Shown in pieces: positions 1 to 42,494 of a DNA stretch of 42,494 bases (positions are counted from its first letter, which is position 1; the number at the start of each line of letters is the position of its first letter). The stretch comes from Lentilactobacillus rapi DSM 19907 = JCM 15042. GTDB lineage: Bacteria; Bacillota; Bacilli; Lactobacillales; Lactobacillaceae. The DNA lies in assembly GCF_001436255.1 (NCBI RefSeq), contig NZ_AZEI01000018.1, positions 1 to 42,494 on the forward strand, written 5' to 3'. Under the pieces are notes generated by a model. The model was not told where the DNA came from. It searched no databases and saw only the letters and a program-made list of their open reading frames with translations. Made by a program: the position numbers and the translations under genes.

Positions 1-76
1 TTATGTGCCTGAAAATTATTAAATATTATCTCCAACTATTGGGGTTCACTTCAAAATGAATGCATTACTTTTTTGG

Positions 77-115
77 CTTAAATTCTGGGATCAAAACGCC
101 TATTATCCCAGTTTC
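77..115 (-). repeat. Dispersed hairpin element, copy 1
   Basis: The core at 85-111 is an inverted repeat with perfect 7-bp arms (CTGGGAT / ATCCCAG). Read on the minus strand it matches elements at 2332-2373 (minus) and 13604-13642 (plus): a G-rich arm, then GTTTTGATCCCAGAATTTAA. It follows the ADP-ribosylglycohydrolase gene on that strand, so it may help end that transcript, although no clear T run follows. The rest of 1-146 shows no gene. Confidence 0.55.
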
Positions 116-146
116 GTTTGTTAATTAAGTTATTTTCGCTGTAATC

Positions 147-1106
147 TCAAAAATATTTGGATAATAACGCAGAAGATACCGCTACTTTGATCTGATTGCG
201 CCCTTTAAGCTCGTTTAACCATTCCCTGGGGAAAGTTACCGGGGCGAACAATAAGGACGCTAGCATCGACGTTATGGACCCAATTGTGTCGGCATCGTTT
301 CCCAAGTTGACTGCTCGGGTAACAGCTACTGAATATTGCTCAGAATTCATCAGACACCAAAAGACCGAATTCAGGGTATCAATCACGTATGGCGAACTTT
401 CAATCAAATTGCTTGGCTGCCTTAAGAAATGGGGATCTTCAAGCTGTGAAAAGAGATCAGCATCCTCAGCAAATTCTTCTTTGGTTCGATAATAGTCCAG
501 ACACTCTTTTACTGCCCTTAGCATGGCGTATTTGTTTGGATTGTACACCAACCTGATAGTCACGTTCGTTAAGATGCCGGAAGCAATTAAACTCCGTGGA
601 TGACGGTGAGTCGTGGATGTGTATTCATGAACCAAGTTGGCGACATCATCGTTATACTTATACCCATTTGTACTAGTTAAAATATAGAACGCTAATGGCA
701 TCATCCTCATCAGTGCGCCGTTACCATTGTCCATTTCAGAATCGCCGCCACATAATTCCGGCTTGATACCGGAATCAAATCGGCGGATCGCATCCCCGGT
801 TGTTTTACCAACGCCAAAAGTCATGCCAAATGGCGTATAGTCACCAAAGTGGTACCACTGGGAGTAGCGCATCATTAAGTCGTAAAGATTGTATCCTTGC
901 GTCAGGCTAACCAGTGAAGCAAGGGTTAATGAGGTATCGTCCGACCAAGTTCCTGCAGGCACGTCATTTTCCTTGTGACCAATCATGGCATGGATGGGGT
1001 TTTCCAGTAAATCTTGTCGTTTTTCGCACTGAAAAGGAACGCCCAAAGCATCGCCTAAAGCAACGGCTGTTATAGATTGAAATAGTAGGTAGCTGGTTGA
1101 ATACAT
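147..1106 (-). CDS. ADP-ribosylglycohydrolase family protein
   Basis: A 319-residue protein of the ADP-ribosyl(glyco)hydrolase (DraG/ARH) fold, which removes ADP-ribose from modified targets with two bound Mg ions. The family motifs are all visible: GDALG at 18-22, GTWSDDTS at 52-59 (paired Asp metal ligands), NGNGALMRMMP near 127-137, and GNDADTIGSI at 269-278 with further Asp ligands. Length is normal for a single-domain member. The ATG at 1104-1106 is preceded by GAGG at a suitable distance. It lies 63 nt downstream of the lipid kinase gene on the same strand and may be co-transcribed with it. No ADP-ribosyltransferase gene is visible nearby, so the substrate is unknown. Confidence 0.88.
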   Translation of the reverse strand: MYSTSYLLFQSITAVALGDALGVPFQCEKRQDLLENPIHAMIGHKENDVPAGTWSDDTSLTLASLVSLTQGYNLYDLMMRYSQWYHFGDYTPFGMTFGVGKTTGDAIRRFDSGIKPELCGGDSEMDNGNGALMRMMPLAFYILTSTNGYKYNDDVANLVHEYTSTTHRHPRSLIASGILTNVTIRLVYNPNKYAMLRAVKECLDYYRTKEEFAEDADLFSQLEDPHFLRQPSNLIESSPYVIDTLNSVFWCLMNSEQYSVAVTRAVNLGNDADTIGSITSMLASLLFAPVTFPREWLNELKGRNQIKVAVSSALLSKYF

Positions 1107-1169
1107 GAAATTACCTCGTTTTAGGATTTCTTGATGAAATGTGGGGGTGTGGCGTTCTAACTGGATCGA

Positions 1170-2120
1170 TTACCGGATCCAAAAGGGATAGCTGGCAGTT
1201 TCAAACTTGAGATTATAAGTCCGCTCACCTAGTTCTTCACCATCAATTTGACCGTATCTGGAGTCTTTGGTGGAAATTAAAAGTTCCTTTTGAACGTAGT
1301 GGTGGATGAATCGCAAACTTAAATGTCTCTTTAAAAATATCATACTTACGAATAAAAGCAATTGAATTGGATTAGGTTTTTCAACAATTATCAGGTCCAA
1401 TTGATTTTTATACGCTGACGCATCTGGGGCAATCTTAATCCCACCGCCGAAGTAGGGCAGATTAGTCGTTGTTACTAAAAAGGCATTTTGGTAGACATCC
1501 TCTGGCTTGCCGGGAATCTTAACGTGGGTGTTAAAGCCTTGAAAGGTTCTTAATGCATTGATAACTGAAATCCAGTATGAAAATTTCCCAAAGTAGCGGC
1601 TGTTTTTTAGGGATGACCTGTTGGCATCGTGGACGACCGTGGCATCAAATCCAATGCCAAAATTGTTGGTAAAATAGCCCTCATCATGAGTATCCAGGTT
1701 GGTGTACTGACCAACGGTTAACGAGGCGGCCTTTGAGCAATGTAAAATTTGCTCCAGGGCTTTATCCCAATGTAAGGGGATCTTGAGCGCTCTGGCGAAG
1801 TCATTTCCCGAACCAATTGGTAAGAAAGCAATCGGGATCTTGGACTCGGAAGGATAAGTTGCATAGTAGCCGATGCAGCCCAAGAGGGTTTCGTGGAGAG
1901 TGCCGTCACCACCGGCAGCCATAACGACCGCATCGGAATGATGGGCGTGAGTTATTTGGCTCAGAATTTGGTTTGCTAATTCGACCGCATGACCGTCATA
2001 TTGGGTAACAAAAGTGCGATAAGAAATATTTAATTGTTTTAGCCGGGCTTCAACTTTTGGCCATAGCAAACGTGCTTTATTACCACCGGCACATTTGTTC
2101 AAGATGATAAAATATTCCAT
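1170..2120 (-). CDS. YegS/diacylglycerol kinase family lipid kinase
   Basis: A 316-residue protein of the DAGK catalytic family, which phosphorylates diacylglycerol or a related lipid with ATP at the membrane-cytosol face. The nucleotide-binding signature GGDGT is at 70-74, followed by the family loop PIGSGNDFAR at 101-110. A Gly-rich N-terminal strand-loop (NKCAGGNKA) starts the protein. No transmembrane segment is obvious, as expected for soluble members. The start is the ATG at 2118-2120; its upstream GGGGG lies about 13 nt away, further than usual. A TATAAT box (2149-2154 on the minus strand) sits upstream. The exact substrate cannot be read from sequence, so no gene symbol is given. Confidence 0.85.
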   Translation of the reverse strand: MEYFIILNKCAGGNKARLLWPKVEARLKQLNISYRTFVTQYDGHAVELANQILSQITHAHHSDAVVMAAGGDGTLHETLLGCIGYYATYPSESKIPIAFLPIGSGNDFARALKIPLHWDKALEQILHCSKAASLTVGQYTNLDTHDEGYFTNNFGIGFDATVVHDANRSSLKNSRYFGKFSYWISVINALRTFQGFNTHVKIPGKPEDVYQNAFLVTTTNLPYFGGGIKIAPDASAYKNQLDLIIVEKPNPIQLLLFVSMIFLKRHLSLRFIHHYVQKELLISTKDSRYGQIDGEELGERTYNLKFETASYPFWIR

Positions 2121-2285
2121 CGGTTAATGATTACCCCCATAACAGTTAATTATAGTTAAAATTAAAAATATGTAGTAGAAAAGCTTGAGGTTGAGACAGT
2201 GTTGACAAATGCTCTATCAATGCAACTGAAAAGTACATTCTTATATTGATAAAACTTGCGACAAATGGCTGATCTTCGCCATCTA

Positions 2286-2373
2286 AGCAAAAAAGCAATG
2301 CATTCCAAAACCAGAATGCACTGCTTTTTCACTTAGATTCTGGGATCAAAGTGATTTTTGTCCCAATCTCAAG
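2286..2373 (-). repeat. Dispersed double-hairpin element, copy 2 (likely rnjA terminator)
   Basis: Two hairpins follow rnjA on the minus strand. The first (2336-2369) pairs GATT-GGGA-CAAA with TTTG-TCCC-AATC. The second (about 2290-2327) pairs AAAAGCA.GCATTC with GAATGCA.GCTTTT around a short loop and ends in a T run on the minus strand. The first hairpin matches the elements at 77-115 and 13604-13642. Position and T run suggest it ends the rpoY-rnjA transcript. The remainder of 2121-2405 holds no gene. Confidence 0.6.
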
Positions 2374-2405
2374 CCTACTAAGTCATTATGGAATCAGTTG
2401 AAAAC

Positions 2406-4094
2406 CTATTTTTGATTTCCATTCATGATAAGCATTGGTAAAATCATTGGATGACGTTCCGTCTTATCATAGAGGAATTCTTGTAAGTCATCGATAACGG
2501 CGTTTCTAATTGAAGATTCCGTTGCTTTTTTAGCACGCATTGCTTTTCGAATGGTCTTGAAAACAAGTCGCCGGCCTTCATCAAGCAACTCGCCAGATTC
2601 TTGCATGTACACAAACCCACGGGACAAGATATCTGGACCAGATTGAATTTCCTGGTTGTGTAAATTGATTGTGGCAACGACAACAACGATGCCTTCTTCA
2701 GATAATAATTGACGGTCTCGCAAGACGATACTGCCAATATCACCGATTCCACTGCCATCAATGTAAACATCACCGGCTTGGAAATGACCAGCCATTCGGG
2801 CATTATCTTTTGAAAGAGCCAAAACATCACCATTTTGCATGATGAAGCTATGATCCATTGGAACCCCACATTGTTCTGCGAGTTCCGTGTGAATTTTCAA
2901 CATTCGATACTCACCGTGAATCGGCATAAAGAATTTCGGCTTCATTAAACGGAGCATCAGCTTTTGTTCTTCCTGGCCACCATGACCAGAGGTGTGAATA
3001 TTGTTTACTCGACCATGAATAACGTTGGCGCCGGCTTCTTCAAGCTTATTAATGACGCTGTTAACGCTGGTTGTGTTACCAGGAATTGGATTACTTGAGA
3101 AAATAACCGTATCACCTGGTTGAATTGAAATCTGACGGTGGGTCCCGTTGGCAATCCGTGAAAGGGCAGCCATTGGTTCACCCTGTGATCCCGTACATAA
3201 GATCAACGTTTTATTGGCAGGAAGTGATTGGAGATCATGGGCATCCACAAACGCATCGTCTGGAATATCCAGATAGCCAAGTTCGCGACCGTTAACGATT
3301 GCCGCATCCATACTTCTGCCGAAGACGGCGATTTTACGACCGTGAGCCATCGCGTTGTCACAGGCGGTCTTAATCCGCGAAATGTTCGAAGCGAAAGTGG
3401 CAAAAATAATTCGATCCTGAATCTGATCAAAAATATGCGCAATCGAATTACCAACCCATTTTTCGGAGTGGGTCCAAATTGGCTTCTCAGCGTTCGTACT
3501 ATCAGACATTAAGCACAGAACGCCTTCAGCACCCAATCGGGCCATTTCTTGTAAATCAGGCGGCTGGTTGGTCACTGGAGTCAGATCGAACTTATAATCA
3601 CCAGTTTCCACTATGACACCGACCGGAGTGTGAACGGCAATTCCGACTGTATCTGGAATTGAATGGGTCGTCCGGAAGAAAGAAACCTTCATTTTTCTAA
3701 ACTTGAGCACAGATTTATCGCTAATCTCATGTAATTCAACCGAGTTCAGCAAACCGTGTTCTTCCAACTTGTTCTTGATAAGTGCCATCGCTAATGGGCC
3801 AGCGTAAATAGGAACATTCAAAACCTTCATCAGGTAAGGAACCCCACCAATATGGTCTTCATGACCATGGGTGATAACAAGCGCCTTGATTTTGTCCTTA
3901 TTGTCCACTAGATATTGATAGTCAGGGATAACGTAATCAACCCCCAGAAGGTCATCTTCCGGGAACTTGATGCCGGCATCGATTAAAATAATTTCATCTT
4001 GAAACTGAATTCCATAGGTGTTTTTACCAATTTCACCTAGACCACCAACGCCATAGATAGCTGCTTCGTTATTTTTGACGTTTAATTTTTTCAT
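2406..4094 (-). CDS. rnjA: Ribonuclease J1
   Basis: A 562-residue metallo-beta-lactamase/beta-CASP ribonuclease, the usual length of RNase J1. It acts as 5'-to-3' exonuclease and endonuclease in mRNA decay and rRNA maturation. The zinc-binding motif HGHEDH is complete at 76-81. The later catalytic elements TGDYKFD, SGHGGQEE and HGEYR are all present, in contrast to the paralogue at 26528-28258. Its ATG (4092-4094) overlaps the stop of rpoY by four bases (ATGA), so the two are translationally coupled. It is followed by a double hairpin. Confidence 0.96.
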   Translation of the reverse strand: MKKLNVKNNEAAIYGVGGLGEIGKNTYGIQFQDEIILIDAGIKFPEDDLLGVDYVIPDYQYLVDNKDKIKALVITHGHEDHIGGVPYLMKVLNVPIYAGPLAMALIKNKLEEHGLLNSVELHEISDKSVLKFRKMKVSFFRTTHSIPDTVGIAVHTPVGVIVETGDYKFDLTPVTNQPPDLQEMARLGAEGVLCLMSDSTNAEKPIWTHSEKWVGNSIAHIFDQIQDRIIFATFASNISRIKTACDNAMAHGRKIAVFGRSMDAAIVNGRELGYLDIPDDAFVDAHDLQSLPANKTLILCTGSQGEPMAALSRIANGTHRQISIQPGDTVIFSSNPIPGNTTSVNSVINKLEEAGANVIHGRVNNIHTSGHGGQEEQKLMLRLMKPKFFMPIHGEYRMLKIHTELAEQCGVPMDHSFIMQNGDVLALSKDNARMAGHFQAGDVYIDGSGIGDIGSIVLRDRQLLSEEGIVVVVATINLHNQEIQSGPDILSRGFVYMQESGELLDEGRRLVFKTIRKAMRAKKATESSIRNAVIDDLQEFLYDKTERHPMILPMLIMNGNQK

Positions 4095-4312
4095 TTATTA
4101 TTGAACTCCGTTAACTTGTAGTCTTCATTGGCTTGCTCATATTCGAGGTGCTTACCTTGTAACGGCTCAATAAACTCAATTTCGTAATCGGTATGATCTT
4201 CGACAAGTGCATGAGCCTCTACTTCAGTATCTGCCTCCACATAAAGGGCATGGGTCGTTTCCCGGCGAGGGCTTTGCGTCTTGCTGGGTTGATATAGTAC
4301 TTTCCAAATCAT
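4091..4312 (-). CDS. rpoY: RNA polymerase epsilon subunit (YkzG/RpoY)
   Basis: A 73-residue acidic protein beginning MIWKVLYQPSKTQSPRRE, typical in size and N-terminus of the YkzG/RpoY family, the small epsilon subunit associated with Firmicute RNA polymerase. The pairing rpoY-rnjA is characteristic of Bacillota. A strong AAAGGAG precedes the ATG. Its stop overlaps the rnjA start (ATGA). The name rests on the combination of sequence, size and neighbour. Confidence 0.9.
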   Translation of the reverse strand: MIWKVLYQPSKTQSPRRETTHALYVEADTEVEAHALVEDHTDYEIEFIEPLQGKHLEYEQANEDYKLTEFNNK

Positions 4313-4411
4313 AAAAAAACTCCTTTAAAATTATACTTTATTTAAGAAACAGTTGGGTTTCTCTTCGGACTAGTGGTTGTGAAAACACAACTAATAACGA
4401 TATATTACCAT

Positions 4412-4440
4412 ATTATAAAACATAAGTATATAAAGTTGAA
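4412..4440 (-). promoter_or_regulatory. Probable promoter of rpoY-rnjA
   Basis: On the minus strand TTCAAC (4435-4440) is spaced 17 bp from a perfect TATAAT (4412-4417). Transcription from here gives a leader of roughly 95 nt. That leader contains a short hairpin with 6-bp arms GTTGTG / CACAAC at 4376-4391. Confidence 0.55.
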
Positions 4441-4502
4441 AGTAATCGTCTTGATGATGTCATGGTAGAATTAGTGTAACGAAAAGAAATGGGGAGCTAA
4501 GT

Positions 4503-4988
4503 ATGGAATTAATTATCCAAATTGTCATTGGCCTGGTTGCAGCGTTTGCCATCTATAACTTGATTCATTACTTATTCGTTACCCGGCCAAGCCGCAAACG
4601 AACAGCGTTAGCCCAACGAGTCTGTAACGAGGCGGTGAAAACGGCCGTTCACGAGCTGATGAAATCCGGTGATCTGGAGCCGTTTGACGATTCCGACTTA
4701 CGCTCCGAACAAATTGCAGAAATTTGGGGGCGGGGGGTCATGGCCTTTGAATATCATCTGCCAATTAGTAAGATGAAAGGCACAATTCCTGAATTTAAAA
4801 AGCTTCTCGCCACGGCATTGGTTGATTATGGGAATAATCACCACATGCACGTTCATTTTGAAAACGTGGATCAGCCAGTCTTTATGGTTACAGATATGTG
4901 GCAGCTGGATGATCGGCTCCACTTCGATGTGGCCTACTTGGTGAACTTGACGACCGTGGAATATGTGGATGATTTGAAAAGGTTGTAA
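4503..4988 (+). CDS. Membrane-anchored hypothetical protein
   Basis: A 161-residue protein I do not recognise. It starts with one hydrophobic helix (about residues 3-27) followed by a basic stretch (RPSRKR), which predicts an N-terminal anchor with the rest in the cytosol. The soluble part mixes helices and beta strands, with a His-rich patch (NNHHMHVHFE, about 124-133). GGGGAG lies just upstream of the ATG. It is a single-gene unit facing away from rpoY and followed by a good terminator. Codon use is like its neighbours. No function is assigned. Confidence 0.75.
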   Translation: MELIIQIVIGLVAAFAIYNLIHYLFVTRPSRKRTALAQRVCNEAVKTAVHELMKSGDLEPFDDSDLRSEQIAEIWGRGVMAFEYHLPISKMKGTIPEFKKLLATALVDYGNNHHMHVHFENVDQPVFMVTDMWQLDDRLHFDVAYLVNLTTVEYVDDLKRL

Positions 4989-5027
4989 TGTGTGGAATTT
5001 AAATACTTAATAGTTGATAAATCACTC

Positions 5028-5064
5028 TCCCCAAGCAGAAATTCTTGCTCGGGGATTTTTATTT
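5028..5064 (+). terminator. Rho-independent terminator
   Basis: The arms TCCCC.AGCA and TGCT.GGGGA enclose a short loop and are followed by a T-rich tail (5056-5064). It ends the transcript of the hypothetical gene at 4503-4988. Confidence 0.8.
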
Positions 5065-5135
5065 TGAAACGACTTATTAATGATGTAGCACAGATAAAAT
5101 TCGATAGACGACAACTTTCTTTCATGTAAAGCCAA

Positions 5136-6047
5136 CTAATCAGTTGCCTGTTTACCCAATTCTTTTCGATATTGTTTCGCCAATTTCCGCCGAATTTCAA
5201 TAATTCCCATTGCGTTATGATCGATCGGCGGTGAATACAGCCGCTCAAATTGTTCAATTGCTTTTAGAATTTGATCACCTTTTGTTTCGTCACCAAAATA
5301 TAGTTGCCAAACGCCGTTAATCAGTTGCTGCATGATTCTCCCATCTGCTGATAGGGTGTGGGGATCAATGACCGTCACTTTATCGATGAGTTTTCTGGCA
5401 CGGTCATATTCAGTCAAATTAAGCTGAATCTGAAAGACCGTCAAATACATATTCATTAATTCAGTTAACATGTCAAACGGATCGTTTTCAAGCGAAATGT
5501 ATTGTTTACAATTCTTTTCAAATTGATCAAATATTTTAGGGATTAGCTCGGCTTTCCCTTTACTGATTGCAATGACAAATAGAATATCTGCAAACTTAAT
5601 TTCTTGAATGGTCCAAGTCCTGGATGAAAATAGTTTATTCCAAAGATTGTCGATTTCTGGTGTAACCGTGATGGTTTTGGAATAATAAGACTCAATCAAA
5701 ATTTCACCGGTCGCTGCCAAAGACCGTAACCCGAGATTTGGGCTTTCTTTATGATCGGCGACAATCTTGCCCATGATTTGAAGATTGTGAGCATCGTAGG
5801 CTTTCCGAAGTCGATTATCAAGTTCCTGAGCAACCGTCTGATGGTAATCATTTTGAATAAAGCGAAACTCATTGACTGAAATTGATAAGTTATCGAGAAT
5901 GGCAAACAGTTTGGATGCACTGACATCATTGAGCCCGCGTTCAAATCGATTGGCGAAGGATCGTGACACGATGCCCGAATACACTTCTTTTTGAGTAAAG
6001 CCTTTGATGTTGCGAATTTTCTTAACCGTTTCCCCGATAGATGTCAT
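5136..6047 (-). CDS. Rgg/GadR/MutR family transcriptional regulator
   Basis: A 303-residue regulator with an N-terminal XRE-type helix-turn-helix (about 5-60: IGETVKKIRNIKGFTQKEVY...SRSFANRFERG) and a long alpha-helical C-terminal region of TPR-like repeats, the architecture of Rgg proteins, which often bind short peptides. The start at 6045-6047 is chosen because a perfect AGGAGG lies 6 nt upstream; an in-frame ATG 81 nt further out lacks one and would place coding sequence over the inverted repeat at 6059-6080. It is divergent from the MFS gene, a common regulator-exporter arrangement. No short hydrophobic peptide gene was found beside it. Confidence 0.85.
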   Translation of the reverse strand: MTSIGETVKKIRNIKGFTQKEVYSGIVSRSFANRFERGLNDVSASKLFAILDNLSISVNEFRFIQNDYHQTVAQELDNRLRKAYDAHNLQIMGKIVADHKESPNLGLRSLAATGEILIESYYSKTITVTPEIDNLWNKLFSSRTWTIQEIKFADILFVIAISKGKAELIPKIFDQFEKNCKQYISLENDPFDMLTELMNMYLTVFQIQLNLTEYDRARKLIDKVTVIDPHTLSADGRIMQQLINGVWQLYFGDETKGDQILKAIEQFERLYSPPIDHNAMGIIEIRRKLAKQYRKELGKQATD

Positions 6048-6058
6048 CTTTATCCTCC

Positions 6059-6080
6059 TATGTCGCATATTTGCAACATA
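6059..6080. promoter_or_regulatory. Inverted repeat, candidate Rgg operator
   Basis: Arms TATGTCGCA and TGCAACATA are separated by four bases; eight of nine positions pair. The repeat lies directly upstream of the rgg ribosome-binding site, between the two divergent genes, where an autoregulatory operator would be expected. Binding by Rgg is inference. Confidence 0.45.
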
Positions 6081-6129
6081 TTTTAATCCTTTTAGCGCTG
6101 GATGGCTAGTAATATTCAAGTTAATCAAT

Positions 6130-6250
6130 TAGGACAGCTCCTCCAGGCAGCAACCGGCACGTAAGCACCTCCAAGAAAAATTCCAGGACCGGGAATTCCC
6201 CTCGGAGGCGACTTACGTTCCGGTTACTAACCGCCTGGATCCGCTCACTA
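6130..6250 (+). repeat. 121-bp hairpin element, copy A
   Basis: Exactly 121 bp, aligning without gaps to copies B-E. It folds as one nested hairpin: ends TAG/CTA and AGC/GCT, then TCCAGGC/GCCTGGA, AACCGG/CCGGTT, CGTAAG/CTTACG, CCTCC/GGAGG and AATTCC/GGAATT around a 7-base loop. All helices are fully paired in this copy. There is no T run, so it is not an ordinary terminator. Confidence 0.9.
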
Positions 6251-6254
6251 TTCT

Positions 6255-6375
6255 TAGGACAGCTCCTCCAGGCAGCAACCGGCACGTAAGCACCTCAACC
6301 CAAAATTCCCAAACCCGGAATTTCTGTTCGAGGAGACCTACACTCCGATCTCTAACCGCTTGGATCCGCTCACTT
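6255..6375 (+). repeat. 121-bp hairpin element, copy B (chimeric)
   Basis: Four bases after copy A. The first 42 bases are identical to copy A, but the second half resembles copy C. As a result the second helix is broken here (AACC against GATC), while its 3' arm GATCTC would pair perfectly with the 5' arm GAGATC of copy C. It ends 24 nt before the MFS start codon. Confidence 0.9.
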
Positions 6376-6399
6376 TTGTCACTCAGGGAGGATTAACCG

Positions 6400-7683
6400 A
6401 TGGAAATTAGTGATCATCAATCGAATATTCAAATCATTAAAGACTTTTCCAGCAATCTCATCAGTGCGTTTTCAGCGGACATGTTTTCGCTGGCGATGGG
6501 GTTGATGTTACTTGCCGAAACCGGGATGTCACTGAGCTTTGGATTATCGATGATCATCATGCCGCTGGTGAGCTTGTTGGGATTAATGCCAATCGGCAAT
6601 CTGGTTGATCGGCACCGCCACAAACCATTACTGGTGATCAGCATCCTGATTCGCTTAATTGCCTTGGTCGGGTACGCCCTCACGATCGGTTATTTTCACG
6701 GCGTGGGTAAAATTATCCCAACGGTGTTATTCCTGATTATTAATTACATTGTTCAAAGTGTGATGACAACTGGTTATAATGCGGCTATTCATGAATTGGT
6801 GAATGAGAAGCATATTCAAAAATTAAGCTCGCTCACCCAATCAGCGACGTCATTTGCCAATATCTTTTCACCGATTGTTGCGACCTCTTTTTACGCGTTA
6901 TTAGGATTCAGAACATTTATTGCCTTTTCGATTGCGGCTAATGCCTTGACCTTAGTGATCCTTCTTTCAATGAAGTTTCATTATCAACCCGTTGCTCAAA
7001 TTCACAGTGACAATGAGTCGTCTCAGTGGACACTGTTTAAAGACGGGTTACACTATATCAGTTCCAATCGGTTTTTAAGGTACGTAATGAGCGGCGGCGT
7101 CTTTTTAAATCTGATGATTTCCGCGTTAAATATTGGGATGCCGTTCATGGTGGTGCATCAACTGCACGCTGGTGATCTATCCCTTGGAATCTTAAATTCA
7201 CTCTATGCTTCCGGTGTGTTGATCGGGAATCTCGTCATTGCGATGTTGCCGCCAATTAAACGGCTGACCAGGATTTTGACGTCAGCATTCATGCTGGTTG
7301 GCGTGACCTTATTGATGTTTGGCTTTGTGGTCATTCCAGGATTGGGTGTTAAGACGCTCCGAGTGGTAGGGGGACTGATTCTATGTATCAGTGGGATTTC
7401 GTTGGCATTTCTAAATACGCCAATGGGGATCTATATTCAAAAGACAGTTCCTACTGACTTATTGGGGCGGGTTTCATCAACCGTCATGTCGATTAATATG
7501 GCATCAACCCCAATTGGCATTATTATCTTCACGGTCATTTTTCAAGTTTGGCCGAGTTGGCTTAACTTCACAGCCAGTGGGGCGATCTTAATCGGATTCA
7601 CCTTGGTTCTAAGTCGGCTAATGTATCGTGAAGAACGTCGTGAGCCAATGGGTGCGAATCAGCCGATTGAGGAGAACCGTTAA
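6400..7683 (+). CDS. MFS transporter
   Basis: A 427-residue integral membrane protein with about 12 hydrophobic segments and the major-facilitator loop pattern after helix 2 (NLVDRHRHKPLL, about 67-78). It resembles drug or macrolide efflux-type members (MFS_3-like) and probably exports a small molecule by proton antiport; the substrate cannot be inferred. The ATG is preceded by GGGAGG at 8 nt. It is divergent from the Rgg regulator, which may control it, and its 5' leader carries two copies of the 121-bp hairpin element. No gene follows on this strand before def (convergent). Confidence 0.88.
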   Translation: MEISDHQSNIQIIKDFSSNLISAFSADMFSLAMGLMLLAETGMSLSFGLSMIIMPLVSLLGLMPIGNLVDRHRHKPLLVISILIRLIALVGYALTIGYFHGVGKIIPTVLFLIINYIVQSVMTTGYNAAIHELVNEKHIQKLSSLTQSATSFANIFSPIVATSFYALLGFRTFIAFSIAANALTLVILLSMKFHYQPVAQIHSDNESSQWTLFKDGLHYISSNRFLRYVMSGGVFLNLMISALNIGMPFMVVHQLHAGDLSLGILNSLYASGVLIGNLVIAMLPPIKRLTRILTSAFMLVGVTLLMFGFVVIPGLGVKTLRVVGGLILCISGISLAFLNTPMGIYIQKTVPTDLLGRVSSTVMSINMASTPIGIIIFTVIFQVWPSWLNFTASGAILIGFTLVLSRLMYREERREPMGANQPIEENR

Positions 7684-7721
7684 AACGATTGAGCTGGTTG
7701 GTCGAAAAGCCGTTAGTTCAT

Positions 7722-7780
7722 AAAAAATAAGCCACCCTCATCGACGATCCCGGCCGGGGATTGTCGATGAGGGTGGCTTA
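7722..7780 (-). terminator. Strong terminator of def
   Basis: A very long hairpin (arms of about 20 bp, TAAGCCACCCTCATCGAC and its complement) with a run of six A on the plus strand, which is the U run on the minus strand. It ends def; the MFS gene converges on it from the other side. Confidence 0.88.
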
Positions 7781-7818
7781 TGTACGTGCCTTAAGCTGTT
7801 GATTCTGCGAATTAGCAA

Positions 7819-8385
7819 CTAATAAATAAAAATTTCATCATCCGATTTGGCAAACGGATTATCTTTATTGATGTGATCATAGAACAACGTCCCGTGTAAA
7901 TGGTCAATCTCATGTTGGCAGACGATGGCCGGGTAATTTTTCAGTCGGATCTTATGATCTTCACCCTTAACGTCCGTATATTTGAGTGTGATTCTGGCTG
8001 CTCTGGGAACGTATCCGGGAATATCTTTATCGACTGATAAGCAACCTTCCCCCTCGGTCAAAGCACCGCGTTGGACCGAATTTGAAACAATCACCGGATT
8101 AATAATGACATCTTTGAAAAGTGGCTTATCGCTTTCATTTTCGTCTTCATTAGGTACCAATACCGACGCCATCATTTCTGATACGCCGACCTGGGGAGCT
8201 GCCAAGCCAACCCCAGCACGCAATTTGTATTTTTCACACAGTTCAGGATTCTGACTAACCTCCAAGTATTCCATGAGGTCATGAGCTAGCTGTTGATCTT
8301 CTTTACTTAAGGGGAACTTGACTTTTTGAGCTTGTTTGCGGAGAACTGGATCTCCATCTCGAACAATATCTTTCATTAAAAACAC
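7819..8385 (-). CDS. def: Peptide deformylase
   Basis: A 188-residue enzyme that removes the formyl group from the initiator Met of new proteins. The three family motifs are present: [10 protein letters not shown] (about 58-67), EGCLSV with the metal-binding Cys, and HEIDH with the two His ligands and the catalytic Glu. Length fits the Gram-positive type 2 enzymes. The start is taken as the GTG at 8383-8385, because GGAGG lies 8 nt upstream; the in-frame ATG three codons later would be 17 nt away. It is divergent from the pdh operon. Confidence 0.95.
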
Positions 8386-8470
8386 TACAAAGACCTCCGA
8401 ATAAATTTTGAACTAAACGCTAACAACCATTTTAGCGTAAATCTGACAAAAAAACTATCCGCAAATTATT

Positions 8471-8486
8471 TTGTGAATTTTCACAA
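8471..8486. promoter_or_regulatory. Perfect palindrome upstream of pdhA
   Basis: TTGTGAATTTTCACAA is a perfect 16-bp palindrome about 100 bp upstream of the pdh promoter. It resembles the redox regulator Rex consensus (TTGTGAA-N4-TTCACAA), but the arms are only two bases apart instead of four, so the identity of the binding protein is open. Confidence 0.4.
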
Positions 8487-8573
8487 TCTCTTACTGCGAC
8501 AAGTCATTTCAAATGTGATTTCAGTAACTTGTTAAAACGTTTCGAAAATGTTGTTTCATAGTAATGTAAGGGC

Positions 8574-8602
8574 TTGCAAACGGTTGCGAAAAATGCTAAA
8601 TT
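8574..8602 (+). promoter_or_regulatory. pdh operon promoter with overlapping cre-like site
   Basis: TTGCAA (8574-8579), a 17-bp spacer and TAAATT (8597-8602) form a good sigma-A promoter, giving a leader of about 65 nt. The -35 box is embedded in TTGCAAACGGTTGCGA (8574-8589), which matches the catabolite-responsive element consensus WTGNNARCGNWWWCAW at all but two defined positions. CcpA control is inference. Confidence 0.6.
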
Positions 8603-8672
8603 TGAAGTGTGGTTTAGAAAGATTCGATTGTGCATCACAAGTCGAGCTTCACAGGAAAGGAAAGTGTTATCT

Positions 8673-9794
8673 ATGGCAGCAGAAGACAAGCAAGTTGTTG
8701 ATTTTGCCAAAATCAAATCCACAATGAGCGATCCTTATAAGAAACCGATTCAAGTTATTGATGAAAGCGGAAAAATCGTTAACCAAGAATTATTTGATCG
8801 TTTTAGCGACGACGAATTAGTTACTTTGATGGAAAAGATGGTTTGGGAGCGGGCCCTCCACGAACAAACGATGAACTTCTCTCGTCAAGGCCGTTTGGGT
8901 TTCTATGCTCCTACTTATGGTGAGGAAGCTTCTGAAATGGGAATTGCCTCCGCTATGAAGAAGCAGGATTACCTTTTCCCAGCATACCGTGACCTACCAC
9001 AATTGATTCAACATGGCGCAACCGTTAAGGAAGGCTACCTGTGGTCCAAGGGTCACTATCAATGCTACGACTACTTCAGAGAAGGCGTCCGTGCTTGGAT
9101 TCCACAGATCATTATCGGTGCCCAATATGTTCAGGCAGCGGGTGCGGCTCTTGGTATTAAGAAGAATGGTGAAAAAGATACCGTTGCTTATGCCTTTACA
9201 GGTGATGGCGGTACTTCACAGGGTGACTTCTATGAAGGGGTTAACTTTGCCAGTTCATTCCAAGCTCCGGCTGTCTTCTTTGTTCAAAATAATGGCTGGG
9301 CAATTTCAGTTCCTAGAAGCACCCAGACTGCGGCTGAGACATTGGCTCAAAAAGGGGTTGCTTCAGGAGTTCCTGGAACCCAAGTTGATGGAATGGATAT
9401 CTTAGCAACTTACTTAGTTGCCAAAGACGCCCGTGACTTCGCTGCGGCTGGAAATGGCCCTGTATTAGTTGAAACTTTGACCTACCGATTTGGTGCCCAC
9501 AGTTCAGCTGGTGATGACCCAAGTCGTTATCGAACAAAGGAACAAGAAAAGCCATGGTTCGACCGTGACCCATTGATTCGGTTGCGAAAGGTACTGACCG
9601 ATAAGAAACTTTGGGATCAAGATAAAGAAGATAAATTAGTCGCCCAATATAAAGATGAATTTAAGCAAGCAATGAAAGATGCTGAAGCCGCTCCTAAGCA
9701 AAAGATCAGCGACTTCTTGAAGCACACATTTGAAGTTCCAACCCCAGATGTAGCTGCTGACATCAAGAAATTTGAAGCAAAGGAGTCGAAATAA
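8673..9794 (+). CDS. pdhA: Pyruvate dehydrogenase E1 component, alpha subunit
   Basis: A 373-residue subunit that, with PdhB, decarboxylates pyruvate using thiamine diphosphate (TPP) and passes the acetyl group to lipoyl-E2. The TPP motif is visible: GDGGTSQGDFYEG followed after the usual interval by QNNGWAIS. The start at 8673 is preferred because AGGAAAGGAAAG lies just upstream and the protein then has the family's usual length; an ATG 99 nt earlier would begin inside the promoter. It is the first gene of pdhABCD and is separated from pdhB by only two bases. Confidence 0.96.
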   Translation: MAAEDKQVVDFAKIKSTMSDPYKKPIQVIDESGKIVNQELFDRFSDDELVTLMEKMVWERALHEQTMNFSRQGRLGFYAPTYGEEASEMGIASAMKKQDYLFPAYRDLPQLIQHGATVKEGYLWSKGHYQCYDYFREGVRAWIPQIIIGAQYVQAAGAALGIKKNGEKDTVAYAFTGDGGTSQGDFYEGVNFASSFQAPAVFFVQNNGWAISVPRSTQTAAETLAQKGVASGVPGTQVDGMDILATYLVAKDARDFAAAGNGPVLVETLTYRFGAHSSAGDDPSRYRTKEQEKPWFDRDPLIRLRKVLTDKKLWDQDKEDKLVAQYKDEFKQAMKDAEAAPKQKISDFLKHTFEVPTPDVAADIKKFEAKESK

Positions 9795-9796
9795 TC

Positions 9797-10774
9797 ATGG
9801 CTAAATTAACGTATATTAAAGCAATTACCGACGGGCTTGACCAAGTATTACAAAACGACCCTAAAACGCTGATTTTCGGTGAAGATGTCGGCAAGAACGG
9901 CGGGGTGTTTAGAACAACTGAAGGCCTCCAAGACAAGTATGGGACTGATCGAGTCTTCGATACCCCATTGGCAGAATCAGGAATTTTAGGGATGTCCATT
10001 GGCCTATCATTGACCGGTTGGCGACCAATTCCAGAAATCCAATTCATGGGATTCACAATGGAAGCTGTTGACTCAATTGGTGGTCAAATGTCTCGGAACC
10101 GTTTCCGTTCTTCAGGCGATATCTCGATGCCGATTACGATTCGGACACCATTTGGTGGTGGAACTCATACCGCTGAACTTCACGGTGATTCGTTGGAAGG
10201 GTTATTCATTGGCATCCCAGGGTTGCGAGTTGTAACCCCTGCTAATCCATACGATGCCAAGGGAATGATTATTGCTGCTGTTGAAAATAACGATCCAGTT
10301 CTGTTCATGGAGAACTTGAAGCTTTATCGTTCAATGAAGGCCGAAGTTCCAGAGGGCCACTACACGGTTCCACTAGACAAAGCAAACGTTGTAAAAGAAG
10401 GATCTGACATTACCGTTGTTGCTTATAGTGCTGAAGTTAACGAGGCACTTAAAGTCGCAGACAAATTAGAAAAAGAAAACATCTCGGTTGAAGTGATTGA
10501 CTTACGCTCATTATCACCAATTGACGATGAAACGATCTTTGCTTCAATTGATAAGACTCACAAAGTTGTCATCGCTCAAGAAGCCCAGAAAATGACCGGT
10601 GCCGGCGCAAAGGTTGCTGCAGACATCGCTGAAAAAGACATCATGTCACTGGATGCGCCGATCGGCCGAGTTGCTGCGCCAGATAGTGTTTTCCCATTTG
10701 CTATGGCAGAAAACGACTGGCTTCCGGATGCAGATGATATTGAAGACAAAGTTCGAGAAATTTTGAACTACTAA
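9797..10774 (+). CDS. pdhB: Pyruvate dehydrogenase E1 component, beta subunit
   Basis: A 325-residue protein with the transketolase-like pyrimidine-binding domain in the N-terminal half (FGEDVGKNGGVFRTTEGL near residues 28-45; DTPLAESGILG near 56-66) and the C-terminal transketolase domain (VVAYSAEVNEAL, then VIDLRSLSPID). This is the canonical E1-beta length and order. It completes the E1 active site with PdhA. It starts two bases after the pdhA stop; pdhC follows after 35 nt containing AAAGGAAG. Confidence 0.96.
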   Translation: MAKLTYIKAITDGLDQVLQNDPKTLIFGEDVGKNGGVFRTTEGLQDKYGTDRVFDTPLAESGILGMSIGLSLTGWRPIPEIQFMGFTMEAVDSIGGQMSRNRFRSSGDISMPITIRTPFGGGTHTAELHGDSLEGLFIGIPGLRVVTPANPYDAKGMIIAAVENNDPVLFMENLKLYRSMKAEVPEGHYTVPLDKANVVKEGSDITVVAYSAEVNEALKVADKLEKENISVEVIDLRSLSPIDDETIFASIDKTHKVVIAQEAQKMTGAGAKVAADIAEKDIMSLDAPIGRVAAPDSVFPFAMAENDWLPDADDIEDKVREILNY

Positions 10775-10809
10775 AATTCTAATTTGGTAAAGAAAGGAAG
10801 TTAGATCCC

Positions 10810-12135
10810 ATGGCTTATAAGTTTAAACTACCAGAAATGGGAGAAGGAATTACGGAAGGTGAAATTGCCGCCTGGGACGTGAAGGTTGGCGATAAAGTTA
10901 AGGAAGACGATGTCTTAGTCGAAATCCAAAACGATAAATCCGTCCAGGAAATGCCATCTCCAGTTGCTGGAACCATTAAAAGTATTGATAAAAAAGAAGG
11001 AGAGACGGCTGAAGTCGGCGATGTCCTAGTCACCATTGATGATGGGTCTCCAGATACCGGCGATGATACGGCGCCTAAAGAAGCACCTGCTAAAGAAGAA
11101 GCTGCTCCCGCTCCAGCCAAAGAGGAAGCACCTGCTCCCGCTGCTGCTCCAGCGCCTGCCGCAACGGTAACCGCTCCGCCGGCTGCTTCAAACCCAAACG
11201 CAATTGTGAAGGCAATGCCATCAGTTCGTCAGTATGCTCGAGATAAAGGCGTTGACATCACGGCGGTTCCTGCGACCGGAAATCATGGGCAGGTCACTAA
11301 AGCTGATATTGACAACTTTAATCCTGCCGCCGCTCCAGCTGCTGCACCTGCTGAAAAGGCTCCTGAAGCTGCACCGGTACAAACAAAGGCCAGTGGTCAG
11401 GCAGTCAAACCATGGAAGTCTGGTGAACCTGATCTTGAGACCAGAGAACCAATGTCCATGATGCGAAAGACGATCGCAAAAGCAATGCGAACATCCAAGG
11501 ACATCTCACCGCATGTTACTTCATTTGATGATGTTGAAGTGAGTGCCTTGATGGCTAACCGGAAGAAGTACAAGCAAATGGCTGCCGATCAGGATATCCA
11601 TTTGACCTTCTTACCATATATTGTGAAGGCAATTGTTGCGGTCATGAAGAAGTATCCTGAATTTAACGCCTCCATTGACGACAGCACTCAAGAAATTGTT
11701 TACAAGCACTATTACAATGTTGGCATTGCAACGAACACTGATCACGGCTTGTACGTTCCAAATATCAAAAATGCAGATTCCAAAGGGATGTTTGAAATTG
11801 CCAAAGAAATCCGTGAAAACAGTCAGGCAGCCTATGATAACAAGTTGAAGGCTGACACGATGCAAGGTGGCTCCATTACGATTAGTAACGTCGGCTCAAT
11901 TGGCGGTGGCTGGTTCACACCGGTTATTAATCAACCTGAAGTTGCAATTTTGGGAGTTGGCAAGATTGCCAAAGAACCAATTGTCGATGAAGATGGCGAA
12001 ATCAAAGTGGGTAACATGATGAAGCTTTCATTGAGTTATGATCACCGGTTAATTGATGGCGCCCTTGCTCAAAATGCCTTGAATTACATGAATCAATTGC
12101 TTCATGATCCAGCAATGTTGTTGATGGAAGGATGA
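10810..12135 (+). CDS. pdhC: Dihydrolipoyllysine acetyltransferase (PDH E2)
   Basis: A 441-residue core enzyme that moves acetyl from lipoyl to CoA. The domains are: one lipoyl domain (about 1-78) with the modified Lys43 in QNDKSVQE; an Ala/Pro/Glu-rich flexible linker (about 84-130); an E1/E3-binding domain (about 132-168, [15 protein letters not shown]); a second Ala/Pro linker; and the catalytic domain (about 205-441). The catalytic DHRLIDG is at 411-417, with His412 and Asp416. It has a single lipoyl domain; some relatives carry two or three. It is third in the operon. Confidence 0.96.
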
Positions 12136-12142
12136 TCGAATA

Positions 12143-13567
12143 ATGGCAGATGTTGAAAAGAAAGAAACGGTTATTATTGGCGCTGGCCCTGGTGGCTACG
12201 TTGCCGCAATCAGAGCATCTGAATTGGGGCAAAAAGTAACCCTAATCGAAAAATCAGATACCCTGGGTGGGGTCTGTTTGAACGTTGGTTGTGTTCCGTC
12301 AAAGGCTTTGATTGCTGCCGGACACCGATTTAGAGAAGCAAATGACGCCTCGACTTATGGGATTACAACCCAACCAGCCACAATTGACTTTAAGAAGACT
12401 CAAGAATGGAAGCAAAAAAAGGTTGTTGATCGGATGACCAACGGCGTTAAAATGCTCCTTAATAAGCACAAGGTGGAAATTATCCACGGGGAAGCCGTTC
12501 TGGATAGTGACACCCAACTGCGGGTCATGCCGACTGGGCCTCAGCAGTTCATGAGCGCAGATACTGGCACGACCATCCAGTTTGAGAATTTGATCATTGC
12601 CAGTGGGTCTCACCCCGTTGAAATTCCTGGCTTTAAGTTTGAAGGCCGAGTAATTGATTCGACGGGTGGTTTGAATTTGCCGGAAATTCCGAAAGAATTT
12701 GTGGTGATTGGCGGTGGCTACGTTGGAACTGAATTGGCTGGCGCATATGCTAACCTTGGCGCCCATGTTACCATCATTGAAGGACTCGACTCCATTCTGA
12801 ATGGCTTTACCAAGGATATGGTTGCCCTCGTCTTGAAACAATTGAAGAAAAAGGGTGTTGATGTTCATACCAGCGCCAAAGCAATTTCTTCAAGCCAAGA
12901 CGATAACGGCGTGACTGTTACCTATGAGGAAGATGGCAAACAAACCACAATTAAAGCCGATTATTGCATGGTTACCGTTGGTCGCCGGCCAAATACCGAT
13001 GACTTAGGGCTTGAATATACCAAGGTTAAGGTTAACGATCATGGTATTGTCGAAACCGACGAACAAGGCCGAACGGCTTCACCACACATTTTTGCGATTG
13101 GCGATATTGCCTCTGGGCCAGCGTTGGCCCATAAGGCCTTCTTCCAAGGCAAAGTGGCTGCTGGGGCAATTGCTGGTAAAAATACTGCTAACGATTATAT
13201 TGGCGTGCCAGCGGTCTGCTTCTCCGATCCCGAACTCGCCGTGGTTGGTTTAACGGAAGCCCAAGCTAAGGATCAAGGATTGGAAGTTGCAACGGCGAAG
13301 TTCCCATTTGCAGGGAATGCCCGAGCAGTTTCTTTGGATCAAGCGGATGGCTTCGTTCGGTTGATTTATACGAAAGATGATCAAACAATTGTCGGTGGCG
13401 AAATTGCCGGCCCAGGTGCCAGTGATTTGGTCGCAGAATTAAGTCTGGCAGTTAACGGCCGGATGAATGTCGAAGATATTGCCTTGACGATTCATCCACA
13501 CCCAACGTTAAGTGAACCTGTCCAAGAAGCAGCGGATATCGCATTGGGATACCCAACTCATATTTAG
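12143..13567 (+). CDS. pdhD: Dihydrolipoyl dehydrogenase (PDH E3)
   Basis: A 474-residue flavoenzyme that reoxidises dihydrolipoamide with NAD. The FAD-binding motif GAGPGGYVAA is at 13-22, the redox-active disulfide is Cys45-Cys50 in GGVCLNVGCVPSK, the NAD-binding GGGYVGTE lies in the middle, and the catalytic HPHPTLSE is at 451-458. It closes the pdhABCD operon, seven bases after pdhC, and is followed by a long hairpin terminator. Confidence 0.96.
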   Translation: MADVEKKETVIIGAGPGGYVAAIRASELGQKVTLIEKSDTLGGVCLNVGCVPSKALIAAGHRFREANDASTYGITTQPATIDFKKTQEWKQKKVVDRMTNGVKMLLNKHKVEIIHGEAVLDSDTQLRVMPTGPQQFMSADTGTTIQFENLIIASGSHPVEIPGFKFEGRVIDSTGGLNLPEIPKEFVVIGGGYVGTELAGAYANLGAHVTIIEGLDSILNGFTKDMVALVLKQLKKKGVDVHTSAKAISSSQDDNGVTVTYEEDGKQTTIKADYCMVTVGRRPNTDDLGLEYTKVKVNDHGIVETDEQGRTASPHIFAIGDIASGPALAHKAFFQGKVAAGAIAGKNTANDYIGVPAVCFSDPELAVVGLTEAQAKDQGLEVATAKFPFAGNARAVSLDQADGFVRLIYTKDDQTIVGGEIAGPGASDLVAELSLAVNGRMNVEDIALTIHPHPTLSEPVQEAADIALGYPTHI

Positions 13568-13603
13568 GGATGGAATAAGCAAAATTTGACGTGTTTTTAT
13601 AAG

Positions 13604-13642
13604 GAGACTGAGACATAGGCGTTTTGATCCCAGAATTTAACG
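13604..13642 (+). repeat. Dispersed hairpin element, copy 3
   Basis: It shares GACATAGGCGTTTTGATCCC and the following CAGAATTTAA with the inverted copies at 77-115 and 2332-2373. In each case it lies just downstream of a gene and in the same sense. Here the stem-loop terminator at 13643-13686 follows directly. Confidence 0.6.
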
Positions 13643-13686
13643 AAAATGACCAATTATTCCTGATTTTGGAATAGTTGGTCATTTTT
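13643..13686 (+). terminator. pdh operon terminator
   Basis: AAAATGACCAATTATTCC pairs with GGAATAGTTGGTCATTTT around a 7-base loop. The pairing extends outward through TTTAAC / GTTAAA. A T run lies inside the descending arm. Confidence 0.8.
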
Positions 13687-13897
13687 GTTAAATGGCAGGG
13701 ATCAGCCGTTTGGTGCAGCTTTTATCTAGGTGGCTATGGTGATCTATGTGAATGATCATCGATTGAAAATTAATATATGTCCAACCTTTTCGTTAAATAG
13801 CCGGGATCAGCCGTTTGGCGCAGCTTTTATCCAAGTGACTACAGCGATCCAAACGAATAATGACTGATTGAAAAATTAATATATGTCCCAACCTTTT
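13687..13897 (+). repeat. Tandem direct repeat of about 104 bp, two copies
   Basis: Copy 1 (13687-13790) and copy 2 (13792-13897) share long blocks: GGGATCAGCCGTTTGG, GCAGCTTTTATC, and ATTAATATATGTCC followed by CAACCTTTT. They differ by scattered substitutions and a few single-base indels, which indicates an old duplication. No reading frame is preserved across both. Confidence 0.75.
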
Positions 13898-13999
13898 TGG
13901 GTTCCGAAACAAACGATTTGATTGGCACGTTGACGAGGCTTTATCAGGGAACCAAAACACCAGTTTCCTAAAATCCGGCAAACTTTACCACAATAATAT

Positions 14000-14027
14000 T
14001 TCACAAACTTTCAATTTCATCTATAAT
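14000..14027 (+). promoter_or_regulatory. Promoter of the UPF0223 gene
   Basis: TTCACA (14000-14005) is spaced 16 bp from a perfect TATAAT (14022-14027), about 37 bp before the start codon. Confidence 0.6.
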
Positions 14028-14063
14028 GACATCAAGAGTAAATAATGATCGGAGTTGATTTTC

Positions 14064-14363
14064 ATGGCCGATGGATACGAATATCCATTGATCGATGGAT
14101 TAGACGTGGACGAAGTCATCACCGTTGTGGGATTCTTCCAAAAAGTGGAGGAAGCTTATGAACAGCGGGAAGGCGTTGACCGAGCTGAGTTGATGAAGGC
14201 CTACAATGGTTTTCGGACAACGTTGCCGGCCCAGATGGAACAGAAACAATTGGAAAAAGAATTTTTGAAACGTTCTGGATACGATGCCTATGCCGTTGTT
14301 AAAAAAGCCAAGGCATCAGAAGTTAAGACTGTAAAAATGGATGGCGCAAACAATGGACGTTAG
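14064..14363 (+). CDS. UPF0223 family protein
   Basis: A 99-residue protein beginning MADGYEYPLIDGLDVDEVITVV, recognisable as the small, conserved UPF0223 (YktA-type) family of Bacillota with no assigned function. It looks soluble and mostly helical, and acidic at the N-terminus. The ATG at 14064 is chosen over a TTG nine bases earlier, because GGAG lies 9 nt before the ATG. Its 3' end overlaps the inositol-phosphatase-like gene, as often seen for this pair. Confidence 0.85.
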   Translation: MADGYEYPLIDGLDVDEVITVVGFFQKVEEAYEQREGVDRAELMKAYNGFRTTLPAQMEQKQLEKEFLKRSGYDAYAVVKKAKASEVKTVKMDGANNGR

Positions 14364-15132
14364 TGAAATTAAAAGAATAGATAAAACGGTTAAGAGTTGG
14401 TTAAGGGAGTCGCGGGACAACGTTCTCAGAAAGATCGATACCAGATTGACCGTAGATACCAAGACAAGCAGAACGGACTTAGTGACCAATATTGATAAAC
14501 AAAACGAAAAATTCATTGTTGGCCAAATTCGAGCGTTTGATCCGGACGCCCAAATTCTGGGTGAAGAAGGTTCTGGTGACGATGTTCAATCGACTCGCGG
14601 TCATGTCTGGATAGTAGATCCGATTGATGGCACCATGAATTTTGTTAAGCAACGGAATCATTTTGCCATTATGATTGCCTTGTACGTGGATGGCAAGGGC
14701 GTCTTAGGCTATATTTTAGACGTGATGGGGAACCGAGTATTATCAGGCGGCCCTTCAATTGGTGTGTCTGATAATGGCCAGCCCTTGGTTGAAGTTGCTG
14801 ACACCCCATTGCGGGAAGGCTTAGTGGGGCTAAGTGGTCCAATGGTTCTGCATAATGATTACAATATGGTCGATATTGCCAATCAATCATTAGGGATGCG
14901 AGTGTATGGCAGTGCTGGGATTGATATTATTTCTGTCCTGAGAGGTGAACTGGTCTGCTATATTTCATACCTGAAACCATGGGATTTCGGTGCCGGTCGG
15001 ATATTGTGTGAAGCCGTTGGCATTAAGGTAACAACTGTTGACGGGCAGCCCTTAGATGTGTTATCATCAACCACGGTATTGTTAGCAACACGAAAGGCAC
15101 ATCGAGACATTCTTACAATTGTAGGTCAATAG
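14341..15132 (+). CDS. Inositol monophosphatase family protein
   Basis: A 263-residue protein of the Mg-dependent inositol monophosphatase (SuhB-like) phosphatase family. The metal-binding motifs are present: GEEG (near 75), DPIDGTMNF (near 99-107), and a C-terminal KPWDFGAG (near 214) with the last Asp ligand. The natural substrate is uncertain; inositol phosphate or another sugar phosphate is possible. It overlaps the UPF0223 gene by 23 nt. The start could instead be the ATG at 14353, which has a weak GGATGG 8 nt upstream; neither start has a strong ribosome-binding site. A short terminator follows. Confidence 0.85.
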   Translation: MAQTMDVSEIKRIDKTVKSWLRESRDNVLRKIDTRLTVDTKTSRTDLVTNIDKQNEKFIVGQIRAFDPDAQILGEEGSGDDVQSTRGHVWIVDPIDGTMNFVKQRNHFAIMIALYVDGKGVLGYILDVMGNRVLSGGPSIGVSDNGQPLVEVADTPLREGLVGLSGPMVLHNDYNMVDIANQSLGMRVYGSAGIDIISVLRGELVCYISYLKPWDFGAGRILCEAVGIKVTTVDGQPLDVLSSTTVLLATRKAHRDILTIVGQ

Positions 15133-15136
15133 TCAT

Positions 15137-15162
15137 ACTGTGACGGTTGTCACAGTTTTTTT
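15137..15162 (+). terminator. Rho-independent terminator
   Basis: A perfect 8-bp stem ACTGTGAC / GTCACAGT with a 4-base loop is followed by a run of T. It follows the inositol-phosphatase-like gene. Confidence 0.85.
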
Positions 15163-15224
15163 ATGCCAATAGATTAAGATGTGTATCATTCGGTAACGTT
15201 TTATAATGAAGGGAAGCAAACGAC

Positions 15225-17072
15225 TTGGATACAAAACTAAAAACACGTGACGACATTCGTAACATCGCAATTATTGCCCACGTTGACCACGGTAAGACAA
15301 CTTTGGTTAACGAACTATTGAAACAATCAGATACTTTGGATCAACACGTCCAGATTGAGGATCGTGCCCTTGACTCTAATGCAATCGAAAGAGAACGAGG
15401 CATCACGATTCTTTCTAAGAACACTGCTGTTAAGTATGGTGATAAGCAAATTAATATTTTGGATACACCAGGGCATGCTGATTTCGGTGGTGAAGTTGAG
15501 CGGATCATGCGAATGGTTGACGGTTGTTTACTAGTCGTTGATGCTTTCGAAGGAACCATGCCACAAACTCGATTTGTGCTTAAAAAGGCATTGGAACAAC
15601 ATTTAACACCAATTGTTGTCATTAATAAGGTTGACCGTGAGGGTGCCCGTCCTGAAGAAGTTGTGGATGAAGTCCTTGATCTCTTTATCGAATTAGGTGC
15701 TGATGAAGAACAATTGGACTTCCCAGTTGTTTATGCTTCAGCTATGAACGGAACATCAAGTTATGATTCCGATATTAGCAAGCAGGAACACACGATGAAG
15801 CCAATTTTCGACACCATCATCAAAAACATTCCGGCTCCAATTGATAATTCAGACGAACCATTACAATTCCAAGTTGCAATGCTTGATTATAACGATTTCG
15901 TTGGCCGAATTGGAATTGGCCGAATTTTCCGAGGAACTATCAGAGTGGGAGATAACGTTACTGTTATGAAGCTTGATGGTTCTAAGCAAAACTTCCGGGT
16001 AACTAAGTTAATGGGATTCTTTGGCCTCAAGAAAGAAGATATTCAAGAAGCCAAGGCTGGTGACTTAATTGCCGTTTCTGGGATGGAAGATATTAACGTT
16101 GGTGAAACGGTTGTCGATCCAAAGACACCAGAACCACTTCCAATTCTGAGAATCGATGCACCAACCCTGCAAATGACATTTGGAACCAATACTTCACCAT
16201 TTGCTGGCCAAGATGGTAAGTTTGTAACTGCCCGTCAATTGGAAGACCGATTGAAGCGTGAATTGCATACCGATGTATCACTTCGAGTTGAAGATACTGA
16301 TAATCCTGGTTCATGGACAGTTTCTGGTCGTGGTGAACTTCATTTGTCAATCTTGATCGAAACGTTGCGTCGTGAAGGCTTCGAATTACAAGCTTCTCGT
16401 CCAGAAGTTATCTATCGAGAAGTTGATGGCCAAATGTGCGAACCATTCGAGTCCGTTCAAATTGATACGCCTGACGAATATACCGGTTCGATTATCGATA
16501 CCCTTTCACAACGTAAGGGTGAGATTCAGAACATGGAAACAACTGATAATGGCCAAACTCGGTTGACATTCTTGGCACCTTCTCGTGGCTTGATTGGTTA
16601 TTCAACTGAATTCCTATCAATGACTCGTGGTTATGGTATCTTGAACCATACCTTTGAAAAGTACATGCCAGTTATTAAGGGTTGGAACCCTGGCCGTAAG
16701 AAGGGAACCCTTGTTTCAATGAACGCCGGTAAAGCCACTACCTATGCAATGATGGGGATTGAAAGCCGAGGTACTTTATTGATCGATCCGGGTACAGAAG
16801 TGTACGAAGGAATGATCGTTGGTGAAAATAACCGTGAAAATGATATTACGGTTAACATCACCAAAGGGAAGAACTTGACTAACGTTCGGGCCGCCGGATC
16901 TGATGATATGGCGCGGATTAAGACACCAACTCATTTAAGTCTTGAAGAATCTTTGGAATTCTTGAACGAAGATGAATTGTGTGAAGTAACGCCTCACCAT
17001 ATTCGTTTGCGGAAAAAGATTTTGAACTCCAGCTCTCGTGAAAAAGAAGCTAAGAGAAGAAAGCACAGCTAA
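15225..17072 (+). CDS. typA: Translational GTPase TypA/BipA
   Basis: A 615-residue ribosome-associated GTPase, close to the family length. G-domain motifs: AHVDHGKTT (about 18-26), RGITI, DTPGHADFGGE and NKVD. EF-G-like domains follow, and the C-terminal domain specific to BipA begins near GRKKGTLVSMN. It supports ribosome assembly and stress adaptation. The start is a TTG at 15225, supported by GAAGGGAAG 8 nt upstream and by the conserved N-terminus. It sits alone between two terminators. Confidence 0.95.
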   Translation: MDTKLKTRDDIRNIAIIAHVDHGKTTLVNELLKQSDTLDQHVQIEDRALDSNAIERERGITILSKNTAVKYGDKQINILDTPGHADFGGEVERIMRMVDGCLLVVDAFEGTMPQTRFVLKKALEQHLTPIVVINKVDREGARPEEVVDEVLDLFIELGADEEQLDFPVVYASAMNGTSSYDSDISKQEHTMKPIFDTIIKNIPAPIDNSDEPLQFQVAMLDYNDFVGRIGIGRIFRGTIRVGDNVTVMKLDGSKQNFRVTKLMGFFGLKKEDIQEAKAGDLIAVSGMEDINVGETVVDPKTPEPLPILRIDAPTLQMTFGTNTSPFAGQDGKFVTARQLEDRLKRELHTDVSLRVEDTDNPGSWTVSGRGELHLSILIETLRREGFELQASRPEVIYREVDGQMCEPFESVQIDTPDEYTGSIIDTLSQRKGEIQNMETTDNGQTRLTFLAPSRGLIGYSTEFLSMTRGYGILNHTFEKYMPVIKGWNPGRKKGTLVSMNAGKATTYAMMGIESRGTLLIDPGTEVYEGMIVGENNRENDITVNITKGKNLTNVRAAGSDDMARIKTPTHLSLEESLEFLNEDELCEVTPHHIRLRKKILNSSSREKEAKRRKHS

Positions 17073-17100
17073 GATAAATTTAATAAAACCTTTTCAACTA

Positions 17101-17143
17101 AGAGGATCAGGTAGCCTTCGGGTTTACTTCGGTCCTCTTTTTT
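17101..17143 (+). terminator. typA terminator
   Basis: AGAGGA and TCCTCT enclose an inner hairpin around TTCGG and are followed by a run of T. Confidence 0.75.
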
Positions 17144-17180
17144 GACCACTCGAACTTCAGTCATTTCAAAGAGATAGATA

Positions 17181-17189
17181 TGATATAAT
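17181..17189 (+). promoter_or_regulatory. Extended -10 promoter of the ftsW operon
   Basis: TGATATAAT is a perfect extended -10 box (TG-N-TATAAT) 48 bp before the ftsW start. No good -35 box is present, as is usual for this promoter type. Confidence 0.6.
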
Positions 17190-17237
17190 GAAGTTCGATG
17201 TGGATACATAAACAAGTGGAAAAGTGGAGTGGAGCCA

Positions 17238-18413
17238 ATGTCTCGTTTTAAGAATTTAGATTATTTTCTATTTATTCCGTATATCATCATGTCGGTGATC
17301 GGAATTATTATGGTATATTCAGCTAGTGCCAATATTGGTATCCAAAACGGCGGTAGTCCACTTAGCTACTTTAAAAAGCAACTATTTTACGTTATTCTGA
17401 GCGTGATCATTGTCGTCTTGATGAGTCGATTTAAACTCTCTAAACTGAGGAACAAACAATTCCTGTCTTCGTTAGAAATTATCTTTTTCATAGTTTTAGT
17501 CGGGTTATTGGCTTTTGGTGCCACGGTTAACGGGGCTGCGGGTTGGATTCGAATCGGTCCATTTAGCTTGCAGCCGGCTGAATTTGTCAAATTTTTTCTG
17601 ATTATCCGGCTGGCAAATATCATTGATGCCAAACAAGCTATCATTACGCGGTCTGCCGCAGATTGGTGGGGCCAACTTTGGCCGACGATGGTGCGGTGTG
17701 GAATCTTGATTATCTTGATTTTTGCTCAGCCTGATGCCGGTGGCGCTGCAATCAATTTTGCAATTGTGTTTGTAATCTTCATGACCAGCGGGATTTCTTG
17801 GAAAAAGGCAGTTTCCTTCTTATTTGGCGGCGTGGTACTGGTTTACGCAGCCATTAATTTCATTTTAGTCCCGATGTCTAAGAGCAGTATGTTCTCTAAT
17901 TCGTACCAACTCCAACGGATTATTGCCTTTACAAATCCGTTCGGTCACGCAACTGGAGCGGGTCAGCAACTGGTCAATTCTTATTATGCGATTAGTAACG
18001 GTGGTCTATTTGGCGTTGGTTTAGGAAATAGTGTCCAAAAAACGGGTTACCTACCAGAACCCAATACTGATTTCATCATGTCAATTTTAACCGAAGAATT
18101 AGGCGCCATTGGGGCGATTTGCGTGATGGCCTTATTAACGTTCATTATTGCCAGAACGGTTTTACTTGGCATTCGGAGTAACAGCACGTATCAAAGCTTA
18201 ATTTGCTATGGCGTTGCGACCTATTTAACGATACAGACATTATTTAATATGGGTGGCGTCCTCGGTGCCTTACCAATTACCGGGGTAACTTTCCCATTCA
18301 TTAGTTACGGTGGTTCCAGTATTTTGACGTTATCGCTTTGCCTCGGGCTGGTACTAAATGTTTCTAACCGGCAACGAGAAGCCCGGCGAGCGTTGCAAGC
18401 CACTACCAATTAA
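17238..18413 (+). CDS. ftsW: FtsW/RodA/SpoVE family peptidoglycan polymerase, probably FtsW
   Basis: A 391-residue SEDS-family membrane protein with about 10 hydrophobic helices. SEDS proteins polymerise glycan strands from lipid II; FtsW acts in the divisome. Family hallmarks are GAAGWIRIGPFSLQPAEFVK in the centre, then FTNPFGHATGAGQQLVNS, LPEPNTDFIMSILTEELG, and the C-terminal FPFISYGGSS. FtsW rather than RodA is inferred from its position after typA and before ylbG, as I recall for lactobacilli. The ATG at 17238 has GGAG 8 nt upstream; a GTG nine bases earlier overlaps that site. Confidence 0.88.
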   Translation: MSRFKNLDYFLFIPYIIMSVIGIIMVYSASANIGIQNGGSPLSYFKKQLFYVILSVIIVVLMSRFKLSKLRNKQFLSSLEIIFFIVLVGLLAFGATVNGAAGWIRIGPFSLQPAEFVKFFLIIRLANIIDAKQAIITRSAADWWGQLWPTMVRCGILIILIFAQPDAGGAAINFAIVFVIFMTSGISWKKAVSFLFGGVVLVYAAINFILVPMSKSSMFSNSYQLQRIIAFTNPFGHATGAGQQLVNSYYAISNGGLFGVGLGNSVQKTGYLPEPNTDFIMSILTEELGAIGAICVMALLTFIIARTVLLGIRSNSTYQSLICYGVATYLTIQTLFNMGGVLGALPITGVTFPFISYGGSSILTLSLCLGLVLNVSNRQREARRALQATTN

Positions 18414-18433
18414 GTTTCAAAGGAGATGTCAAT

Positions 18434-18715
18434 TTGGCATTTGAAATTCAACCGACAATCGGTTTGATTGTGTATTTACATTCAGTTAAACATTCAAGAA
18501 GCTTGAAGCAATTCGGTCGCCTCTACTACGTATCAAAGCGGATGAGGTATGCTCTGTTGTATGTGAACAAGGATCAGCAGGAAGAAGTCACGAAGAAGCT
18601 CACATCCGAAGGCTATGTCAAACAAGTGGTCCCGTCTCACCTGAACGAGCTCGTGAGTGAGGTTGAGGGCAAGAATTCGGTTGAGGATGATGATTCGTTT
18701 GATGAAGATTTTTAA
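18434..18715 (+). CDS. UPF0298 (YlbG/DUF2129) family protein
   Basis: A 93-residue protein beginning MAFEIQPTIGLIVYLHSVKHSRSLKQFG, matching the small YlbG/UPF0298 family of unknown function that lies next to rsmD in Bacillota. It has a basic N-terminal half and a very acidic C-terminus (EDDDSFDEDF). The start is a TTG with AAAGGAGATG upstream. It lies 20 nt after ftsW and 15 nt before rsmD, so it is part of the same operon. Confidence 0.85.
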   Translation: MAFEIQPTIGLIVYLHSVKHSRSLKQFGRLYYVSKRMRYALLYVNKDQQEEVTKKLTSEGYVKQVVPSHLNELVSEVEGKNSVEDDDSFDEDF

Positions 18716-18730
18716 GATGAGGTTAGTAGA

Positions 18731-19288
18731 TTGAGAATTGTATCTGGAAAATATGGTGGCATTCGGTTAACACCCGTCAAAAGTGATAAAACGCGGCCAA
18801 CCACTGATAAAGTCAAGGAATCGCTCTTTAGTATGACCGGTCCTTATTATGACGGTGGGGTGTTTCTTGATCTATTTGCGGGCTCTGGCGCCGTTGGCAT
18901 TGAGGCCGTTTCTCGTGGGATGACCAAAGCAGTTTTGGTGGATAAGCAATTTCAAGCTATCAAGGCAATCAAAGAAAACGTTGAAAAGATTCATGCCGCC
19001 GATCAGTTTGACATTATCAAAGGAAATGCGGAGACGGTATTAAAGCAACTGGCAGATAACCAACAGAAGTTTGATATGGTCTTTTTGGATCCGCCTTATA
19101 AAAAGCAACGGATCATCGACACAATTGACAGTTTATTTGAGCTGGGGTTGCTAAATGACGACGCGATCATTATCTGTGAGACGGATAACCAAACTGACTT
19201 ACCGGCAACTCACGGTTTGTTTAAAGCGATCAAGCAGAAGAATTATGGATTAACAAATTTAACGATCTATCGATTTGGTAAGGAGTAA
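18731..19288 (+). CDS. rsmD: 16S rRNA (guanine(966)-N(2))-methyltransferase
   Basis: A 185-residue SAM-dependent methyltransferase that modifies G966 of 16S rRNA during 30S assembly. The SAM-binding motif DLFAGSGAVGIEAVSRG lies near 47-63 and the catalytic N-methylase motif DPPY near 121-124. The N-terminus MRIVSGKYGGIRL is typical. The start is a TTG preceded by GAGG. Only four bases separate it from coaD, a pairing common in Bacillota. Confidence 0.94.
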   Translation: MRIVSGKYGGIRLTPVKSDKTRPTTDKVKESLFSMTGPYYDGGVFLDLFAGSGAVGIEAVSRGMTKAVLVDKQFQAIKAIKENVEKIHAADQFDIIKGNAETVLKQLADNQQKFDMVFLDPPYKKQRIIDTIDSLFELGLLNDDAIIICETDNQTDLPATHGLFKAIKQKNYGLTNLTIYRFGKE

Positions 19289-19292
19289 CGAC

Positions 19293-19769
19293 ATGACAGA
19301 GGTTTTGTATGCAGGCAGTTTCGATCCGATCACTTTGGGTCACGTTGACGTGATTCAGCGGGCGAGCCGGGTGTTTGACAAAGTGTATGTTGCGATTAGT
19401 ATTAATACCCACAAAAAAGCAACGTTCACCCCTGAACGGCGGGCGGATTTTGCCAAAGACGCCTTGGCCGATCTCGATAACGTTGAGGTCATGATCTCTG
19501 ATGAATTAACGGTTGAACTTGCTAAGAGCCTTGGGACAACTGTCCTATTGAGAGGTGTCCGCGGAAGTTCTGACCTGGATTCAGAAATGGCGATTGCCGG
19601 CTTAAATGAAAAACTGGATTCACATATTCAGACAGTTTTCATTCCAACGGCTGCTGATTACCGAGATCTTTCATCGAGTATGATTAAAGAGATTGCCAAG
19701 TTTCATGGAGACATTTCGAAATTTTTGCCTGCCAAGGCTGCAAATGCACTTAAAAATAAATACCTTTAG
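19293..19769 (+). CDS. coaD: Pantetheine-phosphate adenylyltransferase
   Basis: A 158-residue enzyme that makes dephospho-CoA from 4'-phosphopantetheine and ATP. The nucleotidyltransferase signature GSFDPITLGH is at 8-17 with the TxGH active-site motif at 14-17; RGVRGSSDLDSE and SSSMIKE complete the ATP site. Length is typical. The ATG at 19293 has AAGGAG 8 nt upstream, formed by the last codons of rsmD; an in-frame TTG at 19275 would overlap rsmD and lacks a site. Confidence 0.95.
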   Translation: MTEVLYAGSFDPITLGHVDVIQRASRVFDKVYVAISINTHKKATFTPERRADFAKDALADLDNVEVMISDELTVELAKSLGTTVLLRGVRGSSDLDSEMAIAGLNEKLDSHIQTVFIPTAADYRDLSSSMIKEIAKFHGDISKFLPAKAANALKNKYL

Positions 19770-19784
19770 AAAAGTGGGAAAACA

Positions 19785-20822
19785 ATGAAAAATTCCAAGC
19801 TCAAACGGTACCTGTTAGGGGCGGTTATTTTTGTGATCGTTCTGGCAGGACTGTTCTGGCCGCTGCCAAACTACATAGAAGGGCCTGGGGATGCTTCCAA
19901 TTTAAGCAAGATTGTCTCAATTAAGGATCATCCAGATAAGCATAAGGGTCAGTTCATGCTGATGTCCGTCAGCATTGCCAAGGCGCGGCCAGTGACATAT
20001 TTGTACGCTAAATTAAGCCCATATTATTCAGTGGTTTCGGATGCGAGTGTAACTGCTGGGCAAGATATGCAGGAATATGACAAGGTCCAGCATTTCTACA
20101 TGGAAAGCTCGATTGGCCAAGCAATCTACACGGCTTATAAACATGCCCACAAGGAAGTTAAGTTGGACTACCGCGGCATTTATGTCTTGGATATTCAAAA
20201 GAAGTCAAAATTCCGTCATAAATTGCATGTCGGTGATGTTGTCGAATCGATCGACGGTCATCGTTTCAAGAGTTCAACCGGTTTTGTGAACTATGTTAAA
20301 AAGCAAAAATTGGGTCAGCGACTTACCGTGACTTTTCGGCGAAACGGCCATCTCCATAAAGTAACGGCCCCGCTGATTATGATTGCCAAGCATCGGGCAG
20401 GAATTGGGATTACTTTGACCGATGATGTGAAGGTCCAAACCAATATCCCAATCAAAGTGAACCCAGGCGATGTTGGCGGCCCCTCAGGCGGATTAATGTT
20501 CTCACTGCAGATATACAGTCAATTAACAAACAAAGATCTGCGCCACGGACAAAAAGTTGCCGGTACCGGGACCGTTGATGGCTTTGGAAATGTCGGTGAA
20601 ATTGGCGGGATCGATAAAAAGATTATCACGGCTAAAAAGCACGGCGCAAAGATCTTCTTGGCACCGTACATCAAACCAACTAAAGAAATTTTGAAGTTAG
20701 AACCGGGTCATCAAACTAATTATCAATTAGCTAAAGAAACTGCGAAGAAATATGCCCCGAACATGAAAGTCATTCCGGTTCAAACTTTTGCTCAAGCAGT
20801 CAAAATTTTAGAAAAACAATAA
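19785..20822 (+). CDS. SepM/YlbL-type PDZ-Lon membrane protease
   Basis: A 345-residue protease with an N-terminal membrane helix (about 9-27), a PDZ domain (about 125-195, HVGDVVESIDGHRF) and a C-terminal Lon-type serine protease domain. The catalytic Ser234 lies in GGPSGGLMFS, and the Lys of the dyad is Lys278 or Lys279 in GGIDKKIITAKK. Relatives in streptococci (SepM) trim competence pheromone; the natural substrate here is unknown, though the comE operon lies just downstream. It is the last gene of the ftsW-ylbG-rsmD-coaD operon and is followed by a terminator. Confidence 0.9.
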   Translation: MKNSKLKRYLLGAVIFVIVLAGLFWPLPNYIEGPGDASNLSKIVSIKDHPDKHKGQFMLMSVSIAKARPVTYLYAKLSPYYSVVSDASVTAGQDMQEYDKVQHFYMESSIGQAIYTAYKHAHKEVKLDYRGIYVLDIQKKSKFRHKLHVGDVVESIDGHRFKSSTGFVNYVKKQKLGQRLTVTFRRNGHLHKVTAPLIMIAKHRAGIGITLTDDVKVQTNIPIKVNPGDVGGPSGGLMFSLQIYSQLTNKDLRHGQKVAGTGTVDGFGNVGEIGGIDKKIITAKKHGAKIFLAPYIKPTKEILKLEPGHQTNYQLAKETAKKYAPNMKVIPVQTFAQAVKILEKQ

Positions 20823-20851
20823 AGGATTAGATAATTCTAGTCCTTTTTTTC
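20822..20851 (+). terminator. Rho-independent terminator
   Basis: The arms AAAGGA.TAG and CTA.TCCTTT enclose a 6-base loop and are followed by seven T. It separates the PDZ-Lon gene from comEA. Confidence 0.8.
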
Positions 20852-20880
20852 GTATATAAAAGATAGAAGGGAGGAACAGT

Positions 20881-21609
20881 ATGAATAGGATACGTGAGTT
20901 TATTGATGAATATCTTTATCAAGTATTGATCGGGTTGGTTGGAATCATTGTGGTGTTTATGTTCGTAATTGGTGGCTTGTTGATCAGTCATGGTGATAAG
21001 CAAACGATGGATGATGCCAGTGCGATTGAATCGACGTCGTCTCAGAGTGGGCAAGCGACGTCCCAATCAGCAGTTCAGGAGAGTACGCGACCGATGGCAT
21101 CCAGCAGCACTGCGGCTCAACAAATGTACGTGGACGTTAAGGGAGCGGTTAAGAATCCCGGCGTTTACCAGATTAACGCCAATATGCGGGTGGTTGACGC
21201 GATCAATTTGGCCGGTGGCTATAATCGCTCTGCGGACAAGAAACAAATTAACCTCGCGCAAAAATTGAGTGATCAGCAGGTCATTTACGTCCCCATCCGC
21301 GGTGAGAAGGGGGCGCCAGTGACCACGACGACAGCCCCTCAAGCTCCGGCCAGTGGTGGCGACACCGCGGCAGAAGCAACGAGTTCAGCTGACGGAACTT
21401 CTGATTCCCAAAGTGGCCAACAAATCAATTTGAATACGGCGGATAAAACCAAGCTGCAAGAACTCAGTGGGATTGGTGACAAGAAGGCCGATCAAATCAT
21501 TGCTTATCGCCAAGCCCACGGCCAATTCAAAAAAATTGAGGAGTTGAAAGATGTTCCTGGCTTTGGTGATAAAACCTTCGCAAATTTAAAATCTTCAATC
21601 TGTGTGTAG
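20881..21609 (+). CDS. comEA: Competence DNA receptor ComEA
   Basis: A 242-residue late-competence protein that binds incoming double-stranded DNA at the cell surface. It has one N-terminal membrane helix (about 16-38), a Ser/Gln/Thr-rich spacer, an SLBB domain (about 80-140, VDVKGAVKNPGVYQINANMR), a second low-complexity spacer, and a C-terminal helix-hairpin-helix DNA-binding pair (about 180-242, INLNTADKTKLQELSGIGDKK then VPGFGDKTFANL). GGGAGG precedes the ATG. It is the first gene of comEA-comEB-comEC-holA. Confidence 0.94.
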   Translation: MNRIREFIDEYLYQVLIGLVGIIVVFMFVIGGLLISHGDKQTMDDASAIESTSSQSGQATSQSAVQESTRPMASSSTAAQQMYVDVKGAVKNPGVYQINANMRVVDAINLAGGYNRSADKKQINLAQKLSDQQVIYVPIRGEKGAPVTTTTAPQAPASGGDTAAEATSSADGTSDSQSGQQINLNTADKTKLQELSGIGDKKADQIIAYRQAHGQFKKIEELKDVPGFGDKTFANLKSSICV

Positions 21610-21657
21610 CCCAGATGACGTTTTTGAGATATGATTTACATCATGGAAGGTGAAACT

Positions 21658-22134
21658 ATGGATAAGCGGATCAAATGGGACCAATATTTTATGATGCAGG
21701 CAGTATTGCTTGCCTCCAGGAGTACCTGTGAGCGGCTATCAGTCGGCGCCGTGATCGTTCGAGACAAGCGGATCATTGCAGGTGGCTACAACGGCTCAGT
21801 TGCCGGTGATGACCATTGTATTGATGTCGGTTGCTATCTGGTGGATGGTCATTGTGTCAGAACGATTCATGCCGAAATGAATGCGATCTTGCAATGCGCG
21901 AAGTTCGGTGAAAGCACAGACAACGCAGAGATCTACGTAACGGATTTTCCCTGTCTTCAGTGCACCAAAATGCTGTTGCAGGCAGGTATCCGCAAAATTA
22001 ATTACCTTAGGAACTATCACAATGATGAATACGCCCAAAAGCTCATCAAACTAAAAGATATTGCATTAAATAAAATTGAATTAACTCAATCTGATATGGA
22101 TCGAATTCCATTTGGGGCCTATTTATCTGACTAA
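21658..22134 (+). CDS. comEB: ComEB, dCMP deaminase family protein
   Basis: A 158-residue zinc deaminase of the dCMP/cytidine deaminase fold. The active-site HAEMNA is at 71-76 (His71 zinc ligand, Glu73 proton shuttle) and PCLQC at 98-102 (Cys99 and Cys102 zinc ligands). It would convert dCMP to dUMP; its role in DNA uptake is not established even in Bacillus. The start at 21658 is preferred because GGAAGGTG lies just upstream; an ATG 27 nt earlier lacks one. Confidence 0.92.
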   Translation: MDKRIKWDQYFMMQAVLLASRSTCERLSVGAVIVRDKRIIAGGYNGSVAGDDHCIDVGCYLVDGHCVRTIHAEMNAILQCAKFGESTDNAEIYVTDFPCLQCTKMLLQAGIRKINYLRNYHNDEYAQKLIKLKDIALNKIELTQSDMDRIPFGAYLSD

Positions 22135-22169
22135 GGATTAGAAATTGGTTAATTATTCCATCACTGGCG

Positions 22170-24386
22170 ATGCTCTTCTTGAGTATGGCCTTGTTTGGGA
22201 ATAAAATCATTGGGATTATCTTGCTCATCCTGTTAGTGATTCGGTTGCTGGCACTCAGAAATGTTGGGTTGCTGGTGATGACGATTGGGGTTTCTCTGGG
22301 CTTCATTGTGACTTCGACGAGCATTAATTCGAAGCTGAAAGTCGATTTACCCGATCAATTAGAAAATCAAGTGTTGAAAGTTTATCCGGACATGGTGAAA
22401 ACCAACGGGGCCAGCTTTAGCTATATTGGTAAATTGACGGGTGATGCTCACAAGTTCGTTTTTTATGGCCGCTTCAAGACTCAGCAACAGAAACGCCAGC
22501 TGTTGGAATCCAATGAGCCGATATTGCTGCGAATAAGCGGTAAAGTGGTCGATTTTAATCCTGCAACCAACGTCAACCAATTTGATATGCGGCAGTATTA
22601 CCACCATCAAAAGATTGCCAGAGCCGTGGTGGTTGATGAAATTGACTCTTTGGGGCCAAGTCCGCAATTGACAATGGTGGACCGAATTCATCGACTACGG
22701 TGCCAATTTAATCACTATTGTGAAACGCTGCCGAAAACATTACAAATCTATGCGATGGGGCTTATTAGCGGCAGTCGCCAAACAGATTTTTTTGATGAGA
22801 TGACTGGCGTTAAGAAGCTGGGATTGCTGCATGTTTTTAGCATTTCGGGGATGCACGTTTATTATTTCTTGGCAATTCTCAATCAGTTTCTTGCGTGGTT
22901 GCCACTTTCTAAATATGGGAAAGCCGGCATTGAGTTGGTATGTATTGCTGCCTACTTTATTTTTTCTGGTGGTTCACCAGGGCTTTTTCGAGCCGTTGTG
23001 ATGGCGGTAATTGCAATCTCCAATCGATTACTCCAAATCCGGTTGTCGCGGCTGGACATTTGGAGCCTGTGCCTGATGATTAACCTCTTCTTGATGCCTG
23101 AAGCCATGTTTTTGATGGGGGTTCAGCTGAGTTATGGGTTGTCACTGGGATTAATTGTGTCTGATGGCTTGTCCTATGTAAAACAAACGGTGTTGCTGAA
23201 TCTATTGACATTACCAATTCTGCTTTATCACGTATATGAGTGGCATCTGTTGAGCGTGGCCGTGAATATCATTGTATTGCCATTGTTTGGAAAAGTAATT
23301 TTTCCGTTGGTGATCTTTGGCGTTATCGCTGGGAAGGTGCTGCCAATGATGGTATTACCAGTAGAATTTGGATTAAAGGCGTTTAATGACGGCCTCAATT
23401 GGATCAGTACGCTGCCCGGATTGATTACTTTTGGCAAGCCCAGTTTAGTGATTGTGATCGCGATGCTACTATTAACGTTTTGTCTGGTCCTTAAAAAAGT
23501 TAATCATAAACGATTAATGATTGGATTGTGTGGTCTGTATGTTGGAACTTTTCTGGTGATTCATTTCCCACTTACCGGCGAAATTACAATGTTTGATATT
23601 GGGCAAGGGGATAGTTTCCTCGTCAGGACACCAATGAATCGTTCTGTGACGTTGATTGATACCGGTGGTAAAGTGGACTTCAGCACCCAGTCATGGCAGC
23701 GTGGGGTGAAGAATTATCAGGCGAAACGGTTGTCGATTAACTACTTGAAAAGTATTGGCGTCTCACGGATTGATTACTTGTGTGTCAGTCATCAGGACGC
23801 TGACCATTGCGGGGATTTGCCAGCCTACATTCAAGAAATGCAGATTGGCACTATTTTAATTCCGTTGGGGATGGACAAGAACCCTAATTTTATGAAACGA
23901 ATTGAAGGGCGTCATCGGGCTACCCGTGTATTACCAGTTAACGACGAGATGCGGGTCAATGGGTTGCCATTGTCCATTTATCATCCTTATGAACCGGGTC
24001 TGGGTGAAAACCATGATTCGATGGTGCTTGGGGCAACGATTGGCGGCTTAAGCTGGCTGTTTACAGGTGATCTGGATCGGCCAGGAGAGCTTGACACCAT
24101 TTCCCGCCATCCAGAGCTCCATTCCGATGTGCTCAAAGTTGGTCATCATGGCAGTAAGACGGCTTCAGACCCGCAGTTTGTTGCGCACATCAAACCGAAG
24201 ATTGCCTTAATTTCGGCCGGAAGAAATAATCGTTATCATCATCCCAACGTTGAAACGCTAGAAACCTTGAAACAGTCGGGGGTGATGGTCTACAATACGC
24301 AGACGCAAGGTATGGTAAGATATGTATATCATCACAATTCCGGTCATTTTGAAACCACATTAAATGAACATGAAGGGAACTTGTAA
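22170..24386 (+). CDS. comEC: Competence DNA channel ComEC
   Basis: A 738-residue (or slightly longer) polytopic protein that translocates single-stranded DNA across the membrane. The N-terminal part has hydrophobic helices and a soluble domain, then the competence core (LISGSRQTDFFDEM, GLLHVFSISGMHV) and many helices. A C-terminal metallo-beta-lactamase domain carries FDIGQGDSFLV, HQDADH and VGHHGSK. The start is uncertain: the hydrophobic frame extends upstream of the ATG at 22170 to about 22131, and neither this ATG nor the upstream codons have a well-placed ribosome-binding site. The stop overlaps the holA start by one base. Confidence 0.93.
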   Translation: MLFLSMALFGNKIIGIILLILLVIRLLALRNVGLLVMTIGVSLGFIVTSTSINSKLKVDLPDQLENQVLKVYPDMVKTNGASFSYIGKLTGDAHKFVFYGRFKTQQQKRQLLESNEPILLRISGKVVDFNPATNVNQFDMRQYYHHQKIARAVVVDEIDSLGPSPQLTMVDRIHRLRCQFNHYCETLPKTLQIYAMGLISGSRQTDFFDEMTGVKKLGLLHVFSISGMHVYYFLAILNQFLAWLPLSKYGKAGIELVCIAAYFIFSGGSPGLFRAVVMAVIAISNRLLQIRLSRLDIWSLCLMINLFLMPEAMFLMGVQLSYGLSLGLIVSDGLSYVKQTVLLNLLTLPILLYHVYEWHLLSVAVNIIVLPLFGKVIFPLVIFGVIAGKVLPMMVLPVEFGLKAFNDGLNWISTLPGLITFGKPSLVIVIAMLLLTFCLVLKKVNHKRLMIGLCGLYVGTFLVIHFPLTGEITMFDIGQGDSFLVRTPMNRSVTLIDTGGKVDFSTQSWQRGVKNYQAKRLSINYLKSIGVSRIDYLCVSHQDADHCGDLPAYIQEMQIGTILIPLGMDKNPNFMKRIEGRHRATRVLPVNDEMRVNGLPLSIYHPYEPGLGENHDSMVLGATIGGLSWLFTGDLDRPGELDTISRHPELHSDVLKVGHHGSKTASDPQFVAHIKPKIALISAGRNNRYHHPNVETLETLKQSGVMVYNTQTQGMVRYVYHHNSGHFETTLNEHEGNL

Positions 24387-25405
24387 TGGATTTTTCAAAA
24401 TTCAAAAAACAGTTTGATAAGGAGCATCCGGCCACCGTTTACCTGATTTTAGGCGATCAGGAATACCTTGCCCAACAGATTAAAGATATGTTTGTTGACC
24501 TGATTCCGGAAGAAGAACGATCGATGAATATCGGCAATTACGACATGGAAGATGTTGCTGTCTCGGCCGCCGTCGAGGACGCCATTTCAGTGCCGTTCTT
24601 TGGTGAGCGCCGGTTAGTGATGATCAATCGGCCGTACTTTTTGACCGGGAAGAAGGTTAAGACCAAAGTTGACCAGACCACGGACGATTTTGAAGACTAT
24701 TTAAAACATCCAGAACAGTCAACTATTATGGTTATTTTCGCCCCATATGAAAAATTAGATTCACGCAAAAAAATAACCAAAGCACTGAAAAAAGTGGCGA
24801 CCACAGTTGAAATTGGCAAGTTGCGTGAAGCTGAAATCAAGCATTTGGTGACTGAGCGGGTGACGAGTCAAGGCTTCAAGATTAACCCCGACGCACTGGA
24901 TAGAATGATGCAACTGACCGGTGGCAAGTTGACCTCAATGATGGGGGAACTGCCTAAATTATGCCTCTACAACAACGACACAAAAGTCATCAATATCGAT
25001 TCGGTAAATGGCCTAGTCAGCCGATCGATGGAACAAAACGTGTTTGATTTGGTGAATATGGTGTTGAAGAAAAATGCCAAGCAGTCCATGGACATCTACC
25101 AGCAATTACTTTTGGAAAACAACGAACCAATTAGGATTAACGCCGTATTGGTCCAACAATTTCGCTTGTTGCTTCAAGTGATGATTTTACAAAAGCATGG
25201 TTACTCGCAGGGGAACTTGGCATCGGCGCTCAAGGTTCATCCCTATCGCGTGAAGTTGGCCATGCAGACGGTCAGGCAATTTAAGTATGATCAGCTGCGG
25301 GATGCCTATATTGGCTTGATTGAGACTGAAAAGGAAATGAAGTCGACAAGTCGGTCACCCGAATTATTGTTTGAGTTGTTTGTGTTGAAGTTTATGAAAC
25401 ACTAG
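24386..25405 (+). CDS. holA: DNA polymerase III subunit delta
   Basis: A 339-residue clamp-loader subunit that opens the sliding clamp. It has the typical N-terminal AAA+-like fold without a functional Walker A site (VYLILGDQEYLAQQIKDMF) and a C-terminal helical collar domain (EQNVFDLVNMVLKKNAKQSM; SPELLFELFVLKFM at the end). The ATG overlaps the comEC stop (TAATG), and GAAGGG lies upstream. The comEC-holA-rpsT order is common in Bacillota. It converges with rpsT. Confidence 0.93.
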   Translation: MDFSKFKKQFDKEHPATVYLILGDQEYLAQQIKDMFVDLIPEEERSMNIGNYDMEDVAVSAAVEDAISVPFFGERRLVMINRPYFLTGKKVKTKVDQTTDDFEDYLKHPEQSTIMVIFAPYEKLDSRKKITKALKKVATTVEIGKLREAEIKHLVTERVTSQGFKINPDALDRMMQLTGGKLTSMMGELPKLCLYNNDTKVINIDSVNGLVSRSMEQNVFDLVNMVLKKNAKQSMDIYQQLLLENNEPIRINAVLVQQFRLLLQVMILQKHGYSQGNLASALKVHPYRVKLAMQTVRQFKYDQLRDAYIGLIETEKEMKSTSRSPELLFELFVLKFMKH

Positions 25406-25440
25406 TGTGACGAAAAGTCGTTTAACGTATTTATAAAACG

Positions 25441-25490
25441 GGCTCACCAGTTAGAATCCTAATTTTGGATTTTAACGGTGAGCCTCTTAT
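25441..25490 (+). terminator. Hairpin after holA
   Basis: GGCTCACC pairs with GGTGAGCC, and an inner stem (GTTAGAATCC / GGATTTTAAC) continues it. The tail is only TCTTAT, so termination is likely but not of the strongest type. Confidence 0.6.
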
Positions 25491-25504
25491 AATAGATCTG
25501 TCAA

Positions 25505-25534
25505 TAAAAAAGAACCCGCCAAATTGGTGAGTCC
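25505..25534 (-). terminator. Second rpsT terminator
   Basis: On the minus strand a G-U-rich stem (GGACTC.CC / GG.GGGTTC) is followed by six T. It backs up the hairpin at 25553-25579. Confidence 0.5.
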
Positions 25535-25552
25535 TGCAAGAATATGTATCAT

Positions 25553-25579
25553 AAAAGTTGTTAGCTTGACTAACAACTT
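25553..25579 (-). terminator. rpsT terminator
   Basis: A perfect 10-bp stem AAGTTGTTAG / CTAACAACTT with a 5-base loop, followed on the minus strand by TTTT, lies 8 nt after the rpsT stop. Confidence 0.75.
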
Positions 25580-25586
25580 GGAAGTC

Positions 25587-25850
25587 TTAATTTGCTAATT
25601 TCTTAGTTAAACGTGACTTGTCACGTGAAGCTTTGTTAGCTTTAATTAAACCCTTTGATTTTGCGCGATCAATTGCACTGATTGCGTTGATGTATAAATC
25701 CTTGGTATCGTCAGCACCAGCAATTCGAGCTTTTTCAAACTTCTTAACAGCAGTCCGGTATGTACTCAACTGAGCTGCGTTTCTGCGTTGGGCCTTTTCG
25801 TTGGTTTTAACACGTTCGATAGCAGATTTGATAATTGGCATTTTGTTCAC
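25587..25850 (-). CDS. rpsT: 30S ribosomal protein S20
   Basis: An 87-residue, very basic helical protein of normal S20 length ([21 protein letters not shown]...SRLTKKLAN) that binds 16S rRNA early in 30S assembly. GGAGGTG lies 7 nt before the ATG. It is a single-gene unit with its own promoter and terminators, convergent with holA and divergent from rpsO. Confidence 0.96.
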
Positions 25851-25896
25851 CTCCGAAGATCATTCTAAATATAACCATTAAATTTCAACAGACATC

Positions 25897-25925
25897 ATTA
25901 TACAAAAATGACAAGGCGATTGCAA
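25897..25925 (-). promoter_or_regulatory. rpsT promoter
   Basis: On the minus strand TTGCAA (25920-25925) is spaced exactly 17 bp from TATAAT (25897-25902). Confidence 0.8.
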
Positions 25926-25956
25926 GCAAAACTGAGCGGTATCATGTAAGATATCC

Positions 25957-25985
25957 TTGTATTACTCGTTAAAATCCGTTATACT
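25957..25985 (+). promoter_or_regulatory. rpsO promoter
   Basis: TTGTAT (25957-25962) is spaced 17 bp from TATACT (25980-25985). Confidence 0.7.
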
Positions 25986-25990
25986 ATTTT

Positions 25991-26082
25991 TTGTGCGTTG
26001 CACAGACCTTCAACTTAGTTCGTCGGGGACCACTGCCGCTTACTCAGTTGTTGGATCATTTTAGAAAAGGTGGTTGTGAACT
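25991..26082 (+). promoter_or_regulatory. Structured leader of rpsO
   Basis: A leader of about 90 nt in which CAACT (near 26011) can pair with AGTTG (near 26046), enclosing a GC-rich inner stem (CGG.../...CCG). Known rpsO leaders of Bacillota bind S15 for feedback control. Equivalence is inferred from position and foldability only. Confidence 0.4.
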
Positions 26083-26352
26083 ATGGCAGTTACACAAACA
26101 AAGAAGAATGAAATTATCAAGAAGTATGCGCGTCATGAAGGTGATACTGGATCAGCAGAGGTACAAATCGCTGTTTTGACTGCAGATATCAACGAAATCA
26201 ACGAACATATGCGGACACATCGAAAAGATTATCATTCACAACGTGGACTTATGAAGAAGATTGGTCATCGTCGTAACCTACTTGCTTACCTTCGTGGTAA
26301 GGATGTTGCACGTTACCGTGACTTAATCCAAAGCTTAGGAATTCGTCGTTAA
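26083..26352 (+). CDS. rpsO: 30S ribosomal protein S15
   Basis: An 89-residue basic protein of exact family length with the S15 signature [29 protein letters not shown] (about 45-73), which binds the 16S rRNA central domain. AAGGTGG lies upstream of the ATG. It is a single-gene unit with a promoter, a structured leader and a terminator. Confidence 0.97.
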
Positions 26353-26363
26353 TATTTGAAGAG

Positions 26364-26403
26364 GGATGTTGCAGGGCTTCGGCTTTGTACACATCCTTTT
26401 TTT
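26364..26403 (+). terminator. rpsO terminator
   Basis: GGATGT pairs with ACATCC, and an inner GGGCTTCGGCTT hairpin stacks on it. Eight T follow. Confidence 0.8.
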
Positions 26404-26463
26404 CTGCCCAAATTTAAATTATTCAACAATCTCTTACTAAAAATTCGGTTTTCTGGAAAAATA

Positions 26464-26472
26464 TGGTAAACT
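26464..26472 (+). promoter_or_regulatory. Extended -10 promoter of rnjB
   Basis: TGGTAAACT fits the extended -10 form (TG-N-TAAACT), 56 bp before the start codon. The -35 region is weak. Confidence 0.45.
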
Positions 26473-26527
26473 AATAGAAGCTGAAAACGAACGTAAAAAA
26501 AGAACAAATTATTTTTTGAGGTGAAAC

Positions 26528-28258
26528 ATGAAAAGCGAAATAAAAATTATGCCCATTGGCGGAGTCCGTGAAAACGGCAAAGACATGTATGCTGTGGACA
26601 TCAACGGCGGTATCTATATTTTAGACTGTGGTTTAAGATACCCCGAAAATGAATTGCTGGGAATTGACGTTGTGATTCCCGATTTTAGTTATTTGGAAAA
26701 GAATAAAGACCGAATTGTGGGCGTCTTTTTGACGCACGGGCATGCGGACTCAATTGGTGCGATTTCGTACTTCTTGAGTGAATTTGATGTGCCAGTGTTT
26801 GGTTCAGAAATGACCATTGAACTCGCTAAATTGAACGTGGCTGACTCTGAACAATTAAAGAACTTTGATGATTTCCATGTTGTCAGCGATCACAGTGAAA
26901 TCGATTTTGATGACGTTAAGGTCACCTTCTTTAAGACAACCCATTCGATTCCTGGATCACTTGGAATTGCCATTCATACTTCTGAAGGAGCAATTGTTTA
27001 TACAGGTGATTTCAAATTTGATCAAACGGCCGCTCCACTCTATCAGACCAATTACTCCGCTCTAACCCAGTTGGGTGATGAAGGGGTTCTAGCATTACTG
27101 AGTGATTCTGGCAATGCCGAAAATCCCAAGCCAAGCGCCTCGGAAAAGCAGATTGCTGAGTACATTTACGATACATTTAACTATCAGGACAGCCGCATCA
27201 TCGTTGCAAGTGTTGCTTCCAACATTTTGCGGATGCAACAAGTCTTTAATGCCGCTGCCAAGTGTGGTCGTCGGGTTTATTTGACGGGCCATGATTTGGA
27301 ACGAATTGTTCGGACCGCAATGCGTTTGAAGACCTTAACCTTACCAGAAGATGATCTCTTGATTGATTCAATCGATGAGTTGAACAAGATGGCTCCAGAT
27401 AAGGTTGTCATCATTCAGACCGGCAAGATGGGTGAACCGATCAAAGCCCTTCAACGGATGGCTAATAAGGAACAAAGTGACATCAACATTGAGCCCAAAG
27501 ACTTGGTGTTCATCACAACAACGCCGTCAACTGCCATGGAAACGACCGTAGCCAAAACTCGGGATATGGTTTATCGCGCAGATGGTGAAGTTAAAATGAT
27601 TTCCGATCAAATGAATTCATCGGGTGATGCCAGTCAGACAGATTTGCAATTGCTCATTAACTTATTACATCCCAAGTACATTATTCCTGTTCAGGGTGAA
27701 TATCGTTTGCTGGAGGCCAACGCACAACTGGCCAAGCAAATTGGTTACACTGATAAGCAAATTTACATTCCTAATAAAGGTGACAAGATTTCGGTCAACA
27801 AAGACGAAATGTGGGTTGGTGGCAGTGAAGATCTTGCTGACACCATGATTGACGGAATCGGAATTGGCGATATTGGTAATATCGTACTGCGAGATCGAAA
27901 AGTATTGTCTGAAGATGGTATTTTTGTGGCGGTCGTCACAATTGATCGCAAGAAGAAGCGGATTGTTGCCGAGCCTAAGCTCACTTCAAGAGGATTTGTT
28001 TACGTTAAGGCTAACAAGGATCTCATGAAAGAAGCAGCTGGCATTATTGAAAAGACAGTTACCAACAATCTTGAGCATAAAGAATTCGATTGGAGTAACT
28101 TGAAGCAGGACGTTAGGGATGATCTAAGTGATTACCTGTATAAGCAAACCAAGCGGCGTCCCGTGATTTTACCAGTTATAATGGAAGTTAATCAACATCA
28201 TAAGCGTTCCAAGAAAAAGCAAAAGAACAACGAGAAGAAATCGGAATCAGCAAATTAA
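26528..28258 (+). CDS. rnjB: Ribonuclease J2 (degenerate active site)
   Basis: A 576-residue paralogue of the RNase J1 at 2406-4094, with the same metallo-beta-lactamase/beta-CASP layout and a Lys-rich C-terminal tail. Three His of the J1 active site are replaced: HGHEDH becomes HGHADS (Ser75), SGHGGQ becomes SGDASQ, and the His before GEYR becomes Gln. RNase J2 is known in related bacteria as a weakly active partner of J1, and these changes agree with that. GAGGTG lies upstream of the ATG. It has its own promoter and a terminator. Confidence 0.93.
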   Translation: MKSEIKIMPIGGVRENGKDMYAVDINGGIYILDCGLRYPENELLGIDVVIPDFSYLEKNKDRIVGVFLTHGHADSIGAISYFLSEFDVPVFGSEMTIELAKLNVADSEQLKNFDDFHVVSDHSEIDFDDVKVTFFKTTHSIPGSLGIAIHTSEGAIVYTGDFKFDQTAAPLYQTNYSALTQLGDEGVLALLSDSGNAENPKPSASEKQIAEYIYDTFNYQDSRIIVASVASNILRMQQVFNAAAKCGRRVYLTGHDLERIVRTAMRLKTLTLPEDDLLIDSIDELNKMAPDKVVIIQTGKMGEPIKALQRMANKEQSDINIEPKDLVFITTTPSTAMETTVAKTRDMVYRADGEVKMISDQMNSSGDASQTDLQLLINLLHPKYIIPVQGEYRLLEANAQLAKQIGYTDKQIYIPNKGDKISVNKDEMWVGGSEDLADTMIDGIGIGDIGNIVLRDRKVLSEDGIFVAVVTIDRKKKRIVAEPKLTSRGFVYVKANKDLMKEAAGIIEKTVTNNLEHKEFDWSNLKQDVRDDLSDYLYKQTKRRPVILPVIMEVNQHHKRSKKKQKNNEKKSESAN

Positions 28259-28283
28259 TTTCGATCACATGAATAAAAATGGC

Positions 28284-28317
28284 AACGAGTGGTTCATTTA
28301 TTTGAATTACTCGTTTT
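28284..28317 (+). terminator. rnjB terminator
   Basis: AACGAGT..TTCA pairs with TGAA..ACTCGTT around a short loop, with a modest T-rich tail. Confidence 0.65.
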
Positions 28318-28343
28318 CTGTCCAAAGATTGTGAGGCGAAGAA

Positions 28344-29258
28344 ATGCAATTATCGAAGAATGATCAAGTTATCCTGATGAGTGCCCAAGAAGACTACGAC
28401 GACCAGCGGTTTAATCAGGTAATGCATAAGGTTGAACATTTGTTGGCCAAATATCCCAAGCAAATTGACGTTAATTTTCTACGGACCAAAGCGTTGTTTA
28501 AGCTAAAGCGGACTGCGGAAGCTCAGTCAATTATTAATCGCTATGAAGATGAATTTGTCAGGGTTGCCGAGTGGATTCCATCATTGATCGAGATATCACT
28601 GAAGAATGCCCACTTTATGGTCGCAAGGGAAATCGCTGCTCAATCGGTTGCCGACTGGCGGACACAAATTCTGGCTGCTGAAGAAAATTATCGCCAGCAA
28701 CATGCTGAATTACTTGATCAGCAGATTAACCAATTTGCACATATTGGTGGTTTGAATGCTTATACCCAGGTGAGGCGGGTGGAGGACGCCAAACAGCTAC
28801 CGTTTGACGAATATGTATTGGCAGGGAAAAACATTTTGAGGGATCCATTCCTATGGGAAGTTCCGAAAAGTCAGATTTTGTTGGAATTGGTCAAAATAAA
28901 AGCCAATGTTTCGGTTACCCTCAATTGGTTGGACAATCGAGACTATGAAATTAATATTCTAAAATTGAAATCCATTGATCAATATTCTTCATTAGTAGCC
29001 GTTTTGAATATTATTGAAGACAATTATGCTTCGTCTGATCCAATCAAATTAGCCTTACTTGAAAAGGAACTATTTACACAAAGTAATTATATTTATCCAT
29101 TTTTCGATAAGGTGATAACTGATCCGGAATATTGGTTCCAAGCCATCGTTGCGCGATCGTTCGGTGATCAAATTGATGTCAACACTTCAGATCAACGGTT
29201 AATTATGAAATGGATAAGCATTATTTATGACCAGGAAAGCAAAATTAAATTGATGTAA
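28344..29258 (+). CDS. TPR-like helical hypothetical protein
   Basis: A 304-residue protein I cannot name. It is almost wholly alpha-helical; the first 90 residues show helix pairs like tetratricopeptide repeats (YDDQRFNQVMHKVEHLLAKYPKQ, then FLRTKALFKLKRTAEAQSII). No signal peptide or membrane helix is visible, so it is probably a cytosolic scaffold or adaptor. GAGG lies about 9 nt before the ATG. It sits between rnjB and tuf with its own spacing. No function is assigned. Confidence 0.75.
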   Translation: MQLSKNDQVILMSAQEDYDDQRFNQVMHKVEHLLAKYPKQIDVNFLRTKALFKLKRTAEAQSIINRYEDEFVRVAEWIPSLIEISLKNAHFMVAREIAAQSVADWRTQILAAEENYRQQHAELLDQQINQFAHIGGLNAYTQVRRVEDAKQLPFDEYVLAGKNILRDPFLWEVPKSQILLELVKIKANVSVTLNWLDNRDYEINILKLKSIDQYSSLVAVLNIIEDNYASSDPIKLALLEKELFTQSNYIYPFFDKVITDPEYWFQAIVARSFGDQIDVNTSDQRLIMKWISIIYDQESKIKLM

Positions 29259-29291
29259 CCAAATTTATTTTCGGAAAATGAGCATAATCTG

Positions 29292-29320
29292 TTTACAAAC
29301 AAATTAACTATCGATATAAT
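29292..29320 (+). promoter_or_regulatory. tuf promoter P1
   Basis: TTTACA (29292-29297) is spaced 17 bp from a perfect TATAAT (29315-29320). Confidence 0.75.
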
Positions 29321-29349
29321 ACTTAAGGATTCTTCGAAAATTGACTGCT

Positions 29350-29377
29350 TTGTCTTTTCCAGAAGATGTAGTATAAT
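29350..29377 (+). promoter_or_regulatory. tuf promoter P2
   Basis: TTGTCT (29350-29355) is spaced 16 bp from TATAAT (29372-29377), closer to the gene than P1. Two promoters would suit a very highly expressed gene. Confidence 0.6.
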
Positions 29378-29440
29378 AACACTTAGAAATGCATTGATGC
29401 GAATTGATGTAATTCTTGAAAACAACAGGAGGTTTCATTA

Positions 29441-30628
<1,188 letters not shown>

Positions 30629-30651
30629 TTCGCTAAGCTAATGACCGCACG

Positions 30652-30683
30652 AAGCTGTGAGGATTTTCCTCATGGCTTTTTTG
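30652..30683 (+). terminator. tuf terminator
   Basis: AGC.TGAGGA pairs with TCCTCA.GCT around a small loop and is followed by six T. Confidence 0.85.
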
Positions 30684-30891
30684 CTGTCTCAGTATATTTT
30701 TGGATCAATTGTAACAGTAATATTCGATTACGATTTCTGGCGTTCCGGACATGACCACAAATTATTCTGATACCACTAAGTTGTTCGATTGGGAATTGAA
30801 TAGGTCGCTAGGCGTCACGCTGAAGCCGAACAATTGATTAAAACGGGGTTCAAAAAAGCTGATACAATATAGATGTGTTCAGGAAATAAAT

Positions 30892-30920
30892 TTTACATTT
30901 CACTGTTAATACGTTAAAAT
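30892..30920 (+). promoter_or_regulatory. tig promoter
   Basis: TTTACA (30892-30897) is spaced 17 bp from TAAAAT (30915-30920), about 60 bp before the start. Confidence 0.7.
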
Positions 30921-30978
30921 AACAATGTTATGCAATTATGAATTGTAAAAATAATCTTTTCGTCTCGGAGGAAAAAGA

Positions 30979-32310
30979 ATGTCTGCAAAATGGGAAAAGA
31001 AGGGTACCAATGATGGAGAATTAACTTTCGAAATTGGTGCTGACTCAATTAAAAATGGTTTAGATCGTGCATTTGAAAAGAACAAGAAGAGCATCCGGGT
31101 ACCTGGATTCCGTAAGGGCAAGGTTCCCCGCTCAATTTTCACCAAGATGTATGGTGAAGAAGCATTGTACGAAGATGCTTTGAACATCTTACTTCCAGAT
31201 GAATATTCAAAGGCTGTTAGTGAAGCCAAAATCGAACCCGTTGATCAACCTAAGATCAATGTTGAATCAATGGAAAAGGGCAAGCCATGGGTTATCAAGG
31301 CTAATGTGACCGTTAAGCCAGAAGTTAAGCTTGGTGATTACAAAGGCTTGAGTGTTCCTAAGCAAAACACTCGGGTATACCAAAAAGACGTTGACGCTGA
31401 ATTGGAAAAGAAGCGTGAAAGCCAAGCAGAACTTGTTCTTAAAGAAGGCAAGGCTGCTGAAAAAGGTGACACAGTTGTCATCGATTTTGAAGGAAAAGTT
31501 GACGGCAAGCCATTTGAAGGTGGTAAGGCTGAAAACCATTCACTAGAGTTAGGTTCCAACTCATTCATCCCTGGTTTTGAAGATCAATTGATTGGTCACA
31601 AAGCAGGCGAAGATGTTGAAGTTAAGGTGACCTTCCCTAAGGATTACCAAGCTAAGGAATTAGCTGGTAAGGATGCCGTTTTCGAAACTAAGATTCACGA
31701 AGTTAAGACTAAGGAATTACCTAAGTTGGATGATGACTTTGCAAAGGATGTTGATGAAGATGTCGACAGCCTTGAAGAATTAAAAGAGAAGATCAAGGAC
31801 GACTTAAAGAAACAGAAGAAGAGCGAAGCCCGCGACGCAATCGAAGACGCAGCCATCAGTGAAGCAACTGATAACGCTGAAGTCAAAGATATTCCAGAAG
31901 CCATGATCAACGAAGATATCCAACGTCAAATGGATCAATATCTTGCTGGCATGCAACAACAAGGAATTAACCAACAGATGTACTTCCAGTTAACTGGAAC
32001 GAAGCCTGAAGATCTGAAGAAGCAATTCTCAGATGGCGCTGAAAAGCGTGTTAAGACCAACCTTGTTCTTGAAGCAATTGTTGACAAAGAAAACATCGAG
32101 CCTTCAGAAGATGATGTTAAGGCTGAAGTTAAAGATTTAGCTAAACAATACGGAATGAAGGAAGACGCTGTTCGTAAAGCTTTGACTGATGATATGTTGA
32201 AGCATGATATTGCGATCAAGCAAGCAATTGACATGATTGTTGATTCTTCAAAGCAAGACGCTAAAGCAAAAGATGATTCAAAGGATAAAGAAGACAGCTC
32301 AGAAAAATAG
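30979..32310 (+). CDS. tig: Trigger factor (peptidyl-prolyl isomerase chaperone)
   Basis: A 443-residue ribosome-bound chaperone. The N-terminal ribosome-binding domain has the signature GFRKGKVP at 43-50; an FKBP-type isomerase domain lies at about 162-248 ([20 protein letters not shown]...[11 protein letters not shown]); the C-terminal helical substrate-binding arms follow. The extreme C-terminus is a Lys/Asp/Ser-rich tail (about 425-443). GGAGG precedes the ATG. It sits upstream of clpX, the usual order in Bacillota, but is separated from it by a terminator. Confidence 0.96.
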
Positions 32311-32324
32311 TTTTCTTCCTAAGG

Positions 32325-32353
32325 AGATCCGTTAATCAGACGGATCTTTTTTT
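32325..32353 (+). terminator. tig terminator
   Basis: AGATCCGT pairs perfectly with ACGGATCT around a short loop and is followed by seven T. Confidence 0.88.
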
Positions 32354-32389
32354 CGGGAGTGGTCAAGCCTTCTGATTGCAATTTCACCG

Positions 32390-32398
32390 TGGTATGAT
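32390..32398 (+). promoter_or_regulatory. Extended -10 promoter of clpX
   Basis: TGGTATGAT fits the extended -10 form, with a weak -35 (TTCTGA) 17 bp upstream. It lies about 65 bp before the clpX start. Confidence 0.5.
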
Positions 32399-32462
32399 AA
32401 AGTATCAAATAGTTGATTGATAAAAGTGATTAAAGTCCATCTCGGATGGAGGAGTGACTATA

Positions 32463-33710
32463 TTGTTTGAAGATAACGAATCAAGCGGACCCATTACTTG
32501 TTCGTTTTGTGGTAAAACCCAAGACCAAGTAAAGAAAATTGTCGCTGGTCCAGGCGTCTACATTTGTAATGAATGTATTGATTTATGTAAAGAAATTATT
32601 GACGAGGAGCTTGCTCCTGAGAAGTCTTCAGAAGATTTACTCAAAGTTTTGACACCTAAGCAAATCTTGGATAAATTAAATGAATTTGTGATCGGTCAAG
32701 ATAACGCTAAACGAACCCTTTCAGTAGCGGTTTACAACCACTACAAGCGAGTGAATGAAATGATCAGCGAGCCTGATGAAGATTTGGAACTCCAAAAGAG
32801 TAACATTTGTATCATTGGACCAACTGGTTCAGGTAAAACTTACCTGGCACAGACGCTTGCCAAGATTTTAAACGTACCGTTTGCAATCGCTGATGCGACT
32901 ACATTGACCGAAGCTGGTTATGTTGGTGAAGATGTTGAAAACATCCTCTTAAAACTATTGCAAAATGCCGATTATGATGTTGAGCGGGCTGAACATGGGA
33001 TCATCTACATTGATGAAATCGATAAGATTGCCAAGAAGTCAGAGAATGTTTCAATTACCCGTGACGTTTCCGGTGAAGGTGTTCAACAAGCTCTGCTCAA
33101 GATTCTTGAAGGGACAATTGCCAACGTTCCGCCTCAGGGTGGTCGTAAGCATCCTCAACAAGAGTTTATTCAAATCGACACAACCAACATTTTGTTCATT
33201 GTTGGTGGTGCATTTGATGGGATTGAAGGGATTGTCAAGAGTCGTTTAGGCGACAAGACAATTGGTTTTGGAACCGATTCTGACAAAGCACCCGATCTTG
33301 ATAACCGCAATATCATGCAGGCCGTGATTCCAGAAGACTTGCTGAAGTTTGGATTGATTCCAGAATTCATCGGTCGTTTGCCAATCTTGACTGCATTAGA
33401 TAAATTGGACGAGAAAGATCTTGTTCGGATTTTGACTGAGCCTAAGAATGCATTGGTTAAACAATACAAGAAATTGATCGAGCTTGATGGCGCCGAACTG
33501 GAATTTGCACCTGGTGCGTTGACTAAGATGGCTGAACTGGCTATCTCAAGAAACACCGGTGCTCGTGGTTTACGGTCAATCATTGAAGACACAATGCGAG
33601 ACATTATGTTCGATTTGCCAAGCCGTAAGGACGTATCAAAAGTTATCATTACACCTGAAACGGTGACTGATCATAAAGAACCAGAGCTGATTTTGAAAAA
33701 GGCATCGTAA
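32463..33710 (+). CDS. clpX: ClpX, ATP-binding subunit of the Clp protease
   Basis: A 415-residue AAA+ unfoldase that feeds substrates to ClpP. The N-terminal zinc domain has Cys13, Cys16, Cys35 and Cys38; Walker A GPTGSGKT is at 119-126, followed by the pore-loop GYVGED, Walker [10 protein letters not shown] and the arginine finger in IPEFIGRLP. The start is taken as the TTG at 32463 ([10 protein letters not shown]), because GGAGGAG lies 8 nt upstream; a GTG nine bases earlier would overlap that site. The clpX-ysxC order is conserved. Confidence 0.96.
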
Positions 33711-33716
33711 TTCGAG

Positions 33717-33760
33717 AAAGTCTGATGTAAGCTTTAGTTAGTTTGCGATCGGACTTTTTT
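33717..33760 (+). terminator. clpX terminator
   Basis: AGTCTGAT pairs with ATCGGACT (one G-U pair) and is followed by six T. Read-through to ysxC remains possible. Confidence 0.65.
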
Positions 33761-33790
33761 ATTTTAATGACAAATTAAAGGAGTGGTTTG

Positions 33791-34369
33791 ATGGAGGTTC
33801 AAAATGTCGATTTGACAATAAGCGCGGTGGCAGAAAAACAGTATCCAAATACCATGTTTCCAGAGATTGCACTTGTTGGTCGGTCTAATGTCGGCAAATC
33901 TTCATTGACCAATGTGCTGATTAACCGACGAAAGTTTGCCCGGACGTCAAGTCAACCCGGGAAGACCCAGACACTCAATTTTTACAATATTGATGATAAA
34001 TTATACTTTGTTGATGTGCCTGGATATGGTTATGCAAAGGCATCCAAAGCAAGTCGGGAAAAGTGGGGCAAGATGATCGAGACTTACTTGACCAAGCGCG
34101 ATCAACTCAGAGGCGTGATTGCCCTTGTGGATGGTCGCCACGCCCCAACTGACGATGATATTTCGATGCACGAATGGCTGGTTTACTATGGCATCGATGT
34201 CTTAACAGTTGCCACTAAAATGGATAAAATTTCTAAGGGTAAATGGAACAAACAAGAATCATTGATTAAAAAGACTTTGCAAATTAATGATGAAGATTTT
34301 GTCCTGTTTTCAGCATTGACAAAGGCTGGTAAAAACGAAGTCTGGCAGTGGATTGAGGGGAGAATGTAA
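33791..34369 (+). CDS. ysxC: Ribosome biogenesis GTPase YsxC/EngB
   Basis: A 192-residue essential GTPase of the Era/TrmE class that assists 50S subunit assembly. G1 GRSNVGKSS is at 30-38; G3 DVPGYGYAK and G4 TKMDK follow at the usual distances. The ATG at 33791 has AAGGAG 7 nt upstream; an in-frame TTG lies directly before it. It follows clpX, a conserved order, and ends one base before the MazG-like gene. Confidence 0.95.
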
Positions 34370-34370
34370 A

Positions 34371-34682
34371 ATGGATTTTGATGAATACCAAAAGGCGGCG
34401 AACCGGACTTTGATGGGCAAAGAGCAGGTGCTCACTAATTGTGCGCTGGGTTTAACCGGCGAATCCGGTGAAGTGGCTGACTTAATTCGTAAATATACAT
34501 TTCAGAGTGAAAAATTAGATCACGATCAACTCATTAAAGAGATGGGGGATGTGCTATGGTACTTATCCCAAATTTCCGAATGGGCTGACATTCCCTTCGA
34601 TAAGGTCGCTGAAGATAATATCAAACGGCTCAAGAAACGTTACCCCTCACAATTGGGCGGCGTCAATCAAGTTAATATCTAA
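34371..34682 (+). CDS. MazG-like nucleotide pyrophosphohydrolase
   Basis: A 103-residue all-helical protein of the MazG/NTP-PPase superfamily, which hydrolyses NTPs or dNTPs to the monophosphate with Mg. The metal-binding helices are visible: TGESGEVADLIRK (about 28-40) and KEMGDVLWYLSQ (about 56-67), giving the ExxE/ExxD pattern. The ATG at 34371 follows the ysxC stop by one base, and GGGGAGA lies about 10 nt upstream. The substrate is not determinable. Confidence 0.85.
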   Translation: MDFDEYQKAANRTLMGKEQVLTNCALGLTGESGEVADLIRKYTFQSEKLDHDQLIKEMGDVLWYLSQISEWADIPFDKVAEDNIKRLKKRYPSQLGGVNQVNI

Positions 34683-34691
34683 AATCATTTC

Positions 34692-34735
34692 AAGTGTCCA
34701 AGTTAGGTAGTCAAATATCTGATTTGGGCTTTTTA
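34692..34735 (+). terminator. Weak terminator after the MazG-like gene
   Basis: AAGTGTCCAA can pair with TTTGGGCTT through G-U pairs; five T follow. The loop is long. Confidence 0.45.
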
Positions 34736-34853
34736 TTAACAATTGATTTTGTGAAGTTAGAAAACCCAAATTGGCATTTAAGGGACGTATTTTCATTCAA
34801 AATGTATATTACGGATAATATTTATCAAAATATTGAATAAATCATAAAAAAGG

Positions 34854-34882
34854 TTGCAATTAATGAATATCGGTGTTAACCT
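34854..34882 (+). promoter_or_regulatory. Candidate argGH promoter
   Basis: TTGCAA (34854-34859) is spaced 17 bp from TAACCT (34877-34882). If used, the transcript would start just before copy C and carry all three hairpin elements in a leader of about 400 nt. ArgR-like half-sites lie close by. Confidence 0.4.
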
Positions 34883-34899
34883 CATTACTATTAACTTTA

Positions 34900-35020
34900 T
34901 AGGACGGCTCCTCCAGGCAGAGATCTGCGCATAAGCACCTCAAACAAAAATTCCCAAAACCGGAATTTCTGTTCGAGGAGCCTTACACTCCGATCCCTAA
35001 CCGCCTGGATTCGCTCACTA
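34900..35020 (+). repeat. 121-bp hairpin element, copy C
   Basis: It aligns gap-free with the other four copies. First helix TCCAGGC/GCCTGGA. The second helix is GATC/GATC, a different paired sequence from copies A and D. The third helix is partly mispaired. Confidence 0.9.
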
Positions 35021-35023
35021 TAT

Positions 35024-35144
35024 TAGGACAGCTCCTCCAAGCAGAAGTCTGCGCGTAAGCACCTCGAAGAAAAATTCCAAAATCGGGAATTTCCCTCCAA
35101 GGAGCCTTACGCTCCGACTTCTAATCGCTTGGATCCGCTCACTA
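35024..35144 (+). repeat. 121-bp hairpin element, copy D
   Basis: Separated from copy C by TAT. The first helix is TCCAAGC/GCTTGGA and the second is GAAGTC/GACTTC; both arms differ from copy A yet pairing is kept. Third helix GCGTAAG/CTTACGC. Confidence 0.9.
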
Positions 35145-35147
35145 TAT

Positions 35148-35268
35148 TAGGACAGCTGCGCAAAGCAGAAGTCTGCATGTAATCACCACGGAGAAAAATT
35201 TCAGAACCAGGAATTTCCCTCCGTGGAGCCTTACACTCCGACTTCTAACCGCTTTGCTCCGCTCACTA
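35148..35268 (+). repeat. 121-bp hairpin element, copy E
   Basis: Separated from copy D by TAT. The most divergent copy, but still 121 bp and well paired: GCAAAGC/GCTTTGC, GAAGTC/GACTTC, TGTAA/TTACA, and an 8-bp helix CCACGGAG/CTCCGTGG. It ends 20 nt before the argG start codon. Confidence 0.9.
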
Positions 35269-35288
35269 CACAGATAAGGGGTTTTAAC

Positions 35289-36584
35289 ATGACAGAAAAT
35301 AATAAAGTAATCCTAGCTTACTCCGGTGGCTTGGACACATCCGTTGCAATTGCTTGGCTGAAGGACAAAGGGTATGACGTTGTTGCTTGCTGTATCAATG
35401 TTGGTGAAGGCAAGGACCTTAATTTTATTAAGCAAAAGGCTTTAAACGTTGGTGCCGTCAAAGCATACGTAATTGACGCCTTAGATGAATTTGCCGACAA
35501 CTATGCAGCCGTTGCTTTAAAAGCTAACGCAATGTACGAAGGATCATATCCATTGATCTCTGCTTTGTCACGCCCCCTTATTTCTAAAACGTTAGTTGAA
35601 GTTGCCCATCAAGAGCACGCAGTTGCCGTTGCTCATGGCTGTACTGGAAAAGGAAATGATCAGGTTCGTTTCGAAGTTGCGATTCATGGGCTTGATCCCC
35701 AACTTGAAGTTCTCAGCCCAGTTCGTGACTGGCACTGGTCTCGTGAACAAGAAATTGAATACGCTAAGGACCACAACATTCCGATTCCAATCGACCTTGA
35801 CTCACCATATTCAATCGATGCCAACATCTGGGGCCGAGCTAACGAAGCCGGTATCTTGGAAGATCCATGGCAGAGTGCGCCAGAAGATGCCTTTGCAATC
35901 ACTAACCCAATTGAAAACACCCCGGATACACCAACGGAAGTGCAAATTACTTTTGAAAAGGGAATTCCAGTTGAATTGGACGGTAAAAAGATGAAGTTCG
36001 CTGACATCATTCAGGATTTGAACAAGATTGCCGGTGAAAATGGCGTTGGCCGAATCGACCACATTGAAAACCGTTTGGTTGGGATTAAATCTCGTGAGGT
36101 ATATGAAGCCCCTGCAGCAACTGTATTGCTCAAAGCCCACAAAGAATTGGAAGACTTAACGTTTGAGCGTGACTTAGCTCATTTCAAGCCAACTGTTGAG
36201 AAGCAACTCAGCGAACTCGTCTATAATGCCCTTTGGTTCTCACCATTGATGGATTCAATTCAGGCCTTTATCGACAAGTCACAAGAAGTCGTGAACGGCA
36301 TCATCAAATTGCAATTATTCAAAGGCAACGTCATGGTACTTGGCCGTAAATCAGATTCGTCACTCTATGACAAGGATTTGGCAACTTACACGTCTTCTGA
36401 TTCATTCGATCAAGAAGCTGCTAAAGGATTCATCAAGCTCTGGGGACTACCAACTCAGGTTTATCAACAAGTTCAACTCAAAAACAAACAAGCACAGTTT
36501 GTTCAAGCCGTTACCAAATCACAATTAAAAGACAAGGTGACGGTTCACGATCAATATTCCACACATACGGGAGCTAAAAAATAG
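35289..36584 (+). CDS. argG: Argininosuccinate synthase
   Basis: A 431-residue enzyme that joins citrulline and aspartate with ATP, the next-to-last step of arginine synthesis. The PP-loop AYSGGLDTS is at 10-18; further motifs include [17 protein letters not shown] and FSPLMDSIQ. It is some 20-30 residues longer than usual at the C-terminus (after [10 protein letters not shown]). The ATG at 35289 has AAGGGG 8 nt upstream; an in-frame ATG 66 nt earlier lies inside repeat copy E and is rejected. argH begins immediately after the stop. Confidence 0.95.
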
Positions 36585-37967
36585 ATGAGTACTAAGAAAC
36601 TTTGGGGCGGCCGGTTTCAAGCCCAGGCATCCAAATGGGTGGACGAGTTTGGTGCCTCGATTTCCTTTGATCAGTTGATGGCTGAAGAGGATATCGAAGG
36701 CTCACTTGCCCATGTGAAGATGTTGGGTCATACGAAAATTTTGAATGAGTCAGATGTTGACCAGATTGTTCAAGGACTGGAAGACCTGCGAGATGAGTTG
36801 CATGCTGGCAAATTACACTTCACGGTTGAAAATGAAGATATTCATATGAATATTGAGGCACTGTTGACTGAGAAGATCGGTCCAGTCGCTGGTAAGCTGC
36901 ACACTGCCCGTTCACGAAACGACCAGGTTGCCACTGATTTCCATTTATACCTCAAGAAGCGGCTGCCAAAAGTGATTGACGAAATCACAACTTTACAGCA
37001 AACGCTGGTTGAGATGGCTGAAAAAAATGTTGAGACCATCATGCCAGGATATACGCATTTGCAACATGCCCAACCAATTTCTTATGGTCATTACTTAATG
37101 GCTTATTACCAAATGCTGAAACGGGATAAGGAACGGTTTGAATTCAATATGAAGCATACTGATATCTTACCGCTTGGAGCTGCCGCGCTTGCCGGAACCA
37201 CTTTCCCAATTGACCGGGAATACACGGCTCAGGAACTCGGCTTTGATGCTGTCTATGCCAACTCGCTGGACGCCGTTTCTGATCGGGACTTCGCGCTGGA
37301 ATTCTTAAGCAACAGTTCCATTTTGATGCTGCATTTATCTCGTTTTTGCGAAGAAATCAGCATGTGGGTCAGCCATGAGTTTAAGTATCTTGAACTCAGT
37401 GATGCCTACACCACTGGCAGTTCGATTATGCCTCAAAAGAAGAATCCGGATATGGCCGAGTTGATCCGAGGTAAAACGGGTCGGGTATATGGCCACTTGA
37501 TGCAATTACTAGCCACGATGAAATCCTTGCCGCTTGCTTACAACAAGGATTTGCAGGAAGATAAAGAAGGCGTCTTTGATACCGTCAAAACCTTGCTGCC
37601 AGCGTTGAAAGTTTTCAATGGGATGTTGAAGACTGCAAAACCAAACGTTGAACGGATGAAACAAGCCACTGAAAATGATTTTTCCAATGCCACCGAGCTA
37701 GCCGATTATTTGGCAGCTAAGGGCGTTCCGTTTCGGCAGGCACACGGGATTGTGGGTCAGTTGGTCCTTAAGGGATTGCAAACGCATCAAAATCTTCAGG
37801 ACATGTCTTTAGCAGACTTGCAAGCAGCCTCCCCTAAAATCGAAGCAGACGTTTATCACGATCTCAAGTCAGAGGTGGCGGTTGAACGGCGGCATTCACT
37901 GGGCGGCACTGGCTTTGACCAGGTTAAGCTGCAGATTGAAAATGCGAAAAAAGAATTGAATAATTAG
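36585..37967 (+). CDS. argH: Argininosuccinate lyase
   Basis: A 460-residue enzyme of the fumarase/aspartase superfamily that splits argininosuccinate into arginine and fumarate. The superfamily signature [12 protein letters not shown] lies near 280-291; [13 protein letters not shown] and the [14 protein letters not shown] helix complete the active site. Length is normal. The ATG directly follows the argG stop (TAGATG), so the pair is co-transcribed and translationally coupled. A terminator follows. Confidence 0.96.
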
Positions 37968-37971
37968 TCTT

Positions 37972-38026
37972 AAAAACAGCTACGTTTGATGGTCGTAAGT
38001 GACACATCAAGTGTGGCTGTTTTTTG
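37972..38026 (+). terminator. argGH terminator
   Basis: AAAACAGC pairs with GCTGTTTT and an inner TTGATG / CATCAA stem stacks on it; the T run closes the hairpin. Confidence 0.75.
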
Positions 38027-38095
38027 GCACAAATAGGTCTTTAAAACAGAGAGTAAGGCATCTGTGCTATTAATTTAAATGGTGTGTAATAATTC

Positions 38096-38124
38096 TTCAC
38101 CTTAATTAATTATGGTGGTATTAT
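38096..38124 (+). promoter_or_regulatory. Promoter of the surface protein gene
   Basis: TTCACC (38096-38101) is spaced 17 bp from TATTAT (38119-38124), which also carries the extended -10 TG. The leader is about 80 nt. Confidence 0.55.
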
Positions 38125-38211
38125 AGTGCTGTAGATCAGTAAGTAATGGTTTTTGCTGGTTTGATAATTAAATATTAATAAGTGCAACAAATTATTCAAG
38201 GGGGTTCACCA

Positions 38212-41200
38212 ATGCGACGAAATAATTGTTCGCGAAATAATTTGTGGGGGAAATCTGAAAAAACAGATTTGCACTACAAAATGTACAAGGTTGGCAAGAA
38301 ATGGGTGTTTGCTAGCCTTTTTATGTTGTCTTTAGGTTCATTTATGTTATCAGGGGTTTCCGTTCATGCCGATACCCAGGCTGAATTGGCAAAGAGTGAA
38401 GCCACTACGAGTACGACACTGGTCAAATCAGCGGCTAATGATACATCAGCAGCCGCGAACAGTCAGGGGACCAGTACCGCAGCGACTTCTGAAGCTGGAT
38501 CCACGGCAAACTCATCAAATGACACAACGAGTACAAGTGCCGATAAGACAAGCACAACCGCTACTACAAATGCTTCAAGCACAAGCAGTTCGGATGCAGT
38601 TAAAGCAACTTCAACAGCCAGTGCTGCGGTGAGTCAGGCAAGTCAGGCGGTTGCTTCTGATAGTACGGCCACCAGCAATGCGCAACAATCGTCAACTTCT
38701 GCTCAACCTAGCGATGCTTCGGCAGCAAGTTCCAAAGCTGCAACATCCGCTGAATCGGGGGCAACGAATTCTGGTACCAGCACAGCAAATGCCAAGTCAG
38801 ATGCAAGTAAGGCTGCTAGTGAAACGAGTGGTGCATCGAACGCTGCCAGTGGTACTAGTCAAGCCGCCAGCCTATCCAAATCAGATCAGGCTAAGGCAAC
38901 TGATACACTGAATAGTCTGTTGAAACAAGATAACATCAACGTCAACGGTTCAACAATCGATGCCAGCAAATTGACGTCTGATCAGTTGACGGCATTGAAG
39001 GCTGCTTTGGCGGCTTCAGGTCAAAAATTGACAGTTAATGAAACCGATGCACAAAAGGCAGCTGATGCCGCAGCTGCAAAGGCAACCGATTCGCTGAACG
39101 ACTTGTTAAAGCAAGACAATATTACCGTCAATAATTCCACTATTGATGTCACCAAATTAACAACGGCTCAATTGACGGCCTTGAAAACTGCTATTGCTTC
39201 TTCTGGGCAGAAGATTACCTTGAATGAAACCGATGCCCAGAAGGCTGCAGATGCGGCGGCTGAGAAAGCAGCCAGTGCGGATGCCATTTCAAATGCCTTC
39301 AATGAATTGGTTAAGGAAGGTAAGATTACCAACGGATCAACCATCAATGTTGCCGGCTTGTCAACTGATCAGTTATCGACGCTTCAGTCGGCGATTGCTA
39401 AGGCAGGTGTAAGCCTGTCGTTGTCGACAACGAGTGCAGTGGATACAAGTTCTGCTTCATATGCATTTGGACTGCAAAATGGGGATAAACAGTTAGACTC
39501 AATTTTTAACTTTACGCTCGGAACGAGTTCACCAGTGGATATTGCAACGAATATAACGCTTATTCCTAAAATGGCAGCTATTCTTGAGGCATTTATATCA
39601 ACTAATGGAACCATGCTTAATGCCGATGGCAGTCTTGCTTGGCCTTCAGGCTATACAGAACCTTGTACGGATGGCCAAACCATTTATCATCATTATATTG
39701 GTAATTATTGGGATGCCAATAGCGGTTTGTCTGATAAAAATGGAACATTCAACACAACTGACTACAATGCTGGCTTTGCAGCAATTTTGAAAACTTACTG
39801 CGAAGAAATCAATTCTTATTTAAATCAGGTTAAAAACAACGTCAATGATCCAACATATGCTGATGCCCTGGTTAATGATAAAAATGCTGCATACGATCCA
39901 ACAGACTTGCATAATACTACGAACGGTTGGGGAGATCTTGCCGCTCTCATTAAAGCTGGAGGAGCGTTATTTAATAATCCGGTTAATGACAATAATGATA
40001 TCTTCAGTAAAACAGCAACAACACCAACTGATGCCAACGCAACTCTCACTACTTCATATAATAAAGACATTACGCAAGATGCTCAGACAAGTATTGACGT
40101 GATCAATACTTTCATTGGAATTGCGATTACGAACATTCAAAACGGAATTATGAAACAAGCGTTGAGTGATATTCGTTCTCTTGGTGGTAATCAAGGCAAT
40201 AGTCAGGCTGGATCAACTGGTAACGTGAACGGGTCGATTGCGATCCCAGGGACTTTGACTGAAGCGCTGGAACTCAATGCTTCGCTTAACAGTTTGATTA
40301 ATACCTTTGGCTTTGGAAAGACTGTTGATTCATCAGTTATTAACGGTGTTTACTTGGACATTGCTTATGGCATTCGTAATGCGATTTCACTACACTTCCA
40401 AAAGGGTGTTAACGAAGCGATTGACCATGTCTTAAATGGTAAACCAGCCCCTGATTTTAGTAGCGTAGCTGGTTATACAGCTAACTCGTCAAATCCAGAA
40501 GCCATTGCCAACACAGCACAAGCGGCTGGTAGCGATACATTGTTTGTTGAAGCAATCGGCTATGCATGGGCTTCTAAGATTGCCCAACCGATTGTTAATG
40601 AAGCTGTTAACGATATTGCCTCCGATACCGTTAAGTCTACGGCCACTGAAATTGTTAATGCATTACCGGCTGGTACTTTATCAGATACAGAAATGAGCGA
40701 ATTACTTACTGAAGGCGCTTTTGATAAAAATCTTGATTCCTCGGACACAACAAATCCACACTATACACCATCAGCTAAAGGTGCCTTGCAAACCATTTTA
40801 GATTTATACAATGCCGAAGTTAATGCATTGAAACAAGCTCAGGCAGACTACATTGCCAATCCTGATGCAACTCCTGATGCCAACAATGGACCGAAGTTTG
40901 CTAACGAAGGAACTTCTGGGATTGTCACATATGATGCCACGACCGGTAAGTATAATGCGCCAATGGCTGCAACTTCAATTTCTGCGGCTGGTGATTATGT
41001 TCGGGCAATCGAATTCTTGCAATCGACACATGCTACTGGTTATGGTCAGGCGGATGCAGACGATATTTCACATACGCAGCATAACGGTGATGTTGCGACG
41101 ATTACGTCAACTACTAAAACATTCACCGGTGATGAAACTAAATTAGATAGTGTTCAATTAGCGGCTTATAAGGATAAGATCGCAGCTTTCTTACTGGGGA

Positions 41201-42494
41201 CTGGTTCAAATGCTGCCCAGCAGGCATATATCAAAGCGTATAATGATGAGGCAGGATTGGCTAATGCTGCCTTTGAGGCAGGCGGTAACGCTGCTTATGA
41301 TCAAACCAATTCTACTTACTTCATGACAAACGGAACCATTCCAGTTATTACTGTGGGTAATAATACCGTGACGATTAAGGTTGCTGATGTCACTTATAGT
41401 GCGAGTGATGATGGAACTGCCTCAAACTACAGTGCCACATCTGGTCTGGGTGGCCAACCAACTGGAACCGCATTTGTTGATGGTTATGTTGCCAGCACGA
41501 TTGCCGCTATTCAGGCTGCTATTAAGGCGATTGCTAATGATACGAAGAAGCATGCTAATTCAGCTGCGGCAGATGCGACGAATGCTTCAAATGCTGCTCT
41601 GTCGGCCGATGCGTATGCTTCTCAAGCTGAAAGTGAATCTGCATTGTTCCCAAGTGACGCAGCTGCTGCGAGTGATGCTAAAATTGCATCGGATGCGGCG
41701 GTTGATGCTGATACGAATTATAAGAATGCGAAGAGTGATGCTTCAGATGCATCTGATCAAGCTAAGACTGCCAGTGATCAAGCGGATGATTCCGCTACTT
41801 CAGATGCTAAAGCAGCCTTGTCAGCCCAGAGTAAGGCAACTAGTGATGCAGGGAGTGTCAAAGACGATCTTACCAAGATTAATACTAATCGAGACACCGC
41901 TTCGGATGCTTCCGGGCGCGTTACAACTGATATTATTAATGATGAGAAAAATGCGGCTGCTGATGCGGCCACGAGTGCAGCTAATGCTGCCAGCGCTGCT
42001 TCTGAAGCCAATGCGGCTGCTCAATCTGCTGAAGCATCCGCGGCTAGTGATGAGGCAATAGCTGCTAATGATGCCAAGAGCGACAGTAATGCAGTAGTTG
42101 CTGGCGATGCGAAAGCAGCTAGTGATGCGGCGACATCTGCTGCAGCTGCAGCAGCAAGTGCGGAGGCTGCTTATAATAAAGCCAATGCGGCTGCTTCGGA
42201 TGCTGCCAAGGCTTCTAGTTTTGCAGCAAGTGCAACTACCCTTGATGATGCTAAGAGTGGTGCCGATGCTGCGATTTCTGCAAATACTATTGCAAGTGAT
42301 GCTGCTGATGATGCCACGGATCAAAAGAATGCCGCGGTTACCGATGCAGCAACTGCTCATGATGCCGCCGGTCGGGCAACGGCTATCAGTACCGCCGATA
42401 GTGCCGCAGCCAGTGCCAATGCGGCGGCCACCAGTGCGGCGAATGCCAACAACTCAGCGCAAGCGGCTGCCAGTGCAGCTTCTGATTATGCGAA
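38212..42494 (+). CDS. Large KxYKxGKxW-signal surface protein (partial, runs off the window)
   Basis: The frame is open from the ATG at 38212 (AAGGGGG upstream) to the window end: 1427 codons and no stop. Residues 23-31 (KMYKVGKKW) match the KxYKxGKxW signal, followed by a hydrophobic core and a likely cleavage after VHA (residue 53). Such signals are typical of serine-rich adhesins, often exported by an accessory Sec system. Order: Ser/Thr/Ala-rich stretch (54-227); three 62-residue repeats (228-about 405, the third degenerate); a folded-looking region (about 406-1105) with the only two Cys of the mature part seen (485 and 530); then an Ala/Ser/Asp-rich, coiled-coil-like repeat region (about 1113 onward). 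Probably an adhesin; the C-terminal anchor and any glycosylation or export genes lie outside. Confidence 0.88.
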   Translation, partial: MRRNNCSRNNLWGKSEKTDLHYKMYKVGKKWVFASLFMLSLGSFMLSGVSVHADTQAELAKSEATTSTTLVKSAANDTSAAANSQGTSTAATSEAGSTANSSNDTTSTSADKTSTTATTNASSTSSSDAVKATSTASAAVSQASQAVASDSTATSNAQQSSTSAQPSDASAASSKAATSAESGATNSGTSTANAKSDASKAASETSGASNAASGTSQAASLSKSDQAKATDTLNSLLKQDNINVNGSTIDASKLTSDQLTALKAALAASGQKLTVNETDAQKAADAAAAKATDSLNDLLKQDNITVNNSTIDVTKLTTAQLTALKTAIASSGQKITLNETDAQKAADAAAEKAASADAISNAFNELVKEGKITNGSTINVAGLSTDQLSTLQSAIAKAGVSLSLSTTSAVDTSSASYAFGLQNGDKQLDSIFNFTLGTSSPVDIATNITLIPKMAAILEAFISTNGTMLNADGSLAWPSGYTEPCTDGQTIYHHYIGNYWDANSGLSDKNGTFNTTDYNAGFAAILKTYCEEINSYLNQVKNNVNDPTYADALVNDKNAAYDPTDLHNTTNGWGDLAALIKAGGALFNNPVNDNNDIFSKTATTPTDANATLTTSYNKDITQDAQTSIDVINTFIGIAITNIQNGIMKQALSDIRSLGGNQGNSQAGSTGNVNGSIAIPGTLTEALELNASLNSLINTFGFGKTVDSSVINGVYLDIAYGIRNAISLHFQKGVNEAIDHVLNGKPAPDFSSVAGYTANSSNPEAIANTAQAAGSDTLFVEAIGYAWASKIAQPIVNEAVNDIASDTVKSTATEIVNALPAGTLSDTEMSELLTEGAFDKNLDSSDTTNPHYTPSAKGALQTILDLYNAEVNALKQAQADYIANPDATPDANNGPKFANEGTSGIVTYDATTGKYNAPMAATSISAAGDYVRAIEFLQSTHATGYGQADADDISHTQHNGDVATITSTTKTFTGDETKLDSVQLAAYKDKIAAFLLGTGSNAAQQAYIKAYNDEAGLANAAFEAGGNAAYDQTNSTYFMTNGTIPVITVGNNTVTIKVADVTYSASDDGTASNYSATSGLGGQPTGTAFVDGYVASTIAAIQAAIKAIANDTKKHANSAAADATNASNAALSADAYASQAESESALFPSDAAAASDAKIASDAAVDADTNYKNAKSDASDASDQAKTASDQADDSATSDAKAALSAQSKATSDAGSVKDDLTKINTNRDTASDASGRVTTDIINDEKNAAADAATSAANAASAASEANAAAQSAEASAASDEAIAANDAKSDSNAVVAGDAKAASDAATSAAAAAASAEAAYNKANAAASDAAKASSFAASATTLDDAKSGADAAISANTIASDAADDATDQKNAAVTDAATAHDAAGRATAISTADSAAASANAAATSAANANNSAQAAASAASDYA
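38893..39429 (+). repeat. Three 186-bp (62-residue) repeats in the surface protein
   Basis: Units start at 38893, 39079 and 39265. Units 1 and 2 share KATDxLNxLLKQDNIxVN, STIDxxKLT, QLTALKxA, SGQK and NETDAQKAADAAA; unit 3 keeps ITNGSTINVAGLSTDQL but is more diverged. The exact 186-bp period indicates internal duplication. Confidence 0.85.
41548..42494 (+). repeat. Ala/Ser/Asp-rich low-complexity repeat region
   Basis: From about residue 1113 the surface protein becomes a degenerate repeat of short Ala-Ser-Asp modules (for example SDAA, ASDA, SAANAASAAS). The region is strongly helix-forming. It continues past the window edge. Confidence 0.85.

Follow-up and report, generated by a model that had tools for sequence, protein, structure and literature searches.

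Three tandem copies of a short element stand directly before argG in the window, the whole 42,494-nt stretch of Lentilactobacillus rapi DNA analysed here, and a sequence-only reading had proposed that they form a new structured leader RNA. The question that this locus raises is whether such an element belongs to the control of argG or to something larger. Because the genome that carries the window (the source genome) holds some 200 or more copies, mostly at gene edges, we regard the family as a widespread repeat and not as a special control switch for argG.

The arrays of the window and the extent of the family

A 119-nt unit (AGGACAGCT...CGCTCACT) is repeated in tandem at two places in the window, with 5 to 6 nt of linker between neighbours. 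Upstream of argG there are three units (34901-35267), and upstream of an MFS gene two (6131-6374). Both arrays were called by Tandem Repeats Finder, and beyond these five copies no further sense-strand copy was found in the window at E<=1e-3. As the sequence-only reading had stated, the five align without gaps (0 gaps over 123 columns). The features are as follows.

6131..6249, + strand: second array, unit 1 (fold z -5.82)
6250..6255, + strand: linker ATTCTT of the second array (from sequence)
6256..6374, + strand: second array, unit 2 (fold z -1.91, broken pairs), its CACT end 25 nt 5' of the MFS gene
6385..6391, + strand: Shine-Dalgarno AGGGAGG of the MFS transporter gene (from sequence)
6400..7683, + strand: MFS transporter gene 3' of the second array (TIGR00900, 123.6 bits, below the curated cut-off of 319.6)
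34854..34889, + strand: stretch upstream of argG (TTGCAATTAATGAATATCGGTGTTAACC...), conserved in the alignment with and without the array
34901..35019, + strand: argG array, unit 1 (AGGACGGCT...CGCTCACT; fold z -4.73)
35020..35024, + strand: linker ATATT between argG units 1 and 2 (from sequence)
35025..35143, + strand: argG array, unit 2 (fold z -5.91); the near relative G249 has a different unit type here
35144..35148, + strand: linker ATATT between argG units 2 and 3 (from sequence)
35149..35267, + strand: argG array, unit 3 (fold z -6.04), its CACT end 21 nt 5' of the argG start codon
35276..35281, + strand: Shine-Dalgarno AAGGGG of argG (from sequence)
35289..36584, + strand: argG, argininosuccinate synthase (NF001770, 612 bits)
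36585..37967, + strand: argH, directly after argG (TIGR00838, 635 bits)

We take the conserved stretch at 34854..34889 to be the likely argG promoter together with an ArgR box (the "ARG box"); the promoter scan made no call there. The arms of the unit at 6256-6374 look like those of two different unit types, as in a chimera. A reading of the arrays as terminators was rejected, the consensus scan having called none inside either of them. The window gave no match in Rfam 15 at the gathering cut-off, T-box and riboswitch families included, in line with the sequence-only reading, which had recognised neither a T-box nor any common riboswitch; at E<=10 the argG array returned microRNA families alone, far below their cut-offs. 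Separately, the window carries a second dispersed repeat of ca. 105 bp at 13682-13897, where two tandem copies follow a strong hairpin at about 13636-13692. This repeat has 41 matches in the source genome, mostly to one half of it, and no convincing match in Rfam.

A DNA search of the source genome found the element at 59 places, a covariance model built from 71 units gave at least 150 matches, and an HMM gave 219 non-overlapping matches at E<=1e-3 (195 above 50 bits) across 70 regions around matches plus the window. The 204 units of at least 30 bits are grouped in 95 arrays: 33 are single units, and 35, 13, 9, 4 and 1 arrays consist of two, three, four, five and six units, respectively. Each array consists of one kind of unit, ca. 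119 nt with a T-rich linker of mostly 5 to 6 nt, repeated head to tail. There is also a subfamily with other ends (L143, L162, L164, L174, L195, L208 and further loci), which begins approximately with GTGCTCC, often after TACATAGCNGAA, and finishes approximately with GCACTCT; in the source genome it lies mostly at stop codons, and it resembles the units of other genera.

Searched with the covariance model, the Lactobacillaceae proved to hold matches in 87 of 301 genomes and 20 of 40 genera, and Lentilactobacillus in 18 of 24 genomes. Among 295 genomes of Lactobacillales, 19 had matches, seven of them outside the Lactobacillaceae (six weak and one strong). Loci from other Lactobacillales families (L331-L339) have model matches, in one genome with a tandem spacing of 125, and may suggest a wider superfamily. 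Among the matches listed, the nearest named records are Lentilactobacillus, and two arrays have flanks that share 95-97% identity with L. dabitei. When the HMM was run on 80 loci (L031-L110), 30 gave no match, including records from other phyla, which we treated as chance, and the Pediococcus loci, which the covariance model alone had found and the HMM missed.

Of 72,556 plasmid records, 68 contain a match; three of these with a copper operon were inspected, and in each a unit stands after copY. These units, on plasmids of Listeria, Secundilactobacillus and Pediococcus (L137, L138 and L140), are nearly identical; in the latter two the unit precedes a copper ATPase gene, and in the Listeria record it is followed by an IS6 transposase gene. 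A phage origin was considered and rejected, with 0 matches in phage records. Viral contigs gave 12 pattern matches, which look like chance by their number and length.

Hairpin, covariation and the preferred strand

Each window copy had been read as one nested hairpin. Four of the five indeed fold far better than their shuffled versions (z -4.7 to -6.0; 0 of 200 shuffles as good), whereas the unit at 6256-6374 is unremarkable (z -1.9; 7 of 200). The nine pairs listed as changed on both sides were all recovered, one column lower in our numbering, and among the five window copies double changes occur at 12 of 42 predicted pairs.

The covariation is real, as had been claimed. In an alignment of 71 units from the source genome, the top-strand structure had 96.3% of its cells paired (79.9% in shuffles), double changes at 24 of 34 pairs (19.0), 442 double-changed cells (136) and a score of 0.475 (0.174), and each of these four values was reached by 0 of 500 shuffles. 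Further pair types were at chance (53 vs 52.7 in shuffles; 287/500). The 442 double-changed cells compare with 16 that carry one-sided changes and 89 that are unpaired, and pairing falls below 50% if the partner is shifted by one column. Read from the bottom strand (AGTGAGCG...AGCTGTCCT), the element is one long hairpin with conserved internal loops. Over 344 units dereplicated to 87, this structure was 95.8% paired (maximum of 200 shuffles, 82.1%), with 31 of 39 pairs double-changed (maximum 26) and 555 double-changed cells (maximum 192). To judge from these alignments, the covariation is strong evidence for a maintained hairpin, and not by itself for selection on RNA, because the shuffles keep the relatedness of the units and because unit exchange or arm copying can spread such changes.

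Top strands fold well too. The reverse complement is the more stable in 168 of 168 source-genome units (-59.0 vs -46.5 kcal/mol with RNA parameters; 168 of 168 also with DNA parameters), the fold and covariation counts having excluded units below 80-85 bits, cut off or containing N, which kept 168 of 219. Five Lentilactobacillus groups gave the same result after dereplication, the bottom strand being better in 87 of 87 units, and so did Pediococcus together with six further genomes, one of them of the same genus (62 of 62 units). For the fold counts in other genera, 67 of 100 matches were used, opposite-strand shadows, repeats of overlapping loci and partial matches being dropped; the 62 exclude five plasmid units, three of which fold better as the bottom strand. 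Outside the Lactobacillaceae the preference fades (7 of 12 units). At pairs that are Watson-Crick in most units, the bottom strand has 137 G.U against 45 A.C. Part of the energy gap comes from conserved G.U columns, few in number, that the units inherited in common, so that the wobble count at variable pairs is the better evidence.

The preference is the same on either side of a gene, with the bottom strand better in 101 of 101 units before starts and 42 of 42 at stops. Because it thus ignores the strand of the host gene, we infer that its source is the propagation of the element itself, as RNA or single-stranded DNA, and not the host mRNA.

Position at gene edges and turnover at single sites

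Arrays were oriented with CACT as the 3' end, and genes were called by a simple ORF script. In 49 of the 95 source-genome arrays, the CACT end lies 13-27 nt before a co-directional start codon with the Shine-Dalgarno region between, and in 25 of the 95 it falls between -5 and +11 nt relative to the stop codon of an opposite-strand gene. A stricter recount, from which arrays less than 400 bases from a locus end or with units below 60 bits were excluded, gave 49 start-side and 23 stop-side arrays of 90 (72/90), the other 18 obeying neither rule; random placement in the gaps of the same genome gave means of 7.6 and 4.3 and maxima of 20 and 11, respectively, in 2000 runs. The corresponding figures were 23 and 16 of 48 arrays in L. 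kisonensis (39/48), 24 and 3 of 29 in L. fungorum (27/29), 5 and 3 of 12 in L. dabitei, and 3 and 0 of 3 in other Lentilactobacillus. For L. kisonensis and L. fungorum together, the 47 start-side and 19 stop-side arrays compare with random means of 9.8 and 6.1 (maxima 18 and 14). Polarity is rarely reversed before start codons, where the 5' end faces the start in 0 of 90 source-genome arrays, 2 of 48 in L. kisonensis, 1 of 29 in L. fungorum and 0 of 12 in L. dabitei; at stop codons the 5' end is found in 7 of 90, 2 of 48, 5 of 29 and 2 of 12, in the same order.

No common functional class was seen among the 12 start-side genes looked at, which are argG, the MFS gene, gap, pyrB, leuA, trpD, thiM, genes for an amino-acid permease, a Dps-like and a PotA-like protein, and two without a family at 1e-20. 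Of 20 loci scanned, four have a regulatory leader (a lysine, TPP or cobalamin riboswitch or a T-box) on the upstream side of the start-side array, which there stands between that leader and the Shine-Dalgarno sequence. Two other loci drew our attention. In L176 (2513-2849), Rfam matches to RatA (an antitoxin RNA) and rli28 (a Listeria small RNA) lie between two arrays on opposite strands. In L146, an array of four units (one in L. dabitei) stands directly before a promoter-like stretch with AACATATGTTCG, which we take to be SOS-box-like.

Single sites differ among relatives in their number of units. At the argG site, three units are present in both the source genome and G249; G304 carries one scored unit and one decayed one (the first, recognised by eye), the units of G303 are decayed and were seen by eye in the alignment alone, and the other 15 loci examined have no match. 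The gap site carries four units in the source genome, two in G249, one plus remnants in G304 and three in G303, with no match nearby at the other 20 loci examined. For rplI the numbers are five, four and, in G304, two plus remnants, with no match at the other 19 loci examined; here the element provides a TGA stop codon that replaces TAA or TAG, and the length of the open frame is unchanged. In three further genomes (G109, G082 and G133; L276, L278 and L272), another type of long hairpin directly follows the rplI stop codon without an array, as if the rplI tail attracted different hairpins.

Units are also replaced within orthologous arrays. In G249 and L. dabitei, which are possibly one species, 9 of 13 units are closer to a unit elsewhere in the source genome than to any unit of the orthologous array there, and 4 of 13 stayed orthologous; over 600 nt of argG coding DNA, the source genome and G249 are 94.7% identical. 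Array sizes at orthologous sites were 4 vs 1, 4 vs 2 and 3 vs 1 units, and equal at other sites. Linkers within one array are alike (0 of 2000 permutations as high in the source genome and 7 of 2000 in the named set), and so are the flanks on the two outer sides of an array (6 and 1 of 2000; mean score 1.51 vs 1.07 in shuffled pairs), which may be a weak sign of target duplication. The first linker resembles the outer flanks in the source genome (0 and 1 of 2000), and in the named set this is not significant (268 and 124 of 2000). Site by site, a target duplication is suggestive at gap, where the flank GGTTT of the source genome and G249 resembles linkers, and is not seen at argG. As for the terminal inverted repeats expected of a MITE, the outermost bases of the unit pair only in part.

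Competing explanations and known parallels

We consider it probable, though well short of assured, that the family is a non-autonomous, BOX-like repeat of the Lactobacillaceae with a cassette-like turnover, selected as a bottom-strand hairpin in the form of single-stranded DNA or RNA. At a new site, a unit would be inserted together with a short T-rich duplication of the target, and this duplication would then serve as the linker. The object of selection would be the bottom-strand hairpin, which propagation would need, since the strand preference is independent of the direction of the host gene. Arrays would grow, shrink and exchange units through recombination between dispersed copies, with the consequence that both arms change together; besides selection, paired changes would also be expected from arm-to-arm copying or from the swapping of unit types. 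Hosts would keep arrays mainly at transcript edges, where an array leaves reading frames, promoters and regulatory leaders intact. The start/stop lock may reflect either where units insert or what selection retains. A bolder version, which we entertain tentatively and with more doubt than belief, is that these are a new class of cassette-like mobile hairpin, in which propagation needs one folded strand. The insertion machinery would recognise translation starts and stops, or the nucleic-acid structure at them, with the result that units arrive in a fixed polarity a few bases from the Shine-Dalgarno sequence or stop codon, and whole hairpins would be exchanged between sites.

The main rival is that the element is useful to its host at transcript ends, as an RNase block, an RNase III site or an insulator of the ribosome-binding site. 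The tight Shine-Dalgarno/stop lock in three species speaks for it, as do the recognisable units kept at argG, gap and rplI in both the source genome and G249. However, if the arrays are cotranscribed with their genes, the start-side mRNA would contain the weaker strand and the stop-side mRNA the stronger, yet the preference is the same at both. Moreover, the argG array has decayed in G303 despite at least 149 units elsewhere in that genome, and 20 of 40 genera have no match. We therefore think a host function unlikely as the main explanation, although it is the alternative to be taken most seriously.

It is improbable that the units are neutral palindromes whose covariation comes purely from arm-to-arm correction by template switching and from gene conversion. 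Such a process would fit the great excess of double-changed over one-sided cells on the top strand (442 against 16) and the exchange of units between loci. Against it, the internal loops have stayed unpaired, where correction would have altered them, and are more conserved than the paired columns (0.88 vs 0.78), and G.U is threefold more frequent than A.C on one strand (137 vs 45), an excess that strand-symmetric copying does not predict.

What, then, of a cis-regulatory leader RNA, in which the folded top strand would sense something and control argG and the MFS gene? Part of the sequence-only reading stands: the element is folded and covarying, its top strands fold well, and for about half of the arrays it lies in a 5' untranslated region (49 of 90 directly before a Shine-Dalgarno sequence). 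That reading had also allowed for a folded single strand of DNA in place of RNA, and either may apply. The tie to argG is not supported. The 95 arrays lie beside genes that are unrelated among those looked at, 23 of 90 are at a stop codon in antisense orientation, and four follow riboswitches or a T-box. The best-folding strand is, in all 168 units, antisense to such a leader, and at argG itself the array is without a match in some relatives (e.g., G217, G278, G291 and G308) and decayed in others. We regard this explanation as very improbable. Least credible of all is that a Y1 transposase resident in the genome moves the units, as in REP/IS200-IS605-like elements, or that they are retroelements mobilised by a resident reverse transcriptase. 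REPs, too, are strand-specific hairpins of high copy number near stop codons. However, neither family (PF01797 in 7, PF00078 in 8 of the 24 genomes of the genus) tracks copy number; the source genome has one Y1 transposase, and G303, G304 and G217 are unit-rich without either family (at least 149 units in G303 and G304).

In one lactobacillus genome, dozens of genes carry a folded element in their leader or tail, some of them after riboswitches, and anyone annotating leaders or measuring expression in these species would need to take it into account. A polar start/stop lock combined with a strand fold that is blind to host direction presents a testable puzzle on how non-autonomous repeats move and settle, for which the spread through the Lactobacillaceae supplies natural replicates in the form of filled, empty and decayed sites.

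No Lactobacillaceae repeat family of this kind was found in the open-licence literature searched, a scope outside which most subscription journals lie, and the family is apparently undescribed so far. Integron attC sites are hairpin recombination sites that are folded from the bottom strand and occur in arrays; unlike these, the units have no genes between them, and the attC core motif is absent from their ends. In Enterococcus faecalis, the EFAR elements are palindromic small repeats in which sequence types are combined variably.

BOX elements of Streptococcus pneumoniae are small, noncoding interspersed repeats with predicted folding and a strain-variable number of tandem modules; their transcription lengthens operon transcripts at the 5' and 3' ends, one copy is situated between T-box motifs, and they are the source of the stop codon for 36 CDSs without clear truncation (PMC3049150). 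The present family is like BOX, as described there, in its dispersed copies with folding potential, its variable array length and, at rplI, its supply of a stop codon (PMC3049150). It differs in that the whole hairpin is the repeated module, whereas BOX, here compared by description, is built from distinct A, B and C modules (PMC3049150), and in that units are exchanged between loci. The part of PMC3049150 drawn on here gives a gradual decay of gene distance and mentions neither a Shine-Dalgarno lock nor a single polarity, while most arrays here are locked to within a few bases.

ERIC, a 127-bp repeat of E. coli, Y. pestis and V. cholerae, is similar in being a single long stem-loop of nearly equal length and many copies, although the account of it in PMC2267715, so far as drawn on, has neither tandem arrays nor a start/stop lock; this is a comparison by description and not by sequence. 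Efa-1 of Enterococcus faecalis is likewise a small palindromic repeat of the Lactobacillales, but, again compared by description and not by sequence, it is 163 bp long and a pair of adjacent stem-loops (PMC2267715). Lac-1 of L. johnsonii, 231 nt and marked G in the same source, differs in size from the ca. 119-nt unit (PMC2267715). By this comparison, ERIC and Efa-1 are the more distant parallels, and pneumococcal BOX the closest kind.
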